The notes under the pieces were generated by a model. The model was given only the letters and a program-made list of their open reading frames with translations, was not told the origin of the DNA and made no database searches. From Actinacidiphila paucisporea (lineage in GTDB: Bacteria > Actinomycetota > Actinomycetes > Streptomycetales > Streptomycetaceae), in assembly GCF_900142575.1 (NCBI RefSeq), contig NZ_FRBI01000009.1, positions 62,001 through 126,000 on the forward strand: a stretch of DNA of 64,000 nt, read 5' to 3'. This document shows, piece by piece, positions 1-64,000 of the stretch; position 1 is the stretch's first letter, and the number at the start of each line of letters is the position of its first letter. Position numbers and translations under genes: made by a program.

Positions 1-1626
1 GCGCACCGCGTCGCCGACCTTGTACGCGGCATAGCCGTCCACGCCGTGATGGCGGTAGGCGGCCTGGTTCGGCGGGTCGTACGGGAGCTCGTTCTGGAAC
101 ATGACCGTCCGGCCGTTGTCGCCGTTCCACACCACGTTGTACTTCTGGAAGTGCTCCACGAACAGGCCGGTGGCCAGTACGTTGTCGCCGTTGACCACGA
201 CGCCGGACTCGGCGGTGTTCACCGTCCAGCCCACCCCGCTGCCGTGGTCGGCACGCCAGGCCCAGATGTGGTCGAGCAGCACGTTGTCGCTGTTGACCAC
301 CAGCGCGGTGCCGGTGCGGCCGGGGCCCGCGCCGCCGATACGGAAGAAGACGTCCTGCACCGACGTCGGGTCCTGCGGGTCGCTGCGCCGCCCGTGCCCG
401 CTGCCGATCTCCAGCAGCGACCGCGACTCGGTCTCGCCCGCGTCGAAGAGCAGGCCCGCGATCCGCACCCCGCGCACGTCGTCCACCCGCATCGCGACCG
501 CGCCGCCGGCCGGGGTGAGCGTCGCGAAGCCGAGGCCGAGCACCACGGTGCCCGCCCACTTGACCTTGACGGTGCCCGTCAGCTTGTAGATACCCGGGGT
601 CAGCAGCAGGTGCTTGCCCTGCGCCAGCGCCTTGTTGATGGTGTGCACCGAGTCGGAGGGCTTGGCGACGAAGAACTGCTCGATCGGGATCGAGCTGCCC
701 GGTGTGTGCCCCGCGCTCCACGTCGCGCCCGCCGTCTCGCGCCGCAGCGCGGGCAGGAACACCCGGTAGCGGCCGGTCCCGTCGACGTAGAGGAAGGGCT
801 TCTCGCGGCTGAGCGGGGTGGTCGGCAGCGTGGTGTAGGGCGGGTCGGGGAAGGACTGCTCGGGGGCGCCGGTCACGCCCGCGAAGACCTGGTTCCACAC
901 GCCGTTGGACCAGCCGCCCACCGCGCTGTTGCGGGTCAGCCACTGCTGCTGCGAGGCGTTGACGACCTGGCCGTCGACGACCGAGTCGGCGATGAAGCCG
1001 CCGCTGGAGAAGCCGCCTTGGCGGGGGAAGAGGAAGAGCCGGCCGCGGATGTGCACCCGGCGAAGCGGCGCCGCCTGCGACACCGCCCACCAGTTGGCCC
1101 CGTCGGTCGGGTTGACCGCCAGGTTCTCCGCCGAGCGCCAGAAGTTGGTGAGCGCGCTGTCACCGCCGCCGGGCTGCGGCTGGCCCTCGACGCGGACGGC
1201 GCCGTTGATCGTCACGTCATCGGGGGAGAGGCCGAGTCCGGCGACCGAGGTGTAGTAGCCGAGTTGGGCGTCCACGTCGTAGTCACCGGGCTTGAACAGG
1301 AACGCGAAGCGGCCGGTGCCGAACTCGCTGGTGACCTGCTGCTGGGCGGCGGCGTCCAGCGCGGCCTGGATGTCGGCGGTGGGGGTCGCGGGGTCGAAGA
1401 CCCGGACGTTGGGGCCGAAGTCCGGCTCCGCGGGCGCCTGCGGGCGCACCTGGCCGCCGCGCGCGGCGGCGGGAGCCGCGGCCGCGCCGAGCGGTACGGC
1501 TGACGCGAGAGCCGCCGTGGCGATGAACGAACGCCGGCTCAGCGCGCTGTCCGCGGGAGCGTCGGGCGTTTCCAGGTCCCTGTCCCGGTCGGGGAGTTCA
1601 CTGCCTGCGGCCCTGAACGACGACAT
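1..1626 (-). CDS. Exported right-handed beta-helix protein, GH55-like (C-terminus outside window)
   Basis: The gene reads leftwards from an ATG at 1626 (purine-rich AAGGTGAT ribosome site just upstream) and is still open at base 1, so 542 codons are visible and the C-terminus is missing. Residues about 30-55 form a Tat-type signal (SRRSFIATAALAS followed by an Ala-rich stretch). The mature part starts FGPNVRVFDP and is rich in short hydrophobic turns with repeated VNSDNV/VNGDNV-like rungs, typical of a pectate-lyase-like parallel beta-helix. Such Streptomyces proteins resemble GH55 exo-beta-1,3-glucanases and are often labelled 'adenylyl cyclase' or 'coagulation factor 5/8 domain protein' in databases; nothing here looks like a cyclase. 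A beta-glucan-directed secreted enzyme is my inference. Two LacI-type palindromes lie 58-127 bp upstream of the start. Confidence 0.7.
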   Translation of the reverse strand, partial: MSSFRAAGSELPDRDRDLETPDAPADSALSRRSFIATAALASAVPLGAAAAPAAARGGQVRPQAPAEPDFGPNVRVFDPATPTADIQAALDAAAQQQVTSEFGTGRFAFLFKPGDYDVDAQLGYYTSVAGLGLSPDDVTINGAVRVEGQPQPGGGDSALTNFWRSAENLAVNPTDGANWWAVSQAAPLRRVHIRGRLFLFPRQGGFSSGGFIADSVVDGQVVNASQQQWLTRNSAVGGWSNGVWNQVFAGVTGAPEQSFPDPPYTTLPTTPLSREKPFLYVDGTGRYRVFLPALRRETAGATWSAGHTPGSSIPIEQFFVAKPSDSVHTINKALAQGKHLLLTPGIYKLTGTVKVKWAGTVVLGLGFATLTPAGGAVAMRVDDVRGVRIAGLLFDAGETESRSLLEIGSGHGRRSDPQDPTSVQDVFFRIGGAGPGRTGTALVVNSDNVLLDHIWAWRADHGSGVGWTVNTAESGVVVNGDNVLATGLFVEHFQKYNVVWNGDNGRTVMFQNELPYDPPNQAAYRHHGVDGYAAYKVGDAVR

Positions 1627-1683
1627 GAGCGATGATCACCTTCTACCACCTGAAGCCGGCAGCCCTACGGAATGTGGGCGGCT

Positions 1684-1695
1684 GAGAGCGCTCTC
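1684..1695. promoter_or_regulatory. LacI-family operator candidate, copy 1
   Basis: GAGAGCGCTCTC is a perfect 12-bp palindrome, 58 bp upstream of the start of the GH55-like gene. It has the central AGCGCT core of Streptomyces LacI-family sites such as the CebR box but different flanks. An identical copy lies at 1742-1753. Confidence 0.65.
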
Positions 1696-1741
1696 TCGCA
1701 GACGTACCCTGCGGTGTGCGGGGCGCGCTGTCAAGATGGAT

Positions 1742-1753
1742 GAGAGCGCTCTC
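1742..1753. promoter_or_regulatory. LacI-family operator candidate, copy 2
   Basis: Second exact copy of GAGAGCGCTCTC; the match to copy 1 extends to TGAGAGCGCTCTCTC. Centre-to-centre spacing of the copies is 58 bp, which would suit two dimers or a looped tetramer. The remaining bases 1756-2020, between this site and the end of the TetR gene, hold nothing I recognise. Confidence 0.65.
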
Positions 1754-2020
1754 TCCTGTGCCTGGCCACCCGCCTCACAGTCGTACCATCCGCCACGACA
1801 GGGGCTGTTCGTGCCCGTTCGGCACAGGGTGGCGGCGGGGTCGCCCGCGACTCGTGCACGGGGCTGTGACCTGCGGATTCGTGCCGGGAGCCGGCTGGTG
1901 GCAGGGGTGCGAGGGCGGCCTCGCCGAAGGCGCGGGCGGGGCGGCGGCGGGCGATTACGGTGTCGTAACTGTTGCGTGTGCGTCAGGTCGCGGGGACGGT
2001 GCCGGGCACGTCCGCGGCGG

Positions 2021-2587
2021 TCACGCGCCCGCGGCGACGGCCTTGAGTTCGGCCAGCGACTCCCGCATCAGCTGCGCCAGTTCCTTGTCGTCCGGGCCGC
2101 CGACCCAGCGTCCGAAGGCGATCCGGAAGACCGCGATACCCGCCTCGGCCGCCAGGCTCGCGGCCGGCTCCGCGACCCCGCGCCGGTGCAGGGCCTCCGC
2201 GGTGGCCGCGGAGAGGGTGGCGAGTTTGATCAACTCCCGTTCCCGCAGCTCGGTGTTCGCGGTGATGACGGACTGGCGCCGCCGGGCGTACGGGCGGCGC
2301 TCCTGCATGAGGTCGCCGATGGCGTCGAGGCCGGCGGCGACCGCGTCGATCGGCGCCGCGCCCTCGGGAGCGCCGTTCACGGCGGCGACCAGCAGCTCCT
2401 GGAGTTCGGCCGAGCCGGAGAACAGCACTTCGCGCTTGTCGGCGAAGTGCCGGAAGAACGTCCGCTCGGTGAGTCCGGCCCGCCCGGCGATCTCGGTGAC
2501 CGTGGTCTGCGCGAAGCCGCGCTCGACGTAGAGGTCGAGTGCGGCCTGCTCCAGGCGGCCCCGCGCGTTCGGCTGCCATCTACCCAT
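2021..2587 (-). CDS. TetR/AcrR family transcriptional regulator
   Basis: A 188-aa one-domain repressor. The N-terminal helix-turn-helix is clear (TTVTEIAGRAGLTERTFFRHF, roughly residues 25-45) and is followed by the usual KREVLF junction into the all-helical ligand domain. I chose the ATG at 2587 because it begins the conserved MGRWQPNARGRLEQAALDLY start region. A -10 hexamer TAGACT sits 7 bp before that ATG, so the transcript is probably leaderless. It is divergent from the epimerase gene, and two near-identical 15-bp imperfect palindromes lie between them, so it probably represses itself and the neighbour. The ligand is unknown. Confidence 0.85.
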   Translation of the reverse strand: MGRWQPNARGRLEQAALDLYVERGFAQTTVTEIAGRAGLTERTFFRHFADKREVLFSGSAELQELLVAAVNGAPEGAAPIDAVAAGLDAIGDLMQERRPYARRRQSVITANTELRERELIKLATLSAATAEALHRRGVAEPAASLAAEAGIAVFRIAFGRWVGGPDDKELAQLMRESLAELKAVAAGA

Positions 2588-2605
2588 GCCCGTGAGTCTA
2601 CGTGA

Positions 2606-2620
2606 TGGCAGCGGCTGACA
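2606..2620. promoter_or_regulatory. TetR operator candidate, copy 1
   Basis: TGGCAGCGGCTGACA is an imperfect inverted repeat (TGGCAG / CTGACA) just upstream of the TetR -10 element. It lies in an 18-bp direct repeat, GATGGCAGCGGCTGACAT, which recurs with two changes at 2636-2653. Confidence 0.6.
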
Positions 2621-2637
2621 TGGGGTGCTACGGTTGA

Positions 2638-2652
2638 TGGCAGGAGCTGACA
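2638..2652. promoter_or_regulatory. TetR operator candidate, copy 2
   Basis: TGGCAGGAGCTGACA, the second copy of the palindrome at 2606-2620, 32 bp further on and 68 bp before the epimerase ATG. Placement of the two copies would allow control of both divergent promoters. Confidence 0.6.
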
Positions 2653-2720
2653 TCGTCCCCCTCGAGCCGGAACCGTGGCACCAGGAGGGCCGGCTCATCC
2701 GTCAACCGGAGGTCTTTCCC

Positions 2721-3638
2721 ATGCGTGTATTCGTCACCGGCGCGTCCGGCTGGATCGGCTCCGCCGTCCTGCCCGAACTCATCGGCGCCGGCCACGAGGT
2801 CGTCGGCCTCGCCCGCTCCGACGCCGCGGCCCGCACGGTCGGCTCGACCGGGGCCGAGGTGCTGCGCGGCACCATCGACGACCTCGACATCCTGCGGGGT
2901 GCGGCCCACGACTCCGACGGGGTGATCCACCTCGCCTTCAAGCACGACATCGCCTTCTCCGGCGGCTTCGAGGCCGCCGCCGAGGCGAACCAGCTCGCCG
3001 TCGACACCATCGGCGAGGTCCTGGCCGGTTCCGACCGCCCCTTCGTCCTCGCCGGCGGCGTCCTCGGACTCGCGCCGGGCCGCGTCGCGGTCGAGGGCGA
3101 CGGGCTCGGCCCTGACCAGCAGGGCATCTCCGGCGGCCTGGCCCTCCGCCTGGCCACCGCCCGCTCGATGGTCGACCTCGCCCCCCGAGGCGTCCGCACC
3201 TCCGTCGTGGGCCTCGCCCCGACGATCCACGGCGACGGCGACCACGGCTTCATGGCGGCCCTGGTCGCCATCGCCCGCGACAAGGGCGCCGCCGGTTACC
3301 TCGGCGACGGCTCCGAGCGCTGGCCCGCGGCCCACCGGCTCGACGCGGCGCGGCTGTTCCGGCTGGCACTGGAGAAGGCCCCCGCGGGCTCGATCCTGCA
3401 CGGCGTCGCGGACGAGGGCGTGCCGCTGCGCACCGTCGCCGAGGTGATCGGCCGCCACCTCGGCGTCCCGGTCACCTCCGTCGCCCCGGACGACGCGGCC
3501 GCCCACTTCACCTGGCTGGCCCCCCTGCTCGCCCTCGACAGCCCGGCGTCAAGCGCCCGCACCCGCGAACTGGTGGGCTGGCAACCGGTGGAGCCGGGCC
3601 TCATCGAGGACCTGGAGAAGGGGCACTACTTCCGCTGA
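2721..3638 (+). CDS. NAD(P)-dependent epimerase/dehydratase family (extended SDR) protein
   Basis: A 305-aa Rossmann-fold oxidoreductase. The N-terminal nucleotide-binding motif VTGASGWIG is at residues 4-12, and the body resembles atypical extended SDRs that act on small carbonyl or sugar substrates. I do not see a clear YxxxK catalytic pair, so the reaction is uncertain. The start at 2721 is supported by CCGGAGG eight bases upstream. It is divergent from the TetR gene and probably its main target; such TetR-SDR pairs often deal with reactive or xenobiotic carbonyls (inference). Confidence 0.85.
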   Translation: MRVFVTGASGWIGSAVLPELIGAGHEVVGLARSDAAARTVGSTGAEVLRGTIDDLDILRGAAHDSDGVIHLAFKHDIAFSGGFEAAAEANQLAVDTIGEVLAGSDRPFVLAGGVLGLAPGRVAVEGDGLGPDQQGISGGLALRLATARSMVDLAPRGVRTSVVGLAPTIHGDGDHGFMAALVAIARDKGAAGYLGDGSERWPAAHRLDAARLFRLALEKAPAGSILHGVADEGVPLRTVAEVIGRHLGVPVTSVAPDDAAAHFTWLAPLLALDSPASSARTRELVGWQPVEPGLIEDLEKGHYFR

Positions 3639-4029
3639 GGGCCGTCCCGGATCCGTGGTGGATCAGCCGTGCGGCATCGGACGCGGTGCATCGGGTCGCC
3701 CATACGCCCGATCGCACCGGGTCGTACGCGGACGGGCCCGGCAGGGCGGCGAGGCACCGTGGCCGTCGTCGCACGCCCACCGGGGATCCCGGGACCGACC
3801 TGGAGGTCGGCAGGGCGTATCCGTACGGTCCCGTCGTCCGCCGTGGGCGGGGCCGGCGGGGTCTGGTGCGCGTGATCGCAAGGCGGCGGGTCGTCCTCGT
3901 AGGGGGCCTACTCGGACGACCGACGACGCTGGGGGCCCTCCCGCCGAAGGCAGGGGGCGAGCGTGCGTCCCAGGCCCTGTCGGCCAGCCGGGACTGTGCG
4001 GACACGCCCCAGCACCTCAGGTCCGGCCT
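3639..4029. other. Non-coding or decayed stretch
   Basis: About 390 bases between the epimerase and the GNAT remnant. All frames are broken or have no recognisable protein content, and I found no convincing promoter, hairpin or RNA gene. It is probably older remains of the decayed locus that continues at 4030. Confidence 0.4.
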
Positions 4030-4226
4030 CCAGGGTGACGGCTACGCCACCGAGGCCGCCGCGACCACGCCCGTGACGTCATCGTAGGGCGGGGCCTGAT
4101 CGCCGTCATCCGCCCGGACGACGAGCCGTCGCGGCGCGTGTCGCCGAGAAGATCGGCCTGCCCTTCGAGCGCGACGCCGTCTGCCGCTCCGGCCCGCCTG
4201 TCCGCGTCCACGCCGGCCGCCTGTGA
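4030..4226 (+). pseudogene. GNAT-family N-acetyltransferase, decayed C-terminal remnant
   Basis: Three reading frames read in turn give the C-terminal half of a GNAT acetyltransferase: GYATEAA in frame 2 (about 4037), then GLIAVIRPDDEPSRRV in frame 1 (4093-4140), then VAEKIGLPFERDAV and PVRVHAGRL plus a TGA in frame 3 (4140-4226). These match the acetyl-CoA-binding loop, the 'NxxSRRVAEKxG' helix and the terminal strand of the family. An extra TG near 4139 explains the second shift. No start or N-terminal half is visible, so the gene is dead. Confidence 0.65.
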
Positions 4227-4324
4227 CGACCGGCCGGGCACGGGGGGACGCACGACGTGGCCCGCCGGCCGCATCAGTGCATACGGGGGCCCGGGTGACG
4301 CGATGTCCGTCGGGCGGGAGGCGT

Positions 4325-5128
4325 TCAGACGGTCAGCACCTGGACGCCCGCCTCCTCGAAGGCGGTGACGGCCGCCGCGGGGGCGGCGGTGTCGGTCACC
4401 AGCGTGTCGACGGCGCCGGTGGCGCAGATACGGGCGAAGGCGCGGCGGCCGATCTTGGAGGAGTCGGTGGCGACCACGACGCGGCGGGCGCGTTCCGCGA
4501 GCAGGCGGTTGGTGCTCGCCTCGTCCTCGTGGTGGGCGTAGACGCCCTCGGCCGGGTCGATCGCGTCGATGCCGAGGACCGCGATGTCCAGGGTGACCTG
4601 CCGCAGGATGCCGTCGGCGAGCGGGCCGGTCAGCTCGTAGGACTGCGGGCGGGCGACGCCGCCGGTCACCACCAGCTTGATCTGCGGCCGGATGACCAAC
4701 TCGCCAGCGATGTTCAGCGCGTTGGTGACCACGGTGAGCACCGGCGGCCGGCCGGCCGAGCCGGCGCCGGCGGCCTCGGCGAGGTCGCCGCGCAGCGCCA
4801 GCGCCCGCGCGACCTCCGTGGTCGTGGTGCCGCCCGTCAGCCCGACGACCTGGCCGGCCGCGACCATCGCGGCGACCGCCGCGGCGATGCGCTGCTTCTG
4901 CGGGGCGTTGCGCGCGGTCCGGTACCGCAGCGGCAGCTCGTACGACACGCCGTGCGCGACCGCACCGCCACGGGTCCTGATCAGCATCTGCTGCTCGGCG
5001 AGCTGGTCGAGGTCGCGGCGGATGGTCGCGGTCGAGACCCGCAGCGCGTCCGCCGCCTCCTCGACGTCGAGCCGGCCGTGCTCGGCCAGCAGGTCGAGCA
5101 GCGAGGTCCACCGGGCGTCCCGGGACAC
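4325..5128 (-). CDS. DeoR/GlpR family transcriptional regulator
   Basis: A 267-aa regulator with an N-terminal DeoR helix-turn-helix (LDVEEAADALRVSTATIRRDLDQL split around residues 20-45, then the RTRGGAV hallmark) and a C-terminal DeoRC sugar-phosphate sensor related to ribose-5-phosphate isomerase (GTTTTEVARAL, ATDSSKIGRRAF). Such proteins repress sugar-catabolic genes and respond to phosphorylated sugars. The GTG start at 5128 is supported by AGGAGTG eight bases upstream. No metabolic gene is adjacent, so the target is not evident. Confidence 0.88.
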   Translation of the reverse strand: MSRDARWTSLLDLLAEHGRLDVEEAADALRVSTATIRRDLDQLAEQQMLIRTRGGAVAHGVSYELPLRYRTARNAPQKQRIAAAVAAMVAAGQVVGLTGGTTTTEVARALALRGDLAEAAGAGSAGRPPVLTVVTNALNIAGELVIRPQIKLVVTGGVARPQSYELTGPLADGILRQVTLDIAVLGIDAIDPAEGVYAHHEDEASTNRLLAERARRVVVATDSSKIGRRAFARICATGAVDTLVTDTAAPAAAVTAFEEAGVQVLTV

Positions 5129-5293
5129 AGGGTCACTCCTCTCGGCCGCGCGGCGTCCGCCCGCCACGCGCGGGCGCCGCGGCCCGTCATCCGGCCAGCG
5201 TCGCACACCGCGTCCCGCCCGCCGCCCCCCGGGCCCGCGGCCGGCCGGGCCATGTCGCCGATCCGGCCCGCGCTCCCGGCCGGGGCTCAGGCC

Positions 5294-5728
5294 CTACCCC
5301 TGAGCCGCCGGCTGCTCGCTGCGGGACCTGATGCCCTGGGCCTCCAGCGCCAAGTAGCGGCGGACGAGGCCGCCCGCCAGGAAGCCGATCGGCCAGGCCA
5401 GGAAGCCGGACTGGTCGAGGGTCAGGGTGAGACGCGTGCCGTCGCCGTCCGGCTCGACCAGGTGGGTGGCGCGGGAGAGGACGCCGGGGGCGCGGGACTC
5501 CCAGACGAAGGAGGTGCCCTCGTCGACGCGGGTCACGGTCCACAGGGCCTTGCGGAGCTTCGGCTGGCGCACGTCGAAGCGGGCGCCGAGTGTGGGGCGC
5601 GGGGTGTCGAGGCCGCGCACGGAGGTCATGGACGCGGTCAGTTCCGGCCAGCGTTCCACGTCGGTGAGGATCTGCCAGACACGCGGGGCCGGGGCGGCGA
5701 TGGTCGACGCGTACGAGTAAGTGGGCAC
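5294..5728 (-). CDS. SRPBCC (START-like, polyketide cyclase/AHSA1 superfamily) protein
   Basis: A 144-aa single-domain helix-grip protein. The pattern is typical: an N-terminal strand with charged 'VWQILTDVERWPELT', a central antiparallel sheet (FDVRQPKLRKALWTVTRV) and a long C-terminal helix preceded by the FLAWPIGFLAGG segment. The family binds hydrophobic ligands in a deep cavity; the partner is unknown here. The GTG start at 5728 has AAGGAG six bases upstream. It is on the same strand as the AraC gene upstream, 33 bp away, so the two may be co-transcribed. Confidence 0.8.
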   Translation of the reverse strand: MPTYSYASTIAAPAPRVWQILTDVERWPELTASMTSVRGLDTPRPTLGARFDVRQPKLRKALWTVTRVDEGTSFVWESRAPGVLSRATHLVEPDGDGTRLTLTLDQSGFLAWPIGFLAGGLVRRYLALEAQGIRSRSEQPAAQG

Positions 5729-5761
5729 CGTGCACTCCTTCTGACCGGGGGGCGCCCCACC

Positions 5762-6724
5762 CTATTGCCCGGGTCGGCCGCCCTGCGTGTGCACCCTGCG
5801 GTAGCGGCCCGGTGCCAGGCCGCACCACCGCTTGAATGCGTGCGCGAAGGCGAATTCCGAGGTGTAGCCCACCTGCGCGGCGACCGAGGACAGCGGCAGC
5901 GCCGAGGTCGCCAGCAGTCTGGCCGCAAGCGTCATCCGCCACCACGTGAGGTAACTCAGCGGCGGTCGCCCGGTCAGCGCGGCGAAGCGCCGGGCGAAGG
6001 CGGCTCGCGACAGGCCGGCCTCGCGGGCCAGCCGTTCGACCGTCCAGGGGTCGGCCGGGGTGCGGTGCATCGCGCGCAGCGCGGCCGTGACCGGCGGGTC
6101 GTTCAGCGCCGCCGCCCAGCCGGCCGGGCCGCCGTCCCGCAGCGGCGCGTCCTCGTACCACGCCCGCAGCGCGTACAGCAGCAGCGCGTCGAGCAGCGAC
6201 GGCACGATCGCGTCGGTGCCGAGCCGCGGCCGCTCCAGCTCCCCGGCCAGCAGGCGTACGGCCGTGGCCGTTTCCTGGTGTCTGGCCGGCGCCGCGGCGA
6301 CGTGGACGACGTCGGGCAGTTCGGCGAGCAGGGGGTGTCCGCGCTGCGGATCGAGGGGGTAGCCGCCGGACAGCACCAGGGTCGCGGGTCCGTCACCGGC
6401 CGCCGGGCGGTGCCCCGCGACAGGCGGCGTCGTGACCGCCGTGCCGGGGCTGTCGGCCAGCACATGGCCCGTCCCGCGCGGCAGCAGCACCACGTCGCCG
6501 GGGCCGACGTCGACGGCCGGGCGACCGGCGGTGGGCCGCAGCACGCACATGCCGCGCAACACCACCTGGAAGCCGGCCGACCCGGGTGCGGCCGTGAACT
6601 CCCTTGCCCAGGGGGCGTGATAGCGCATCAGCGCCGACCGCGGTCGCCCGGCGCGGAGCACCGCGAGCACATCGCTGAGTACGTCCACCTCGGGACGATA
6701 CCCAGCGGCGAGACGGACACGCAT
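5762..6724 (-). CDS. AraC family regulator with N-terminal cupin domain
   Basis: A 320-aa protein of the cupin_6/AraC type. Residues about 10-190 form a cupin-like sensor (VDVGPGDVVLLPRGTGHVLAD is split over about 80-100). The C-terminal about 100 residues are two helix-turn-helix motifs: WTVERLAREAGLSRAAFAR, and PLSSVAAQVGYTSEFAFAHA followed by FKRWCGLAPGRYRR. These proteins usually control small oxidoreductase or xenobiotic genes. The first ATG in frame (6724) is used; a later start near VDVLSDV cannot be excluded. It lies just upstream of the SRPBCC gene on the same strand. Confidence 0.85.
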   Translation of the reverse strand: MRVRLAAGYRPEVDVLSDVLAVLRAGRPRSALMRYHAPWAREFTAAPGSAGFQVVLRGMCVLRPTAGRPAVDVGPGDVVLLPRGTGHVLADSPGTAVTTPPVAGHRPAAGDGPATLVLSGGYPLDPQRGHPLLAELPDVVHVAAAPARHQETATAVRLLAGELERPRLGTDAIVPSLLDALLLYALRAWYEDAPLRDGGPAGWAAALNDPPVTAALRAMHRTPADPWTVERLAREAGLSRAAFARRFAALTGRPPLSYLTWWRMTLAARLLATSALPLSSVAAQVGYTSEFAFAHAFKRWCGLAPGRYRRVHTQGGRPGQ

Positions 6725-6826
6725 AAAGCCGGTTCCGTCATGTACGGCCCGTCTCCCGGCTCAACTGCTCGGGTGATCGGGCGAGTCAGGACCCGGTGAG
6801 GCGTCGTGCCGCCGCCGCCATGGCAC

Positions 6827-6854
6827 TTGACAACGCGTCGGCCGCCGGTAGTTT
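6827..6854 (+). promoter_or_regulatory. Vegetative promoter of the mannanase gene
   Basis: TTGACA (6827-6832) and TAGTTT (6849-6854) are separated by 16 bp, a good match to an HrdB-type promoter, about 100 bp upstream of the mannanase start. I see no CebR-type palindrome beside it. Confidence 0.55.
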
Positions 6855-6955
6855 CTTGGTGCTTAACCGGTACAGCGTTCGGGTCGCCATCCGGCTCCGC
6901 TGTCGCCTTTGCAGCCTTCCTGTCAGGGAACGTCCGGACATTCCGAGGAGAATGC

Positions 6956-8560
6956 ATGAGACTCCCAGCACGACGCGCTTGGCTGGCGGCCCTCGCCGCG
7001 GTGACGACGGCACTGATGATGGCGCTCCTCGTCATCGGCGCCCCAGGCCCCGCCCGGGCCGCCGGCGCCGGCTTCGTCCAGCGCTGCGGCACGCACTTCT
7101 GTGTCGACGGCAAGACCGCCTACTTCGCCGGCGCCAACTCCTACGACCTGTTCACCTTCGGCAGCGGCTCGGGTGACACCGAGACGCAGTACATGGACAA
7201 GGCGGCCATCGACAGCGAGATGGCCAACATGGCCGCGGACGGCGTCACGGTCGTCCGCACCTGGATGTTCGACCACGAGACCTGGCACGGATTCGAGCCC
7301 GCCAAGAACACCATGAACGAGCAGCAGTGGGCCGAGTTCGACTACGTCCTCTCCTCGGCGGCGCAGCACGGCCTGCGGGTCGTCCCGACGATGGAGAACT
7401 ACTGGACGGCTTACGGCGGCGTCAACACCGTGCTCGGCTGGGAAGGCGCCTCCACGTCCAACTCGGGGAACTTCTTCGACCCCGCCAAGTGCCCGGGCTG
7501 CCTGGCCGACTACGAATTCTACGTCAACTACGCGCTCAACCGGGTCAACCACTACACCGGCGTCGCGTACAAGAACGACCCGACGATCTTCTCCTGGGAG
7601 CTGATGAACGAGCCCCGCTACCAGGACGAGACCCCGGCGGAGAACACCGCGGGCACCGTCTTCCGCGCCTGGGAGGACAAGGTCGGCGCGTACATCAAGA
7701 ACATCGACCCCAATCACATGGTCGACAACGGCATCGAGGGACAGGGCAGTTCGTACGGCTACGGCAGCGACAACGGGGTGCCGTACACCTATGAGTGCCA
7801 GTCGCCGGTGATCGACTTCTGCTCCGCGCACATCTACCCGACCGAAGGCTGGGCGAACCTGTCCGTGAGCTCCACCCAGGCACTGGTGGCCAAATACATC
7901 ACCGACGCGCACACCGGGGCGGGAAAGCCCTTCTTCCTGGGGGAGTTCAACACCTCGGCGAGCACCCGCAGCACCTACTGGCCGGCCATCTACAGCACGA
8001 TGGAGGCGGGCAACGGCGACGCGGACGCCTTCTGGTGGTACATGAACACCAGCAAGGACGGCAACTACGGGGTGATGCACGGCGACGCGGCGCTCACGTA
8101 CTTCACCGCGCACTCCAACGTGAACAAGGCCAAGGGCGGTAACACCACCCCGCCGACGACCCCCCCGACCACCCCGCCCACGACTCCGCCCACCACGCCT
8201 CCGACGACGCCTCCGACGACGCCTCCGACGACTCCGCCCACCGGCGCCTGCTCGGTGCACTACGCCATCAGCGACTGGGGCAGCGCCTTCAACGCCGACG
8301 TGACCATCACCAACGGCGGCGCCGCGATCAACGGCTGGTCGCTGGTCTTCAGCTTCCCCGGCAGCCAGCGGATCACCAACATCTGGAACGCGGTGCAGAC
8401 CCAGAGCGGCAAGCAGGTCACCGCGACCAACGCCCCCTACAACGCGGGTGTCCCGGCCGGCGGCACGGTCAACTTCGGCTTCAGTGCCAGCTCGACAGCC
8501 GGTACGAACGGGGTGCCGGCCGCCTTTACCCTCAACGGCAAGGCATGCAAGGTGTCCTGA
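6956..8560 (+). CDS. Secreted GH5 endo-beta-1,4-mannanase-like enzyme with C-terminal CBM2
   Basis: A 534-aa exported glycosidase. Residues 1-36 are a signal peptide (MRLPARRAWLAA, then an Ala/Leu core ending ARA-AGA). The GH5 TIM barrel covers roughly 40-395, with the acid/base Glu in ELMNEPR (E219) and the nucleophile in FLGEFN (E330). A Thr/Pro linker built of repeated TTPP units (about 397-425) leads to a family 2 cellulose-binding module starting CSVHYAISDWGSAFNADVTI. The sequence around TMENYWTAYGG fits the mannanase branch of GH5, but activity on another beta-glycan is possible. The ATG at 6956 is preceded by CGAGGAGA. A strong terminator follows at 8581. Confidence 0.85.
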   Translation: MRLPARRAWLAALAAVTTALMMALLVIGAPGPARAAGAGFVQRCGTHFCVDGKTAYFAGANSYDLFTFGSGSGDTETQYMDKAAIDSEMANMAADGVTVVRTWMFDHETWHGFEPAKNTMNEQQWAEFDYVLSSAAQHGLRVVPTMENYWTAYGGVNTVLGWEGASTSNSGNFFDPAKCPGCLADYEFYVNYALNRVNHYTGVAYKNDPTIFSWELMNEPRYQDETPAENTAGTVFRAWEDKVGAYIKNIDPNHMVDNGIEGQGSSYGYGSDNGVPYTYECQSPVIDFCSAHIYPTEGWANLSVSSTQALVAKYITDAHTGAGKPFFLGEFNTSASTRSTYWPAIYSTMEAGNGDADAFWWYMNTSKDGNYGVMHGDAALTYFTAHSNVNKAKGGNTTPPTTPPTTPPTTPPTTPPTTPPTTPPTTPPTGACSVHYAISDWGSAFNADVTITNGGAAINGWSLVFSFPGSQRITNIWNAVQTQSGKQVTATNAPYNAGVPAGGTVNFGFSASSTAGTNGVPAAFTLNGKACKVS

Positions 8561-8580
8561 CCCAGGACGCCGCCGAACAC

Positions 8581-8626
8581 CGGCCACGGCCCCCCGCTGC
8601 CCGACGGCAGCGGGGGGCCGTGGCCG
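8581..8626. terminator. Strong hairpin terminator after the mannanase gene
   Basis: A perfect 21-bp inverted repeat (8581-8601 and 8606-8626) with a 4-base CGAC loop, 20 bp after the mannanase stop codon. There is no U-tract, as is common in actinomycetes. Confidence 0.85.
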
Positions 8627-8727
8627 TGCCGCACTGCGTCCCCGCCCTCACGGGCAGGCCGGCAACGGCCGCCGCCATAGACGCACTTACCCGGTTCAGT
8701 GGCCGGATATCCGACGGCGACCGGCCG

Positions 8728-8756
8728 TTGACGCCGCCGACTCGGCGCCGGACGAT
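8728..8756 (+). promoter_or_regulatory. Promoter of the expansin-like gene
   Basis: TTGACG (8728-8733) and GACGAT (8751-8756) are spaced 17 bp apart. The CebR box begins at the -10 region and would cover the transcription start, a classic position for repression. Confidence 0.5.
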
Positions 8757-8770
8757 GGGAGCGCTCCCAT
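8755..8770. promoter_or_regulatory. CebR box
   Basis: ATGGGAGCGCTCCCAT is a perfect 16-bp palindrome containing the canonical Streptomyces CebR operator TGGGAGCGCTCCCA. CebR represses cellulolytic genes and is released by cello-oligosaccharides. It lies 24 bp before the expansin-like gene, overlapping its promoter. Confidence 0.9.
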
Positions 8771-8794
8771 ACCCCCCACGTCAAGGAGCCGTCC

Positions 8795-10192
8795 ATGCGC
8801 AGAACCCCGCACCTCCACCGCGCGCACCGGCCGCCCCACCGGCGCCCGCGCAGACTGCTCGCGGCGCTCGCCACCGCCGTCGCCGCGGTGCTCGTCTACG
8901 TGCTGACGATGCTGCCCGCGCCCGCGGCCACCCCGACCGCGGCCCAGGCCGCCGTCGTCGGCAACGCCACCCACTTCGACGGCCTCGGCCAGCCCTACGG
9001 CGGCTGCGGCATGCCGCAGTCGCAGCTGGACTCGCAGGACTTCGTCGCGCTCAACGTCTTCAACACGCCCGGCGACTACGCGAACTACCCCCGCCCGGTG
9101 CCGCCCGCCCAGAGCTCGATCGTGGGCGCCTGGAACAACGGCCACAACTGCGGGCGCTGGGTGCAGGTGACCATCGGCGACTACTGCAACGGCACCAACG
9201 ACGGCGCCCCCGGCCAGCCCTTCTGCCGCAACGGGGCGTGGACCCAGGACTCCTACAACGGCGCCACCCTCACCATGCTGGTCGCCGACAGCTGCGCGGA
9301 CGCCAACGCCTGGTGCCGTGACGACCCGAACCACCTGGACCTCGACACCGCCTCACTGGGCCGCTTCACCCGGAACGGCACGACGGTGACCGGGCTCGCG
9401 GACCACTGGAACAACCGCCATGTGTCCTGGAGTTACGTCCCCGCGCCCAACTACACCGGCGACATCAAGATCGGCTTCCTGCAGGGCGCCCAGCGCTACT
9501 GGGGCGCGGTCTCGGTGTCCCATCTGCCCAACGGCGTGCACGGCGTCGAGTACTACTCCGGCGGGGCGTGGCACGACGCGCAGATGAACAGCGACATGGG
9601 CCAGTCGTTCATCCTCAACCCGATCACCGCGGGTGGCACGGACTTCAGCATCCGGGTGCGCGACGTGAGCGACAGCTACCTCTTCGGCGGCCGCGTCTAC
9701 GACTTCTCGCTGCCCGCCGCCTGCTCCGGCACCTGCTCGCAGCCCTACACCGGCGTGACCTACACGACCGAGGGCGGCTCCACGACCCCGCCGACCACGC
9801 CCCCGACCAGCCCGCCCACGACTCCGCCCACCACCCCGCCGACGACGCCCCCGACGAGCCCGCCCACCACCCCGCCGACCTCCGGCGCGGGCGGCTGCAC
9901 CGCGGCCGTACACGTCACCAACTCCTGGTCGGGCGGCTTCCAGACCGACGTGACGGTGACCAACACCGGCACCCGGCAGACCAGCGGCTGGGCCGTCAGG
10001 CTGACCCTGCCGTCGGGTGTGACGATCAGCAGCGTCTGGAATGCCGCCGTCGACGCGTCGGCCCCGGCCACCACGCTGCGCAACGCCGCCTACAACGGCA
10101 CGCTCGCGCCGTCGGCCAGTACGTCCTGGGGCATGACGCTGGGCGGCTCCAACCAGAGTCTCGGTACCCCGGTCTGCACGGCATCGGGGTGA
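8795..10192 (+). CDS. Secreted expansin-like protein with C-terminal CBM2
   Basis: A 465-aa exported protein. The Arg-rich N-terminus and Ala/Leu core (about 1-55) form a long signal peptide. Residues about 57-190 look like an expansin-type double-psi beta-barrel (GNATHFDGLGQPYGGCG, then paired cysteines and ADSCADANAWC), followed to about 310 by a second beta domain like the expansin cellulose-binding half (WNNRHVSWSYVPAP). A TTPP/TSPP linker joins a family 2 CBM (ending GTPVCTASG). Expansins loosen cellulose non-hydrolytically; I see no glycosidase catalytic pair. The ATG is preceded by AAGGAG. The perfect CebR box predicts induction by cellobiose. A CBM2 on an expansin is less usual than on a cellulase. 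Confidence 0.75.
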   Translation: MRRTPHLHRAHRPPHRRPRRLLAALATAVAAVLVYVLTMLPAPAATPTAAQAAVVGNATHFDGLGQPYGGCGMPQSQLDSQDFVALNVFNTPGDYANYPRPVPPAQSSIVGAWNNGHNCGRWVQVTIGDYCNGTNDGAPGQPFCRNGAWTQDSYNGATLTMLVADSCADANAWCRDDPNHLDLDTASLGRFTRNGTTVTGLADHWNNRHVSWSYVPAPNYTGDIKIGFLQGAQRYWGAVSVSHLPNGVHGVEYYSGGAWHDAQMNSDMGQSFILNPITAGGTDFSIRVRDVSDSYLFGGRVYDFSLPAACSGTCSQPYTGVTYTTEGGSTTPPTTPPTSPPTTPPTTPPTTPPTSPPTTPPTSGAGGCTAAVHVTNSWSGGFQTDVTVTNTGTRQTSGWAVRLTLPSGVTISSVWNAAVDASAPATTLRNAAYNGTLAPSASTSWGMTLGGSNQSLGTPVCTASG

Positions 10193-10562
10193 TGCGCGGC
10201 GGATCCGTAGGAAAAGTGGCGCCTCTTCGGCGTGCCCGGTGCGATCACCCTCGGTGACCGTCACGATGGGTATCGCCGGACGGCCGTACCGGCGCTGCGT
10301 CCGGGACGGCCGTTCGGTGTGCCGCGGCGCGCCCGCATCCGGACCGCCGAGCCGCGGTGCGGGCCCGGAAGAGGACGGCACCGTGGGAGCGAGCCACGGA
10401 TGCCGGAGCAGAAATGGCGGGTGGCCCAGGCCGGCCATAGCTTCGAATCGCGCGGGCTCAGCCCCCTCGCCGAAGGGGCGTTGGCGAGTGCAATCCGAAT
10501 CAGGTACTGGGACCCGTGGCGGCGCTACTGCTCTGCCGGGTCGAGAAAGGCAGGTCAGGGCG
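10193..10562. other. Intergenic region, 370 bp
   Basis: No gene, strong hairpin or clear promoter hexamer pair was found. It must contain the promoter of the following beta-helix gene. Confidence 0.4.
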
Positions 10563-11996
10563 ATGCCCGTACGTCACAGCAGGTACATCGCAGGAGTCAT
10601 GACCATCGCGGCGCTCGGAACGGGTGCCGCCATGGCGCCCGCCGCGCACGCCGCATGGTCCGTGCAGCTGGTGCACGAAGGACAGTCGATCCAGGCGGCG
10701 ATCGACGCGGCCCCCGCCGGCGGTGCCGTTCTGGTGATGCCGGGCACGTACCGCGAGAGCGTGCAGATCACCCGGAACGTGACGCTGGAAGGCGTCGGCT
10801 CCGGCCAGGTCACGCTCACCGCCCCGGCCGGCCAAGGTGCCGGCGCCGCCCCGGCGACGGCCCCCGCGGGTGCGCAGCAGAGCGCTCCGGCGACCGCCCC
10901 CGCCGGCGCGCAGCAGAGCGCTCCGGCGACGATGCCGGCTGGCGCGCAGCAGGGCGCTTCGGCGATGGCTCCGGCCGGCGCGCAGTCCGCCCCGGCCGGT
11001 GCGCAGCATGACGCAGGTGCGATGGCCCCCGCCGGTGCGCAGCAGGGCGCCCCTGCGACGATGCCCGCCGGTGCCCAGCAGGGCGCCCCCGCGAGGATGC
11101 CGGCCGGTGCGCAGGCTGCCGTCCCCGCCGCGACGCCGAACGGCACCGCGCCGACCGCCGGGAAGGCCGAGACCGGCACGACCGTCACCGGGACCACCAC
11201 GCAGGCGGCGTGCGCGGCCGCCGGGCACGGCATCTGCGTCACCGGCGCCGACGGGCACGCGCTCGACGCGGTCCGCATCGAGTCGCTCACCGTGACCGGC
11301 TTCCGTGCGAACGGCATCGACGTCTCGGGTACCGACGGCATGGTCGTCAGCCGGGTGGTGGCCAAGAACAACGGCCAGCAGGGCATCAGCCAGGAGAAGT
11401 CCACCCGTTCGGTGCTGCGTGACAACGAGGCCGTGGGCAACGGCCAGTCCGGCATCTTCGTCGCGAACCTCATCAGCAACGAGGGCGGTGCCCTCGACAC
11501 CCGCGGCACCGTGATCGCTGACAACGCCCTGTCGGGCAACCGCATCGGCGTGACGGTCCGGCGGGCCCGCGTGCTGGCCGTCGAGAACAACACCGTCACC
11601 GGCAACTGCGGCGGCGTCTTCGTCGTCGGCGACGAAAACAACCCGAAGGCCGGCGACCTCGACATCCGGCAGAACAAGATCACTGCCAACAACAAGTTCT
11701 GCGCCGCGAGCGGCCGGCTGCCCGCCATCCAGGGCACCGGCGTGCTGCTCACCGGCGCCGAGGACACCCGGATCAGCGGCAACACCATCACCGGCAACTC
11801 CGGCGCCTCCCCGATGTCCGGCGGAGTCGTGCTCTACCCGAGCGAGGTCGGCGTCGCCAACCTGCGCAACCAGGTCAGCGGCAACACCCTGTCGGGCAAC
11901 AGCCCCGCCGACCTCGCCGACCGCGACACCAAGGGGTCGGGCAACACTTTCAGCGCCAACTCCTGTGCCGTCTCCGAGCCGGCCGGCCGGTGCTGA
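10563..11996 (+). CDS. Exported right-handed parallel beta-helix protein with Ala/Pro-rich repeat insert
   Basis: A 477-aa secreted protein. Residues 1-30 are a signal peptide (ending AAHAAW). The first beta-helix turns (QAAIDAAPAGGAVLVMPGTY) are followed at residues 98-188 by seven copies of a 12-residue unit like ATAPAGAQQSAP. The helix resumes after GHGICVTGADGHAL and runs to the end with NosD-like turns (NNTVTGNCGGVF, ISGNTITGNSG), finishing in SANSCAVSEPAGRC. The fold suggests carbohydrate or surface binding; no catalytic residues are identifiable. The ATG at 10563 is chosen because it begins the signal peptide. A short hairpin overlaps the stop. Confidence 0.8.
   Translation: MPVRHSRYIAGVMTIAALGTGAAMAPAAHAAWSVQLVHEGQSIQAAIDAAPAGGAVLVMPGTYRESVQITRNVTLEGVGSGQVTLTAPAGQGAGAAPATAPAGAQQSAPATAPAGAQQSAPATMPAGAQQGASAMAPAGAQSAPAGAQHDAGAMAPAGAQQGAPATMPAGAQQGAPARMPAGAQAAVPAATPNGTAPTAGKAETGTTVTGTTTQAACAAAGHGICVTGADGHALDAVRIESLTVTGFRANGIDVSGTDGMVVSRVVAKNNGQQGISQEKSTRSVLRDNEAVGNGQSGIFVANLISNEGGALDTRGTVIADNALSGNRIGVTVRRARVLAVENNTVTGNCGGVFVVGDENNPKAGDLDIRQNKITANNKFCAASGRLPAIQGTGVLLTGAEDTRISGNTITGNSGASPMSGGVVLYPSEVGVANLRNQVSGNTLSGNSPADLADRDTKGSGNTFSANSCAVSEPAGRC
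10854..11126 (+). repeat. 36-bp in-frame tandem repeat inside the beta-helix gene
   Basis: Seven imperfect units of 36 bp encode A-T/M-A/M-PAGAQQ-S/G-AP. Units 1 and 2 (10854-10889 and 10890-10925) are identical as protein; the fourth is longer by seven codons, consistent with slippage. The repeat splits the beta-helix after its first coil. Confidence 0.85.
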
Positions 11997-12014
11997 CCGG
12001 CGCGTACGCCGGTC
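11995..12014. terminator. Small hairpin at the end of the beta-helix gene
   Basis: GACCGGCG, CGTA loop, CGCCGGTC: a perfect 8-bp stem that includes the TGA stop. Short for an actinomycete terminator, so read-through into the methyltransferase is possible. Confidence 0.35.
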
Positions 12015-12078
12015 CGCCGCGCGCACCACGCCCCCGCCCGATCCCGCCGCCGACCCGGCATGACAAGAAGGGCCGACT

Positions 12079-13152
12079 ATGACCATGACCCAACAGGCCG
12101 CGGCACCGCCGGCCACCCCGGCTCCGCCGCAACACGCTCCCGACCAGTCCGCCATGCGGCTGCGCGAGCTGGTCTTCGGCGCGGCCTGCGCCGCCGCCAT
12201 CCGTGCGGCGGCCCGGCTCGGCGTCGCCGACGCGCTCGACGAGGAGCCGGCCACCGCCGAGGAGCTGGCCGCCGCCGTGCGGACCGAGTCCCGGCCGCTG
12301 AACCGGCTGCTGCGGGCGCTGACCAGCTACGGCGTCTTCGCCGAGCAGCCCGACGGCCGCTTCGTGCACACCGGGATGTCCCGGATGCTGCGCGAGGACG
12401 CTCCCGACTCGCTGCGCAACATCGCGCTGTGGTGCACCGAGCCGTGGACCTGGGAGGCGTGGCCGCGGCTGGACGACGCGGTGCGCACCGGCCAGGACGT
12501 CTTCGCCGACCTGCACGGCAAGCGGTTCTTCGACTACCTGCACGAGGACGCGCCCGAGTCGGCCGCCGTTTTCGACAAGGCGATGACCCGCTCCAGCATG
12601 CAGTCCGCCCGCGACGTGGTGGAGAGCCTCGACATGACCGGCGTCGCCACCGTCGCGGACATCGGCGGCGGCCAGGGCCACGTGCTGGCCGGCCTGCTGG
12701 AGAAGCACCCGGCGCTGCGCGGCACCCTGCTCGACCTGCCCAAGGTCGTCGCGAACGCCGACCCGCGGCTCCGGGACGGCGGTGCGCTGGCGGATCGCGC
12801 GACCCTGCTGCCGGGCGACTGCCGCCGGGAGATCCCGGTCGACGCGGACCTCTACGTCATCAAGAACATCCTCGAATGGGACGACGACAGCACCCGCAGG
12901 ACGCTGCGCAACGTCGTCGCCGCGGCCCGCCCCGGCGCCAGGGTGCTGGTCATCGAGAACCTGGTGGACGACAGCGTGTCCATGCGGTTCACCACCGCCA
13001 TGGACCTGCTGCTGCTCCTCAACGTCGGCGGGCAGAAGCACACCAGGGAGAGCCTGGTCACCCGGATGACCGAGGCCGGCCTCGCGGTCGGCGAGGTGCG
13101 CCCGGTCAACCCGTATCTGCACGCCTTCGAAAGCACCGTCCGCGGCTCCTGA
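12079..13152 (+). CDS. SAM-dependent O-methyltransferase (aromatic polyketide type)
   Basis: A 357-aa methyltransferase of the plant-COMT/TcmN-like class. The N-terminal dimerisation and winged-helix part (about 25-110, RLGVADALDEEPATAEELA) precedes the SAM-binding Rossmann domain: VADIGGGQGHVLAGLLEKHP (motif I, about 195), TLLDLP (motif II), LPGDCRREIP, then NILEWDDD with the usual HxW-like position. Its location beside the spore-pigment locus suggests it methylates a hydroxyl of that aromatic product, but it is not part of the canonical whiE gene set and is transcribed towards it, so this is inference. A strong terminator follows. Confidence 0.82.
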   Translation: MTMTQQAAAPPATPAPPQHAPDQSAMRLRELVFGAACAAAIRAAARLGVADALDEEPATAEELAAAVRTESRPLNRLLRALTSYGVFAEQPDGRFVHTGMSRMLREDAPDSLRNIALWCTEPWTWEAWPRLDDAVRTGQDVFADLHGKRFFDYLHEDAPESAAVFDKAMTRSSMQSARDVVESLDMTGVATVADIGGGQGHVLAGLLEKHPALRGTLLDLPKVVANADPRLRDGGALADRATLLPGDCRREIPVDADLYVIKNILEWDDDSTRRTLRNVVAAARPGARVLVIENLVDDSVSMRFTTAMDLLLLLNVGGQKHTRESLVTRMTEAGLAVGEVRPVNPYLHAFESTVRGS

Positions 13153-13178
13153 CACGCGTCGCGCCCGCGGCGCGCGAA

Positions 13179-13210
13179 GACGGCCGGCCCGGTCATCCGG
13201 GCCGGCCGTC
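13179..13210. terminator. Bidirectional hairpin terminator
   Basis: A perfect 14-bp stem (13179-13192 and 13197-13210) with a TCAT loop, lying between the convergent methyltransferase and sortase genes. Confidence 0.85.
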
Positions 13211-13229
13211 GGCGTGGTCGGGCACGCCG

Positions 13230-13946
13230 TCAGGCGCGCCGCGAGGACGTCAGGTGCGCGAAGACCACGACGTTGTCGGTGTAGTCGCGCTTGGAGCGGT
13301 CGTAGCTGCCGCCGCAGGTGATGATCCGCAACTGCGGGTCGGGCGTGGCGCCGTAGACCCGCTGGTCGGGGAACTCGCCCTTGGAGAACATCTCCACCGA
13401 GTCGACGGTGAAGGTCGCGACGGTGCCGTCCGCCCGGGTGATGTCGGCGGTGGCGCCCGGCCTGAGCAGGCGCAGCAGCAGGAAGACGGCGGGCCCGGTC
13501 TTGGTGTCGACGTGCCCCGCCACGATCGCCGGGCCGCGCTCGCCGGGCGTCGGCCCCTCGGCGTACCACCCGACGAGGTTGGTGTTGCCCGCGGGCGGCG
13601 CTTCGAGGTTGCCCGCCGCGTCCAGGTGCAAAGGGGTGAAGGGCGCGTCCACCGCGATGTTCTTGATGACCAGCCGGGTGGGGTTGGCGTGCGGCAGGCC
13701 GACCGTCGGCGTCGCGACGCCGACGGGGCCGATGGCCGTCGCCGGGGCACCGGCGGTGATGCTGGGCGCCGCGGCCGCGGACGCGGGCGGCCCCGGCAGG
13801 CCGGTGCCGGAGGAGTCGACCGAGTTGTAGATCATCAGGGCGCCGAGGGCCGCGGAGGCGACCGCCCAGCGCAGCACGCGGGAGGGGCGCGGGCCGGGCG
13901 CGGCGTCCGCCGCGCCCGGCGGAGGCGGCGGGTACTGCTGGGACAT
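13230..13946 (-). CDS. Class F sortase
   Basis: A 238-aa membrane-anchored cysteine transpeptidase. A Pro-rich cytoplasmic tail (YPPPPPGAADA) and one transmembrane segment (WAVASAALGALMIY, about 28-41) precede the sortase barrel. The catalytic set is visible: His in AGHVDT (H145), Cys in ITCGGSYD (C211) and an Arg at about 217-220 (DRSKRDY). Class F enzymes are common in actinomycetes but their substrates are poorly known. The upstream Ser-rich surface protein on the same strand is an obvious candidate partner, although it has no LPxTG motif. Confidence 0.88.
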   Translation of the reverse strand: MSQQYPPPPPGAADAAPGPRPSRVLRWAVASAALGALMIYNSVDSSGTGLPGPPASAAAAPSITAGAPATAIGPVGVATPTVGLPHANPTRLVIKNIAVDAPFTPLHLDAAGNLEAPPAGNTNLVGWYAEGPTPGERGPAIVAGHVDTKTGPAVFLLLRLLRPGATADITRADGTVATFTVDSVEMFSKGEFPDQRVYGATPDPQLRIITCGGSYDRSKRDYTDNVVVFAHLTSSRRA

Positions 13947-14001
13947 GGGGCGATGCCTTTCATCGGCTCGCGGACAGTGCGGGCGGCGCGGGGCCGGATG
14001 T

Positions 14002-14042
14002 TGCCGTGGCCACCACCGCGGGAAGCGGCGGTGGCCACGGCA
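14002..14042. terminator. Hairpin between the Ser-rich gene and the sortase gene
   Basis: An 18-bp stem with one mismatch and a small loop (arms 14002-14019 and 14025-14042). It lies after the Ser-rich gene's stop and before the sortase start, so the two leftward genes are probably separate or only partly coupled transcripts. Confidence 0.7.
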
Positions 14043-14099
14043 GGAGACAGGCTGGAGCGGGTTCAGCGGGCTTTCAGCCCTTCACCGAACAGGTCGGTG

Positions 14100-14537
14100 T
14101 CAGACCGCCAGGCCGCCGGCCGGCGTGCGGCGACGGCGCAGCGCCACCGTGCCGGCACCGAGGCCGCCGAGCAGCAGGACCGAACCGGCCGCCATGCCGC
14201 CGCCGGACAGCGCCATGCCGCCACCGCCGGTGTGCACGCCGCCGTGCGGCTGCTTGCCGTGCCACGAACCCGCGTCACCCTGCTGGGTGGTGGCGTCGTC
14301 CGACGAGGAGCTGTCGTCGGACGAGGCCGAGTGGTCGGACGAGGCCGAGTGGTCGGCGCTGCTGTCGGTGCCGGCGGCGCCGCTGTTGTTGGTGGACGAG
14401 TGGCTGCTGGAGTGCGACGAACCCTGGTTGCTCGGGTCGTACGCGTTGACGGCACCCGTCGCGTGGGCGGCCGGGGCGGCGATGGCGAGGGCTGCGGACA
14501 GAGCAGCTCCTGCGAAAAGGGTGCGGGCAGTGCGCAT
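14100..14537 (-). CDS. Small secreted Ser-rich protein with C-terminal membrane anchor
   Basis: A 145-aa protein. Residues 1-27 are a signal peptide (MRTARTLFAGAALSAALA, cleaved near AHA-TG). The middle is low-complexity Ser/Asp/His-rich (repeated HSS, SSD and HSASSD units), then a Gly-rich stretch (HTGGGGMALSGGGM). The C-terminus has a hydrophobic segment (SVLLLGGLGAGTVAL) and an RRRR tail, the layout of a sortase-processed or simply anchored wall protein. There is no LPxTG or LAxTG before the anchor. The function is unknown. ATG 14537 is chosen over an upstream in-frame ATG because it begins the signal peptide. Confidence 0.7.
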   Translation of the reverse strand: MRTARTLFAGAALSAALAIAAPAAHATGAVNAYDPSNQGSSHSSSHSSTNNSGAAGTDSSADHSASSDHSASSDDSSSSDDATTQQGDAGSWHGKQPHGGVHTGGGGMALSGGGMAAGSVLLLGGLGAGTVALRRRRTPAGGLAV

Positions 14538-14640
14538 GGTGGAATTCCTTCCGTCGCGCATGCGTCGGATGACAGGTCGTCAACCGAAGGGTGCGCAGTA
14601 GCGACACCCTCACCGTCAGTCCTGCGCGAGCGGCCCGCCA

Positions 14641-14680
14641 CCGGAGAGGGCCGCAAGGGGGTGTCCCTTGCGCCCTCCGG
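14641..14680. terminator. Terminator of the spore-pigment operon
   Basis: Arms CCGGAG-AGGG-CCGCAAGGG and CCCTTGCG-CCCTCCGG pair with a small bulge around a GGTGT loop, about 45 bp after the stop of the last whiE-type gene. Confidence 0.65.
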
Positions 14681-14724
14681 GGGGTGCGCTGCGCCGCACG
14701 GGGGACGGCGGCGCCGGCCGGACG

Positions 14725-15060
14725 TCAGCCGCCGATGCGCTCCCAGCGGTAGAACTCGCGGGCCATGGCGTCCTTCGGGGACCGCCAGGTCGCCGGGTCG
14801 TAGGCGCTGACGTGCGACGACAGCCGCTCGCTGATGTCCTTGAACTCCGGGTGCGAGGCGTGCTCGGCGACCGCGGGCCCGGGCGGGCCGTCGGCCTCGA
14901 TCAGATGGAAGTAGAGGTCGCCGAACTGGAACAGGCTCCGGCCCCTGACTCCGATCAACCGCGGCAGCTCGCCACGGTCGGAGTCGGTGAAGACCTCGGC
15001 GATGTCGTCGGCCGAGCCGGGTGCCATACGGGCGACGATCAGAGCGCGGTGCACGGTCAC
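14725..15060 (-). CDS. whiE-ORFVII: TcmI-type polyketide cyclase (WhiE ORFVII type)
   Basis: A 111-aa single-domain ferredoxin-like protein. The start MTVHRALIVARMAPGSADDIAEVF, split at the first strand and helix, and the later GVRGRSLFQFGDLYFHLIE are hallmarks of the TcmI family, which closes late rings of aromatic polyketides. It starts at a GTG (15060) and is the last gene of the leftward operon, the place occupied by ORFVII in whiE loci. Confidence 0.9.
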   Translation of the reverse strand: MTVHRALIVARMAPGSADDIAEVFTDSDRGELPRLIGVRGRSLFQFGDLYFHLIEADGPPGPAVAEHASHPEFKDISERLSSHVSAYDPATWRSPKDAMAREFYRWERIGG

Positions 15061-15120
15061 GTTCTCACTCCTGCTTGCTGCGGGGGAGCCCGGGCAGGCG
15101 CGGCCCGCCCGGGCACGGCG

Positions 15121-15594
<474 letters not shown>

Positions 15595-15852
15595 TCAGGC
15601 CCTCGCCTTCAGTACGTCGTTGACGACGTCGAGCAGTTCCCTGGGGGTCCTGCAGGCATCGGCGTCGGCGGGGATGGTGGCGCCGTGCTCGTTCTCCAGC
15701 GCGCCGACGATGCCGAGCAGGCCCAGCGAGTCCAGGCCGAAGTCGGCGAACGGCGTGTCGGACTGCAGCTCCAGGTCGGCGGGGTTGACGATGACGCCGG
15801 CCCGGCGCTCCATCAGCGAGGCCAGTTCCGCGTAGGTGAGTTCGGTGTGCAT
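15595..15852 (-). CDS. whiE-ORFV: Acyl carrier protein (WhiE ORFV type)
   Basis: An 85-aa type II PKS carrier protein. The phosphopantetheine attachment site FGLDSLGLL places the Ser at residue 42, as usual. Together with the two ketosynthase subunits upstream it forms the minimal PKS. Confidence 0.95.
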   Translation of the reverse strand: MHTELTYAELASLMERRAGVIVNPADLELQSDTPFADFGLDSLGLLGIVGALENEHGATIPADADACRTPRELLDVVNDVLKARA

Positions 15853-15909
15853 GAGCGGCTCCTTACGAGGAGGGGGAGTGGTGCGGGGGTGGGGACGTGC
15901 GGTCGGGGG

Positions 15910-17169
15910 TCAGGGACGGGCGTCGGCGCCGTGCCTCAGCACCAGTGCCGAGTTCGAGCCGAGCAGCCCGCGGCTGAGCACCAGGGCGGTGCGCAGATCG
16001 GCCTGCCTGGCATGGCCGGTGACCAGGTCGAGGCCGTCGGTCATGTCCGTGACGTTCGGGGTGGGCGGCACGACGCCGTGCTCCATGGACAGCACCGCGC
16101 AGGCGCTGTCCAGCGCCGAGGCACCGCAGTAGGCGCGCCCGGTACCGGTCTTGGGGGCGGTCACCGGGACCCGGGCCGCGTGCCGGCCGAGCACGTCGGC
16201 CAGCGCCAGCGCCTCGGCGTGGTCGGCCGCGGGCACGCCGAGCGCGTCGGCGAAGACGACGTCGACCTCCTCCGGCGCGAGCCCCGCCTCGTCCAGCGCG
16301 CCGCGGATCGCGTGCGCCAGGCCTTCCCGCGAGGCGGCCCAGTCGCCGGAGCCGGTGAAGGTCGCCGCATGCCCGGCGATCACCGCCCGGGCGGCGACAC
16401 CGCGTTCGCGGGCCGCCGTCTCCTCCTCGGCCACGAACATCGCGCCGCCCTCGGCGGGCACGAAGCCGCAGGCGCGGTCGGTGAAGGGCAGATACGCCTG
16501 CTGCGGGTCGCGGACCGTGCTCAGCTCCGGATAGCCCAGCTGGCAGACGATCGAGTACGGCGCGAGCGGCGCCTCGGTGGCACCGAGCACCATCGCGTCG
16601 GTGCCGCCGCGGATGCTGCGGGCCGCGTGCGCGAAGGCGTCGAGACCGCCGGCCTCGTCGCCGGCGACCACCCCGCACGGGCCCTTGAAGCCGCCGCGGA
16701 TGGATATCTGTCCGGTGCTCGCCGCGTAGAACCACGCGATGGACTGGTAGGGCCCGACGAACCGCGGCCCGCGGCCCCACAGTTGCTGCAGCTCGCGCTG
16801 GCCGAACTCGCCGCCGCCGGAACCCGCCGCGGTGACCACGCCGATGGCGAACTCGCCGGCGCCGGCGGCGTCCAGGGCCGCGTCGCTCAGCGCCATGTCG
16901 GCGGCGGCCATCGCGAAGTGGCTGAAGCGGTCGGTCTGCACCAGGAATCGCTCCTCGACCAGCGTCGACGGGTCGAATCCGTGCACCTCGCCGGCGACGG
17001 CCAGCGGCAGGTCGCCGCAGCCCTCCCTGGTGACCGGTCCGAGCGCGCTGACGCCCTCCTTGGTCGCCTTCCAGTACGCGTCCGCGCCGATCCCGGTGGG
17101 CGCGATCACTCCCAGCCCGGTGATCACCGCACGGCGCTGCTCGTCCTGCCTGTTCCGCTTCGCGGTCAT
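15910..17169 (-). CDS. whiE-ORFIV: Ketosynthase beta / chain length factor (WhiE ORFIV type)
   Basis: A 419-aa thiolase-fold subunit that sets chain length as a heterodimer with the alpha subunit. The active-site Cys of the alpha subunit is absent; the matching region reads GDEAGGLDA, so residue 172 is Glu where most chain length factors have Gln. The C-terminal half keeps the fold ([27 protein letters not shown]). The start codon overlaps the alpha-subunit stop (ATGA), the normal translational coupling giving 1:1 subunits. The start at [20 protein letters not shown] follows from that overlap. Confidence 0.95.
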
Positions 17170-18431
17170 CGGCTCGGCTCCTCCCGGTTGAGGACCACGG
17201 CGGACTGGAAGCCGCCGAAGCCGCTGCCGACGGACAGCACGGTCCGCAACGGCAGCTCGCGTGCGGTCCTCGGCACGTAGTCGAGGTCGCACTCGGGGTC
17301 GGGGGTCTCGTAGTTGGCGGTCGGAGGCACCACACCGTGCTCCATCGCCAGTGCGCAGGCGGCCAGTTCGATGGCGCCGATCGCACCCAGGGAGTGCCCG
17401 ACCATGGACTTGATCGAACTCATCGGGGTCCTGCGGGCATGCTCGCCCAGCGACCGCTTGACGGCCGCGGTCTCGTGCCGGTCGTTCTGCTTGGTGCCCG
17501 AGCCGTGGGCGTTGACGTAGTCCACGGCGGTGCGGTCGATCCTGCCGTGCGCCAGTGCACGGTCGATGGCCCGTGACATCTCCAGACCCTCACGGGTCAG
17601 CCCGGTCATGTGGTGGGCGTTGCCGAACGAGGCGTAGCCCCTGACCTCGCAGTACACCCGGGCGCCGCGGGCCCTGGCGTGCTCCAGCTCCTCCAGGACC
17701 AGCACCGCGCCGCCCTCGCCGAGGACGAAGCCGTCCCGGTTGGCGTCGAAGGGGCGGGAGGCGTGCTCAGGGTCGTCGTTGTTCGGCGAGGTCGCCTTGA
17801 TGGCGTCGAAGCAGGCCACCGTGATCGGCGAGATCGGCGAGTCCGACGCGCCGGCTATGCAGATGTCGGCGCGGCCCTCCTCGATGCTCTGGAAGGCGTA
17901 GCCGACCGCGTCAAGACCCGAGGTGCAGCCGGTGGAGACCGTCTGGACCGGGCCGTGCGCGCCGACCTGCTCGGCGACCTCCGCGGACAGCGCGCTGGGC
18001 GTGAACGCCCGGTGCAGGTGCGGCAGCGCCGGCCTGTGGTCCACGTCCCACCGGTCGCCGCCGGCGCTGACCAGGGCGTAGTCCTGTTCGAGCCGGGTGG
18101 TGCCGCCGACCGCGGTGCCCAGCGACACCCCGATCCGCCAGGGGTCCTCGGCCCGCGGGTCGAGACCGGAGTCGTGCAGCGCCTCGTCGGTCGCCGCCAT
18201 CGCGAACTGCACGTAGCGGTCGGCGCGGGCCAGTTGCCGGGCGTCCAGGCCGCAGGCGGCCGGGTCGAAGTCGCACTCAGCGGCTATTCGGGACCGGAAG
18301 CCGGCGGCGTCGAAGCGGGTGATGGCCCGGGTCGCCGTCCGTCCGGCGGTGAGCAGGTCCCAGAACGCGGGCACGCCCACCCCGCCGGGGGCGACGACGC
18401 CGACCCCGGTCACCGCCACCCGCCGGGTCAC
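17166..18431 (-). CDS. whiE-ORFIII: Ketosynthase alpha, type II PKS (WhiE ORFIII type)
   Basis: A 421-aa condensing enzyme with an intact catalytic set: Cys169 in [11 protein letters not shown], His309 in [15 protein letters not shown], and Lys341/His346 in [13 protein letters not shown]. It performs decarboxylative condensation of malonyl-ACP in the spore-pigment pathway. Its start overlaps the cupin stop (ATGA at 18428-18431) and its stop overlaps the beta-subunit start. The [11 protein letters not shown] form of the His motif is typical of aromatic PKS ketosynthases. Confidence 0.96.
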
Positions 18432-18889
18432 GAGACCGCCCCCGCCGCTTCCGGCGGCCGTGCCGCGCTGGGCCGGGCACCGTCGGCGACCAGCGGGTTG
18501 CCCGCCGCGTCCTCGGTGTCGACGTGGCCCAGTTCCGGGCGCGGCGCGAGCGGGCCGAGGTGGAAGACCATCCGGGCCTCGCTGTCACCGACGTTGCGGA
18601 AGCGGTGGCGTACGTCCTTGGGGATGAGCAGCCCGTGGTCGGCGCTCAGGGCGTAGGGCGTGCCGTCGAGGTCGACTTCGAGGTCGCCGCTGACCACGAA
18701 GACGAACTCCTCGGAGTAGGGGTGGTAGTGCTCGGCGATGCGTTCACCGCGCCGCACGATCGCCACACCCATGAAGCCGCTGGTCGATCCGCTGACGGTC
18801 GGGGTGAGCATGGCGCGCAGATCACCACCGCGGCGCCGGTTGGGCTCGACATCGTCGACGTGCACGATCCGGGGGGGCTGAGCGGTCAT
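18428..18889 (-). CDS. whiE-ORFII: Cupin protein (WhiE ORFII type)
   Basis: A 153-aa single cupin. The metal-binding pattern is visible: [21 protein letters not shown] (cupin motif 1, with paired His and Glu) and [11 protein letters not shown] (motif 2). WhiE ORFII-type cupins are conserved in spore-pigment operons, and their chemical role (folding, cyclisation or oxidation) is not settled. The C-terminus is Ala/Pro-rich and overlaps the ketosynthase start by four bases. Confidence 0.9.
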
Positions 18890-18968
18890 GACGGGTGCCT
18901 CCAGATGAAGTCACTCCGGCCGCTGGGGAGTGGCGGCCGGCCCGCGCTGCGGGAAAGCGGAACGAGGG

Positions 18969-20096
18969 TCACGAGTCCTGTGCGTGGCGGTCGGTGACCA
19001 GGGTCATCTCCAGGTGCGCGAGCAGTTCCCTGCGGCCCCGTTCGTCACCCAGGTCGCGGACGCCGCCCGGCAGTTCGAGCAGCCGGCCCAGCTCCGCGGC
19101 CAGGTCGCCGTCGGCGGTGCCGGTGGTCAGCGCCAGGTCCTTGTCGGCGGCCGCGGCCAGGTCGATCACCCGCACGACGATGTCGTCGCGCTGGAAGACC
19201 GTGCTGCGCACCAGCGAGCCCGTCGGGTCGGCCGCGGCCAGCTCGTCGGACCTGGCGAGCACCCGGGCCGCAGCGGCGCCGCTGCCGCCGCGTACCGGGT
19301 AGTGCAGCGCGTACCTGCGCACCTTGCCGGTGCGGTCGGCCTCGGCCACCGCCTCGTGCACCGCGGGCAGCCCGGCACGGGTGAAGAACGCCCTGGCGGC
19401 CTCCGGGTCGGTCAGGTCGCGCTCCTCCTCCAGGTACGGGTTGATGGCCTCCTCGACCGCCTGCACCTCGGGCTGCTGCGCCACGTGCCGCAGCGCCGCC
19501 ACGAGGTTCCCGCTGACCTCGACCGCGCGGACCACCCGGTTGCCGTGCATGAACAGCGTCGTCCTGCACAGCCGGGTGGCCGAGTCGACCCGCGCCGACG
19601 GCGAGGCGTAGTCGGCCAGCAGCTTGGCGACCTTCTCCTCGCTGCCCGGCCGGACGGTGAAGGTGATCGCGTGCCGGATGCGGCCGTCGCCGGCCCGCTC
19701 CGGACGCGGTGCCCGGTGCCCGGTGTGCCCTGCCACCGACGTCTCGCGCAGGATGTCGAACCGCAGCGAGCGGGTGTCGTTGACGCATGAGTGCATCGGC
19801 TTGACCATCTCGCGGTGCTCGGGGCTGTCCACCCACGCCAGGAACGGCTCGGAGCTTTCCCACTCGCTGGTGATCAGCCACTGCGAGGGGTCCTCGATGG
19901 ACTGGCACAGCTGGTCGCTGACGTGCCCGGGCACCGAGGCGACCTGGCTGCGCAGCAGCTCGTACGCGTCGAGGAAGCGCTCCTGCGCGCCCTTCTGGAT
20001 GTCGAGCAGCAGGACCACGCGAAGCCGAGCGCACTCGGTGTCCTGTGCGCCCGCCGCGGTGCCCGCCGTCCCCGGCTCTTCGGACAGGGTCGTCAT
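18969..20096 (-). CDS. whiE-ORFI: Spore-pigment biosynthesis protein, SchA/CurD type (WhiE ORFI type)
   Basis: A 375-aa protein, first in the leftward operon. Residues about 25-115 look like a dimeric alpha/beta-barrel (ABM-like) domain (VVLLLDIQKGAQERFLDAYE, ITSEWESSEPF). The rest, beginning RIRHAITFTVRPGSEEKVAKLL and repeating the ferredoxin-like pattern around RYALHYPVRGG, matches the SchA/CurD region found only in spore-pigment loci. The exact reaction is unknown. The ATG at 20096 is preceded by GAAGGAG. Confidence 0.88.
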   Translation of the reverse strand: MTTLSEEPGTAGTAAGAQDTECARLRVVLLLDIQKGAQERFLDAYELLRSQVASVPGHVSDQLCQSIEDPSQWLITSEWESSEPFLAWVDSPEHREMVKPMHSCVNDTRSLRFDILRETSVAGHTGHRAPRPERAGDGRIRHAITFTVRPGSEEKVAKLLADYASPSARVDSATRLCRTTLFMHGNRVVRAVEVSGNLVAALRHVAQQPEVQAVEEAINPYLEEERDLTDPEAARAFFTRAGLPAVHEAVAEADRTGKVRRYALHYPVRGGSGAAAARVLARSDELAAADPTGSLVRSTVFQRDDIVVRVIDLAAAADKDLALTTGTADGDLAAELGRLLELPGGVRDLGDERGRRELLAHLEMTLVTDRHAQDS

Positions 20097-20468
20097 CTTC
20101 CACTTCTCCTTCGACTGCCGATGTGCGATGTGCGGTGTGCGATCTGCGTTCCGCGAGGTGTGAGCACCAGCCGCCCGCGCTGCCGCGGCCGGCGGACGCG
20201 AAAGCCACCCGATCCGCACCGGTGTGCGTTTCCGGGGCCCTGCGCTCTGATCGTGCTTCGATCCCACCAACGCCGCGAGAATTGCGGTCCATGCGGGCGA
20301 ATGCGCCGCCAGGACACCGCCGCGCGGCCCCGACCGGGCAAGGAGAAGGCGGGACCGGACGACGGCGTGCCGGGCCCCTGGGCCGTGTCGCATCCGACGG
20401 CAGGCCCCAGCCGCACCGGCGGCCGACCGCCGCCGCGCCCCGCGTGCCCGTACAGGCTGGAGCAACAG
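20097..20468. promoter_or_regulatory. Divergent promoter region of the whiE-type locus
   Basis: 372 bp separate the ORFI-type and ORFVIII-type genes. In S. coelicolor the equivalent gap holds two sporulation-controlled promoters, the one for ORFVIII using sigma-F. I cannot place convincing hexamers here. The part next to ORFI contains a 7-bp tandem repeat (20119-20146). Confidence 0.55.
20119..20146. repeat. 7-bp tandem repeat in the whiE-type leader
   Basis: Four consecutive 7-mers: CGATGTG, CGATGTG, CGGTGTG, CGATCTG. They lie about 25-50 bp upstream of the ORFI-type start codon, directly upstream of its ribosome-binding site. Confidence 0.8.
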
Positions 20469-22286
20469 ATGCAACCGACGTCCGACGACCGTGTACCGGT
20501 CCTCATCACCGGCGGGTCCCTGGTGGGACTGTCGACCTCACTCTTCCTCGGCCGGCTCGGCGTGGACCACCTGCTGGTCGAGAAGCACGCCGCGACCTCG
20601 CACCACCCGCGCGGCCGTGGAAACAACGTGCGCACGATGGAGCTGTACAGGACCGCCGGCGTGGAGCCGGCGATCCGCGCGGCCGCGTCCGTCCTGTCCC
20701 GCAACCACGGCATCCTGCAGGCCGAGTCGCTGACCGGCGACAACCAGCAGTGGCTCTTCCGGGAGATCGACCCGGGCGGCGGCCTGGCCGCCTTCAGCCC
20801 GTCCGGCTGGTGCCTGTGCAGCCAGAACGACCTGGAGCCGGTGCTGCTCAAGGAGGCCCGCGCGCTGGGCGCCGACATCCGCTTCGGCGTCGAACTGCGG
20901 TCCTTCGAGCAGGACGCCGACGGCGTGACCGCGCAGGTACTGCACCGCGAAACCGGCGAGACCCGTACCGTACGCGCCGACTACCTGGTCGCCGCCGACG
21001 GGCCGCGCAGCCCGGTGCGCGAGCGCCTGGGCATCGGCCAGACCGGCGCCGGCGAGCTGTTCCACAACGTCAGCGTCACCTTCCGCGCCAAGCGGCTCGC
21101 CGAAGCCGTCGGCGACCGCCACTTCATCGCCTGCTACCTGACCAACCCGGACGCGGACGGGGCGCTGCTGCCGGTGGACAACGAGGCCGAATGGGTCTTC
21201 CACCTGCCCTGGCACCCCGAACGCGGCGAGCCCCTCGAGGCTTTCACCGACGAGCGGTGCGCCGCGCACATCCGCACCGCGGTCGGGGTGCCGGGCCTGG
21301 AGGTCGAGATCACCGGGAAGGCCCCGTGGCACGCCGCAGAACGGGTGGCCGAGCACTACTCGAAGGGCCGGGTACTGCTCGCGGGCGACGCCGCCCACGA
21401 GATGTCGCCGACCGGCGCCTTCGGCTCCAACACCGGTATCCAGGACGCCCACAACCTGGCCTGGAAGCTCGCCGCGGTCCTCGGCGGCTGGGCGGGACCC
21501 GGCCTGCTGGAGACCTACGGCGCCGAGCGCCGCCCGGTCGCGGTGGCCACCAGCGCCCGCGCCTCCCAGCGCTCGGCCGAGCACAGCCACCCCGGCTACG
21601 ACGCCGCCCCGCTCGGCGGCAACCGGCAGAGCGGCGTGCTGACCGTGGCACTCGGCTACCGCTACCCGGCCGGCGCCGTCATCGGCGTCGACCCGCGGCG
21701 CCCGGTCGTCCCGGAGGGCCCGCCCTCCCCGCCGCCCGGCCCCGGCGGCACGGGCGGTCCCGTCGTCCCGACGGTTCCCGGCGACCCCACGACCACTCCG
21801 GCCGACCGGCCGCCGGGCGGGCCGGCCGTCCCGACCGCGTCCGGAGGCAAGGGCGGCGCGCCGGGGGGCAAGCCCGCGGGCGCGGGCGGCGGGCCGCGGC
21901 TGTGGCTGGGCGAGCCCGGCACGCGGGCGCCGCACCTGTGGGTCGACCGCGCCGGCGAGCGGGTCTCCACGCTCGACCTGTACGAGCGGGTGCCGGTGCT
22001 GCTCACCGGCGCCGGCAGCGCGGCCGGTGAGGCGTGGCACGGCGCCGCGGCCCGCGTCGCCGCCGAACTCGGCGTGCCGCTGGACCGCTACCGGGTCGGG
22101 ACGGGCAAGGACGCCGACCTGGTGACCGAGCCCGGCGCGGACTGGGCCGCGGTGCACGGCACCGGCCCGGACGGCGCCCTGCTGGTACGTCCCGACGGCT
22201 TCGTCGCCTGGCGCGCCACCACCGGCTGCACGGAGCCGGCGGCCGAGCTGAGCGCCGTACTGTGCCAGGTGCTCAGCCTGGACTGA
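20469..22286 (+). CDS. whiE-ORFVIII: FAD-dependent aromatic polyketide hydroxylase (WhiE ORFVIII type)
   Basis: A 605-aa class A flavin monooxygenase. The dinucleotide-binding site is VLITGGSLVGLS (11-22), the DG motif is YLVAADGPRSPVRERLG, and the GD motif is GRVLLAGDAAHEMSPTGAFG, followed by GIQDAHNLAWKL. The C-terminal thioredoxin-like domain starts at about 476 (RLWLGEPGTRAPH). Residues 410-475 are an unusual Pro/Gly-rich stretch (PPSPPPGPGGTGGPVVPT) that separates the two domains. It is divergent from the operon, exactly as ORFVIII in whiE, where the homologue modifies the pigment late. ATG 20469 begins the FAD domain. Confidence 0.9.
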   Translation: MQPTSDDRVPVLITGGSLVGLSTSLFLGRLGVDHLLVEKHAATSHHPRGRGNNVRTMELYRTAGVEPAIRAAASVLSRNHGILQAESLTGDNQQWLFREIDPGGGLAAFSPSGWCLCSQNDLEPVLLKEARALGADIRFGVELRSFEQDADGVTAQVLHRETGETRTVRADYLVAADGPRSPVRERLGIGQTGAGELFHNVSVTFRAKRLAEAVGDRHFIACYLTNPDADGALLPVDNEAEWVFHLPWHPERGEPLEAFTDERCAAHIRTAVGVPGLEVEITGKAPWHAAERVAEHYSKGRVLLAGDAAHEMSPTGAFGSNTGIQDAHNLAWKLAAVLGGWAGPGLLETYGAERRPVAVATSARASQRSAEHSHPGYDAAPLGGNRQSGVLTVALGYRYPAGAVIGVDPRRPVVPEGPPSPPPGPGGTGGPVVPTVPGDPTTTPADRPPGGPAVPTASGGKGGAPGGKPAGAGGGPRLWLGEPGTRAPHLWVDRAGERVSTLDLYERVPVLLTGAGSAAGEAWHGAAARVAAELGVPLDRYRVGTGKDADLVTEPGADWAAVHGTGPDGALLVRPDGFVAWRATTGCTEPAAELSAVLCQVLSLD

Positions 22287-22306
22287 CCCGTGCGGCGGTA
22301 CGCGCG

Positions 22307-22350
22307 AAGCGGCGACGGCCGCCGGTGGTCACCGGCGGCCGTCGCCGCTT
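22307..22350. terminator. Bidirectional terminator between the hydroxylase and GH3 genes
   Basis: A perfect 21-bp inverted repeat (22307-22327 and 22330-22350) with a two-base centre, lying between convergent genes. The outermost pairs give a short AA...TT. Confidence 0.85.
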
Positions 22351-22392
22351 TCCGGGGAGGTGTGGCGGGCGGCCCGCCCACCCCAGCCGAGG

Positions 22393-24780
22393 TCATGCCA
22401 CCGGCAGCGGCTCCGCCGTCGTGCTGAACGTCGCGTGCAGCCGGCGGGTGTGGTCCAGCTCCCGCACCTGCCCGCTCAGCGTGGCGATGACCGTCAGCCG
22501 CAGGTCCGTGGACGACGCGCCGAGCCGCAGCTCCAGCTCGCCGGGCTCCACGACGCGCTGCCCGGCGCGACCGGTGAAGGACGCCAGGTCGGCCGGCACG
22601 GTGACCTCGACCCGGGCGGACTGCCCGGCTGCCAGGTCCACCCGCCGGTAGCCGATGAGGCGCTGCACCGGCTGCACCACGGAGGCGACCGGGTCGTGCA
22701 GGTACAGCTGCACCAGTTCGGTGCCCGCCCGTGTACCGGTGTTGCGGACGGTGAACGCGAGACGTATCTCGCCGTCCGTGCCGGCCTCCAGGTCCGGCAC
22801 GTCCAGGTCGGTCCACTGGAAGGTGGTGTACGTCAGACCGTGGCCGAAGCCGAAGGCCGGCGTCGGGTCGATGTTCGACGACTCGCTGGACTGGCCGAGC
22901 TTCGAGGCCAGATACGTGGTCGGCTGGGTGCCGGCCTGCCGCGGGATGCTGACCGGCAGCCGTCCCGACGGCGCGACCCGCCCGGACAGCACACCGGCGA
23001 CGGCGCCGGTGCCCTCCTCGCCGGGGAAGAACGTCTGCACGATCGCCGCGGCCTCGGTCACCGCCCGGCCGAGCACGTAGGGACGCCCGGCGAGCAGGGT
23101 GACGACGACCGGGGTGCCGGCGTCGAGCAGCGTGTCGAGCAGCTGCTGCTGGACTCCCGGCAGGGCCAGCGACTCGGCGTCGCAGCCCTCACCGCTGGTG
23201 CCGCGGCCGAAGAGGCCGGCGCGGTCACCGAGCGCGAGGACAACGATGTCCGCTCCCGCGGCCAGCCGTACCGCCTCCGCGAAGCCCTCGGTGCCGTCGG
23301 TGTCGATGCCGCAGCCCGCGGCGGTGACGATCTCGCTGCCGGGGAATTCGGCGGCCAGCGCCTCGCGCAGCGTGGGCAGCTCGATGCCGAGCGGCATCTG
23401 GGGGTGCTGCCCCCCGACGTGCACGGGGAAGGAGTAGCAGCCGAGCACCGCGGTGGGCACCTCGGCGTTGGGGCCGATGACCGCGATCCTGGCCGGGCCC
23501 GCGAGCGGCAGGGTGCCGTCGTTGCGCAGCAGCACGACGCTGCGCTCGGCGATCTGCCGGGCGATGGCCCGGTTCTGCGCCGGGTCGAGGTCCACCAGGC
23601 CGCGCAGCGCGGCGGTGTCGTCGAGGTCGGCGCCGGCCAGCGCGTCGGGCACCGGGTCCCAGTCCGGGTCGAGCAGCCCGAGCTGCACCTTCTGGACCAG
23701 CACGCGCCGCAGCGCGCGGTCGATGTGGGCCTCGGGGACCTGCCCGTCGGCCAGCGCCTTGAGCAGCGGCTCGCCGAACGCCTTGACGGTGGGCAGCTCG
23801 ATGTCGACGCCGGCGGCGAGCGCGGCGCCGGCCGCCTCGCCGAGGGTGCCGGCCACGCCGTGCAGCGTCTTGAGGAAGGCGACGCCGAAGTAGTCGGCGA
23901 CGACCGTCCCGGTGAAGCCCCAGGTGTCGCGCAGCAGCCCGGTCAGCAGTTCCTCGTCGGCGGCGGAGGGAACGCCGTCGGTGTCGGTGTAGGCGTGCAT
24001 GACCGAGCGGACGCCGCTCTCGCGCAGCGCCATCTCGAACGGCGCCAGCATCACGTCGGCGCGCTCCCTGGTGCCCATGCCGACCGGCGCGAGGTTGCGG
24101 CCCGCGCGGGAGGCGGAGTAGCCCACGAAGTGCTTGAGCGTCGCCACGATCCCGGCGGACTCCAGGCCCTGGACGTAGGCGGTGCCGACCGTGCCGATGA
24201 GATACGGGTCCTCGCCGATGGTCTCCTCGACCCGTCCCCAGCGGGCGTCGCGCACCACGTCGAGCACGGGGGCCAGGCCCTGGTGCACGCCGACCGCGCG
24301 CATGTCGCGCCCGATCCGGGCCGCCATGGTGCGGACCAGCTCCGGGTCGAAGCTGGCGCCCCACGACAGCGGCACGGGGTAGGCGGTGGCACCCCAGGTC
24401 GCGAAGCCGGCCAGGCACTCCTCGTGCGCGACGGCCGGAATGCCGAAACGGTTCGCCGCGGCGATGCGGCGCTGGGTGCGCAGCAGTGACAGCGCGCCGA
24501 GCGCCGGGTCGACGGGAGCGGTGCCGTACGACCTGGTCAGCTGGCCGAGACCCTGCGGCAGCAGGCTCTCAAGGGTGACCGGTTCCTCCATCTCGTGCTG
24601 GTACGGGGCGACCTCGCCGCCTTCGTCGGACGCACCCACCCATATGCCGAACAGCTGCGCGACCTTTTCCGGCAGGGTCATCGCGGCGATCAGCGCGTCG
24701 GCCCGGTCTTCCGGGGCGAGGGAGGTGTTCCTCCATGGGGGAGTAGCGGACTTGTTCTCTTCGGCCACGGTGCCGGTCAC
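22393..24780 (-). CDS. bxlA: GH3 beta-glycosidase, BxlA-like (probable beta-xylosidase)
   Basis: A cytoplasmic GH3 enzyme of about 795 aa with no signal peptide. The N-terminal TIM barrel carries the KHF motif (LKHFVGYS, about 216-223) and the nucleophile in TVVADYFGV (D296). The alpha/beta sandwich (ALGDRAGLFGRGTSGEG) and a C-terminal fibronectin III-like domain (FGFGHGLTYTTF onwards) complete the usual order. It would hydrolyse imported xylo-oligosaccharides; a beta-glucosidase role is the main alternative. The GTG at 24780 overlaps the permease stop (GTGA) with GGAGG just before; a second GTG 12 bases on is possible. It is last in the importer operon. Confidence 0.85.
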   Translation of the reverse strand: MTGTVAEENKSATPPWRNTSLAPEDRADALIAAMTLPEKVAQLFGIWVGASDEGGEVAPYQHEMEEPVTLESLLPQGLGQLTRSYGTAPVDPALGALSLLRTQRRIAAANRFGIPAVAHEECLAGFATWGATAYPVPLSWGASFDPELVRTMAARIGRDMRAVGVHQGLAPVLDVVRDARWGRVEETIGEDPYLIGTVGTAYVQGLESAGIVATLKHFVGYSASRAGRNLAPVGMGTRERADVMLAPFEMALRESGVRSVMHAYTDTDGVPSAADEELLTGLLRDTWGFTGTVVADYFGVAFLKTLHGVAGTLGEAAGAALAAGVDIELPTVKAFGEPLLKALADGQVPEAHIDRALRRVLVQKVQLGLLDPDWDPVPDALAGADLDDTAALRGLVDLDPAQNRAIARQIAERSVVLLRNDGTLPLAGPARIAVIGPNAEVPTAVLGCYSFPVHVGGQHPQMPLGIELPTLREALAAEFPGSEIVTAAGCGIDTDGTEGFAEAVRLAAGADIVVLALGDRAGLFGRGTSGEGCDAESLALPGVQQQLLDTLLDAGTPVVVTLLAGRPYVLGRAVTEAAAIVQTFFPGEEGTGAVAGVLSGRVAPSGRLPVSIPRQAGTQPTTYLASKLGQSSESSNIDPTPAFGFGHGLTYTTFQWTDLDVPDLEAGTDGEIRLAFTVRNTGTRAGTELVQLYLHDPVASVVQPVQRLIGYRRVDLAAGQSARVEVTVPADLASFTGRAGQRVVEPGELELRLGASSTDLRLTVIATLSGQVRELDHTRRLHATFSTTAEPLPVA

Positions 24781-25595
24781 TTTCCTCCGACGCCCATGAG
24801 TCCCTGGACCAGGGCACGGCGGGCGAACAGGTAGACGATGAAGATGGGCAGCATCGACAGCACGACCGCGGCCAGCAGGCCGGGGATGTCGATGCCGTGC
24901 TCGGTCTGGAAGTTGAAGAGGCCGAGGGTGATGACCTTCGACGAGTCGGACTGGGTCAGGACCAGCGGGAAGAGGAAGCCGTTCCACGCCTGGAGGGCGG
25001 AGAAGACCACGATCGTGGACAGTCCGCTCTTGGACAGCGGGACCACCAGCTGGAAGAACACCCGCCACGGCGTCGCGCCGTCCATGGCCATGGCCTCGTA
25101 CAGCTCCGGGCTGATCTCGCGCATCACGCCGGTGAGGATCAGCGCGCACACCGGCAGCGAGAAGGCCGCGGTCGGCAGGATGACGCCGATCAGGTTGTCG
25201 TACAGGCCGGCCTTGCTGATGACGTAGAACATCGGCACGATCACCGCCTGGGCGGGGATCGCCAGGCCCAGCAGGAACAGCCTGAAGACCCCGGTGGTGA
25301 TCCGGCCCTGGCTGCGCACGATCGCGTACGCCAGCGGAGGCACCACCAGCAGCACGATCGCGACCACGGCGATGGTCACCACCAGGGTGTTCAGGAAGAA
25401 GTGGCCGAAGCCGTTGGAGAAGTCCTGCGTGTAGTTGTGCAGCGTGAGGTGCTTGGGGAAGGCCAGCGGCCCGTTCGACGAGTAGTCGGAGCGGTCCTGC
25501 AGGGTGGCCGCGAGCATCACGTACAGCGGCAGGCCGATCAGGAACAGCCAGACGAGCGAGCCGAGCCCGGCGAGATAATTGGGACGGCGCTTCAT
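24777..25595 (-). CDS. bxlG: Sugar ABC transporter permease, MalG/BxlG-like
   Basis: A 272-aa inner-membrane permease with six predicted hydrophobic segments. The EAA loop that contacts the ATPase reads EAMAMDGATPWRVFFQLVVP (about 188-207). It follows the first permease with a one-base overlap (TGATG). Its stop overlaps the GH3 start, so transporter and hydrolase are translationally coupled. No ATPase is encoded here, as usual in Streptomyces, where MsiK serves several importers. Confidence 0.9.
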   Translation of the reverse strand: MKRRPNYLAGLGSLVWLFLIGLPLYVMLAATLQDRSDYSSNGPLAFPKHLTLHNYTQDFSNGFGHFFLNTLVVTIAVVAIVLLVVPPLAYAIVRSQGRITTGVFRLFLLGLAIPAQAVIVPMFYVISKAGLYDNLIGVILPTAAFSLPVCALILTGVMREISPELYEAMAMDGATPWRVFFQLVVPLSKSGLSTIVVFSALQAWNGFLFPLVLTQSDSSKVITLGLFNFQTEHGIDIPGLLAAVVLSMLPIFIVYLFARRALVQGLMGVGGK

Positions 25596-26524
25596 CACAG
25601 GCCTTCCGTCGAACTGCGCATCTTGTCGTAGCCGGAGACCTTGACGACGATGAGCGAGATGATCGTGGCGATGACCACCAGGACCAGGGCGATGGCGGAA
25701 CCGCCGCCGAAGTCGAAGCTCTTGAACGCCTGCTGGTACATGTAGTAAGCGCTGATCGTGGTGTCCGTACCGGGGCCGCCCTGGGTCAGGATCAGCACCG
25801 TGTCGAAGGTCGTGAGACCGCCGACGACCATCAGGATCATCGAGGTGATCATCGTCGTACGCAGCTGCGGCAGCGTGATGGAGAAGAACTGCCGTATACG
25901 ACCGGCGCCGTCGATCTCCGCGGCCTGGTAGAGCACCGGCGGGATCGCGCGGGTGGCGCCCTGGTAGATCAGCGTGTGGAACGGGGTGTACTGCCACGCG
26001 CCGACGAAGACCAGCACCCCGATGGCACTGGTCTGGTGACCGAACAGGTTGCCGTCGCCGAACAGCCACTTGGCCTGCGAGGGAACACCGAAGTTCGGGT
26101 CGAGCAGCGCCCGCCACAGGATGGATATCGCGGTCGCCGAGAGCAGCAGCGGTATGAAGTAGATCGCGGACAGGATCGCCCGGTTGCGCGGTTTGCCGGC
26201 CGCCCACACGCCCAGCAGGATGCTCAGCGGGGTCTGCACGACGACACCGAGCACCGTGATCAGGACGCTGAGCCACAGGCTCTGGATCATGACGTGGTCG
26301 TGGATCAGCGCTTTCCAGTTGTCCAGGCCGGCGTACTGGGGCGAGCCCAGACCGTCCCAGTTGGTGAAGGAGAGCACCGCGACCAGGACCAGCGGGACGA
26401 CGGCGAAAAGCAGGAAGAACAAGGTGGCGGGCGCCGCCCAGGCAAAGCCTGGGCGGGCCACGGCGGCGCCGGACCGGCGTATGGACCGGCGCCTTGCCAC
26501 CCTGGGTTCAGCAGAGGTGGTCAT
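25595..26524 (-). CDS. bxlF: Sugar ABC transporter permease, MalF/BxlF-like
   Basis: A 309-aa inner-membrane permease. A cytoplasmic Arg-rich N-terminus is followed by six hydrophobic segments; the EAA-type loop reads YQAAEIDGAGRIRQFFSITLP (split, about 214-234). It begins 14 bp after the lipoprotein gene and overlaps the second permease by one base. Confidence 0.9.
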   Translation of the reverse strand: MTTSAEPRVARRRSIRRSGAAVARPGFAWAAPATLFFLLFAVVPLVLVAVLSFTNWDGLGSPQYAGLDNWKALIHDHVMIQSLWLSVLITVLGVVVQTPLSILLGVWAAGKPRNRAILSAIYFIPLLLSATAISILWRALLDPNFGVPSQAKWLFGDGNLFGHQTSAIGVLVFVGAWQYTPFHTLIYQGATRAIPPVLYQAAEIDGAGRIRQFFSITLPQLRTTMITSMILMVVGGLTTFDTVLILTQGGPGTDTTISAYYMYQQAFKSFDFGGGSAIALVLVVIATIISLIVVKVSGYDKMRSSTEGL

Positions 26525-26538
26525 GTGGGGATCCCGGT

Positions 26539-27837
26539 TCAGGATGTGGGCAGGGCCTGCATGGCCTTGATGAAGCCGTCGGCGTCGAGCTTGCCGTCGA
26601 AGAACTGCTGCACCGCGGTGTGCATGGCCTCGCTGGCCGTCTGCGGGTAGGCCTGGTCCCACGAGAGCTGGAACGAGGGCGCGGCCTTGACCAGGTCGTA
26701 CTGGAACTTCGAGTAGTCCGGGATGGCCGCGGTGCTCAGGAAGTTCACCGTGTTGGTGGTGGTCGGCAGGTTGCCTATCGCCATCTGGGCCTTCACGAAC
26801 TCGTCGCTGTACTGCAGCTTCAGGAACTGCGCGACGGCGTCCGGGTACTTGGTCTTCTTCAGCACCGAGTAGAAATTGTTCGTGTTGCCGACGATGTCGG
26901 TCGCGTCGCCCTTGCCGCCGCTGACGGTCGGGAAGGAGCTGTAGCCCAGGCCGGCCTTGGCGAAGTCCGGGTTGTCCTGCTGCTGCTGCGAGTAGTACCA
27001 GGAGCCCATCAGCTCGAAGCCGGCCTTGCCCTGCGCGACCAGCGCGACCGAACCGCCGTCGGTGTACTTGACGGAGTCGTAGTTGCTGCCGAAGGCGCCG
27101 GCGTCGATCAGTTCCTTGAGCTTCGCCAGCGCGGCGCGGCTGTCGGCGCTGTCCCAGGCGGACTTGTCGCCGCCCATGGCCTTCTCGAACAGGCCCGGGC
27201 CCGCGATGCGGTCGTACATGTACTCGTACCACATCAGCGTCGGCCACTGGTCGCCGCCGCCGAGCGCGATCGGGGTGATGTGCTTGGCCTTGAGGACCTT
27301 GACCGCGTTGAGCAGGTCGTCCCAGGTCTTGGGCTCGGTCAGGCCCGCGTCGGACAGCACCTTCTTGTTGTTGAACAGCAGGACCGGCTGGGTGCCGCGC
27401 ATCGGTACGCCGTAGGCCTTGCCGTCCACGACCGCGCTGTTGAAGACCGACGGCAGGAAGTTGGACTTCAGGCCCGGGTCCTTGGCGACCATGTCGTCGA
27501 GCGGGAGGAGGAGGCCCGCCTTGACGAAGGGCGCGATGCTGCCGCCGCCCCAGTTGAAGAAGACGTCAGGAGCCTGCTTGGTGTTGATGATCGTCTGCAG
27601 CTTCTGCTGGTAGTCCGCACCAGGGATGGTCTGGAGGACCGCCTTGACCTTCGACGTCTTGTTGAACGTGTCGATGATCTGCTTCTCGACCTTGTTGCTC
27701 GCGTCGCCGTATACGAGAACCTTGAAGCTGCCAGAGCTGCTGCTGCCCGAGCTGCTGCCGCCGCACGCGGCCAGTGTCAGCCCGAGGGTGAGCACGACGC
27801 TGCCGGCCACGGCACGGGGAAGCCATCTCTTCTTCAT
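26539..27837 (-). CDS. bxlE: Sugar ABC transporter substrate-binding lipoprotein, BxlE-like
   Basis: A 432-aa family 1 extracellular solute-binding protein. The N-terminus MKKRWLPRAVAG, hydrophobic core and lipobox LAAC (Cys at about 25) give a lipoprotein, followed by a Ser/Gly tether. The body shows the two-lobed binding-protein pattern (VLVYGDASNKVEKQIIDTFN; AQGKAGFELMGSWYYSQ). By gene order with the GH3 enzyme and LacI repressor, the substrate is probably xylobiose or another xylo-oligosaccharide. A palindromic operator lies just before the start codon and a good promoter further up. Confidence 0.9.
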   Translation of the reverse strand: MKKRWLPRAVAGSVVLTLGLTLAACGGSSSGSSSSGSFKVLVYGDASNKVEKQIIDTFNKTSKVKAVLQTIPGADYQQKLQTIINTKQAPDVFFNWGGGSIAPFVKAGLLLPLDDMVAKDPGLKSNFLPSVFNSAVVDGKAYGVPMRGTQPVLLFNNKKVLSDAGLTEPKTWDDLLNAVKVLKAKHITPIALGGGDQWPTLMWYEYMYDRIAGPGLFEKAMGGDKSAWDSADSRAALAKLKELIDAGAFGSNYDSVKYTDGGSVALVAQGKAGFELMGSWYYSQQQQDNPDFAKAGLGYSSFPTVSGGKGDATDIVGNTNNFYSVLKKTKYPDAVAQFLKLQYSDEFVKAQMAIGNLPTTTNTVNFLSTAAIPDYSKFQYDLVKAAPSFQLSWDQAYPQTASEAMHTAVQQFFDGKLDADGFIKAMQALPTS

Positions 27838-27849
27838 CGTCCAGCCTTT

Positions 27850-27861
27850 CGAAATATTTCG
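27850..27861. promoter_or_regulatory. LacI/BxlR-type operator overlapping the lipoprotein leader
   Basis: CGAAATATTTCG is a perfect 12-bp palindrome, 13-24 bases upstream of the lipoprotein start and partly over its AAAGG ribosome-binding site. Further CGAAA/TTTCG half-sites occur at about 27871 and within the promoter spacer at about 27910, matching the CGAA-type half-sites I recall for BxlR. Confidence 0.65.
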
Positions 27862-27892
27862 GCACCGTCGCCGAAAATTGCTGCGCGGTGTG

Positions 27893-27921
27893 ACGCTAAG
27901 GTGCCGCTACGAAAGGGTCAA
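27893..27921 (-). promoter_or_regulatory. Promoter of the bxl-like importer operon
   Basis: On the minus strand TTGACC (27916-27921) and TAGCGT (27893-27898) are separated by 17 bp, about 55 bp upstream of the lipoprotein start. The palindrome lies downstream of the start point, consistent with a roadblock-type repressor site. Confidence 0.6.
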
Positions 27922-27979
27922 CCCTCGGGGTCCGGGTTATCAAAGCGTTACGCGCAGATGTGCCGTACGCTGCGCTCTT

Positions 27980-28999
27980 ATGGATGAAGAGGTGGAGGAG
28001 AGCCGGGTCACGCTCGCCCAGGTCGCCGAAACTGCCGGGGTCTCGATCTCGACAGTTTCGAAGGTGCTGAATGGCCGTCAGGATGTCTCCGCCCTCACAA
28101 GGTTGAAGGTGGAACGACTCCTGGAGCTGCACGGCTACCGGCGGACCTCCCGCGGCGCGCCCGAGGCGCCGCTGATCGAGATCGTCTTCCACGAGCTGGA
28201 CGCCATCTGGGCGATGGAGCTGATCCTCGGCGTCGAGAAGGTCGCCAAGGAGATCGGCGCCAGCGTGGTGCTCACCGAGAGCGGTACCCGCCACTCGCCC
28301 GGCACCGAGTGGATCGAAGGGGTGCTCCGGCGCCGGCCGCTCGGCGTCGTCCTGGTCTTCTCCGCGCTGCCGCACGAGTTCAAGCAGCAGCTGCGGTCCC
28401 GGTCCATCCCGTTCGTGATCATCGATCCGGCCGGCGACCCGGAGACCGACGTGCCCTCGGTCGGCTCCGCGAACTGGTCCGGCGGCCTCGCCGCGACCCG
28501 CCATCTGATCGAACTCGGCCACCGCCGCGTCGGGATCATCACCGGCCCCGAGGACATGATGTGCTCGCTGGCCCGGCTCGACGGCTTCCGCTCCGCGATG
28601 ACGACCGCCGGCATCGACATCGACCCCGCGCTGATCGCCTTCGGCGACTTCCACGTCGAGGGCGGCTACGAGCAGGCGATGCGGATGCTGGGCGGCCCCG
28701 ACCGCCCCACCGCCATCTTCGCGGGCAGCGACCTGCAGGCCATCGGGGTCCTCGAAGCGGCCGGCGCGCACGGCCTGCGCACCCCCGCCGACCTGTCGGT
28801 GGTCGGCTACGACGACGTGGCCGTCGCCCAGTGGTCCCGCCCCGCGCTGACCACCGTGCGGCAGCCGCTGCGCAGGATGGCGGAGGAGGCCTGCCGGATG
28901 ATCCTGCGGCTGCGGGCCGCGCCGGCCACCACGTCCACCACCCGGATGGAACTCGCCACCAGCCTGGTGATCAGGCGGAGCACCGCGCCGCCGTCGTGA
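27980..28999 (+). CDS. bxlR: LacI family repressor, BxlR-like
   Basis: A 339-aa repressor. The helix-turn-helix VTLAQVAETAGVSISTVSKVLNG sits at about residues 10-32 (split) with the hinge helix after LELHGY. The periplasmic-binding-protein-like effector domain ends VVGYDDVAVAQWSRPALTTV. It is divergent from the importer operon, with the CGAAA-type palindrome between them, so it probably represses that operon until a xylo-oligosaccharide binds. A -10 hexamer TACGCT lies 8 bp before the ATG, suggesting a leaderless transcript. Confidence 0.9.
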   Translation: MDEEVEESRVTLAQVAETAGVSISTVSKVLNGRQDVSALTRLKVERLLELHGYRRTSRGAPEAPLIEIVFHELDAIWAMELILGVEKVAKEIGASVVLTESGTRHSPGTEWIEGVLRRRPLGVVLVFSALPHEFKQQLRSRSIPFVIIDPAGDPETDVPSVGSANWSGGLAATRHLIELGHRRVGIITGPEDMMCSLARLDGFRSAMTTAGIDIDPALIAFGDFHVEGGYEQAMRMLGGPDRPTAIFAGSDLQAIGVLEAAGAHGLRTPADLSVVGYDDVAVAQWSRPALTTVRQPLRRMAEEACRMILRLRAAPATTSTTRMELATSLVIRRSTAPPS

Positions 29000-29091
29000 C
29001 CCGCCCCGCCGTGGAGACCCGCGCCGCACGCGGGCGGCGGGTCAGGCGCCGCGGAAAGGTGCCGCGCGGCCCGCGGCGGTAGTTTTGACGT

Positions 29092-30261
29092 ATGGCACCG
29101 AGCGGCACCGCGGACGGGCCGCGCCTGCCGCGGCTCGTGCGCTCACCGCCGGCCCGGCTCGCGGCCCTGCTGGTCCTCCTTGCGCTGCTGGTGGTCATCG
29201 ACGACGCCTCGGGACCCGCCATCCGCATCGGCGGACTGATGCTGGCGGTGCCCGCGCTGTCCGCGGTCTTCCTCGGACCGGGCGCCGTCCTCGTCGTCGC
29301 CCTGGCCACCATCCCCTGCCTGGTGCTCGCCGCCGACGGCAACCACCAGTTGGGCACCGCCAACTTCCAGGTCATGATGGCCACCGCCGTGCTGATCGGC
29401 GCCGCCTCCGTGACCGCGGCCCGGGTCCGCGGGAGAGGTGAGAGCGAACTCGCCCAGGCCCGCTGGGTCGCGGGCGTGACCCAGCGGGCACTGCTGCGCC
29501 CGCTGCCCAAGCGGCTCGGCCGGTTCGCCATCGCCTCGACCTACATGGCCGCCGACCAGGAGGCGGCCATCGGCGGCGACCTCTACGCCACCGCCGACCT
29601 CGGCGACGGCCGGGTCCGGGTGCTGGTCGGCGACGTCCAGGGCAAGGGCCTGGCCGCGGTCGAGGTCGCCAGCATGCTGCTCGCCGCCTTCCGCCGCGCC
29701 GCCCGCCGGCGCACCTCGCTGCCCGCGCTGCCCGGCTACCTCGACCGCAGCCTGCGCGAGGACCTGACCGACCTCGCCGACGCCCCGCCGCCGCAGCCCG
29801 CCCACGCCGATGTCGAAGCCGCCCCCGCCCCGTCCGGCGACCCCGCCTTCCTGGAGCGCTTCGTGACCGCCGTCATGGTGGACATCGCTGCGGGCGGCGA
29901 CGCCCTCGCGGTCGTGAACTGCGGCCACCCCTCGCCCATCCTGCTGCACCACGAGAAGGTGCGCCCGCTCGACGCCAGGCGGCCGGCCATCCCGCTCGGC
30001 CTCGGCGACCTCACCCCCGAAGCCCAGTACGTCGACCGCTACGACCTCACGGTCGGCGACGTTCTGCTGCTCTACACCGACGGGGTCATCGAGGCCCGCG
30101 ACAGCCGCGGCGACTTCTACCCGCTCACCGACCGGCTCACCGGATGGTCCGGCCTGCCGCCGGACGAGCTGATCGAGGTGCTCACCGCGGACCTGCTCCA
30201 GCACGTGGGGCGCCGGCTCGGCGACGACGTGGCCGTCGTCGCGGTCCAGCGGGTGTCCTGA
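29092..30261 (+). CDS. Membrane PP2C-type (SpoIIE-like) serine phosphatase
   Basis: A 389-aa membrane protein. Three to four hydrophobic segments (LAALLVLLALLVVI; AVPALSAVFLGPGAVLVVAL; VLIGAASVTAA) occupy residues 20-110. The SpoIIE/RsbU phosphatase domain (about 130-385) shows the metal-binding motifs IGGDLYATADL, VGDVQGKGLAA, CGHPSP, LLLYTDGVIEAR and GDDVAVVAV. Such phosphatases usually act on anti-anti-sigma factors. No partner is adjacent. A -10 TAGTTT six bases before the ATG suggests leaderless expression. Confidence 0.9.
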   Translation: MAPSGTADGPRLPRLVRSPPARLAALLVLLALLVVIDDASGPAIRIGGLMLAVPALSAVFLGPGAVLVVALATIPCLVLAADGNHQLGTANFQVMMATAVLIGAASVTAARVRGRGESELAQARWVAGVTQRALLRPLPKRLGRFAIASTYMAADQEAAIGGDLYATADLGDGRVRVLVGDVQGKGLAAVEVASMLLAAFRRAARRRTSLPALPGYLDRSLREDLTDLADAPPPQPAHADVEAAPAPSGDPAFLERFVTAVMVDIAAGGDALAVVNCGHPSPILLHHEKVRPLDARRPAIPLGLGDLTPEAQYVDRYDLTVGDVLLLYTDGVIEARDSRGDFYPLTDRLTGWSGLPPDELIEVLTADLLQHVGRRLGDDVAVVAVQRVS

Positions 30262-30316
30262 CGCCGCGCCGCCTTCCCGAGCCGGCCACGCGGGGACCGG
30301 TCCGGCCCTGTCCAGG

Positions 30317-30835
30317 TCAGCCGAGCATCGGCTGGAGCGCGCCCTCCAGGGTCAGCAGCTCGCGCTTGCGCTCCAGGCCGCCGGCGTATCCCTTGAGTGA
30401 TCCGTCGGAGCCGATCACCCGGTGGCAGGGCCTGACGATCGACACCGGGTTCGCGCCGATCGCCGCGCCCAGCGCGCGGACCTCGGCCCGCGACACGCCG
30501 ACCCTGCGGGCGATCTCGCCGTACGTCGTGATCGTCCCGTAGGGCACGGCCTCCAGCGCGTCCCAGATCCGCTGCCGGAATTCCGAGCCGGTGCCGCTGT
30601 CGGCGAACGGGATGTCGAAGCGGGTCAGCACACCGGCGAAGTAGGCGTCGAGCTGCCGGGTGATCTCGCTGAAGGCAGCGGGATCGTGCACCCAGTCCGC
30701 GCCGATCGCGGGCGCGTTCTTCTGCCCGGCCATCGTCAGCCAGGCCAGCGCGGTGGGTCCGCCGGGCGCCGCGGACTTCTCGCCGACCAGCAGGAGCGGA
30801 CCGATCGGGCTGTCGATCGTGGTGTGGACGGTCAC
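30317..30835 (-). CDS. ogt: Methylated-DNA-[protein]-cysteine S-methyltransferase
   Basis: A 172-aa DNA repair protein that removes the methyl from O6-methylguanine in one suicidal reaction. The active site IVRPCHRVIG puts the acceptor Cys at 137; the DNA-binding helix-turn-helix region (YGEIARRVGVSRAEVRALGA) precedes it. The GTG start at 30835 is supported by AGGAG six bases upstream and gives the usual family length. It is monocistronic and convergent with the phosphatase gene. Confidence 0.94.
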   Translation of the reverse strand: MTVHTTIDSPIGPLLLVGEKSAAPGGPTALAWLTMAGQKNAPAIGADWVHDPAAFSEITRQLDAYFAGVLTRFDIPFADSGTGSEFRQRIWDALEAVPYGTITTYGEIARRVGVSRAEVRALGAAIGANPVSIVRPCHRVIGSDGSLKGYAGGLERKRELLTLEGALQPMLG

Positions 30836-30949
30836 GGTGCTCTCCTTCGTACGACGTACTGTCTCACCCTCGACAATGCCTCGCCGCGGGCAGCCCTGCT
30901 GGCGGAAATCGGACGCCGTGCTGCGCGGGGTCGCGGTAGCGTGGAAGGC

Positions 30950-31606
30950 ATGCCCACCGCCGCGCACCGCCGTGAACTGATCCGCAGTCAGCGGCGCTCC
31001 GACCGCCTGCTGCCGCCCGTCGTACGGCGTCTGGTTGCCGGGCTCGACCCGCAGCCGCCGTGGCTGCCGCGCCGGGTGGCCGCGGTCGTGGCCCACGACC
31101 TCGACCAGGACGCCGGGGTCGGCGCGGTCCAGCTCGTGTGGCGCCCCGGTTCGGCGCGGGCCGAGACCTTCACCGCGGGCGTCGAGCGCGTCGCCGGGAC
31201 GTGGCAGGAATCAGCGGGCGGCGGCGCGGACAGCGCCACACAGGACCCGCGGCGGGCGGTGGGCCAGGCCGGGCAGGTCGGCGTCATCGAGGTCGTGACC
31301 AGCCACGGCCTGCGCAGCCAGGCGCACATGGCCGCGCGCCCCGGCCTCCCGCACCACGAGGCGCCCTGGGTCGGCACGACGCAGCTGCAGGTCGCGGCGG
31401 AAGCAGAGTGCCTCCTGGTCGGCGAGCGCCGCGTCCCCGTGCCGGAGCACGGCACCATGCTGCTGGCCTGGACCTCCCCACCCACCACCCCGTCCGCCCG
31501 CCGCCCCGTCATCGTCGCCTTGGGCCCCGACGGCACTGAACTCTCCCGGCTCGCGCCGGAAGAGGCCATCGACTCGTACACGTGGGGGCTGCTCGGGGCG
31601 GCGTAG
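30950..31606 (+). CDS. Conserved hypothetical protein
   Basis: A 218-aa soluble protein without signal peptide or membrane segment. It starts MPTAAHRRELIRSQRRSDRL and is of mixed alpha/beta composition (VAAVVAHDLDQDAGVGAVQL; QVGVIEVVTSHGLR; PVIVALGPDGTELSRL). I do not recognise a functional motif. Codon use matches its neighbours and the frame is intact, so it is a real gene. TAGCGT lies seven bases before the ATG, suggesting a leaderless transcript, divergent from ogt. Confidence 0.7.
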   Translation: MPTAAHRRELIRSQRRSDRLLPPVVRRLVAGLDPQPPWLPRRVAAVVAHDLDQDAGVGAVQLVWRPGSARAETFTAGVERVAGTWQESAGGGADSATQDPRRAVGQAGQVGVIEVVTSHGLRSQAHMAARPGLPHHEAPWVGTTQLQVAAEAECLLVGERRVPVPEHGTMLLAWTSPPTTPSARRPVIVALGPDGTELSRLAPEEAIDSYTWGLLGAA

Positions 31607-31649
31607 CCCCTGCGAGCTGCTGCCGCGGGCTGTTGAGCCATCGGTTCGG

Positions 31650-31980
31650 GTTGTGGTGACCGTTGGGAACTCCGGCTGACCACGGTCAATGCTCTGGCCA
31701 GGGCGTTGGACACCGAGCCGTCGCTTCTTGTCGGCCAGCCCTCGACGTTCGAGGGTTCGCACGCGGTGGCGTCCGAGCTGCCCTCGGTGCTCGCGTTGCG
31801 ACAGGCGGTGTCGCCGCTGGGCAAGGAGGACGCGGCGTTCACGGCGATGGAACGTTCGTGGGCGGCCATCAGGTGCTGCGACGACCCGGACCTTGAGACG
31901 CTGGCTGCCTCTACGCTGTCGTGGGTCTTCGCCAAGCAGGGGCGACTTGAGGATGCGGAGCGAGATCGAAAAGGTAGGAC
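31650..31980 (+). pseudogene. XRE-type regulator remnant (helix-turn-helix tail plus helical region)
   Basis: One frame reads WELRLTTVNALARALDTEP, matching the last helices of an XRE/Cro helix-turn-helix, then after a short link EDAAFTAMERSWAAIRCCD and LSWVFAKQGRLEDAERDR, which look like TPR-type helices. The N-terminal half of the DNA-binding domain is missing and the protein continues into unrelated sequence without a proper stop. It is best read as an internally deleted, dead regulator. Confidence 0.5.
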
Positions 31981-32175
31981 GGTTCGTCACTGTGACGCTC
32001 AGACGGGCGCTCCTAGCGTGAGCGGCGGTAGACCCCCGCGACCGTGCTGTCGGTCCGGGGGCGTGGCTCAACGCCGGACTGGAGCGCCAAGCATGCGCGA
32101 TTTCATCGGACTTCGGTTCGGGGAGTTAAGGATCACTTTCCAGCCGGCCCCTTCGCACGTCGGGGCGGTGGCCTG
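31981..32175. other. Filler between decayed genes
   Basis: About 195 bases joining the XRE remnant and the small-protein fragment. No gene, promoter or hairpin of note. Bases 32591-32701 after the HATPase remnant are likewise empty, apart from a short Cys-containing open frame starting near 32623 that I cannot support as a gene. Confidence 0.35.
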
Positions 32176-32310
32176 ATGGGAATGCGCCTGTTGCCGTGGG
32201 CGGGTGAGGGTGGTCAGCCCTGTTACCTGAGCACCGAACGCGCGGACTCGTTCATGTCGCGCCTGGCCGACGACTTCGAACCCGACCTTCACTCGGGCGT
32301 GGGCCGGGAA
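32176..32310 (+). pseudogene. Fragment of a small conserved actinomycete protein
   Basis: ATG 32176 begins MGMRLLPWAGEGGQPCYLST followed by ADSFMSRLADDFE, which matches the N-terminus of a small hypothetical protein common in Streptomyces (MRxLPW...GKPCYLST...SRLAD). The frame then drifts into Arg/Pro-rich sequence, while the next frame reads LPDRAEASAKALKQ, consistent with a frameshift near 32310. The function of the family is unknown to me. Confidence 0.5.
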
Positions 32311-32317
32311 CCTTCCC

Positions 32318-32590
32318 GACCGCGCCGAGGCGAGCGCGAAGGCGCTGAAGCAGCCGGAGGCTACGGGCGTCGCCACCCCGGCTCGTCATTTCGAGCACCT
32401 ACCGGGCGGTGCTCTGCGCATCGAAGTGTACGACGCCAACGAGGACAAGCCGGAGCTTCGGCGGTTGTCTGCGGACGCCGAGTCGGGACGTGGCCTGGTG
32501 CTTGTGGACGCCCTGTCCGGCGGCCGCTGGGGAGTGAGCTGCCGCGAAGGGGTAGGGAAAGTCCTGTGGGCGGAATGCGCAGCCGCCGAC
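32318..32590 (+). pseudogene. HATPase (RsbW/anti-sigma-like) ATP-binding protein, C-terminal remnant
   Basis: Frame 2 reads LPGGALRIEVYDANEDKPEL, then ESGRGLVLVDALSGGRWGVS and GVGKVLWAEC. This is the C-terminal half (N- and G-box side) of the single-domain HATPase proteins common in Streptomyces. The N-terminal half is absent and the natural stop is lost. Together with the two fragments upstream it looks like a collapsed regulatory locus. Confidence 0.6.
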
Positions 32591-32701
32591 GGTAGTAGGG
32601 AGGCGGCCACTGAGGTGGGGGATGGGCACGTGCCCGGTCTGCGAAGTGTCCGCGCGGTGCGGTCTCACGGCCATACGGGGTGCCTCCTCTGCGAAGGGCT
32701 C

Positions 32702-33400
32702 TTACGGGCGCGGGGTGGCGCGGGAAGGGGTGACGAGGCCGGTCTCGTAGGCCGTTACCACGGCCTGCGTGCGGTCGCGCAGGCCGAGTTTGGACAGGAT
32801 TCTGCTGACGTGCGTCTTCACCGTCTCCTCCGTGACGGTGAGGCGGGCGGCCAGCTCTCCGTTGGAGAGGCCCTCGGCGACCAGCCGGAGGACCTCCGTC
32901 TCGCGGGGGGTGAGGGCCGCCAACTCGGTGGCGGGGGCGGCGAGATCCCCGGGGGACGGCCGCAGCCGGGTGAATTCGGCGATCAGGCGGCGGGTGACGC
33001 CCGGTGCGAGCAGCGCCTCGCCCGCGGCGACGACGCGGACCGCATCGAAGAGGCGCTCAGCGGTGACGTCCTTGAGCAGGAAGCCGCTCGCCCCCGCGCA
33101 CAGCGCGTCGTAGACGTAGGCGTCCAGGTCGAAGGTGGTGAGGATGAGGACGCGGGGTGGGCCCTGCCCCTCCCCGGCGAGCAGCCGGGTCGCCTCGATC
33201 CCGTCCATGACCGGCATGCGGACGTCCATCAGAACGATGTCGGGGGACAGGTCGCCGCAGGCGGCCACCGCCTCGGCGCCGTCGCACGCGGTGCCGACGA
33301 CGGTGAAGTCCCGCTGGGTGTCCAGCAGCGCCGCGAACCCGGTCCGCACCACATGGTGGTCGTCGGCGACGACGATCCGCACCGGCGGGGGAGTGGTCAT
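32702..33400 (-). CDS. LuxR-type (NarL/FixJ family) response regulator
   Basis: A 232-aa regulator. The receiver domain has the acidic pocket DD (13-14), phospho-acceptor D59 in DIVLMDVRMP and Lys in FLLKD. The C-terminal LuxR helix-turn-helix reads LTPRETEVLRLVAEGLSNGE and VTEETVKTHVSRILSKLGLR. Its start overlaps the kinase stop (ATGA), so the pair is co-translated. The likely target is the divergent ABC exporter. Confidence 0.94.
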   Translation of the reverse strand: MTTPPPVRIVVADDHHVVRTGFAALLDTQRDFTVVGTACDGAEAVAACGDLSPDIVLMDVRMPVMDGIEATRLLAGEGQGPPRVLILTTFDLDAYVYDALCAGASGFLLKDVTAERLFDAVRVVAAGEALLAPGVTRRLIAEFTRLRPSPGDLAAPATELAALTPRETEVLRLVAEGLSNGELAARLTVTEETVKTHVSRILSKLGLRDRTQAVVTAYETGLVTPSRATPRP

Positions 33401-34701
33401 CGGGCCACGACCTGCACGCCGACGGGCAGCGACGCCTCGATCTGGAAACCGCCGCCGGCCGCCCGGCCGGTCCGCAGCGTGCCGCCCGCCGCGGCCGCGC
33501 GCTCGCGCATGCCGGGCAGACCGTGGCCGTCGGCCCGCGCTTCCGGGGCGGGTCCGGGACCGTTGTCCCGGACCCGCAGGCGCAGGACGTCGGCGGCGTA
33601 GTGCAGCTCCACGTCGACGGCGGCGCCGCGGGCATGCCGGCGTACGTTGGTGAGGGCCTCCTGCACGATACGGAAAGCGGCCAGCTCGACCCCGGGATCG
33701 AGCGCGGCGGCAGGGCCGGACACGATCAGCCGCACGCCCGCGCCGGAGGCGCATCTGGCCTCGTCGAGCAGGTCGTTGAGCTGCTGCAGCCCCGGCTGGG
33801 GGCGCCGCTCGGGGGTCTCCACCTCGGCGTCCTGCCGCAGCACACCGAGCAGGCGGCGCATCTCGGTCAGGCCCGCGCGGGCGGTGTCGCCGATCTCCGA
33901 GAGCCGGGTGGCGCCCGCGGCGGGCATGCCGGGGGTGGTCAGCCGGGCGGTCTCCGCCTGGACGGCGATCATCGAGATGTGGTGCGCGACGACATCGTGC
34001 AACTCCCGGGCTATCCGGGCGCGTTCACCGCGGGCGGTGTGTTCGAGCAGGCTCTGCGCGGTGACCTCTCGGGCCGCGCTGTGCACCCGGGCTTCGGCTC
34101 TGGCCGCGCTCGCCGCCCCGGCCAGCGCGGCGGTCGGGGCCGCGGACGCGACGAGCACCGCCAAGACGCGGGCCTCGCCCGACAGCCGCGGGTCGAGCAG
34201 CGCGATCGCCGTGAACGGCAGGGCCAGGACCACGCCTTGGACGGCGCGGTTCCGTATGCCACGGTCGCGGTCCGCCGCGGCTGGGCCCGCCGAAGCCCCT
34301 GCCCTCGCGCCGGGACTGCCCCGCCGCCATAGCCGCGCGCGCGGCTCCGCGCGCTCCTTCTGGGCGCCGCCAGGAGGGGGCGTCGCCGTCAGGTGGCGCA
34401 GGCTCAGCGCCAGCGCCAGGGCGCCGGCGGCGGTGAGGGTGCGGAAAGTGGTGAGGGACAGAACGGTCGCCGCGGCGACGGCGAGGGCCGCCGGCCGGGC
34501 GGAGAGGAAGGCCGCAGGGACGGTCGTGGTCAGGGCCAGCACGGTCGCGGTGAGCAGGCCGGTCGTCAGGGAGCGGCCGTACACCCCCGTGACGGAGGCG
34601 CGGACGGCCGCCTCGGCGACCGCGGCCGCGGCGAGCAGCGCGGTGGTCACCGCGGGAGCGTGCGGGGACGCCGCGAAATCCCGCGCCCACCCGGTGTTCA
34701 T
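33397..34701 (-). CDS. Sensor histidine kinase (HisKA_3/DesK class)
   Basis: A 434-aa membrane kinase. The N-terminal half has four to five hydrophobic segments (about 15-105 and 150-200) without a large extracytoplasmic loop, suggesting it senses the membrane. The dimerisation/phospho-acceptor motif RARIARELHDVVAHHISM has His235. The ATPase domain shows the N-box FRIVQEALTNVRRHA and G-box DNGPGPAPEARADGHGL. It pairs with the overlapping response regulator. ATG 34701 is chosen; a GTG nine bases upstream is possible. It is divergent from the ABC exporter operon, a common arrangement for envelope-stress or antibiotic-detoxification modules. Confidence 0.93.
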   Translation of the reverse strand: MNTGWARDFAASPHAPAVTTALLAAAAVAEAAVRASVTGVYGRSLTTGLLTATVLALTTTVPAAFLSARPAALAVAAATVLSLTTFRTLTAAGALALALSLRHLTATPPPGGAQKERAEPRARLWRRGSPGARAGASAGPAAADRDRGIRNRAVQGVVLALPFTAIALLDPRLSGEARVLAVLVASAAPTAALAGAASAARAEARVHSAAREVTAQSLLEHTARGERARIARELHDVVAHHISMIAVQAETARLTTPGMPAAGATRLSEIGDTARAGLTEMRRLLGVLRQDAEVETPERRPQPGLQQLNDLLDEARCASGAGVRLIVSGPAAALDPGVELAAFRIVQEALTNVRRHARGAAVDVELHYAADVLRLRVRDNGPGPAPEARADGHGLPGMRERAAAAGGTLRTGRAAGGGFQIEASLPVGVQVVAR

Positions 34702-34876
34702 CAGCCTCACCCCGGCATTGTGGCCGCACAGGGCGGCCCACCGCGTCCTCCTGGCCAGGGACACCGCCGTACATCTCAGGGGGGATGCCGGGTCCCGCCG
34801 TCCCCCGTGGAGGTGACGGCAAGGACCGCTCCACGGCGGGACGATCCGGCGCCGCCCGCTGCCTAGCCTTCGTCGC

Positions 34877-35797
34877 ATGGAAGCAACCATCGAAGTCACC
34901 GGCCTGCGCAAGCGGTTCGGGCCCACCGCGGCGCTGGACGGGATGACCTTCACGGTCACGCCCGGGCGGATCACCGGGTTCGTCGGGCCCAACGGCGCCG
35001 GCAAGTCCACCACGATGCGGGTGATACTCGGCCTCGACTCCGCCGACGAGGGCACCGCCCTGATCGGCGGCCTGCGCTACCGGGCGCTGCGCAATCCGCT
35101 CAGCCACGTCGGCTCGCTGCTGGACGCCGGCGCCTTGCAGCCGAGCCGCAGCGCCCGCGGCCACCTGCTGTGGCTGGCCCATTCGCAGGGCCTGCCGGCC
35201 CGCCGGGTCGACGAGGTCGTCGACGCCGCGGGCCTGGCGACGGCGGCACGCCGCAAGGCGGGCGGCTTCTCGCTCGGCATGCGCCAGCGGCTCGGCATCG
35301 CCGCCGCCCTGCTCGGCGACCCGCCGGTGCTGATCATGGACGAGCCCTTCAACGGCATGGACCCCGAGGGCATCGTCTGGATGCGCGGCCTGCTGCGCTC
35401 GCTGGCCGCCGAAGGCCGGGCCGTGCTGGTGTCCAGCCACCTGATGAGCGAACTGCAGGACACCGCGCACCACTTGGTGGTCGTCGGCCGCGGCAGGGTC
35501 ATCGCCGACACCAGCGTCGCCGACCTGATCGCGGCGGCGTCCGGCGACCGGGTCACGCTGCGCACCACCGCCCGCGCCCAGGCGATGACGGTGCTCGCCC
35601 AGGCCGGGGCGGTCGTCGCCGCGACCGGCCCCGAGACCCTCACCGTGTCCGGAATCGGCTCGCAGCGTGTCGCGGGCCTGCTCGGCAGGGCCGAGGTGCC
35701 GTTCTCCGAGATCGGCGCGCACCGGGCGACATTGGAGGAGGCGTACATGGAACTGACCCGTGACGCAGTCGAGTTCCCCGCGGGAGGCGCCCGGTGA
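34877..35797 (+). CDS. ABC transporter ATP-binding protein
   Basis: A 306-aa ATPase. Walker A is GPNGAGKST (about 38-46), the signature is FSLGMRQRLGIA, Walker B is VLIMDEPFNGMDPEG, and the switch His is in VSSHLMSE. The C-terminal extension is typical of drug- or lantibiotic-exporter ATPases. A TAGCCT hexamer seven bases before the ATG suggests a leaderless mRNA. Its stop overlaps the next start (GTGA). Confidence 0.95.
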   Translation: MEATIEVTGLRKRFGPTAALDGMTFTVTPGRITGFVGPNGAGKSTTMRVILGLDSADEGTALIGGLRYRALRNPLSHVGSLLDAGALQPSRSARGHLLWLAHSQGLPARRVDEVVDAAGLATAARRKAGGFSLGMRQRLGIAAALLGDPPVLIMDEPFNGMDPEGIVWMRGLLRSLAAEGRAVLVSSHLMSELQDTAHHLVVVGRGRVIADTSVADLIAAASGDRVTLRTTARAQAMTVLAQAGAVVAATGPETLTVSGIGSQRVAGLLGRAEVPFSEIGAHRATLEEAYMELTRDAVEFPAGGAR

Positions 35798-37392
35798 CCG
35801 GCACGGCGACCGCGACCCCGTACCGCTCCGCGCGGCACACCGGCCGCGACGGCTTCCTGCGCACGCTGCACGGCGAGTGGACCAAATTCCGTACCGTACG
35901 CGGCTGGGTGATCGGCACGGTGGCGGCCGCACTGGTCACCGTCGCCGTCGGCCTGCTGGGCGCGGCGGGCAGCAGCATCGCGTGCAGCGGCCCCGACGGC
36001 GGCAGTTGCGACCACACGCCGCGGACCGGCCCGGGTGGCGAGGAGGTCCGCGACGCCATGACGCTGGTGCACCGATCGCTGACCGGCGACGGCGGCATCA
36101 CCGTACGGATCACCTCGCTCGCCGGCCTGTACGCGCCGGGCGGCCGCGCGCAGGTGGGCGCAGGCCCCGGCACGGGCATGGTGGCCGGCCTGCAGCCCTG
36201 GACCAAGGCCGGTGTCATCGTCAAGGACGGCACCAAGGAGGGTTCCGCCTACGCGGCGGTCGCGCTCACCGGCGGCCACGGGGTGCGGATGCAGTACGAC
36301 TACACGCACGACCTGGCCGGTACGCCCGGGGCGGTCTCCGCGTCGTCCCCGCGCTGGCTGCGGCTCACCCGCGCGGGCGACACCCTCACCGGCTACGACT
36401 CGACCGACGGCACGCACTGGGCCACCATCGGCACCGCCCACCTGGCCGGTCTGCCCGCGACCGTGCAGATGGGGCTGTTCACCACTTCCCCCGAATATGT
36501 CGTCACCAGCGGCTCCTTCAGCGGATCGAGCTACGGCGGCCCCAGCAAGGCAACCGCCGCCTTCGACTCGGTCGCGCTGCGCGGCCGGACCGGTGGCGCC
36601 TGGACCGGCGACCTCGTCGGCGGCCCCGACCGCGGACCCGGTGCCGGCGGCTCCGACCTCGGGTACAAGGAGAGCGGCGGCACCTACACGCTGACCGGCA
36701 GCGGCGACGTCGCACCGCAGGTGCCGGGGCGCGGATCGCCGGGCAAGACCGTCGAGACCACGCTCGTCGGCGCCTTCGCCGGGCTCATGGTGGTCGCCGT
36801 GATCGCCACCATGTTCGTCACCGCGGAATACCGCCGCGGCCTGATCCGCACCACGCTCACCGCGAGCCCCCTGCGCGGCCGGGTGCTCGCCGCCAAGGCC
36901 GCCGTGGTCGGCGCGGTCTCCTTCGCCACCGGGCTGGCCGCCGCGGCGGTCGCCGTACCGCTGGTCGAGGCGGTCGAGAAGAGCAAGCACTTCCCGATGT
37001 ACCCGACGCCCTTCGCGACCGACGTGCGGATCGTCGTCGGCACGGCGGCGCTCTTCGCGGTCACCGCGGTCCTCGCGCTGGCGCTCGGCACGGTGCTGCG
37101 GCGCAGCGCGGGCGCGGTCACCACGGTCGTCGTCGCGATCGTGCTGCCGTACATCCTCGCGGTGGCCGCGGTGCTCCCCGCCGGGCCGTCCCGCTGGCTC
37201 ACCCGGCTCACACCGGCCGCGGCCTTCGCCGTCCAGCAGAGCGTGCACCAGTACGCACAGGTCAGCGTCGACTACACGCCCGCCGACGGGTACTTCCCGC
37301 TGTCGCCGTGGGCCGGCTTCTCGGTCTTCTGCGGTTACGCGGCCGCCGCCGTCGCCGCGGCGGCCGTGCTGCTGCGCAGGAGGGACGCGTGA
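35794..37392 (+). CDS. ABC-2-type permease with large extracytoplasmic lectin-like insert
   Basis: A 532-aa permease, roughly twice the length of its partner. The first membrane segment (VIGTVAAALVTVAVGLLGAA, about 38-57) is followed by about 270 extracytoplasmic residues before the remaining five segments (from LVGAFAGLMVVAVIATMFV). The insert contains WTKAGVIVKDGTK, YAAVALTGGHGVRMQYDY, RWLRLTRAGDTLTGYDSTDG and VQMGLFTTSPE, the pattern of DUF1349/concanavalin-like domains that bind or act on glycans. The remaining segments form an ABC-2 permease (AEYRRGLIRTTL). The GTG start overlaps the ATPase stop. Confidence 0.85.
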   Translation: MTGTATATPYRSARHTGRDGFLRTLHGEWTKFRTVRGWVIGTVAAALVTVAVGLLGAAGSSIACSGPDGGSCDHTPRTGPGGEEVRDAMTLVHRSLTGDGGITVRITSLAGLYAPGGRAQVGAGPGTGMVAGLQPWTKAGVIVKDGTKEGSAYAAVALTGGHGVRMQYDYTHDLAGTPGAVSASSPRWLRLTRAGDTLTGYDSTDGTHWATIGTAHLAGLPATVQMGLFTTSPEYVVTSGSFSGSSYGGPSKATAAFDSVALRGRTGGAWTGDLVGGPDRGPGAGGSDLGYKESGGTYTLTGSGDVAPQVPGRGSPGKTVETTLVGAFAGLMVVAVIATMFVTAEYRRGLIRTTLTASPLRGRVLAAKAAVVGAVSFATGLAAAAVAVPLVEAVEKSKHFPMYPTPFATDVRIVVGTAALFAVTAVLALALGTVLRRSAGAVTTVVVAIVLPYILAVAAVLPAGPSRWLTRLTPAAAFAVQQSVHQYAQVSVDYTPADGYFPLSPWAGFSVFCGYAAAAVAAAAVLLRRRDA

Positions 37393-38156
37393 GCGGGCTG
37401 CGGCAGGCGGTGCACGCCGAGTGGACCAAGGTCCGCACCCTGCCCGGCCTGCTGTGGCTCCTGGCGGCGGTCGCGGCCCTCACCGCGGCGGTGAGCGCGG
37501 CCGCGGTCGCCGCCGCCCACTGCCCGGCCGCCGGGTGCGCCCAGGACCCGGCCAAGCTCAGCCTCACCGGCGTCCAGTTCGGCCAGGCCGGGGTCGCGGT
37601 GCTCGCGGTGCTGCTGATCAGCGGGGAGTACGGCACCGGCATGATCCGTACCACCGTCGCCGCGATGCCGCGCAGGACCACGGTCCTCGCCGCGAAGGCG
37701 CTTGTCCTGGCCGGACTGGTGCTCGTCGCCGGTACGGTCGCCGTCTCCGGCTCCGTACTGGCCGGACGGCTCGTCCTGCCCGGCCACGGCTTCGCCTTCT
37801 CGCCCGCGCACGGGCCCGTGCTCAGGGCTGCCGCCGGCTCGGTGGCCTACCTCGTGCTGATCGCGCTGCTCAGCCTCGGGATCGCCACCGCGGTACGCGA
37901 TTCCGCTGCCGCCGTCGGTGCCGTGCTCGGGCTGCTCTACCTCTTCCCGATCCTCGCGTCTGTCGTGTCCGACCCCGACTGGTACCGCCACCTCCAGCAG
38001 ATCGGCCCCATGACGGCGGGCCTCGCGATCCAGAGCACGGTGCCAAGTTCCTCCCCGGCGCCGATCGGCCCGTACACCGGCCTGGCCGTCCTCGCGACAT
38101 GGTCGACCACCGCCCTCCTCACCGCCCTCACCCTCTTCCACACCCGCGACCCCTAG
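37389..38156 (+). CDS. ABC-2-type permease
   Basis: A 255-aa permease with six hydrophobic segments and the shared GEYGTGMIRTTVAAMPRR signature seen in its larger partner. It starts at a GTG that overlaps the upstream stop (GTGA). With the ATPase and larger permease it forms a complete exporter, divergent from and probably controlled by the adjacent two-component system. Confidence 0.9.
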   Translation: MSGLRQAVHAEWTKVRTLPGLLWLLAAVAALTAAVSAAAVAAAHCPAAGCAQDPAKLSLTGVQFGQAGVAVLAVLLISGEYGTGMIRTTVAAMPRRTTVLAAKALVLAGLVLVAGTVAVSGSVLAGRLVLPGHGFAFSPAHGPVLRAAAGSVAYLVLIALLSLGIATAVRDSAAAVGAVLGLLYLFPILASVVSDPDWYRHLQQIGPMTAGLAIQSTVPSSSPAPIGPYTGLAVLATWSTTALLTALTLFHTRDP

Positions 38157-38315
38157 CGGCTCCCCCGTGCGGTGGCTTGTTGCCTTCCCCGCCGTCGCGG
38201 TTGGTCGCGCAGTTCTCCCCCAGGGCTTCGCCTGAGGCAGAAATGCGCCACCAGCCCCAACTGGGGGAAGGTCCGGGGCGGAGCCAGGGGTCCGGGCGGG
38301 GGCGCCCGGGAAGGG
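38157..38315. repeat. Intergenic region with short GC-rich structured elements
   Basis: This 159-bp convergent gap contains a GCGCAGTTCTCCCCCAGG stretch and a CCCCAACTGGGG hairpin, resembling short dispersed intergenic elements that I recall as common in Streptomyces. They could serve as a terminator for both flanking genes. Identity as a dispersed repeat needs a genome comparison. Confidence 0.35.
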
Positions 38316-38924
38316 TCAGAAGCCGCGACGTACGTACGTCTGGCGCGCCTCATCGAGCCGCCGCGCCCGCCTCCGCCGCTCCGCGGCAAGCTCCTCGACG
38401 GCGTGCCGCACCCCGGTGAGGACGTGGGCGACCGGGCCGGGGCGCGGCTCCGGCACGGGCGGCGGGCCCGAGATGCCGATCGTGGAGGCCAGCGCGAGCA
38501 GCGTCGGATCGTCGGCGGCCCAGCGGTGGGCGGCCCGCCGCCGGCCGGGGGAGTCGGCGAGCACCATCCGGCTGGTGCGCAGCACGAGGAAGCGCCGCCG
38601 CTCCTCGCGCCCGAGCAGCCCGTCCGCCTCCAGAGCGGCGAGATACGTGTCAGAAAGGCCACGGCCCCTGCGCCACAGCCAGTCCTCGACGGTCTCGCCG
38701 TCGGCGGCCGGGGCGAGCGCCGCCGCGGCCAGGTCGAGTTGCGGGTCGCCGGCGTCCTGCCGGCCGGTGGGCAGCACGAAGTCACCGTCGAGGGCGGCCA
38801 GGCCGAGGCCGAGCAGATCGATCAGCTCGGCCCCGGCCAGCGCCAGCGACAGGTCGCCGCGTTCCAGCGACCGGGCCGACGGCATGTCCATGGCCACGAA
38901 GAGCAGGTCTCGTGCGGTGGTCAT
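38316..38924 (-). CDS. GPP34 (GOLPH3-like) family protein
   Basis: A 202-aa protein matching the bacterial GPP34 family: start MTTARDLLFVAMDM, then LSLALAGAELIDLLGL, and a central helical section ending in LTGVRHAVEELAAERRRRAR. Eukaryotic GOLPH3 binds PI4P; actinomycete relatives are of unknown function and often associate with signalling or nucleotide-binding genes. ATG 38924 has GGAG seven bases upstream. A 15-bp tandem repeat separates it from the upstream zinc-finger gene on the same strand. Confidence 0.85.
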   Translation of the reverse strand: MTTARDLLFVAMDMPSARSLERGDLSLALAGAELIDLLGLGLAALDGDFVLPTGRQDAGDPQLDLAAAALAPAADGETVEDWLWRRGRGLSDTYLAALEADGLLGREERRRFLVLRTSRMVLADSPGRRRAAHRWAADDPTLLALASTIGISGPPPVPEPRPGPVAHVLTGVRHAVEELAAERRRRARRLDEARQTYVRRGF

Positions 38925-38940
38925 CCGGGCGCTCCACAAT

Positions 38941-39000
38941 GCGTCAGTCGGCCCGGCGTCAGTCGGCCGGGCGTCAGCCCACAGGGCGTGAGCCCGCAGG
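38941..39000. repeat. 15-bp tandem repeat, four units
   Basis: Units GCGTCAGTCGGCCCG, GCGTCAGTCGGCCGG, GCGTCAGCCCACAGG and GCGTGAGCCCGCAGG run head to tail; a fifth partial CGTCAGTGC overlaps the zinc-finger gene's stop codon (39003-39005). The array fills the gap between that gene and the GPP34 start. Confidence 0.8.
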
Positions 39001-39002
39001 CG

Positions 39003-39359
39003 TCAGTGCAGGCGGGCCTGCCAGTCGGCGGGCACCCGGTCGGCGGGACCCGGGGTGGACTGGGCCACGGGGTGGCTCAGCGGCGGCGCCAGGTCGGGGC
39101 CGTCTTCCACGTAGCTCTCGGTGACGTAGTTCCAGAACCAGCTCTCACCGGGTTCGTACGTCCTGATCACCGGGTGCCCGCTGGCGGCGGCGTGCGCGGC
39201 GGCGTGCTGCGCGGGGGAGCTGTCGCAGCAGCCGACGTGCCCGCAGGCGGCGCACCTGCGCAGATGCAGCCACCAGCCGCCGGCCTGGTCGCAGTCCGCG
39301 CAGCCCGCGCCGCTCGGCGGTACGGACGGGTCGATCCCGGAGGAATCGGGGGTGCTCAT
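39003..39359 (-). CDS. UBP-type zinc finger protein
   Basis: A 118-aa protein with a ZnF-UBP domain: GCADCDQAGGWWLHLRRCAAC, then CGHVGCCDSSP, HAAAHAAASGHPVIRTYEPG and SWFWNYVTESY. In eukaryotes the domain binds the ubiquitin C-terminus; bacteria lack ubiquitin, so its ligand is unknown. The start overlaps the kinase stop (ATGA), so it belongs to the redox-signalling operon. Confidence 0.9.
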   Translation of the reverse strand: MSTPDSSGIDPSVPPSGAGCADCDQAGGWWLHLRRCAACGHVGCCDSSPAQHAAAHAAASGHPVIRTYEPGESWFWNYVTESYVEDGPDLAPPLSHPVAQSTPGPADRVPADWQARLH

Positions 39360-40804
39360 TCGGCGGCCTCCTCGGCGTCGGGGTTGCTTGCGGTGAGCGG
39401 CAGTCTCACCCGGAAACGGGTGTTGCCCGGCTGCGACTCGACGTCCAGGTCGCCGTGGTGCTTGTTGACCACGATGCGCCAGGAGATGTCGAGCCCGAGC
39501 CCGGTGCCCTGGCCCACCGGCTTGGTGGTGAAGAACGGCTCGAAGATCCGCTGCCGGATCTCCGCAGGGACGCCGGGACCGGTGTCCTGGAAGTCCACCA
39601 CCAGCCTGCCGTGGTCGCGCGAGGTGCGCACGGTGAGCGTGCCCGCCCCGTCCATCGCCGACACCGCGTTGTCGATCAGGTTGGTCCACACCTGGTTCAG
39701 CTCGCCCGGGTAGGCGGGGATGCGCGGCAGCGTGTGGTCGAACTCCTTGATCACCCTCACCTCGGACCCGATCTTCCCGGCCAGCATCTGCAGGGTGCTG
39801 TCGAGCAGCTCGTGGATGTCGACCACCTGGAAGGGCGCCCGGTCCAGCTGCGAATACTGTCGGGCGGCGTTGACCAGGCCGGAGACCCGGGAGGTGGAGT
39901 CCTCGATCTCGTTCATCAGCAGCTCGGTCTCGACGGTGTAGTTCAGCCACCGCACCGCGCTCTCCAGCAGCTCGTCCTCCACCGCCGCCGCGACCTGCTC
40001 CAGCCACTCCTCGTCCAGGCCCGCCTGGACGAAGGCCGGCGCGAGGTCCCAGCCGCCGGCGATGCCGTGGCCGTCCAGCCAGTCGGCGATCGCGTCCTCC
40101 TGGTCGGCCGTCTCCATCGGGCTGAGCTCCTGGGCCTTGGCGATCCGCTCGACGGCCCGCTCCTGCACCCCGATGAGGGTGTCCAGGTCGGCCTGCCGCA
40201 GCCGGCCGCCGGCCAGCACCTTGAGCTTGTGGCGCATGCCGGCCACCCGGTCGCGCAACGCCGAGGTGGCGCGCAGCGCGGCGGCGGCCGGGTTGTTCAG
40301 CTCGTGCGTCAGACCCGCCGACAGCGAGCCGAGCGCCAGCAGCCGCTCGCGCTGGCTGACGACCTGCTGGAAGGTCCGGTTGCCGAAGAACAGCCCTTCG
40401 AGCAGGTGCACGGCCATCGGGAACCAGTCCCGCATGATCTGCGCGAACTCGTCCGCGGCCAGCACGAAGAAGCGGGACGGCTCGGTGACCCGCATCGAGT
40501 TGGTGTAGAGCTGGGGGACCTGGTCGCCCAGATACGCCTGGAAGGCCCCGGCGTAGACGCCCCGCTGCGAGGTCCTGGTGACCTCGATGTCGTCGGCGCC
40601 GACCCGCCGCGAGGTCACCACGGTGCCTTCGAGCAGCACGTAGAAGCAGGTCGCGGGATCGCCCTCGGCATAGACCGGGCCGGGCTCCGCGGCCTCGATC
40701 CGGCCGGAGCCGCACAGCCGGCCCAGCTGCTCGGGCGTCAGGTGCTCGAAGAGGAACAGCGACCGCAGTTCCTCCGGATCGCACGGCAGCGTCGAGGCGG
40801 TCAC
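39356..40804 (-). CDS. Histidine kinase with N-terminal cyclic-nucleotide-binding domain
   Basis: A 482-aa soluble kinase. Residues about 15-125 form a CRP-like cyclic-nucleotide-binding domain (FEHLTPEQLGRLCGSGRIEA; GDPATCFYVLLEGTV). The HisKA helix has LGSLSAGLTHELNNPAAAAL with H167. The ATPase domain contains WTNLIDNAVSAM (N box), VDFQDTGPGVP (G1) and GQGTGLGLDISW. No membrane segment is present. The GTG start at 40804 follows GGAGGGACC. It lies between the receiver-reductase fusion, which provides a receiver domain, and the zinc finger. Confidence 0.93.
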   Translation of the reverse strand: MTASTLPCDPEELRSLFLFEHLTPEQLGRLCGSGRIEAAEPGPVYAEGDPATCFYVLLEGTVVTSRRVGADDIEVTRTSQRGVYAGAFQAYLGDQVPQLYTNSMRVTEPSRFFVLAADEFAQIMRDWFPMAVHLLEGLFFGNRTFQQVVSQRERLLALGSLSAGLTHELNNPAAAALRATSALRDRVAGMRHKLKVLAGGRLRQADLDTLIGVQERAVERIAKAQELSPMETADQEDAIADWLDGHGIAGGWDLAPAFVQAGLDEEWLEQVAAAVEDELLESAVRWLNYTVETELLMNEIEDSTSRVSGLVNAARQYSQLDRAPFQVVDIHELLDSTLQMLAGKIGSEVRVIKEFDHTLPRIPAYPGELNQVWTNLIDNAVSAMDGAGTLTVRTSRDHGRLVVDFQDTGPGVPAEIRQRIFEPFFTTKPVGQGTGLGLDISWRIVVNKHHGDLDVESQPGNTRFRVRLPLTASNPDAEEAAE

Positions 40805-40826
40805 GGTCCCTCCAGACGTGAGGTGC

Positions 40827-42503
40827 TCACAGCCCCTCCAGGTAGCGGTGTACGAGCATGACGGCCATCGCGCCCTCGCCGACCGCGGACGCGACCCGCT
40901 TGGCGGACTCCGCGCGCACGTCGCCGGCCGCGAAGACCCCGGGCACGCTGGTCTCCAGGTGGTAGGGCGGCCGGTCCGGCTCCCAGCCGGCCGGGCGCTC
41001 GCCCTCGGCGGCCAGGTCGGGCCCGGTGAGCAGGAAGCCGTGGCCGTCCCTGCGGACCACGCCTTCCAGCCAGTCGGTGCGCGGCGCGGCCCCGATGAAG
41101 ACGAACAACCGCTGGGCGTCCACCATTTCCGTGCCGCCGCTCGCGGAGTCCCGCAGCGTCAGGCTCTCCAGGTGGTCCTCGCCGTGCGCGGCGGCGACGA
41201 CCGTGCTGGTGCGGACCCGGATGGTGGGGATCGCGGCGATCTGCTGGATCAGGTAGTGCGACATGGACGCCTCCAGCGACGCCCCCCGTACCAGCAGCGT
41301 CACCGACTTGGCGCCCCGCGACAGGTAGACCGCGGCCTGCCCGGCGGAATTCGCCCCGCCGACGATGTAGACGTCCTGGTCCTCGCAGCCCGCGGCCTCG
41401 GTCAGCGCCGAGCCGTAGTAGATGCCGCGGCCGGTCAGCTCGGCCAGCCCCGGCACGTCGAGCAGCCGGTAGGCCACCCCTGTGGTGAGGATGACGCTCT
41501 GCGCCGAGACCGAGCTGCCGTCGGCGAACCGTACGGTACGGGCGGGGCCGCTGACCTCCAGGCCGGTGACCTCGCACGCGGTGAGCAGCTCGGCGCCGAA
41601 ACGGCTCGCCTGGCGGCGGGCCCGGTCGGTGAGCTGGGCGCCGGAGACGCCGTCGGGGAAGCCGAGGTAGTTCTCGATCCTGGCGCTCTGCCCGGCCTGG
41701 CCGCCGGTCGCGGTGCGCTCGATCAGGACGGTGTTCAGCCCTTCCGAGGCGCCGTAGACGGCCGCGCCGAGCCCGGCGGGTCCGGCCCCGATCACCACCA
41801 GGTCGTAGAACTCCTCCGCCGGAGTGGTCGCCAGGCCCACCTGCGCGGCCAGGTCCTGGTCCGACGGCTCGATGAGCACCTCGCCGCCGGGGGCGATCAC
41901 CATCGGCAGCCGCATCCCGTCGTGCCCGGCCGCGTCGAGCAGCCGCCGGCCCTCGGACTGGTCGGACAGATACCAGCGGTACGGGATCTGGTTGCGGGCC
42001 AGGAACTCCCTGACCTTGGACGACCGGGCCGACCAGCGGTGACCGACGACCTTGGTCTCCGGCACCGGGCGGTGGTCGGAGGCCAGCCAGCTCTCCAGCA
42101 GGGCGTCGACCACCGGGTAGAGCTTCTCCTCCGGCGGGTCCCACGGCTTGAGCAGGTAGTGGTCCAGGTCGACCACGTTGATCGCGTCGATCGCCGCGCC
42201 GGTGTCGGCGTAGGCGGTCAGCAGGATCCGCCGGGCGCCCGGATAGACGTCCATGGCCTGCTCGAGGAATTCGATGCCGTTCATCTGCGGCATCCGGTAG
42301 TCGGCGAGGATCACCGCGACCAGGTCGCCGCGCAGCTTCATCTGCCGCAGCGCGTCGAGCGCCGAGTCGCCGGACTCGGCGCGCACCACCCGGTAGCGCT
42401 CGCCGTACCGCCGCCTGAGGTCGCGGGCGACGGCGCGGGAGACTCCCGGATCGTCGTCGACGGTCAGGAGCACGGCTCGGCGCGTGCTGTCCGGTGTTGT
42501 CAT
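40827..42503 (-). CDS. Response-regulator receiver / Grx-like / thioredoxin-reductase-like fusion flavoprotein
   Basis: A 558-aa three-part protein. Residues 10-135 are a receiver with phospho-acceptor D68 (VILADYRMPQMNG) and Lys119 (LLKPW). Residues about 150-225 resemble a glutaredoxin-like domain (RSSKVREFLARNQIPYRW) whose active-site cysteines are replaced by WSAR. Residues 232-558 are a thioredoxin-reductase fold with FAD site VIGAGPAGLGAA (237-248) and NADPH site VGGANSAGQAA (381-391), but YYGSALTEA stands where CxxC would be. It probably transfers electrons without a redox disulfide. ATG 42503 has GGGGA five bases upstream; ATG 42509 is possible. First gene of the operon. Confidence 0.9.
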   Translation of the reverse strand: MTTPDSTRRAVLLTVDDDPGVSRAVARDLRRRYGERYRVVRAESGDSALDALRQMKLRGDLVAVILADYRMPQMNGIEFLEQAMDVYPGARRILLTAYADTGAAIDAINVVDLDHYLLKPWDPPEEKLYPVVDALLESWLASDHRPVPETKVVGHRWSARSSKVREFLARNQIPYRWYLSDQSEGRRLLDAAGHDGMRLPMVIAPGGEVLIEPSDQDLAAQVGLATTPAEEFYDLVVIGAGPAGLGAAVYGASEGLNTVLIERTATGGQAGQSARIENYLGFPDGVSGAQLTDRARRQASRFGAELLTACEVTGLEVSGPARTVRFADGSSVSAQSVILTTGVAYRLLDVPGLAELTGRGIYYGSALTEAAGCEDQDVYIVGGANSAGQAAVYLSRGAKSVTLLVRGASLEASMSHYLIQQIAAIPTIRVRTSTVVAAAHGEDHLESLTLRDSASGGTEMVDAQRLFVFIGAAPRTDWLEGVVRRDGHGFLLTGPDLAAEGERPAGWEPDRPPYHLETSVPGVFAAGDVRAESAKRVASAVGEGAMAVMLVHRYLEGL

Positions 42504-42610
42504 GGGCATCCCCGTCCCCGTCCGCTGCCTGCCCGTTTCGCTCCGTGCAGGTCCGCCGTTCAGCCTAGTGGGCCGACGCGGTGCCCGCAGTGCGCGGCAT
42601 TGACCGGCTG

Positions 42611-42627
42611 TGCGCGATGATCGCGCA
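42611..42627. promoter_or_regulatory. 17-bp palindrome in a divergent intergenic region
   Basis: TGCGCGAT-G-ATCGCGCA is a perfect inverted repeat with a single central base, about 100 bp from the starts of both the receiver-reductase fusion and the SDR gene. It is an operator candidate for an unknown regulator. Confidence 0.5.
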
Positions 42628-42723
42628 ACGCGTGCACACATGGCCGTACGGCGCGGGCCCGGTGGGACGGGTGGGCCGCGGCGACTTGCGTTGGAGCGCA
42701 CTTCAGCTCCTAGCCTCGACAGC

Positions 42724-43695
42724 ATGACCACGCCACAGACACCACAGAAACCGATCGGCTCGGGCTTCGGCGCCCACAGCACCGCGGACGACGTGCTGCG
42801 CGGCATCGACCTGACCGGAAAGCTCGCGCTCGTCACCGGCGGCTACTCCGGCATCGGCCTGGAGACCACCCGGGCACTGGCCAAGGCCGGCGCCCACGTG
42901 GTGGTGCCGGCCCGCCGTCCGGAGACCGCCGCCGACGCGCTCGCCGGTATCGAGGGCGTCGAGGTGGACCGCCTCGACCTGGCCGACCTCGACAGTGTCC
43001 GCGACTTCGCCGACCGCTTCCTCGCCACCGGCCGCGACATCGACATCGTCATCAACAGCGCCGCCGTCATGGCCTGCCCGGAGACCCGGGTCGGACCCGG
43101 CTGGGAGGCGCAGTTCGCCACCAACCACCTCGGCCACTACGCGCTGGTCAACCGGCTCTGGCCGGCGATCGAGCGGGGCGGCGCCCGGGTGGTGGCGGTG
43201 TCCTCGGGCGGCCACCACAACTCGCCGATCCGCTGGGACGACCTCCAGTTCGAGCACGGCTACGACAAGTGGGAGGCCTACGGGCAGGCCAAGACCGCCA
43301 ACGTGCTCTTCGCCCGGCAGCTCGACGCGCTCGCCCGCGACCGGGGCGTACGCGCCTTCGCGCTGCACCCCGGCGGCATCCTCACCCCGCTCCAGCGGCA
43401 CCTGCCCAAGGCCGAGATGGTCGAGCGCGGCTGGATCGACGAGGACGGCAAGCCGCTGAACCCGGCCGGCTTCAAGTCCACCCAGGAGGGCGCGGCCACC
43501 CAGGTCTGGGCGGCCACCTCGCCCGCACTCGACGGCCTGGGCGGCGTCTACCTGGAGGACTGCGACATCGCCGAGCCGGCCCGCCCCGACGGCACCCGCA
43601 ACGGAGTCCGCGACTACGCGATCGACCCCGACCAGGCGTCCCGCCTGTGGACCCTGTCCGCCCACCTCACCGGCGTCGACGCCTTCGCGTCCTGA
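42724..43695 (+). CDS. Short-chain dehydrogenase/reductase
   Basis: A 323-aa SDR of the retinol-dehydrogenase/WWOX-like type. The cofactor site is LALVTGGYSGIGLET (about 36-50), the central strand motif is NSAAVMA in place of NNAG, and the catalytic YGQAK follows VAVSSGGHH. The substrate is unknown. A TAGCCT hexamer seven bases before the ATG points to a leaderless transcript. It is divergent from the redox-signalling operon. Confidence 0.92.
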   Translation: MTTPQTPQKPIGSGFGAHSTADDVLRGIDLTGKLALVTGGYSGIGLETTRALAKAGAHVVVPARRPETAADALAGIEGVEVDRLDLADLDSVRDFADRFLATGRDIDIVINSAAVMACPETRVGPGWEAQFATNHLGHYALVNRLWPAIERGGARVVAVSSGGHHNSPIRWDDLQFEHGYDKWEAYGQAKTANVLFARQLDALARDRGVRAFALHPGGILTPLQRHLPKAEMVERGWIDEDGKPLNPAGFKSTQEGAATQVWAATSPALDGLGGVYLEDCDIAEPARPDGTRNGVRDYAIDPDQASRLWTLSAHLTGVDAFAS

Positions 43696-43705
43696 ACCCG
43701 CACCG

Positions 43706-43724
43706 CCCGCGCATCCCGCGCGGG
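43706..43724. terminator. Small GC hairpin after the SDR gene
   Basis: CCCGCGC, ATCCC loop, GCGCGGG: a perfect 7-bp stem 11 bp after the stop. Weak evidence for termination; bases 43725-43976 hold nothing else recognisable. Confidence 0.35.
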
Positions 43725-43976
43725 GCGTCCAGCCGCCGCGGCGGACCCCGCGTGGCCCCCCGCCGCCGCGGCGCCCCCGCGTGAACCTCGCCCCACGGGG
43801 CCGGGGCCCCGGGGTGGTGGCGCGATCGGGTGAAGGGTGGGTCGGTCGGCCCGGCCGGTGGGCGGTACGGTGGGCTGGGCGGCGGATGCTGGGGTGGACA
43901 GACGTCCGCGTCCCGCCGCGGATTCGGACGGGCCCGGCGCGCCGGGCCACGACGCCACCGGAGGCCCACCCTGCTG

Positions 43977-44834
43977 GTGCTCTGCGTGATCTTCGCGCTC
44001 CTCGGGGCGGCGAGCAACGCGACCGGTACGGTGCTGCAGCGCAAGGCCGCGCTGGCCGTGCCCGCCAAGGACGCGCTCAAGCCGCGGCTGCTGATGGACC
44101 TCGTCAGGCAGCCGGTGTGGCTGCTGGGCATCTGCGGCGTGGCCGGCGCGGCGCTCTTCCAGGCGCTGGCCCTGGTGACCGGCCCGCTGGCGCTGGCGCA
44201 GCCGGTGTTCATCCTGGAGCTGCCCTTCGCGCTGCTGATCGCCCTGCCCGTGCTGCACCGCGCCCTGCCCAAGTCGGGCTGGTACGCGGTCGGCTGCATG
44301 GTCGCGGGCCTGGTGCTGGCGCTGGCCAGCGCCGCTCCCACCGGGGGTGCGTCGCAGGCGTCGATGGCCCGGTGGATTCCGGCGGTGGTGGTGTGCGTGG
44401 CGGGGATCGCCGTCGTGGTCGGCGCGGCCAGGCGCCGGCCGTCGGGCGCGGCACGGGCGGCGCTGCTCGGGACGGCCGCCGCGGTGGCCAACGCGCTGAC
44501 CGCCGCCCTGATGAAGTCGGCCGCCGACACCTTCTCCACCGACGGCTTCGGCGCCTTCCTGGCCGCCTGGCAGACCTACGGCTTCGCGGTGTGCGGCGTG
44601 GCGGCGGTCTTCCTGCTGGAGAACGCCCTGCAGGCCGGGCCCATCGCGTCCTCGCAGCCCGCGCTCACCCTCGGCGACGCGACCGTCAGCCTGCTGCTGG
44701 GGGTCATCGTCTACGGCGAGCACATCCGCACCGGCTGGTGGATCGTGCCGGAGCTGGCCGGGGTCGGCCTGATCATCAGCGGCACCCTCTACCTGTCCAG
44801 GGCCGTGCCGCTGACCCGCGAGCTGGGCAGCTGA
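43977..44834 (+). CDS. DMT family (EamA-like) transporter
   Basis: A membrane protein of about 285 aa with nine to ten hydrophobic segments, in two halves typical of drug/metabolite transporters (ALLGAASNATGTVLQRKAAL; GPLALAQPVFILELPFALLI; ASSQPALTLGDATVSLLLGV; LAGVGLIISGTLYLSRA). The substrate is unknown. GGAGG at 43960-43964 supports a start in the CTG-CTG-GTG run at 43971-43979; I chose the GTG, but a CTG start has better spacing. A clear terminator follows. Confidence 0.8.
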   Translation: MLCVIFALLGAASNATGTVLQRKAALAVPAKDALKPRLLMDLVRQPVWLLGICGVAGAALFQALALVTGPLALAQPVFILELPFALLIALPVLHRALPKSGWYAVGCMVAGLVLALASAAPTGGASQASMARWIPAVVVCVAGIAVVVGAARRRPSGAARAALLGTAAAVANALTAALMKSAADTFSTDGFGAFLAAWQTYGFAVCGVAAVFLLENALQAGPIASSQPALTLGDATVSLLLGVIVYGEHIRTGWWIVPELAGVGLIISGTLYLSRAVPLTRELGS

Positions 44835-44860
44835 ACGGGACTGTCCCGCCCCGAAGGCCC

Positions 44861-44898
44861 GCGGGCATCGCCGGTCCCCTCCGGCCGGCGATGCCCGC
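44861..44898. terminator. Bidirectional terminator between transporter and mannosidase
   Basis: A perfect 14-bp stem (44861-44874 and 44885-44898) with a 10-base loop between convergent genes. Confidence 0.85.
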
Positions 44899-44920
44899 CA
44901 ACGCCCGCGCGGCGGCCCGC

Positions 44921-47900
44921 TCAGCCGCGCCCCACCGCGAGCCGCAAGGTGAGGATCTGGAACGGCCGCAGCGCCAGCCGCACCACGGAACCCGCCACCT
45001 CGTGGCTGCCGTCGTCCGGCAGCGGACGCTCCAGCAGGTCGGTCACCACCGCGCCGCCCAGCGCGAACCCGGGAGTGAGCACCGCCCGCACCCGGCGGCC
45101 GTGGGACTCGTAGAGCCGCACCACCACGTCGCCCGAGCGGTCGTCGGCCAGCTTGACCGCCGAGACCACCACCCCGTCCTGGTCGACCGCGACCAGCGGC
45201 TCCACCACCGCGCTGCCCGGCACGGTCCGCTCGGGCAGGTTCAGGTGGTAGCCCTCGCGGACCGCGTCGGCTGGCTCCACTCCGACCACCAGCGAGTAGC
45301 GCAGCCGGTGGGTGCCCTGGTCCTGCTGCGGATCGGGGAAGCGGGCCGCCCGCAGCAGCGACAGCCGGACCGTGGTCGTCGTACCGCCGTCGGGGCGTAC
45401 GTCCCGGGTGACGTCGTGCCCGTACGTCGAGTCGTTGACGAGTGCCGCGCCCCAGCCCGGCTCGCCGACGTGCAGGAAGCGGTGCGCGCACACCTCGAAT
45501 TTCGCCGCGTCCCAACTGGTGTTGGTGTGGGTGGGCCGCTCCACCTGCCCGAAGGGGATCTCCGCGGTGGAGTGCGCGGCCCGCACGTCCAGCGGGAAGG
45601 CCGCCTTGAGCAGCTTCTCCCGCTCGTGCCAGTCCACCACCGTCTCCACGTCGAGCCGCCGCGCCCCCTGCTCGAGGCTCAGGATCTGCTCGATCCGCGA
45701 CGCGCCGACCGTACGCACCACCCGCACGCCGCCGTCCGCGACGGAGACCTCGTCGGCCCGGTCGAGGTCGCGCACGGTGTTGCGGTAGAAGACGTCGATG
45801 TCCCAGGCGTCCCACTTGTTGGGGAAGTCCTGGTGCAGTTGCAGCAGGTTGGCCGCCGCGCCCGGGGCCAGCGCCTCGCGGCCCGCGGTGATGTCGTAGG
45901 CGGAGGTGACCAGGCCGCGACCGTCGACCACGATCCTCACCAGCCCGTTGTCCAGCACGAAGCCGTCGCCCTCGGCCACCGGGGGAGTACGCCCCGGCGC
46001 CCGCGTCCTGGGCGCCGCGCCCAGCGCGGGGACGCCGCCGCGCGCGTGCGGGGCGGCGTTGAAGACCACCTCGCCGGCCCCCGGCGGACCGGCCAGCGCA
46101 CGTTGGGCCGCGCCGATCAGCTCTTCCAGTTCGGCGGCCACCTCCCGGTAGGTCTGCTCCGCCTCCCGGTGCACCCAGGCGATCGAGGTGCCCGGCAGGA
46201 TGTCGTGGAACTGATGCAGCAGCACCGTCTTCCACAGCCGGTCCAACTCCTGGTACGGATACGCCGCCCTGGTCCGCGCGGCGGCCGTCGCCGCCCACAG
46301 TTCGGCCTCCCGCAACAGGTGCTCGCTGCGCCTGTTGCCCTGCTTGGTCGCCAACTGGCTGGTCAAAGTGCCGCGGTGGAATTCCAGGTACAACTCGCCC
46401 ACCCACACCGGCGCGTCCGGATGGTCGGCGAAGGCCTTGGCGAAGAAGTCCGCGGGCGCCTCCACCGCCACCCGCGGTGAACCCTCCAGGTTCGCGAGCC
46501 GGTCGGCGCGCGCGATCATCTCCCGGGTCGGCCCGCCACCGCCGTCGCCGTAGCCGAACGGCACCAGCGAGCGGTCGCTGCGCCCCTTGTCCTGGAAGTT
46601 GCGTTCGCTGTGCGCCACTTCGGCGCCCGACAGGTCACTGTTGTAGGTGTCGACCGGCGGGAAGTGGCTGAAGATCCGGGTGCCGTCGATGCCCTCCCAC
46701 CAGAAGGTGTGGTGCGGGAACCTGTTGGTGGTGTTCCAGGAGATCTTCTGCGTCAGGAACCACCGCACCCCGGCCAGCTTCATCAGCTGCGGCAGCGCCG
46801 CGTTGTAGCCGAAGGTGTCGGGCAGCCACATCTCCTCGGTCTCGACGCCGAATTCCTCCAGGTAGAACCGCTTGCCGTGGACGAACTGGCGCACCAGCGA
46901 CTCGCCGCCGGTGATGTTGGTGTCCGGCTCCACCCACAGGCTGCCGGCCGGCAGGAACTGCCCGGTCTTGGCCTTCTCCTGGGCGCGCGCGTAGACGTCG
47001 GGCCGGTGCTCCTTGAGCCAGGCCAGCTGCTGCGCCTGCGACATCACGAAGCGGAAATCCGGGTGGTCGTCCATCAGTTGCGTGACGCTGGAGACGGTCC
47101 GGGACACCTTGCGTACCGTCTCGCGCAGCGGCCACAGCCACGCCGAGTCGATGTGGCTGTGCCCGATCGCCGATATCCGGTGCGCCCCCGGGCTCGCGGG
47201 CGCCGCCAGCGCCGGTGCCAGCACCTCGCGGGCGGCCGCCGCGGTGCCGCCGACGTCCTGGAGGTCGATCACGTCGAGGGCCTGCTCGATGGTGCGCAGC
47301 AACTGCCAGCGCCTGGTGGACTGCTCGGGCAGTTCGTGCATCAACTGCCCGAGTACGTCGAGGTCCTGGACCAGCTCGAAGACCCCGGCGTCGAAGACGG
47401 CCAGGTCCATCCGGCGCAGCCGGTAGAGCGGGTCGCGGTCCCCGGCGGCGTCCGCGTCGTGCAGCCAGGCCGCCCGGTCGCCCGCGGGCGTCGGGTGGAA
47501 GGTGAGCTGCTCGGGCCCGGAGTGCATGACGACCGGGTTCGCCGCGGCCTCGATGTAGTACGTCAGCTGCTCGCCGCCGGTGGCCGACGGCGAGATCGGC
47601 AGGTGGGTGTTGCGGGGGTTGAGCGCCTTCACCGCGGTCCCGTCGGGACGGTGGACCAGGCCCTCGGCGGAGAAGCCGGGCTCGGTGGTGCCGAAGCCCA
47701 GGTCGAGCACCGCCTCCACGGCGAGGCCCGCCCATTCCTGCGGTATCCGGCCGCTGACCTTGAACCAGCTGGTCGACCAGGCCGGTCCCCAGCGGTCGCC
47801 GACCTGGGCCGGACCGTAGTCGGCGGCGAGCCCGGCGGCGACCGGTACCGGTTCGCCGGGGACGTGCCACACCTCGACGGTGAGCGGCACGCAGCGGGCG

Positions 47901-47974
47901 TGCACCGCGGGTCGCAGCCGCTGGCTCAGCATGCGGGCCAGCCGCTGCTCGGTGATGGTGGGATCGGTGTGCAA
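44921..47974 (-). CDS. GH38 alpha-mannosidase
   Basis: A 1017-aa cytoplasmic enzyme. The N-terminal about 240 residues are a beta domain. The GH38 catalytic barrel carries zinc-ligand motifs GHSHIDSAWLWPLRETVRK (about 268-286) and QFHDILPGTS, and the nucleophile Asp in WLPDTFGYNAALPQ. The C-terminal beta-sandwiches contain DFPNKWDAWDIDVFY and VVDWHEREKLLKAAFPL. It would cleave terminal alpha-mannose from imported manno-oligosaccharides or glycans. The start is a TTG at 47974 with GAAGG six bases upstream. It lies 48 bp after the importer permease in the same operon. Confidence 0.92.
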   Translation of the reverse strand: MHTDPTITEQRLARMLSQRLRPAVHARCVPLTVEVWHVPGEPVPVAAGLAADYGPAQVGDRWGPAWSTSWFKVSGRIPQEWAGLAVEAVLDLGFGTTEPGFSAEGLVHRPDGTAVKALNPRNTHLPISPSATGGEQLTYYIEAAANPVVMHSGPEQLTFHPTPAGDRAAWLHDADAAGDRDPLYRLRRMDLAVFDAGVFELVQDLDVLGQLMHELPEQSTRRWQLLRTIEQALDVIDLQDVGGTAAAAREVLAPALAAPASPGAHRISAIGHSHIDSAWLWPLRETVRKVSRTVSSVTQLMDDHPDFRFVMSQAQQLAWLKEHRPDVYARAQEKAKTGQFLPAGSLWVEPDTNITGGESLVRQFVHGKRFYLEEFGVETEEMWLPDTFGYNAALPQLMKLAGVRWFLTQKISWNTTNRFPHHTFWWEGIDGTRIFSHFPPVDTYNSDLSGAEVAHSERNFQDKGRSDRSLVPFGYGDGGGGPTREMIARADRLANLEGSPRVAVEAPADFFAKAFADHPDAPVWVGELYLEFHRGTLTSQLATKQGNRRSEHLLREAELWAATAAARTRAAYPYQELDRLWKTVLLHQFHDILPGTSIAWVHREAEQTYREVAAELEELIGAAQRALAGPPGAGEVVFNAAPHARGGVPALGAAPRTRAPGRTPPVAEGDGFVLDNGLVRIVVDGRGLVTSAYDITAGREALAPGAAANLLQLHQDFPNKWDAWDIDVFYRNTVRDLDRADEVSVADGGVRVVRTVGASRIEQILSLEQGARRLDVETVVDWHEREKLLKAAFPLDVRAAHSTAEIPFGQVERPTHTNTSWDAAKFEVCAHRFLHVGEPGWGAALVNDSTYGHDVTRDVRPDGGTTTTVRLSLLRAARFPDPQQDQGTHRLRYSLVVGVEPADAVREGYHLNLPERTVPGSAVVEPLVAVDQDGVVVSAVKLADDRSGDVVVRLYESHGRRVRAVLTPGFALGGAVVTDLLERPLPDDGSHEVAGSVVRLALRPFQILTLRLAVGRG

Positions 47975-48022
47975 GGCGAGCCTTCCCGTGCGGTCGGGAG
48001 TGTCGGTGGTCGTACGAGCCGG

Positions 48023-48919
48023 TCAGCCCTTGAGCGCGCCGCCCAGGGCGAAGCCGCCGCCGAGCCGGCGGGCGAGGACGAGGTAGAGCATCACCACGGG
48101 GATGGAGTAGATGATCGAGAACGCCGCCAGCTGGCCGTACTGCGTCTGGTCGTGGGCGCTGAGGAAGGTGAAGACGCCCACCGAGGCGGGCAGCTTCTCC
48201 GGGGAGAGCAGCAGGATGAAGGGCACGAAGAAGTTGCCCCACATTCCGATGAAGGTGAAGATCGTCACCACGATGACGCCGGGCCACATCAGCGGCAGCA
48301 CGATCCGCCAGAGCACCTGCATGGCGTTGGCGCCGTCGATCCTGGCCGCCTCCTCCAGGACCAGCGGGACGCCGTCCATGAAGTTCTTCATCAGCCAGAT
48401 CCCGAACGGCAGCGCCGCCGCGGCCAGGAAGAGCGTCGTACCGGGCATCGAGTCGATCAGGTTGACCTGGACGAACATGCTGTAGACCGGGATCATCACC
48501 GCGGTGATCGGCAGCCCGGTGCTGAACAGGATGGTGTAGAGGAACGGCCTGCGCAGCCGGGACCTGAACCGCGACAGCGGATAGGCGGCGAGCACCGAGC
48601 ACACCACGCACAGCATGGTGCCGCCGCCGCACATCAGCAGGCCGTTGAGCATCGGCCGGTAGGTGGTGTCGCTGTTGAGGATGTTCCGGAAGTTCTCACC
48701 GGTGGGCGACGGCACCGACAGCCTGAAGCTGCCGTGTGCGTTGACCGAGACCAGCAGCATCCACAGCAGCGGCACCAGGTAGAGCGCGGAGAAGGCCAGC
48801 AGCGAGACGTTGACGGCGACCCGGCTCGCCGTCGCCCGCGTGTGCCGGGTGCCGATCACGGGCCGCCGGGCGACCGCGGGGCGGACCCGTACCGTACGCG
48901 GGCTGTCGGTGACGGCCAT
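48023..48919 (-). CDS. Sugar ABC transporter permease, MalG type
   Basis: A 298-aa inner-membrane permease: six hydrophobic segments after an Arg-rich N-terminus, with EAA loop EEAARIDGANAMQVLWRIVLP (split, about 190-210). It overlaps the preceding permease by one base and precedes the alpha-mannosidase, implying import of mannose-containing oligosaccharides. Confidence 0.92.
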   Translation of the reverse strand: MAVTDSPRTVRVRPAVARRPVIGTRHTRATASRVAVNVSLLAFSALYLVPLLWMLLVSVNAHGSFRLSVPSPTGENFRNILNSDTTYRPMLNGLLMCGGGTMLCVVCSVLAAYPLSRFRSRLRRPFLYTILFSTGLPITAVMIPVYSMFVQVNLIDSMPGTTLFLAAAALPFGIWLMKNFMDGVPLVLEEAARIDGANAMQVLWRIVLPLMWPGVIVVTIFTFIGMWGNFFVPFILLLSPEKLPASVGVFTFLSAHDQTQYGQLAAFSIIYSIPVVMLYLVLARRLGGGFALGGALKG

Positions 48920-49830
48920 CAGTCCTCCTCGATCTTGAGCAGCCGGATGTAGACGACCGAGAAGAGCGCGCCCACCACCAGCAGCACCAGCGCGACGGCC
49001 GTGCCGTAGCCGATCAGGCTGCTGGTGAAGGCCTGCTGGTACATGAACACCGGCAGCGTCTCGGTCTTGTTGCCGGGACCGCCGCGGGTCATGGTGTAGA
49101 TCAGCCCGAAGACCGACAGCGTCTGCAGGGTGATCAGCATCAGGTTGGTCATCACCGAGCGGCGGATCACCGGCAGCGTCACCCGCCACAGCCGCTGCCA
49201 GGGCCCCGCGCCGTCCACCTCGGCCGCTTCGACCAGTTCCTGCGGCACGTCGTTGAGGGCCGCCGAGTACACCAGCATCGAGAAGGCGGTGCCGCGCCAG
49301 ACGTTGGCGATGCACACCGCCAGGATCGGCAGCGTGTACAGCCAGTTCTGCTGCGGGAGGTGCAGCCCGCGCAGGATCGCGTTGAGCGAGCCCTGCCGGA
49401 AGAAGAAGGCGTACATCAGGTAGCCCGCCACCACTTCGGGCAGCACCCACGCGGCGATCACCACCGTGCTGGTGATCGAGCGGACCGGTTTGGCGGCCTT
49501 CTCCATCAGCACCGCCAGCGCGAGCCCGAGGGTGTTCTGCCCGATGACGGCCGAGCCGACGACGAAGACCAGGGTCAGTTCGACGGCGTTGACGAAGTCC
49601 GCGTCGCGGAAGGCCCGGGTGAAGTTGTCGAAGCCGACGAAGTGGGTGCCGGACGCGCCCGTGAGCTGCATGTCGGTGAAGGCGTAGTAGACGCAGTAGG
49701 CGATGGGGCCCGCCAGGAAGATCACGAGCAGCACCACGGCGGGCAGCAGCGGCACGCCGCGCAGCAGACCGCCCACCGCCCGGCCGCGGCGCGGCCCGGC
49801 GGTGGGAGCCGCGGCGGCCGTGACGGTCAC
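48919..49830 (-). CDS. Sugar ABC transporter permease, MalF type
   Basis: A 303-aa inner-membrane permease with six hydrophobic segments and EAA loop VEAAEVDGAGPWQRLWRVTLP (split). It starts at a GTG overlapping the lipoprotein stop (GTGA) and ends overlapping the next permease (TGATG). No ATPase gene is present; a shared MsiK-type ATPase is expected. Confidence 0.92.
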   Translation of the reverse strand: MTVTAAAAPTAGPRRGRAVGGLLRGVPLLPAVVLLVIFLAGPIAYCVYYAFTDMQLTGASGTHFVGFDNFTRAFRDADFVNAVELTLVFVVGSAVIGQNTLGLALAVLMEKAAKPVRSITSTVVIAAWVLPEVVAGYLMYAFFFRQGSLNAILRGLHLPQQNWLYTLPILAVCIANVWRGTAFSMLVYSAALNDVPQELVEAAEVDGAGPWQRLWRVTLPVIRRSVMTNLMLITLQTLSVFGLIYTMTRGGPGNKTETLPVFMYQQAFTSSLIGYGTAVALVLLVVGALFSVVYIRLLKIEED

Positions 49831-51209
49831 CGGGCGCCCTGGACGGTGTTGTCGGCACCGACCGCGGTCTTCACGTCGTCATCGAAGGTGCTCGCGGCCT
49901 TGTCGACCGAACTCTGGCCGGTGGTCACCGACTCCATCGCCTTCTGGATGGCGCTGGAGACCTGGGTGTACGCCGGCAGGCCCGGCCGGTAGTAGGTGGC
50001 GGGGACCAGGGCGGTGAAGAACGCGTTGCTGGGCAGCGCCTTGAGGTAGGTCGGGTCGGCGGCCACGTCGGTGCGCACCGCGATGGTGGCGTTGACGCTG
50101 TTCCACTGGGCCGAGTTGGCCTTCGACTCGAGGAACCGGGTGAATTTCCAGGCCAGGTCGGCGTTCTTCGCCTTCGCCGGGATCGACCAGGCCCAGCCGC
50201 CCGACATGCTGACCTTGCCGCTGCCCTGGCCGTTCTGCGACGGCATCGCGGCCATGCCCATCGTCGTCTCCCACTGCGGCCACGGCTTGGGCCCGGTGCG
50301 GATCCAGTTGTTGGGCATCCATGAGCCGTCGAGGTCGATCGCGAGCTTGCCCTGCGGGATCATCTCGGTGCCGACCGCGGCCTGGATGTTGGCGCCCAGC
50401 GCGTCCTGCGGGGACGGGCCGAGGCCCTCGCCGTAGACGGTGTGCACGAAGTCCAGCGCGTCCCTGAAGCCCTTGCTGCCGACGACCCACTTGCGCTGCT
50501 TGCCGTCGTACAGCGAGTCGTTGGCGGCCGGGGTGCCGTAGAGCAGCATCTCGAAGCCCTGCATCGAGGAGGCCTCGCCGGCGGCCACGCCGGTGTAGAC
50601 GTTCAGCGGTGTCACGCCGGGGACCTTGGCCTTGACGGTACGGGCCGCGGTCAGCACGTCGGCCCAGGTCTTCGGCTGCCACGGCACGGCTATGCCGGCC
50701 TGCGCGAAGAGCTGCTTGTTGTACCAGAGGCCGCGGGTGTCGGTGTCGTCGGGCACACCGTAGGTCTTGCCGTCCCCCGCGTACTTCATCGCCGCCTTGG
50801 CGGGTGCGGCGAAGGCGCTCCACTCCTGCCAGGACTTCAGGTAGCCGTCCAGTGGCTGGAGATAGCCGCTCGCCACATCGGAGTTGATGGTGGCCGTGTC
50901 CTCGTAGACCAGGTCGGGCGCGGTCGCGGGGGAGCGCATCATCAGCTGGATCTTGGTGTAGTAGTCGTTCTCGCTCGCGGTCACCGGGACGAGCTTCACC
51001 GTGGTGCCGGGGTTGGCCTTCTCGAACTGCTGCACCATCGGTTCGAGGAAGCCGGCCTGGACGTGGTTGTTGTTGTTCAGCTGCTGCTGGTAGACGACCT
51101 TGATCGTCTTGGCCGAGCCGCCGGAACCGGACCCGCAGCCTGACAACGTTGCCGCACACACGGTCGTGGCGGCCGCTACCGCGGTCGCCGCGAGAAGTCT
51201 CGTTCGCAC
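49827..51209 (-). CDS. Sugar ABC transporter substrate-binding lipoprotein
   Basis: A 460-aa solute-binding lipoprotein. The GTG start at 51209 has GGAGG six bases upstream; the signal ends in lipobox LSGC. The body has the two-lobe pattern (QQLNNNNHVQAGFLEPMVQQ; IPQGKLAIDLDGSWMPNNW; MSGGWAWSIPAKAKN). Genomic context with GH38 suggests mannose-containing ligands. It is the first gene of the operon, divergent from the ROK regulator. Confidence 0.92.
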   Translation of the reverse strand: MRTRLLAATAVAAATTVCAATLSGCGSGSGGSAKTIKVVYQQQLNNNNHVQAGFLEPMVQQFEKANPGTTVKLVPVTASENDYYTKIQLMMRSPATAPDLVYEDTATINSDVASGYLQPLDGYLKSWQEWSAFAAPAKAAMKYAGDGKTYGVPDDTDTRGLWYNKQLFAQAGIAVPWQPKTWADVLTAARTVKAKVPGVTPLNVYTGVAAGEASSMQGFEMLLYGTPAANDSLYDGKQRKWVVGSKGFRDALDFVHTVYGEGLGPSPQDALGANIQAAVGTEMIPQGKLAIDLDGSWMPNNWIRTGPKPWPQWETTMGMAAMPSQNGQGSGKVSMSGGWAWSIPAKAKNADLAWKFTRFLESKANSAQWNSVNATIAVRTDVAADPTYLKALPSNAFFTALVPATYYRPGLPAYTQVSSAIQKAMESVTTGQSSVDKAASTFDDDVKTAVGADNTVQGAR

Positions 51210-51325
51210 CTTTGACCTCCGGTGAAGAACCCGAGTCGGCCCGCAACGGTTGCGGACAGCGCGGGGGGTGCCCGGTGGGGACCGCCCCCGTTCAGCCGGG
51301 CGCCCGTGCCCTGGCATGTCGGCGA

Positions 51326-51354
51326 AGCTAAATCCAATGGATTGAGTAAGTCAA
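51326..51354 (-). promoter_or_regulatory. Promoter of the mannosidase-importer operon
   Basis: On the minus strand TTGACT (51349-51354) and TTAGCT (51326-51331) are 17 bp apart. The ROK operator candidate (51331-51343) sits in the spacer. A weaker rightward pair, TTGAGT (51342) and TGTAAA (51366), may serve the ROK gene. Confidence 0.5.
51331..51343. promoter_or_regulatory. ROK operator candidate
   Basis: AATCCA-A-TGGATT is a perfect 13-bp inverted repeat, AT-rich against the GC-rich background, between the divergent lipoprotein and ROK genes and inside the importer promoter. Its placement fits direct repression by the ROK protein. Confidence 0.6.
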
Positions 51355-51429
51355 CGGATCTGACATGTAAACTTCGCGGCGAGCTGCGCCGGGGGGCGCG
51401 GCGAGGGGGCCGGAGGAGGAGGCGGGTCG

Positions 51430-52662
51430 GTGACTCAGGGAACCAACCTTCCGCGGGTGGGCGGCTACAACCAGGCGGTCGTGCTGGACGCGATACGCAC
51501 CGCGGGCCCGGTGAGCCGGGTCGAACTCGCCCCGCTCACCGGCCTCACCAGCCAGACCGTCTCCAACGTGGTCCGCCGGCTGCTGGACGCCGGACTGGTC
51601 ACCGAGTCCGGCTACGCCCCCTCCAGCGGCGGCAAGCGCCGCACCCTGCTGTCGCCGCGTGCCGAGGGCGCCTACGCGGTCGGCGTGCAACTCGACCCCG
51701 GCGCCGCGGTGATCGTGGTCGTCGACCTGGCCGGCGAGGTGCTGGCCGACCGCCGCGTCAAGCTCCCCGACGGCGCGGCGCCCGCCGACCTGGTCGCCCG
51801 GATCGCCGGCGCCGCCCAGCGGCTCACCGCCAGGACCCGTATCGACCCCGCCCGGCTGCTCGGCATCGGCGTCGCCGCGCCCGGGCCGATCGACGGCCCG
51901 GCCGGCGACGTCGTCTCACCGCCCAACTTCGCCGGCTGGGGCCGGGTGCCGCTGCGGGAGATGTTCGCGACCGCGACCGGCATGCCGGTCGCGATGGACA
52001 ACGACGCCACCGCCGCGGCCATCGGCGAACGCTGGATCGGCGGCAAGGACCGGGCCGGCAGCTTCCTGTTCATCTACCTCGGCACCGGCGTCGGGGCCGG
52101 CATCGTCCTCAACAACACGGTGCTGCACGGCGACTCGGGCAACGCGGGGGAGTTCGGCCACATCGCCGTCGACGCCGACGGCATCACCTGCGACTGCGGC
52201 AGCACCAACTGCGTCGGGCCGTACGTCAGCCCCGCCGGCGTCATCGGCGAGCTGTTCACCCTGCACGGTGCCGCCGCCGCGGCGCGCATCGGCCTCACGG
52301 GCGCGGCGGACGGCGTGCACCGCGACTGGAAGGTGCTGCGCCAGGCGGTCCGCCGCGGCGACCCGGCCGCCTGCGACGTCGTCCGCCGCGCGGGCCGCCG
52401 CTTCGGGCAGGCCGCGCGGGGCGCCGCCGCCCTGCTCGACGTCAGCCGCATCGTGCTGGGCGGCGAGGCGGTACGCGGCATCGAGCCGATCATCTGCGAG
52501 GAGATCGACGCGGCGGTCAACGCGATGTCCGTGGCGCGGGTCATCCGGCGGATCTCCGTCGAACCGAGCGTGATCGGCGAGGCGGTGGGGGCGGTGGGGG
52601 CCGCCTCGCTCATCCTGCACGGCAACTACGCGCCGGGGTGGCGGATGCTGACCAAGCCCTGA
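51430..52662 (+). CDS. ROK family transcriptional regulator
   Basis: A 410-aa repressor. The MarR-like winged helix (VSRVELAPLTGLTSQTVSNV, about 29-48) is followed by a ROK sugar-kinase-like fold with DNDATAAAIGERW, YLGTGVGAGIVLNN, GNAGEFGHI and the zinc motif CDCGSTNCVGPYVS (one Cys fewer than the common CxCGxxGCxE form). The catalytic-type Asp in MDNDA remains, but these regulators usually only bind sugar. It is divergent from the mannosidase importer operon and its likely repressor. The start is a GTG. Confidence 0.92.
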   Translation: MTQGTNLPRVGGYNQAVVLDAIRTAGPVSRVELAPLTGLTSQTVSNVVRRLLDAGLVTESGYAPSSGGKRRTLLSPRAEGAYAVGVQLDPGAAVIVVVDLAGEVLADRRVKLPDGAAPADLVARIAGAAQRLTARTRIDPARLLGIGVAAPGPIDGPAGDVVSPPNFAGWGRVPLREMFATATGMPVAMDNDATAAAIGERWIGGKDRAGSFLFIYLGTGVGAGIVLNNTVLHGDSGNAGEFGHIAVDADGITCDCGSTNCVGPYVSPAGVIGELFTLHGAAAAARIGLTGAADGVHRDWKVLRQAVRRGDPAACDVVRRAGRRFGQAARGAAALLDVSRIVLGGEAVRGIEPIICEEIDAAVNAMSVARVIRRISVEPSVIGEAVGAVGAASLILHGNYAPGWRMLTKP

Positions 52663-52664
52663 AG

Positions 52665-52692
52665 TGGTCTAGTCCTCATATGGTCCGGACTA
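52665..52692. promoter_or_regulatory. Pair of 12-bp direct repeats resembling chitinase promoter / DasR elements
   Basis: TGGTCTAGTCCT (52665-52676) and TGGTCCGGACTA (52681-52692) are similar direct repeats ending at the -35 box. They resemble the TGGTCCAGACCT repeats of Streptomyces chitinase promoters and the DasR consensus around TGGTCTAGACCA. TAGTCC and GGACTA also form an inverted repeat. Confidence 0.6.
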
Positions 52693-52721
52693 TTGACACC
52701 GCTCGCCGGCGGCGGATATTC
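52693..52721 (+). promoter_or_regulatory. Promoter of the exported beta-helix gene
   Basis: TTGACA (52693-52698), 17-bp spacer, ATATTC (52716-52721); the -35 box is a consensus match. It lies immediately downstream of the 12-bp direct repeats. Confidence 0.65.
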
Positions 52722-52769
52722 CCTTCCTGCGCTCAGTCCCTTTCCTGACCCCCACCAGGAGGCGTCGTC

Positions 52770-54299
52770 GTGCCGAAGCCCCCCACCCGGACCCGCGGGA
52801 AATCCGCCCTGCCGGCAGCAGGGCGCGCCGCCGCGTCCGTGGCGGCGCTCGCCGCCGCCGTCGGCCTCACCTTCCTCGCGGCCCTCCCCGGCGCCGCCTC
52901 CGCCTCCGCCGACAGCGCGCCGAACCTGCTGGCCAACGGGGGGTTCGAGAGCGGCGGCACCGGCAACTGGGTCTGCGCCGACGGCCATTCGACCGTCACC
53001 ACGGCGGCCCCGCACTCCGGGTCGTACTCCCTGCTGTCCTCACCCGGCGCCAACGACACCGCCGCGTGCGCGCAGACCGTCGCCGTACAACCGGGCGGAC
53101 GGTACGTGCTCAGCGCCTGGGTGAAGGGCGCCTACGCCCAACTCGCCGCGTCCGGTGACGCGGTGCAGCAGTCGACCTGGACGGGGGCCTCGCAGTGGAC
53201 CCAGCTCACCGTCAACGTCGTCGCCGGTCCCGCGACCACCGCGCTCACCGTGACCGTCAGCGGCTGGTACGCCTCGGGCGCCGTGTCCGCCGACGACGTC
53301 ACGTTCACCGGCCCGCCGGCCGGCGGGACTCCGACGTCCGCGACGCCCACGACGATGAGCCCCACAGCCACCGGCACCCCCACGCCCTCGGCCACCCCCA
53401 CCACCTCCGGCGGCGGTCCGGTGGTCGACGTCGTCGACAGCAAGGGGCTCAAGGCGGCACTGGCGGCCGCGCGCCCCGGGCAGACGATCCGGCTCGCCGA
53501 CGGCACCTACGTCGGCAACTTCAAGATCGCCGCCGCCGGCACGGCCGCCGCGCCCATCACCCTGACCGGGTCCGCGAAGGCGGTGCTCACCACCTCCAGC
53601 GGCGGCGGAGACGTCATCCAGCTCACCGGCTCGCCCTACTGGACGATCAGGGGCATCACCCTGACCGGCGCCCAGAAGGGCATCATGATCGACGGCTCCG
53701 ACCATGTCGTGGTCGACTCCGTCGAGGTGCACCACACCACCATGGAAGGCATTCACTTCCGCACGTCGAGCAGCTACGGCGTGGTGCAGAACTCGTCCAT
53801 CCACGACACCGGCACCTCGGGAAACGGCATGGGCGAGGGCATCTACGTCGGAACCGCCAACACGCTGACCGACACCAGCGACCACGTCCGCATCGCCGGC
53901 AACGTGATCGGGCCCAACGTCGGCGGCGAGAACATCGACATCAAGGAGGGCACCACCGGCGGCGTGATCACCGGCAACACCTTCGACGGCAGCGGGCTGA
54001 CCGGCGCCAACTTCGACGACTCGTGGGTCGACGTCAAGGGCAACGGCTACACCGTCACCGGCAACCGCGGCACCCACACCACCAACGACGGCTTCCAGAC
54101 CCACAGCCAGTACCCCGGGTGGGGCTGCGGCACGGTCTTCCGCGGCAATTCCTCCGACCTGACCGGCGCCACCGGACCCGACCGCTACGCCGTCCACGTC
54201 ACCAACTACGACGCCGCCTCCTGCCCGGTCACCGTCGCCGCGGACAACACCGTCACCGGCGGCAACGGCCTGGTCAACCCGGGTGTTCCCATCGGCTGA
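52770..54299 (+). CDS. Exported carbohydrate-binding and right-handed beta-helix protein
   Basis: A 509-aa secreted protein. The signal peptide covers about 1-47 (AAASVAALAAAVGLTFLAAL, cut near ASA). Residues about 50-185 look like a CBM4/9- or CBM35-type beta-sandwich (NLLANGGFESGGTGNWVC; AWVKGAYAQL; ADDVTFTGPP). A Thr/Pro/Ser linker (about 187-222) leads to a parallel beta-helix of the pectate-lyase/PbH1 type (KGLKAALAAARPGQTIRLAD; WTIRGITLTGAQKGIMID; NIDIKEGTTGGVITGN). A lyase role (PL9-like) is possible but I cannot point to catalytic residues. The GTG start has AGGAGG seven bases upstream. Confidence 0.85.
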   Translation: MPKPPTRTRGKSALPAAGRAAASVAALAAAVGLTFLAALPGAASASADSAPNLLANGGFESGGTGNWVCADGHSTVTTAAPHSGSYSLLSSPGANDTAACAQTVAVQPGGRYVLSAWVKGAYAQLAASGDAVQQSTWTGASQWTQLTVNVVAGPATTALTVTVSGWYASGAVSADDVTFTGPPAGGTPTSATPTTMSPTATGTPTPSATPTTSGGGPVVDVVDSKGLKAALAAARPGQTIRLADGTYVGNFKIAAAGTAAAPITLTGSAKAVLTTSSGGGDVIQLTGSPYWTIRGITLTGAQKGIMIDGSDHVVVDSVEVHHTTMEGIHFRTSSSYGVVQNSSIHDTGTSGNGMGEGIYVGTANTLTDTSDHVRIAGNVIGPNVGGENIDIKEGTTGGVITGNTFDGSGLTGANFDDSWVDVKGNGYTVTGNRGTHTTNDGFQTHSQYPGWGCGTVFRGNSSDLTGATGPDRYAVHVTNYDAASCPVTVAADNTVTGGNGLVNPGVPIG

Positions 54300-54318
54300 C
54301 CCGCCGTCGCGGGCGAGG

Positions 54319-55818
54319 TCAGGACGGGGTGACCTCCTCGCGGGACTCGGTCGCCCAGAGGGTGTGGAAGGTGCCGGGGCGGTCCGCGCGGCGGTAGGTG
54401 TGGGCGCCGAAGTAGTCGCGCTGGCCCTGGATCAGCGCGGCGGGGAGGCGCTGCGCGCGCAGGCTGTCGTAGTAGGCGAGCGCGGCGGCGAAACCGGGGG
54501 TGGGGATGCCCAGTTCGGCCGCCGTGCTGACGACGCGGCGCCAGGCGCTCTGCGCGCCCTGCAGCGCCTCGCTGAAGTGCTCGTCGATGAGCAGCGTCGG
54601 CAGGTCGCCCCTGGCGTCGAAGGCCGCCCTGATGCGGTCGAGGAAGGCGGCCCTGATGATGCAGCCGGCTCGCCAGATCGCCGCGACGCGGCCCTGGTCG
54701 ACATCCCAGCCGTATTCCGCGCTGCCGGCCGCGATCTGGTGGAAGCCCTGCGCGTAGGCGACGATCTTCGACGCGTACAGCGCCTGCTCGACGTCGTCGG
54801 CGAAGCGGTCGTAGGCCGCGCTGTCCAGCAGCGTCGGGGTCGGCCCCGGCAGGCCGCGCGCGGCCTCGCGCAGGTCGGCGTGACCGGAGACGGACCGCGC
54901 GAAGACCGCCTCGGCGATGCCGCTGACCGGCACCCCGAGGTCGAGCGCGGTCTGCACGGTCCAGCGCCCGGTGCCCTTCTGCTCGGCCTGGTCGAGCACG
55001 ACGTCCACGAACGGCTTGCCGGTCTCGGCGTCGGTGTGTGCGAGCACCTGCGCGGTGATCTCGATCAGGTACGAGTCGAGGCGCCCCTGGTTCCAGCCGC
55101 GGAAGACCTCCGCGATCCGCTCCGGCGGCAGGTCGCACGCGTGCCGCAGCAGGTCGTAGGACTCGGCGATGAGCTGCATGTCGGCGTATTCGATGCCGTT
55201 GTGCACCATCTTGACGAAGTGCCCGGCGCCGTCGGGGCCGATGTGGGCCACGCACGGCGAGCCGTCGTCGGCCTTGGCCGCGATGGCCTCCAGCATCGGC
55301 GCGAGGGCCCGGTAGGACTCGGCCGAGCCGCCGGGCATGATGCTCGGGCCGTGCAGTGCCCCCTCCTCGCCGCCGGACACGCCGGTGCCGACGAAGTGGA
55401 TGCCGCGCTCGCGCAGCTCCTTCTCCCGGCGCCGGGTGTCGGCGAAGTGCGCGTTGCCCGCGTCCACGATGATGTCGCCGGGCTCCAGCAGCGGGGCGAA
55501 CTCCCTGATCACCGCGTCCGTCGGATCGCCCGCCTTGACCATGACGATGATCCGCCGCGGCCGCTCCAGCGAGGCCACGAAGTCCTCCGCGCTCTCGGAC
55601 GGCACGAAGGTGCCCTCGTCGCCGAACTCCTCGACCAGCGCGCGCGTACGGGCGGCGGTGCGGTTGTGGACCGCGGTGGCGTAGCCGTTCCTGGCCAGGT
55701 TGCGGGCGAGGTTGCGGCCCATCACCGCCAGCCCGGTCACCCCGATCTGCGCCGTGCCGGGCGACGCCTTGCCGCCCGGTCCCTTGCTGTGCTGCGCCGC
55801 CTGGTCTGCGGAGGCCAT
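54319..55818 (-). CDS. gnd: 6-phosphogluconate dehydrogenase (decarboxylating)
   Basis: A 499-aa long-chain 6PGDH of the pentose phosphate pathway, producing ribulose-5-phosphate, CO2 and NADPH. The cofactor site is IGVTGLAVMGRNLARNLARNG (split), the substrate motifs are GPSIMPGG and GHFVKMVHNGIEY with the catalytic Lys, and QKGTGRWTVQTALDLG and the C-terminal IQGQRDYFGAHTY are diagnostic. The ATG at 55818 is chosen over a GTG nine bases upstream because of spacing from the GGTGGA purine tract. Its stop is 19 bp from the convergent beta-helix gene's stop. Confidence 0.96.
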   Translation of the reverse strand: MASADQAAQHSKGPGGKASPGTAQIGVTGLAVMGRNLARNLARNGYATAVHNRTAARTRALVEEFGDEGTFVPSESAEDFVASLERPRRIIVMVKAGDPTDAVIREFAPLLEPGDIIVDAGNAHFADTRRREKELRERGIHFVGTGVSGGEEGALHGPSIMPGGSAESYRALAPMLEAIAAKADDGSPCVAHIGPDGAGHFVKMVHNGIEYADMQLIAESYDLLRHACDLPPERIAEVFRGWNQGRLDSYLIEITAQVLAHTDAETGKPFVDVVLDQAEQKGTGRWTVQTALDLGVPVSGIAEAVFARSVSGHADLREAARGLPGPTPTLLDSAAYDRFADDVEQALYASKIVAYAQGFHQIAAGSAEYGWDVDQGRVAAIWRAGCIIRAAFLDRIRAAFDARGDLPTLLIDEHFSEALQGAQSAWRRVVSTAAELGIPTPGFAAALAYYDSLRAQRLPAALIQGQRDYFGAHTYRRADRPGTFHTLWATESREEVTPS

Positions 55819-56093
55819 GGGGTCCACCCTTTGTCGTGTCGGGATGCGTGCCGCGGAGGTGTTACAGACTGCTCCCTGCCCACGATTATGGCGGACAAAT
55901 CACCCCGAAACGGAAAGGCTCGGCGTGGCGTCGCCGCCGGGCCGCTCAGCGCGGCGGCGCCCCGCAGCGCCCGCGGGATCCGCCCGCACCGCCCGCCGGG
56001 TCGTGCGACCCGCCCTGCGCGATGCGCGAACCGCCCGCCGCCCCGGCGGTCGCGGACGGCGGGCGTGCCCACCGCGGTACGCGGGCCGCCCGA
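55819..56093. other. Intergenic region, 275 bp
   Basis: This gap lies between gnd and the end of the CoA-lyase gene, both leftward. It must hold the gnd promoter (an AT-richer patch around 55860-55900), but I cannot place hexamers with confidence. No gene seen. Confidence 0.4.
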
Positions 56094-57017
56094 TCAGGCG
56101 GTCGCCTCCGCTCGTGCGGCCAGTGCCAGGACCCGCCGGGCGCCGGCCACCACCGCGGGGTCGATGAAGCGGCCGTCGGGCAGTGCCAGCGCGCCCGGGG
56201 AGGCGTCGGCCGCCGCGACCGTCTCCCGGGCCGCGGCGATCTCCGGCGCGGACGGCAGATACGCCCGCTCGATGACCGGGAGTTGGCGCGGGTGGATCGC
56301 GGCCCGCCCGAGGAAGCCCAGGGACCGGCCGCGCCGGCACGACGCGGCAAGGCCCGGCAGGTCGCGGACGTCGGGGTAGACCGACTGGGCCGGCGGCGCG
56401 AGCCCCGCCGCCCGCGCCGCGACCACCGTGCGGACCCGCGGCCACACCAGCGCCTCCTCGTCCGTGAGCCCCAGGTCGGCCCGCAGGTCGGCCTCACCCA
56501 GCGCGATGCCCTTGACGGCCGGGTCGGCCGACGCGATCGCGAAGGCGTTCTCCACCCCGAGCGCGGACTCCAGCAGCGGATACAGTCCGGGTACGTCACC
56601 GTGCTCGCGCAGCACCCGCACCACCCGGTCGACGTCCGCCGGCGAGCCGACCTTCGGCAGCCGCAGACCGCCGAGCCCGGGCAGCCCGGCGAGGGCCGCA
56701 AGGTCCGCGGCGAACAGCGGGCCGTGCAACGAGTTCACCCGGACATGCACCGCCGCGGGGCCCGCGACCGGCTCCGCGAGCAGCTCGGCGGTCGCGGCCC
56801 TGGCGTACTCCTTGCGAGCGGGGCCGACCGCGTCCTCCAGGTCGACCAGCACCACGTCGGCCCCGGACCGTAGCGCCTTGGCCACCACGTCGGGCCGGTC
56901 GCCCGGTGCGTAGAGCCAGGTCAGGGCGATGCCGGCGGCCGGGGGGCGGCGCCGGGGGCCCGCGTCGGGACCGCCGCCGGGCGCGGGCACCGTGGCGGCG
57001 CGGACCTGGCGGCTCAC
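56094..57017 (-). CDS. HpcH/HpaI-family (CitE-like) CoA-ester lyase
   Basis: A 307-aa TIM-barrel protein of the citrate-lyase-beta/malyl-CoA-lyase group. Family motifs are LYAPGDRPDVVAKAL, ADVVLVDLEDAVGP (metal/substrate Asp-Glu), RVNSLHGPLFAADL, LPLLESALGVENAFAI in the form LYPLLESALG, GEADLRADLGL and AAIHPRQLPVIE. Such enzymes cleave 3-hydroxyacyl-CoA esters such as malyl-, methylmalyl- or citramalyl-CoA. The GTG start overlaps the CoA-transferase stop (GTGA), so substrate activation and cleavage are coupled. The true substrate is unknown. Confidence 0.88.
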   Translation of the reverse strand: MSRQVRAATVPAPGGGPDAGPRRRPPAAGIALTWLYAPGDRPDVVAKALRSGADVVLVDLEDAVGPARKEYARAATAELLAEPVAGPAAVHVRVNSLHGPLFAADLAALAGLPGLGGLRLPKVGSPADVDRVVRVLREHGDVPGLYPLLESALGVENAFAIASADPAVKGIALGEADLRADLGLTDEEALVWPRVRTVVAARAAGLAPPAQSVYPDVRDLPGLAASCRRGRSLGFLGRAAIHPRQLPVIERAYLPSAPEIAAARETVAAADASPGALALPDGRFIDPAVVAGARRVLALAARAEATA

Positions 57018-58261
57018 AGCGCGCCCTCCTCGCGCAGCGCGGCGATCTGCGGTCCGGTCAGGCCGAGTTCGGCCAGCACCTCCGCGGTGTCGGCGCCGTG
57101 CGGCCGGCCCGTCCAGCGGATCGCCCCGGGGGTGGCGGACAGCCGGAAGAGCACGTTCTGCATCCGCAACCGGCCCAGGTCCTCGTCCTCGACCTGCGCC
57201 ACCGTGCCCAGCGCGCGGAACTGCGGGTCGGCGACCACGTCGCGCACGTCGTAGACCGGCGCGACCGCGGCCTGTGCCGACTCGAACGCGGCCACCACCT
57301 CCTCGCGGTCGTGCCGGCCGATCCAGTCGCCCACCACCTTGTCGATCTCGTCGGCGTGCGCGGCGCGCCCGGTGCCGGTCGCGAACCACGGCTCGTCGGT
57401 GAATTCCGGGTGCCCGACGAGCCGCAGCACCCGCTCGGCCACCGACTGCGCCGACGACGACACCGCCAGCCAGCTGCCGTCGGCGGTGCGATAGGTGTTG
57501 CGGGGCGCGTTGTTGGCCGAGCGGTTGCCCATCCTGGGCTGCACGTAGCCGAGCTGGTCGTACCAGAGCAGCTGCGGGCCGAGCACGGCGAGCATCGGCT
57601 CGATGATCGCCATGTCCACCACCTGCCCGGCGCCGGTGCGGTCCCGGCCGGCGAGCGCCGCCATCACCGCGTACGCGGTCGCCAGTCCCGCCACCGCGTC
57701 GGCCAGGCCGAACGGCGGCAGCGTCGGCGGGCCGTCCGGCTCACCGGTCGTCGCCGCGAAGCCGCTCATCGCCTCCGCGAGGGTGCCGAAACCCGGGCGG
57801 TTCGCGTACGGCCCGAACTGGCCGAAGGCGGTGACACGGGCCAGCACCAGCCGCGGGTTGGCGGCGGACAGCTCCGCCCAGCCCAGGCCCCACTTCTCCA
57901 GGGTGCCTGGGCGGAAGTTCTCGATGACCACGTCGGCGGAGGCGACCAGCTTGAGCAGTACGTCGCGCCCGCCGGCGGTGGACAGGTCGACGGTGATATT
58001 GCGCTTGTTGCGGCCGAGGTGTTTCCACCACAGGCCGACGCCGTTCTTGCCCGGGCCGTGGCCCCGGGACGGGTCGGGCTTGCTCGGGTGCTCGACCTTG
58101 ATCACGTCGGCGCCGAAGTCGCCGAGCAGGGTGGCGGCGCCGGGCCCGGCGAAGAGCGTGGCCAGGTCGAGGACCCGCATACCGGCCAGCGGGCCGGACG
58201 GCGGATCGGCGGCCGGTGCCGGGGCGGAAGGGGCCGCGTCCTGCGGATGCGGATCGTGCAT
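57014..58261 (-). CDS. CaiB/BaiF-family (class III) CoA-transferase
   Basis: A 415-aa formyl-CoA-transferase-like protein. Diagnostic parts are GPLAGMRVLDLATLFAGPGA (about 26-45), LGDFGADVIKVEHP, GLWWKHLGRNKRNI, DVVIENFRPGTLEKWGLG and the C-terminal PVYDVRDVVADPQF. The loop that carries the acyl-accepting Asp in many members (RPGYD) reads RPGFGTLAEAMSG, so that Asp is not obvious. It probably charges a carboxylic acid with CoA for the next gene product. The ATG follows AGGTAGGACC, which contains the ribokinase stop. Confidence 0.9.
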   Translation of the reverse strand: MHDPHPQDAAPSAPAPAADPPSGPLAGMRVLDLATLFAGPGAATLLGDFGADVIKVEHPSKPDPSRGHGPGKNGVGLWWKHLGRNKRNITVDLSTAGGRDVLLKLVASADVVIENFRPGTLEKWGLGWAELSAANPRLVLARVTAFGQFGPYANRPGFGTLAEAMSGFAATTGEPDGPPTLPPFGLADAVAGLATAYAVMAALAGRDRTGAGQVVDMAIIEPMLAVLGPQLLWYDQLGYVQPRMGNRSANNAPRNTYRTADGSWLAVSSSAQSVAERVLRLVGHPEFTDEPWFATGTGRAAHADEIDKVVGDWIGRHDREEVVAAFESAQAAVAPVYDVRDVVADPQFRALGTVAQVEDEDLGRLRMQNVLFRLSATPGAIRWTGRPHGADTAEVLAELGLTGPQIAALREEGAL

Positions 58262-58265
58262 GGTC

Positions 58266-59228
58266 CTACCTCTGTTCCGGTGTGCGTGCGGATCGTCCTG
58301 ACGGTGTGCGGTGCGCGGCGGCCGCGCGGGCGTCGATGGCGGCGCGGTGCGGCATCGAGGAGGAGGCGCCGGGGTGCTCAACGGACAGCGCCGAGGCCGC
58401 GGTCGCCCAGCCGAGCGCGTCGGCGGTCTCCCGGCCCTCGCCGAGCGCCACCGCCAGCGCCCCGACGAAGGTGTCGCCCGCCGCGGTGGTGTCCACCACG
58501 TCCGCCGCCAGCGCGGGCACCGCGAGCGGCTCCCGGCCGCGTACCGCGTGCAGGCTGCCCGCCGCGCCCAGCGTGATCACCACCTCAGGTACGGCGTCGA
58601 GCAGCGCGCGGGCTGCCGCACGCGGGTCGCGCCGGCCGCTGAGTGCGGCGGCCTCGTGCTCGTTCGGCACCAACAGGTCGGTGACGGCCAGCAGTTCGTC
58701 GGGCAGCGGTTGCGCGGGCGCGGGCGTGAGGACGGTCCGTACGCCCTGTGCCCTGGCCGCTCGCGCCCCGGCGAGCACGCCCGCGAGGGGGAGTTCGAGC
58801 TGCAGCAGCAGCGCGCCGGCGCGGCCGATCACCGCCTCGTCGTCCGAAGTCAGCCCGGTCACCGTTCCGTTGGCGCCGGGCACCACCACGATCGCGTTGT
58901 GCCCTTCGCCGTCCACCACGATCTGCGCGATGCCGCTGGGGCCCGGCGCCGTACGCAACCGGCCGGTGTCGACGCCCGCGTCCGCCAGCGCGGCACGCAG
59001 CCGTCCGCCGAAGTCGTCGTCGCCGACCGCTCCGATCATCGCGACGGCGCCGCCCGCCCGTGCGGCGGCGATGGCCTGGTTGGCGCCCTTGCCGCCGGCG
59101 ACCGTGCGGAACGACTCCCCGGTCACGGTCTCGCCGCGGGCCGGCGCGACCTTCACGTACGCGACCAGGTCCATGTTGGCGCTGCCCAGGACCGCGATCC
59201 CGGCCGGTCGTGCGGGGGGTGCTGTCAT
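58266..59228 (-). CDS. rbsK: Ribokinase (PfkB family)
   Basis: A 320-aa sugar kinase. The N-terminal PfkB signature is VAGGKGANQAIAAARAGG (about 43-60), the substrate region GSANMDLVAYV is present, and the C-terminal motif DTTAAGDTFVGAL carries the catalytic Asp. It would phosphorylate D-ribose (or a related pentose) freed by the adjacent hydrolases. Its start overlaps the stop of the upstream ADP-ribosylglycohydrolase gene (ATGA), and its stop lies within the ribosome-binding site of the CoA-transferase gene. Confidence 0.9.
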   Translation of the reverse strand: MTAPPARPAGIAVLGSANMDLVAYVKVAPARGETVTGESFRTVAGGKGANQAIAAARAGGAVAMIGAVGDDDFGGRLRAALADAGVDTGRLRTAPGPSGIAQIVVDGEGHNAIVVVPGANGTVTGLTSDDEAVIGRAGALLLQLELPLAGVLAGARAARAQGVRTVLTPAPAQPLPDELLAVTDLLVPNEHEAAALSGRRDPRAAARALLDAVPEVVITLGAAGSLHAVRGREPLAVPALAADVVDTTAAGDTFVGALAVALGEGRETADALGWATAASALSVEHPGASSSMPHRAAIDARAAAAHRTPSGRSARTPEQR

Positions 59229-60838
59229 GAGCTGCCTTCCTGCGGGAGGACCGCGAGCGCGGCGGTGCGCCGGGCGAGCGTGTCGAAGCCGATGCCGTCG
59301 AGGCCGCCGACCGTGGTCGACAGCCGGTTCCGCAGCGGGTCGGTCCACCGGTCGGGCAGCGCCGCGGGCGAACCCGCGAGCAGCCCGGCGACGGAGCCGG
59401 CCGTCGCGCCGTTCGAGTCGGTGTCCCAACCTCCCGACACGGCACGGGTGATGGAGCCGGTGAAGTCGCCGTCCGCGTGGGTGAGGGCGGCGGCCAGCAG
59501 GCTCACGTTGGGCAGCACGTGCACCCAGTGGTGGTCGCCGTACGCGGAGTGCAGGGCGTCCACCACGTCCGCGAAGCCCTCGGCCGTCCCCGTCGGCTCC
59601 GCACGGGCCGCCGCCACGCCGAACCGCACCGCCCGTGCCAGCCGCGACCCCGCGGGCACCACGTCGAGCCCGGCGGCCAGGCACGCGTGGACGTCGGCGC
59701 CGCCGCCCGCCGCCCGGGCGATCACCGCGGCGGCGAACATCGCCCCGTAGACGCCGTTCCCGGTGTGGGTGAGCACCGCGTCCCGCCACGCCTGGTCCGC
59801 GGCGGCGACCGGATCGCCCGGATGCGTCCAGCCGTGGACATCGGCCCTGATGAGCGCGCCGATCCACTCGCGGAAGGGATTGCGCCGGGTGGCTGTCCCC
59901 GGTGGCTCGACCCCGTCCAGCAGATTGCGGTAGGCGACCCGCTCGGCGGTGAAGGTCCGCCCCGCGGGCAGCTCGTCCAGCCACAGCCGCGCCACGTCGG
60001 CGGTGCTGAAGCCGTGGCCGTGCCTCTCCAGCAACAACAGCCCGAGCACCGGGTAGTTGAGGTCGTCGTCCTCCGGCATCCCGCTGATGTTCTCGGCGAG
60101 CGAGGTGCCCGCGCTGCGGCGGTTCCACGGATGGCGCCCGGCGACGGCCGGGTCGAGCCCGACGCCGGTGAACCAGCCGCCCAGCGGCCAGTTGCCGGTC
60201 CCGCGGGCGATCTCCCTGATCCCGCCGAGTGTCAGCTTCTCCACCGGCTTCCCGAGCAGGCATCCGACCGCCCGCCCGAGCCACCCGGCTTCCAGCCGCC
60301 CGGCCGGCACGGCGTGGTCACCGGCACCCGTCGCCGGAGCCGTCCCGCCCGCCATCACCGCGGTACGCCCGCGGGCCCGGAGGCCGGGAGCGGCGGGCGG
60401 CGCTCCCGCGTGCCCGGCCGGCGCCAGGCCGGCACGCGGCCCGTCCGACGCCGGGCGGTGCGGCTCGGCCCGGAAGGCGTGCCCCGAGGGCGGCGGCGGT
60501 GCCGCTGCCGGTCCTCCGGACCCGCCGGGCCGAGGCGGCGGCCACGCCGCGGCGAGCGCGTGGATCGCCGCCAGCTCGGTCGGCTCGGCCGCGTCCAGCA
60601 GGCCGGGCATCGCCGCCAGTTCGTCGAGCAGCCGTTCGGCCAGGGCGCGCAGCTCCGGGGCGGCGGGCACCGGGGAGGCGCCCGCGCGGGGCGGAGCGAG
60701 GTGGCCGCCCGCGGACAGCCAGCGGCGGCCCACCTCGGCCGGGTCACGGCCGTCCTCCGCCGCCTGGCGCAGTTCGTGGCCGATCAGGTCCTCCGGCTGG
60801 ACCCAGGTCAGCCGCACGTCCCCGGCGTGCGGCGTCAT
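59225..60838 (-). CDS. ADP-ribosylglycohydrolase family protein with N-terminal extension (paralogue 1)
   Basis: A 537-aa protein. Residues 1 to about 95 are an extra helical region (VQPEDLIGHELRQAAEDGRD; AERLLDELAAMPGLLDA), then a Pro/Ala-rich linker to about 185. The DraG/ARH domain follows: GWLGRAVGCLLGKPVEK, the first acidic cluster PEDDDLNYPVLGLLLL, and the metal motif SGGWDTDSNGATAGSVAGL (Asp472 and Asp474). The family cleaves N- or O-glycosidic bonds to ADP-ribose or related ribosides with two metal ions. It overlaps the ribokinase start, a strong hint that ribose is a product. Confidence 0.9.
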   Translation of the reverse strand: MTPHAGDVRLTWVQPEDLIGHELRQAAEDGRDPAEVGRRWLSAGGHLAPPRAGASPVPAAPELRALAERLLDELAAMPGLLDAAEPTELAAIHALAAAWPPPRPGGSGGPAAAPPPPSGHAFRAEPHRPASDGPRAGLAPAGHAGAPPAAPGLRARGRTAVMAGGTAPATGAGDHAVPAGRLEAGWLGRAVGCLLGKPVEKLTLGGIREIARGTGNWPLGGWFTGVGLDPAVAGRHPWNRRSAGTSLAENISGMPEDDDLNYPVLGLLLLERHGHGFSTADVARLWLDELPAGRTFTAERVAYRNLLDGVEPPGTATRRNPFREWIGALIRADVHGWTHPGDPVAAADQAWRDAVLTHTGNGVYGAMFAAAVIARAAGGGADVHACLAAGLDVVPAGSRLARAVRFGVAAARAEPTGTAEGFADVVDALHSAYGDHHWVHVLPNVSLLAAALTHADGDFTGSITRAVSGGWDTDSNGATAGSVAGLLAGSPAALPDRWTDPLRNRLSTTVGGLDGIGFDTLARRTAALAVLPQEGSS

Positions 60839-61980
60839 CGCACCTCCGCCAGAGCCGTGAACGCCGTCTCGTGCGCCCGGCGGCGTTCGGTGTCCCGGGT
60901 GAAGACCTCCCGGGTGACGGCGGTCAACTCCGCGGCGGGGGCGTAGAGATCGAGGCGACTGGCCCGGCCCACCTCGGTGCTCCACCCGGCGGGCACCGCC
61001 CCGGTGCCGCCGAGGGCTCCGGCGATCGCCCCGCTCATCGTGGCGATCGAGTCGCAGTCCCGCCCGTAATTCACCGAACCGAGCACCGCGGGCTCGTAGT
61101 CGCCGCCGCCGACCAGCAGCATGCCGAGTGCGACGGGGAGTTCCTCGATGGCGTGCAGCCGGGACGGGCGGCGGGCGCCGAGCGAGGGCTCGCGGTAGCG
61201 CGGCCCGACCGTGTCGAAGGGTGCGACGGCCTCCCGCAGCGGGCCGAGCGCCCGCTCCCAGTCATCGTAGCCCGCGGCCCGCTCGCACACCGCCTCGATC
61301 GCCGCCCGCGTACCGTCCTTGGCCAGCCCGAGCGCCGCGTCCACCACGCTCGCCGCGGTCGCGCCGGGCACGAAGGCCGCCGCGACGGCCGCGGCGAAGA
61401 CCCCCGCCGCCTCACGCCCGTAGGACGACTGGTGCGGCGCCGCCACCTCCACCGCCTCCGCGTAAGCCGCGGCCGGATTGCCGGCGTTGACCACGCCGAC
61501 CGGCGCCATGTACATCGCCGCACCGCAGTTGACGATGTTGCCGACGCCGGCCTCCCGCGGGTCCACGTGCCCGTAGTGCAGCCGGGCCACGATCCACTTC
61601 TCGGCCAGGAAGATCCGCTGCAACGGCAGCGCCTCCGCCTCCAGTTCGGGGATCCACCGGGGTGTGCCGATCAGGTCGGGCACCAGGTGCTCCGCGACGC
61701 TGTACGCGTCCAGGTGGTCGCGTACCTTGGCGTAGACCCGGACCAGCGCGTGCGTCATCAGGGTGTCGTCGGTGACGTGGCCGTCGCCCTTGTGATACGG
61801 CGCGATGGGCCGCGCGGTGCGCCAGTCCTCGTGGAAGGGGCCGACGATGCCGCGCACCCGGCCGCCGTGCCGTTCGGCGATCTGCTCCGGCGTCCAGCCC
61901 TCGACCGGGCCGCCGAGCGCGTCCCCGACAGCGGCGCCGGCGAGGCAGCCCGCGACGCGGTCCTCAAGCGTCAGTTTCAT
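60835..61980 (-). CDS. ADP-ribosylglycohydrolase family protein (paralogue 2)
   Basis: A 381-aa, single-domain member with the most canonical motifs: RVAGCLAGAAVGDALGGPVEG at the N-terminus (split), GDGHVTDDTLMTHALVRVY (first metal cluster) and NYGRDCDSIATMSGAIAGAL (second metal cluster). All expected acidic ligands are present, so it is probably active. Start and stop overlap both neighbours (17 bp and 4 bp). Confidence 0.93.
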   Translation of the reverse strand: MKLTLEDRVAGCLAGAAVGDALGGPVEGWTPEQIAERHGGRVRGIVGPFHEDWRTARPIAPYHKGDGHVTDDTLMTHALVRVYAKVRDHLDAYSVAEHLVPDLIGTPRWIPELEAEALPLQRIFLAEKWIVARLHYGHVDPREAGVGNIVNCGAAMYMAPVGVVNAGNPAAAYAEAVEVAAPHQSSYGREAAGVFAAAVAAAFVPGATAASVVDAALGLAKDGTRAAIEAVCERAAGYDDWERALGPLREAVAPFDTVGPRYREPSLGARRPSRLHAIEELPVALGMLLVGGGDYEPAVLGSVNYGRDCDSIATMSGAIAGALGGTGAVPAGWSTEVGRASRLDLYAPAAELTAVTREVFTRDTERRRAHETAFTALAEVR

Positions 61981-63316
61981 GGATTCCGAGTCCTCCTGGT
62001 CGTTCCTGGGCGGTGACGGCCGGCTCGACGGCGGCCAGCCGTCCGGCCAACTCCACGAGATCGAGGCCGGCCAGCCGCGGCAGCGCGCAGCCGGCCAGGG
62101 TCCTGCACGCGGCCCGCCACGAGGCGGGCAGACTGTGCGCCCCGCCGAGCGCGCCGGCCAGCGCGCCCGCCAGCGCGGGCGCGGAGTCCGCGACCCGCGA
62201 CAGGCACGCGGCGGCGGGCACCGCCTCGCCCACGGCGCCGTCGCCGGCCAGCACCAGGGCGAGGGCGACCGGCACCGTGTCGGCGGCGGCGATGCCGTAG
62301 CTGTAGACGTGGTCGATGATCTGGTGCTCCAGCAGCGGGACCAGGCCGAACGCCCGCCCGTGGACGCCGTCGCCGGCCGCACCGGCCGCGCGGGCGAGGG
62401 CGACCGCGTGCTCCGCGTTGCGCGCGATCTCCGAGCCGGGCGGCAACTGGGCCAGGGCCGCGGCCACGCAGTCCTGCGTCGGGGCGCCGGCCAGCGCGAG
62501 CGCGACGGCGGCTGCCATCGCACGGGCGCCGTGCACCCCGTCCTCGTCCTGGGTGTAGCGCGCGTCGTATTCGGCGAGGTCGGCGGCGGCCGCCGGGTCG
62601 CCGGGGTGGACCACGGCGAGCACGCAGGCCCGCCCGCAGGCGGCGTCGTCGAAGAAGTGCGGGTTGTCGTGGCCGGTGGCGGGCGGGCGCAGGCCGGTGG
62701 CGAGATTGCCGAGCCCCGCCCGTACCGAGATCCTGGCCCGCAGCGGGATCACCGCGGACTCGACCTCGGGCGCACGGGCCGCCGCCGAGGAGATCTCGGC
62801 GGCCAGCGACATCCAGGCGAGGTCCACCGCGGCGCGCACCCGCCGGTCGCGGCTGAGGTCGCTGAGCGGCGCCCCGCGCGAGGCGAGCACCGCCTCCGCG
62901 GTGAAGGCCGCCCACTCGGCGTCGTCGGAAGGCCCGAGCCGCAGCGGCTCGGGCGGCTGGTTGAGGGCGATCGGCACGGGCAGGGTGGTCGTCTCGTTCT
63001 GTTCGGCGAAGGTGTCCAGCTCGCGCGTCAGCCGCCGCGTCCACTCGGGCATCCGCGCCGCCCGGTGCCGCGCCGCGGGCCACCCGGCGGCGTCCCCTGC
63101 GGCGAGCCCGAGCAGCAGCCCTTCGACCCGCGACCGCGCCTCGTCCCCTCCCGCGGCCCCCTGGCTCGGGACGCCGGCGGCCGCTCGCCCCCTGCCGCGG
63201 GGCCGCGGCGGTGTCGCGTCGGTAGTGCGTGGGGCGGGACCGGGGTGGCGGGGCGCCGCGGGGCCGGCAGGGGGTGTGGCCGCTGTCGCGGCCGCGGTGC
63301 AGGGCCGGTGGGTCAT
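61964..63316 (-). CDS. ADP-ribosylglycohydrolase-like protein, degenerate metal site (paralogue 3)
   Basis: A 450-aa member. An Ala/Pro/Arg-rich N-terminal stretch of about 60 residues precedes RVEGLLLGLAAGDAAGWPAA. The first acidic cluster appears as LGPSDDAEWAAFTAEAVLA. The second, normally GRDxDS/T, reads LSRVADSAPALAGALAGALG, so only one of its two metal-binding Asp residues remains. Catalysis may be changed or lost; a regulatory or substrate-binding role is possible. It overlaps paralogue 2 by 17 bp and paralogue 4 by 4 bp. Confidence 0.85.
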   Translation of the reverse strand: MTHRPCTAAATAATPPAGPAAPRHPGPAPRTTDATPPRPRGRGRAAAGVPSQGAAGGDEARSRVEGLLLGLAAGDAAGWPAARHRAARMPEWTRRLTRELDTFAEQNETTTLPVPIALNQPPEPLRLGPSDDAEWAAFTAEAVLASRGAPLSDLSRDRRVRAAVDLAWMSLAAEISSAAARAPEVESAVIPLRARISVRAGLGNLATGLRPPATGHDNPHFFDDAACGRACVLAVVHPGDPAAAADLAEYDARYTQDEDGVHGARAMAAAVALALAGAPTQDCVAAALAQLPPGSEIARNAEHAVALARAAGAAGDGVHGRAFGLVPLLEHQIIDHVYSYGIAAADTVPVALALVLAGDGAVGEAVPAAACLSRVADSAPALAGALAGALGGAHSLPASWRAACRTLAGCALPRLAGLDLVELAGRLAAVEPAVTAQERPGGLGIHETDA

Positions 63317-64000
63317 GAGGCGGCCCGTCCCGCGGTGGCGTGGCCGTGCTCGTCGGGGGTGAGCAGGTCGGCGATGTCGTGGACGTGGTAGCCGGCCATC
63401 GCGGGGAGGCAGCTGCCGCGTACCGCCTTGACGGCACGCGACCAGCGGTAGGGGATGGCGGAACAGCCGCCGAGCGTACCGGCGAGCGCGCCCGCGACCG
63501 CGGCCGTGGTGTCGGCGTCCCTGCCCATGTTCACCGCCGTGAGCACCGAGCCGGTGAAGTCGCCCGCCGCCAGGGCGAACGCGCCGAAGGCCAGGCCCAC
63601 CGCCTCGGGGGCCAGGTCGGTCCACGGGTAGCCGCCGATGACGACCGCGGCACGCAGCGCCCGCTCCCGGTCGAGCACCGTCAGGCCGGCGTCGAGCCTG
63701 ACCCGGCGGGCCACCGTCACCGCCCGGCGCAGCGAGCGGGCGGTCCAGGAGTCCTCGGGCACCACCGTCAGCGCGGCGGTGATCACCGCGGCGCAGTCCG
63801 CGCCGCCCATCGCCGCCGCGACGCCCGCCGCGACGGCCTGCCCGCCGTAGATCCCCTCGCCTTCGTGGCTGACCGTGCCGTCGATGGCGACCAGCCGCGC
63901 GGCCTCGGCGGGACGCCCGGCGGCGAAGACACCGCAGGGCGCGGCACGCATCGCGAGCCCGTCGCTCCACGCGTGCCGGTGCTGTGCGGTGATCGGCGAG
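63313..64000 (-). CDS. ADP-ribosylglycohydrolase family protein (paralogue 4, N-terminus outside window)
   Basis: The frame is open to the window edge (reading ...HAWSDGLAMRAAPCG at 63990-63935), so the start lies beyond 64000. About 228 residues are visible, the C-terminal two thirds: HEGEGIYGGQAVAAGVAAAM, the mid-domain helices and the intact metal motif VNMGRDADTTAAVAGALAGT. It ends overlapping the start of paralogue 3 (ATGA). The operon continues to the right. Confidence 0.88.
   Translation of the reverse strand, partial: SPITAQHRHAWSDGLAMRAAPCGVFAAGRPAEAARLVAIDGTVSHEGEGIYGGQAVAAGVAAAMGGADCAAVITAALTVVPEDSWTARSLRRAVTVARRVRLDAGLTVLDRERALRAAVVIGGYPWTDLAPEAVGLAFGAFALAAGDFTGSVLTAVNMGRDADTTAAVAGALAGTLGGCSAIPYRWSRAVKAVRGSCLPAMAGYHVHDIADLLTPDEHGHATAGRAAS

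Follow-up and report, generated by a model that had tools for sequence, protein, structure and literature searches.

Described systems with related genes

The ADP-ribosylglycohydrolase (ARH) family is best known for stripping ADP-ribose off proteins and nucleic acids. The available portions of the Streptomyces coelicolor literature list eight DraG/ARH homologues, with hydrolases far outnumbering transferases, and in these portions SCO2028 to SCO2031 were found only as uncharacterised DraG/ARH homologues taken to be ADP-ribosylation hydrolases, with no mention of an operon. Purified SCO2028 and SCO2030 showed no detectable activity on U-alpha-ADPr, according to the available part of the report (PMC13036486). 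The operon described here resembles SCO2028–SCO2031 in having four ARH genes in a row. In E. coli, as far as the available text of the report goes, yegTUV encodes a transporter, an ARH protein and a PfkB kinase under the single-target repressor GgaR, which answers to ADP-glucose (PMC10819704). The present operon shares with yegTUV the combination of transporter, ARH, PfkB kinase and single-target repressor, but yegTUV has one ARH, an MFS-type transporter and a GntR-type regulator and lacks CaiB and CitE. YegU reaches no more than about 25% identity with ARH3 and ARH1 of the operon, and YegV matches the operon kinase with an E value of 0.005 and scores 83 bits against the ribokinase model. Assignment of the operon to a yegTUV type was dropped because its ARH and kinase sequences are remote and the importer and regulator families differ.

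The Bacteroides ribose system was set aside as a lead, since the published locus, in the available text, has a ribokinase and a nucleoside hydrolase and no ARH is listed there. The itaconate/citramalyl-CoA modules are similar in that the operon CitE is nearest to their RipC and the operon CaiB belongs to family III, but both operon proteins are far under the equivalog cut-offs and CaiB lacks the Asp. In the available parts of the open-licence literature, no description pointing to the whole gene set was found.

Organization of the operon

The window, the whole stretch of 64,000 nucleotides of Actinacidiphila paucisporea DNA that was analysed, ends inside an operon of 11 genes in the order LacI, two carbohydrate ABC permeases, substrate-binding protein (SBP), ARH1–ARH2–ARH3–ARH4, PfkB, CaiB and CitE, and the seven genes of its 3' part lie within the window:

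63313 to 64000, minus strand: ARH1, ADP-ribosylglycohydrolase paralogue 1, 367 aa (Pfam, motifs); its start codon lies outside the window at L009:14417, which is window position 64416 by extrapolation
61964 to 63316, minus strand: ARH2, diverged ARH paralogue, 450 aa (Pfam, motif alignment, AlphaFold model)
60835 to 61980, minus strand: ARH3, ARH paralogue, 381 aa (Pfam, motifs)
59225 to 60838, minus strand: ARH4, 537 aa, carrying a helical extension at its N terminus and a disordered linker (Pfam, AlphaFold model)
58266 to 59228, minus strand: PfkB-family ribokinase-type kinase, 320 aa (Pfam, TIGR02152 score)
57014 to 58261, minus strand: CaiB/BaiF-family protein, 415 aa (Pfam)
56094 to 57017, minus strand: HpcH/CitE-family C–C lyase, 307 aa (Pfam, NCBIfam)

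The preliminary description had proposed that the seven coupled genes at 56094–64000 form a single operon and had advised reading beyond 64000 for a transporter and a regulator. All seven genes are there, with overlaps of 4 bp (ARH1/ARH2, ARH3/ARH4, ARH4/PfkB and CaiB/CitE) or 17 bp (ARH2/ARH3) and a gap of 4 bp between PfkB and CaiB; the operon is longer than proposed, and the SBP, two ABC permeases and LacI are found upstream. These four genes are coupled to one another through overlaps of 1–4 bp, and a gap of 197 bp separates them from ARH1. The Pfam families were confirmed: against PF03747 (cut-off 26.2 bits), ARH1, ARH2, ARH3 and ARH4 score 178, 122, 180 and 157 bits, and PfkB, CaiB (CoA_transf_3) and CitE (HpcH_HpaI) score 201.6, 414.5 and 124.8 bits. 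The codon-usage gene caller truncates some starts, including that of ARH1 in L009, and the starts given here for the operon of the window were taken independently of it.

Conservation of the locus

Among the matches listed, at least 13 of 118 Actinomycetes genomes, that of the window included, have three or more ARH genes side by side. L118, L119, L120, L122 and L123, from two other actinomycete families, share the order of all 11 genes; in L118, ARH1 overlaps the SBP gene. This recurrence and the shared gene order across families indicate that the ARH cluster is not a product of chance. The preliminary description had let its proposal depend on conservation beyond one strain, and the neighbourhood is conserved in actinomycetes.

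Among 80 Streptomycetaceae loci (the best 80 of 574), tblastn matches to all of ARH1–4, CaiB and CitE are found in 68, although a match need not be an intact gene and the gene calls for ARH1 and ARH2 of L067 are broken; nine of the 12 loci without this full core are cut by contig ends, and L051, L059 and L073 are not cut. L073 keeps only ARH3 and ARH4. Within the 68 core-bearing loci of these best 80, LacI and the ABC genes are both without a match in 43, PfkB in 23, and LacI, ABC genes and kinase together in 15, where CaiB, CitE and ARH1–4 nevertheless stay together. Synteny with gltB–trp is seen in 60 of the same best 80 loci, and in 50 the block stands at the gltB–trp site with LacI and the ABC genes unmatched. 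This synteny, the published gene lists and the identification of trpX as SCO2038 in the available part of its source (PMC5036795) make the block most likely orthologous to S. coelicolor SCO2028–SCO2033; a mention of SCO2028 in that same text is judged from its context to be a slip for SCO2038. Unlike in the 11-gene operon, the S. coelicolor gene numbers do not seem to allow for LacI/ABC genes or a kinase, given what we take to be the neighbours of SCO2028–SCO2033. A related mini-operon in L129 and L130 consists of LacI and an ABC importer coupled to an ARH1–ARH2 pair.

In the 42–45 loci without a called LacI gene, the median dN/dS of ARH1–4, CaiB and CitE is 0.20–0.31 (a simple method with up to 400 random pairs per gene), the 45 loci including L116, a cut contig that holds ABC genes. 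By this measure ARH1–4, CaiB and CitE are under purifying selection in such loci. Many Streptomyces loci have no match to the importer and the repressor, so that in these the substrate probably arises within the cell itself or is taken up by a different transporter.

The four ARH paralogues

The metal site of ARH proteins is marked by the motifs GDxxGxxxE, TDDT and DxDT/S. These motifs are whole in ARH1 (GDALGAPAE, TDDTEY, SDGLAMR and GRDADTT) and in ARH3 (GDALGGPVE, TDDT and GRDCDS). ARH4 has LGKPVE, EDDD and GGWDTDS, so that the Glu and DTDS are kept, and GD is changed to GC and TDDT to EDDD. When ARH2 is aligned to solved ARH3, the metal-site Glu is replaced by Ala82 (GDAAGWPAA against GDALGxPxE) and the first Asp of DxDT by Val375 (SRVADS against GGDTDT). 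The preliminary description had treated every paralogue as a catalyst, a view that is not supported, given the loss of the Glu and one Asp from ARH2. The AlphaFold models of ARH2 and ARH4, built from alignments of 30 rows each, have solved ARH3 structures as their top match among the Foldseek-ranked structures (Z 28.9, rmsd 2.8 and 287 aligned residues for ARH2; Z 30.4, rmsd 3.0 and 304 aligned residues for ARH4), and this match covers the ARH domain only. In a tree of eight loci per paralogue and nine other proteins, which carries a long-branch warning, ARH1–4 form four separate ortholog clades. The ARH4-like genes of L035–L037, about 50% identical, have another context, with a ketopantoate-reductase-like gene beside them, and were not considered further.

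The operon proteins thus share with the described DraG/ARH1/ARH3 (ADP-ribosyl)hydrolases the PF03747 family, the fold (in the models of ARH2 and ARH4) and the metal motifs (in operon ARH1 and ARH3), but they fall far under the DRAG and Tri1 equivalog cut-offs, operon ARH2 lacks metal-site residues, and the operon context appears catabolic.

The kinase, CaiB and CitE

The operon kinase of the window scores 288.1 bits against the ribokinase model TIGR02152, under the cut-off of 299.65. Six of eight operon copies (G169, G153, G212, G223, G043 and G155) pass this cut-off, and in each of these genomes the operon kinase is the best or sole TIGR02152 match. The G198 operon kinase, at 295.0 bits, falls under the cut-off, and a copy elsewhere in G198 scores higher (297.6). 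The residues with substrate or catalytic roles in ribokinase, namely Asp, GGK, Asn, Glu and the Asp of GDTF, are kept in 66–67 of 67 kinase orthologs. The earlier assignment of the kinase as a ribokinase is supported by the equivalog matches of six of eight operon copies, that of the window not among them; a ribose trap as an integral part is not supported, PfkB being unmatched in 23 of the 68 core-bearing loci (best 80 of 574).

The catalytic nucleophile of class III CoA-transferases is an Asp. At this position CaiB has Gly159 (codon 57785–57787), and Gly is found in 94 of 94 CaiB orthologs; of the five solved relatives shown, four have Asp and one has Gly, namely a benzylsuccinate CoA-transferase subunit. 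This speaks against CaiB as the acid-activating CoA-transferase of the preliminary description, and any route for CaiB in the pathway considered below would have to do without the usual Asp anhydride. There is no sign of a second CoA-transferase as a partner; the single other PF02515 protein of the genome reads like an acyl-CoA racemase, adjoins a thiolase and keeps the Asp. In HpcH/CitE lyases, acidic residues act as metal ligands, and E150, D177 and R93 of CitE are invariant in 92 of 92 orthologs. The nearest NCBIfam model of CitE is RipC, at 165.9 bits against a cut-off of 375.

Regulator and importer

The best models for LacI include RbsR (194.9 bits, below the cut-off of 382) and GntR (193.5 bits). 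A 14-bp palindrome, TGTAAACGTTTACA, lies immediately 5' of the first possible LacI start and occurs once in the genome when up to one mismatch is allowed. This single site points to no further pathway genes, and a shared-operator regulon was ruled out as a route to them. In a scan of LacI starts restricted to perfect 14-base palindromes with a CG centre, the identical palindrome is found in seven of 39 LacI loci (that of the window included), all from the same genus or near it, and is not found in the other 32, which include the same-genus L033; outside this group, L095 has one variant and L121 two copies of a different palindrome.

The SBP and the two permeases are of the carbohydrate type by profile match, with no finer assignment, and the PDB binding proteins nearest to the SBP vary in kind, though most of them bind carbohydrates, and do not name the ligand. 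Importers of the SBP plus two-permease type mostly carry oligosaccharides and related glycosides. No ABC ATPase is present among the 11 genes; Streptomyces MsiK is an ATPase shared by importers encoded elsewhere.

A possible catabolic route and its alternatives

There is an even chance, judging from gene content and conservation, that the 11 genes serve the catabolism of a ribose-containing glycoside taken up from outside. In such a route LacI would be released by substrate or product, and the ABC importer would bring the riboside in with an ATPase supplied from elsewhere (MsiK-like). ARH1, ARH3 and ARH4, whose metal ligands are largely or fully retained, would hydrolyse ribosyl bonds in the cytoplasm, and ARH2 may be a non-standard ARH or a structural partner of the others. 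Ribose would then be converted to ribose 5-phosphate by the operon kinase. A hydroxy-acid portion of the substrate may be handled by CaiB and CitE as a partly separable module, with CitE acting as a metal-dependent C–C lyase and CaiB by a route other than the Asp anhydride.

The acid half of the route is less secure, because CaiB lacks the Asp and because CaiB and CitE are absent from one locus and apart from the ARH genes in another. In L051, a locus of 21 kb, the sugar module is complete and neither CaiB nor CitE is matched. In G151 (L138), a CaiB–CitE pair (62% and 53% identical) sits about 8 kb from an ARH1–ARH2/ABC mini-operon, in an acid-catabolism cluster with a TRAP permease, an RraA-type aldolase, a DUF1932 dehydrogenase and an IclR regulator. 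With these two loci, the earlier claim of one obligatory route through both halves is not supported as stated, and the catabolic route of the preliminary description is, as a whole, partly supported. They also favour two independent modules sharing a transcript, a sugar module (LacI, ABC, ARH1–4 and kinase) and an acid module (CaiB and CitE), but this explanation is rather unlikely, since CaiB and CitE accompany ARH1–4 in the 68 of 80 loci (best 80 of 574), including the 15 with no match to LacI, ABC genes or kinase, L059 retains only ARH3 and the overlapping CaiB, and gene overlaps join the sugar and acid halves in L118, L120 and L123. A little less probable is that the ARHs are true (ADP-ribosyl)hydrolases acting on proteins, nucleic acids or small molecules, with the kinase recycling ribose and the other genes as passengers. 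Family membership, the fold, the metal-site motifs of ARH1 and ARH3, the classification of SCO2028–SCO2031 in the available Streptomyces texts and the 43 core-bearing loci without importer and LacI matches (best 80 of 574) are in agreement with this explanation, but the association of the ARH genes, in three families, with LacI, a carbohydrate importer and a kinase of ribokinase type argues against it, as does, for one substrate, the undetectable action of SCO2028 and SCO2030 on U-alpha-ADPr in the available part of the report (PMC13036486).

The sugar and its form have also to be considered. Both the preference of such importers for oligosaccharides and related glycosides and the scores of the window and G198 kinases below the ribokinase cut-off would suit a sugar other than ribose on which the PfkB kinase acts. 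This is improbable, given the association of the ARH fold with ribosyl bonds and the six genomes in which the operon kinase passes the cut-off as best or sole match, even though the authors of a study of Salmonella RikA suggest, in the available text, ribose as a side activity of PfkB proteins (PMC13432705). By analogy with E. coli yegTUV, the operon could salvage a nucleotide-sugar or another nucleotide derivative; the same three kinds of protein and a single-target repressor are found in both, going by the available text on yegTUV (PMC10819704), but the low identity of YegU to ARH3 and ARH1, the bare match of YegV to the kinase and the different importer and regulator families make this very improbable.

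The ARH fold is familiar for ribosyl bonds. A more specific form of the ribose-glycoside route, possible though tentative, is carbon scavenging, in which four old ARH subfamilies and an Asp-free CaiB fold would take apart a hydroxy-acid conjugated to a ribosyl group, and ARH2, having lost its metal site, would perhaps be part of a hetero-complex. If this is so, SCO2028–SCO2031 would be metabolic glycosidases rather than ADP-ribosylation erasers, part of the S. coelicolor hydrolase surplus would be explained (four of the eight DraG/ARH homologues listed in the available literature), the ARH family would gain a metabolic rather than signalling role, and the substrate would be indicated to be a ribosyl compound of the soil or of the cell.

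An additional gene in some loci

In four loci, a gene of about 650 aa with a C-terminal FGE-type domain is inserted between PfkB and CaiB, and in L125 the extra gene with this domain is fused to PfkB. For its N-terminal half, scans of two copies against Pfam gave no match at threshold, and sequence comparison with the PDB gave nothing convincing; judged by eye from its motifs, this half gives the impression of a glycosidase-like barrel.

Organization of the operon

The seven minus-strand genes of the preliminary description, with junctions that overlap or nearly overlap, are present as claimed, and reading beyond window position 64000 for a transporter and a regulator reveals a LacI repressor gene, two permease genes and a solute-binding protein (SBP) gene before ARH1. 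The operon is real, conserved and larger than first described. Its products, assigned to families by Pfam and NCBIfam, include four ADP-ribosylglycohydrolase (PF03747) paralogues, ARH1 to ARH4.

Genes of the operon (the window is G000:C60:62001-126000, G000 being the home genome; L009 is the home locus with its flank; L009 position + 49999 = window position)
L009 17792-18874, upstream flank: LacI
L009 16842-17795, upstream flank: permease 1
L009 15934-16845, upstream flank: permease 2
L009 14615-15934, upstream flank: lipoprotein-like SBP
Window 63313 to beyond 64000 (L009 13314-14417), minus: ARH1
Window 61964-63316, minus: ARH2
Window 60835-61980, minus: ARH3
Window 59225-60838, minus: ARH4
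Window 58266-59228, minus: PfkB, ribokinase-type kinase
Window 57014-58261, minus: CaiB, CaiB/BaiF-family CoA-transferase homologue
Window 56094-57017, minus: CitE, HpcH/CitE-family lyase homologue

The LacI, permease and SBP genes overlap one another by 1-4 bp, and a gap of 197 bp separates SBP from ARH1. The 11-gene set is most likely a riboside-catabolic operon. An open-licence PMC literature search found nothing pointing to this set; the nearest described arrangement found, E. coli yegTUV (excerpt of PMC10819704), encodes proteins that are remote from those of the operon.

Conservation and distribution

Three of 20 relatives examined (G002, G006 and G011) carry the whole 11-gene set, at identities of about 69-96%. 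An ARH3 alignment used as query recovered 574 relatives. The best 80 of the 574 loci, all from Streptomycetaceae, bear out the conservation of the neighbourhood, with 68 showing matches to every one of ARH1-4, CaiB and CitE. Within these 68, PfkB, LacI and the ABC genes (SBP and both permeases) are additionally present in 17, PfkB without LacI or ABC in 28, LacI and ABC without PfkB in seven and LacI alone in one, while 15 have no match to PfkB, LacI or ABC. Contig ends cut nine of the 12 loci lacking the full core. The block is flanked by at least one marker of a gltB-VIT1 ... lgt-dsbA-trpAB neighbourhood in 60 of the 80 loci, the arrangement being observed in L052, L065, L067 and L089; a LacI/ABC match is absent from 50 of these 60, five of which are cut on that side. 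Given that SCO2038 is trpX (excerpt of PMC5036795), and given the gltB-trp synteny of these loci, the S. coelicolor counterpart of the block would be SCO2028-SCO2033. Uncharacterised DraG/ARH homologues of S. coelicolor are given as SCO2028-SCO2030 in an excerpt of one paper and as SCO2028-SCO2031 in that of another, and purified SCO2028 and SCO2030 had no detectable activity on U-alpha-ADPr according to an excerpt of PMC13036486.

In a PF03747 search of 100 Actinomycetota genomes, three or more adjacent ARH genes were found only in the home genome and G043, both Streptomycetaceae. Among the matches listed for 118 Actinomycetes genomes, at least 13 including the home genome have such a run, namely seven of eight Streptomycetaceae, five of family f56 and G198 of family f54, and contig ends interrupt two further cases (G131 and G186). 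Loci L118, L119, L120, L122 and L123 share the order LacI-permease 1-permease 2-SBP-ARH1-ARH2-ARH3-ARH4-PfkB-CaiB-CitE; ARH2 was not called in L121, and L125 and L131 are contig-end pieces. An extra gene of about 650 codons lies between PfkB and CaiB in four loci (L118:4380-6359, L119:4687-6609, L122:5523-7400 and L131:3735-5681) and forms a fusion with the kinase in L125 (L125:2648-5638). In the copies scanned (L118 and L125), its C-terminus matches an FGE-sulfatase (FGE/EgtB-like) domain and its N-terminal half has no Pfam match. A related mini-operon of family f54 carries an ARH1-ARH2 pair, with the genes for LacI, SBP and two permeases running divergently from it (L129:8960-15358 and L130:412-6833).

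Regulation and the kinase

Immediately 5' of the first possible start of LacI, whose true start may be further in, is a perfect palindrome of 14 bp. It is the single such site in the 8.16-Mb home genome with up to one mismatch allowed, and this uniqueness and its position near the LacI start fit a role of LacI as a local, single-operon repressor. Near the LacI start, the palindrome is found in seven of 39 LacI loci, all from the home genus or close to it; it was not seen there in L033, which belongs to that genus.

The strongest individual hint at the substrate is ribose as a product. Of eight operon kinases searched, six score above the curated ribokinase threshold, each of the six being the best or only match in its genome; in the home genome, G155 and G212 the operon kinase is the sole match with an E-value of 1e-60 or below. 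By contrast, the home (288) and G198 (295.0) operon kinases fall short of the threshold, and a G198 copy outside the operon scores higher (297.6). The G184 operon lacks PfkB, and a PfkB of 294.6 bits is encoded elsewhere in that genome.

CaiB and CitE

RPGFG-type sequences are common among CaiB-family proteins, so the operon CaiB may belong to a known Asp-less branch. In a profile alignment shown for five solved relatives, its Gly159 faces Asp in four; the fifth, a benzylsuccinate CoA-transferase subunit, has Gly. Among the orthologs, Gly occupies this catalytic Asp position in 94 of 94. The acidic and Arg residues of CitE are kept in 92 of 92 orthologs, and its closest NCBIfam model is RipC. 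Of the riboside route with an acid aglycone proposed earlier, the sugar half is moderately supported, but activation of the acid by the usual CaiB chemistry is unsupported.

The sugar half (LacI, ABC, ARH1-4 and kinase) and the acid half (CaiB and CitE) are linked but separable, because in G151 homologues of CaiB and CitE lie in an acid-catabolism cluster (L138:5586-12153) that also encodes an IclR regulator, a DctM-type TRAP permease, an aldolase of RraA type and a DUF1932 dehydrogenase, L051:3142-13436 keeps the sugar module without CaiB/CitE, and two loci are reduced to ARH3 and CaiB (L059:9869-12372) or ARH3 and ARH4 (L073:9965-12567).

The four ARH paralogues

ARH1 shares 33-35% identity with ARH2, ARH3 and ARH4. 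The tree, for which the program gave a long-branch warning, contains four clades, ARH1 (96/93) and ARH2 (100/98) with the mini-operon copies, ARH3 (100/100) and ARH4 (100/100) with the L035/L037 genes, and groups ARH1 with ARH2 as sisters (94/87). Gene order within each genome matches the clades. ARH1-4 therefore look like old separate subfamilies rather than recent duplicates. Around the metal site, with residue roles as in solved ARH3 hydrolases, the operon's ARH1 and ARH3 retain complete motifs, ARH4 has altered ones (GC in place of GD, EDDD in place of TDDT) and those of ARH2 are degraded, yet ARH2 is conserved. The AlphaFold models of ARH2 and ARH4 (mean pLDDT 72.9 and 79.4) have solved ARH3 structures as their best structural matches. 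Median dN/dS in loci without a called LacI is 0.20, 0.24, 0.24 and 0.31 for ARH1 to ARH4, 0.22 for CaiB and 0.30 for CitE; that of SBP, in loci carrying it, is 0.60.

The ARH4 N-terminus (window 60320-60838) has about 100 conserved residues with predicted helices, followed by a long disordered linker. In three relatives (L035:9977-12100, L036:9873-11935 and L037:10059-12192), a gene about 50% identical to ARH4 precedes a ketopantoate reductase-like gene. Elsewhere in the home genome, a PF03747 match in three pieces (G000:C23:148595-149276) is possibly a broken ARH gene.
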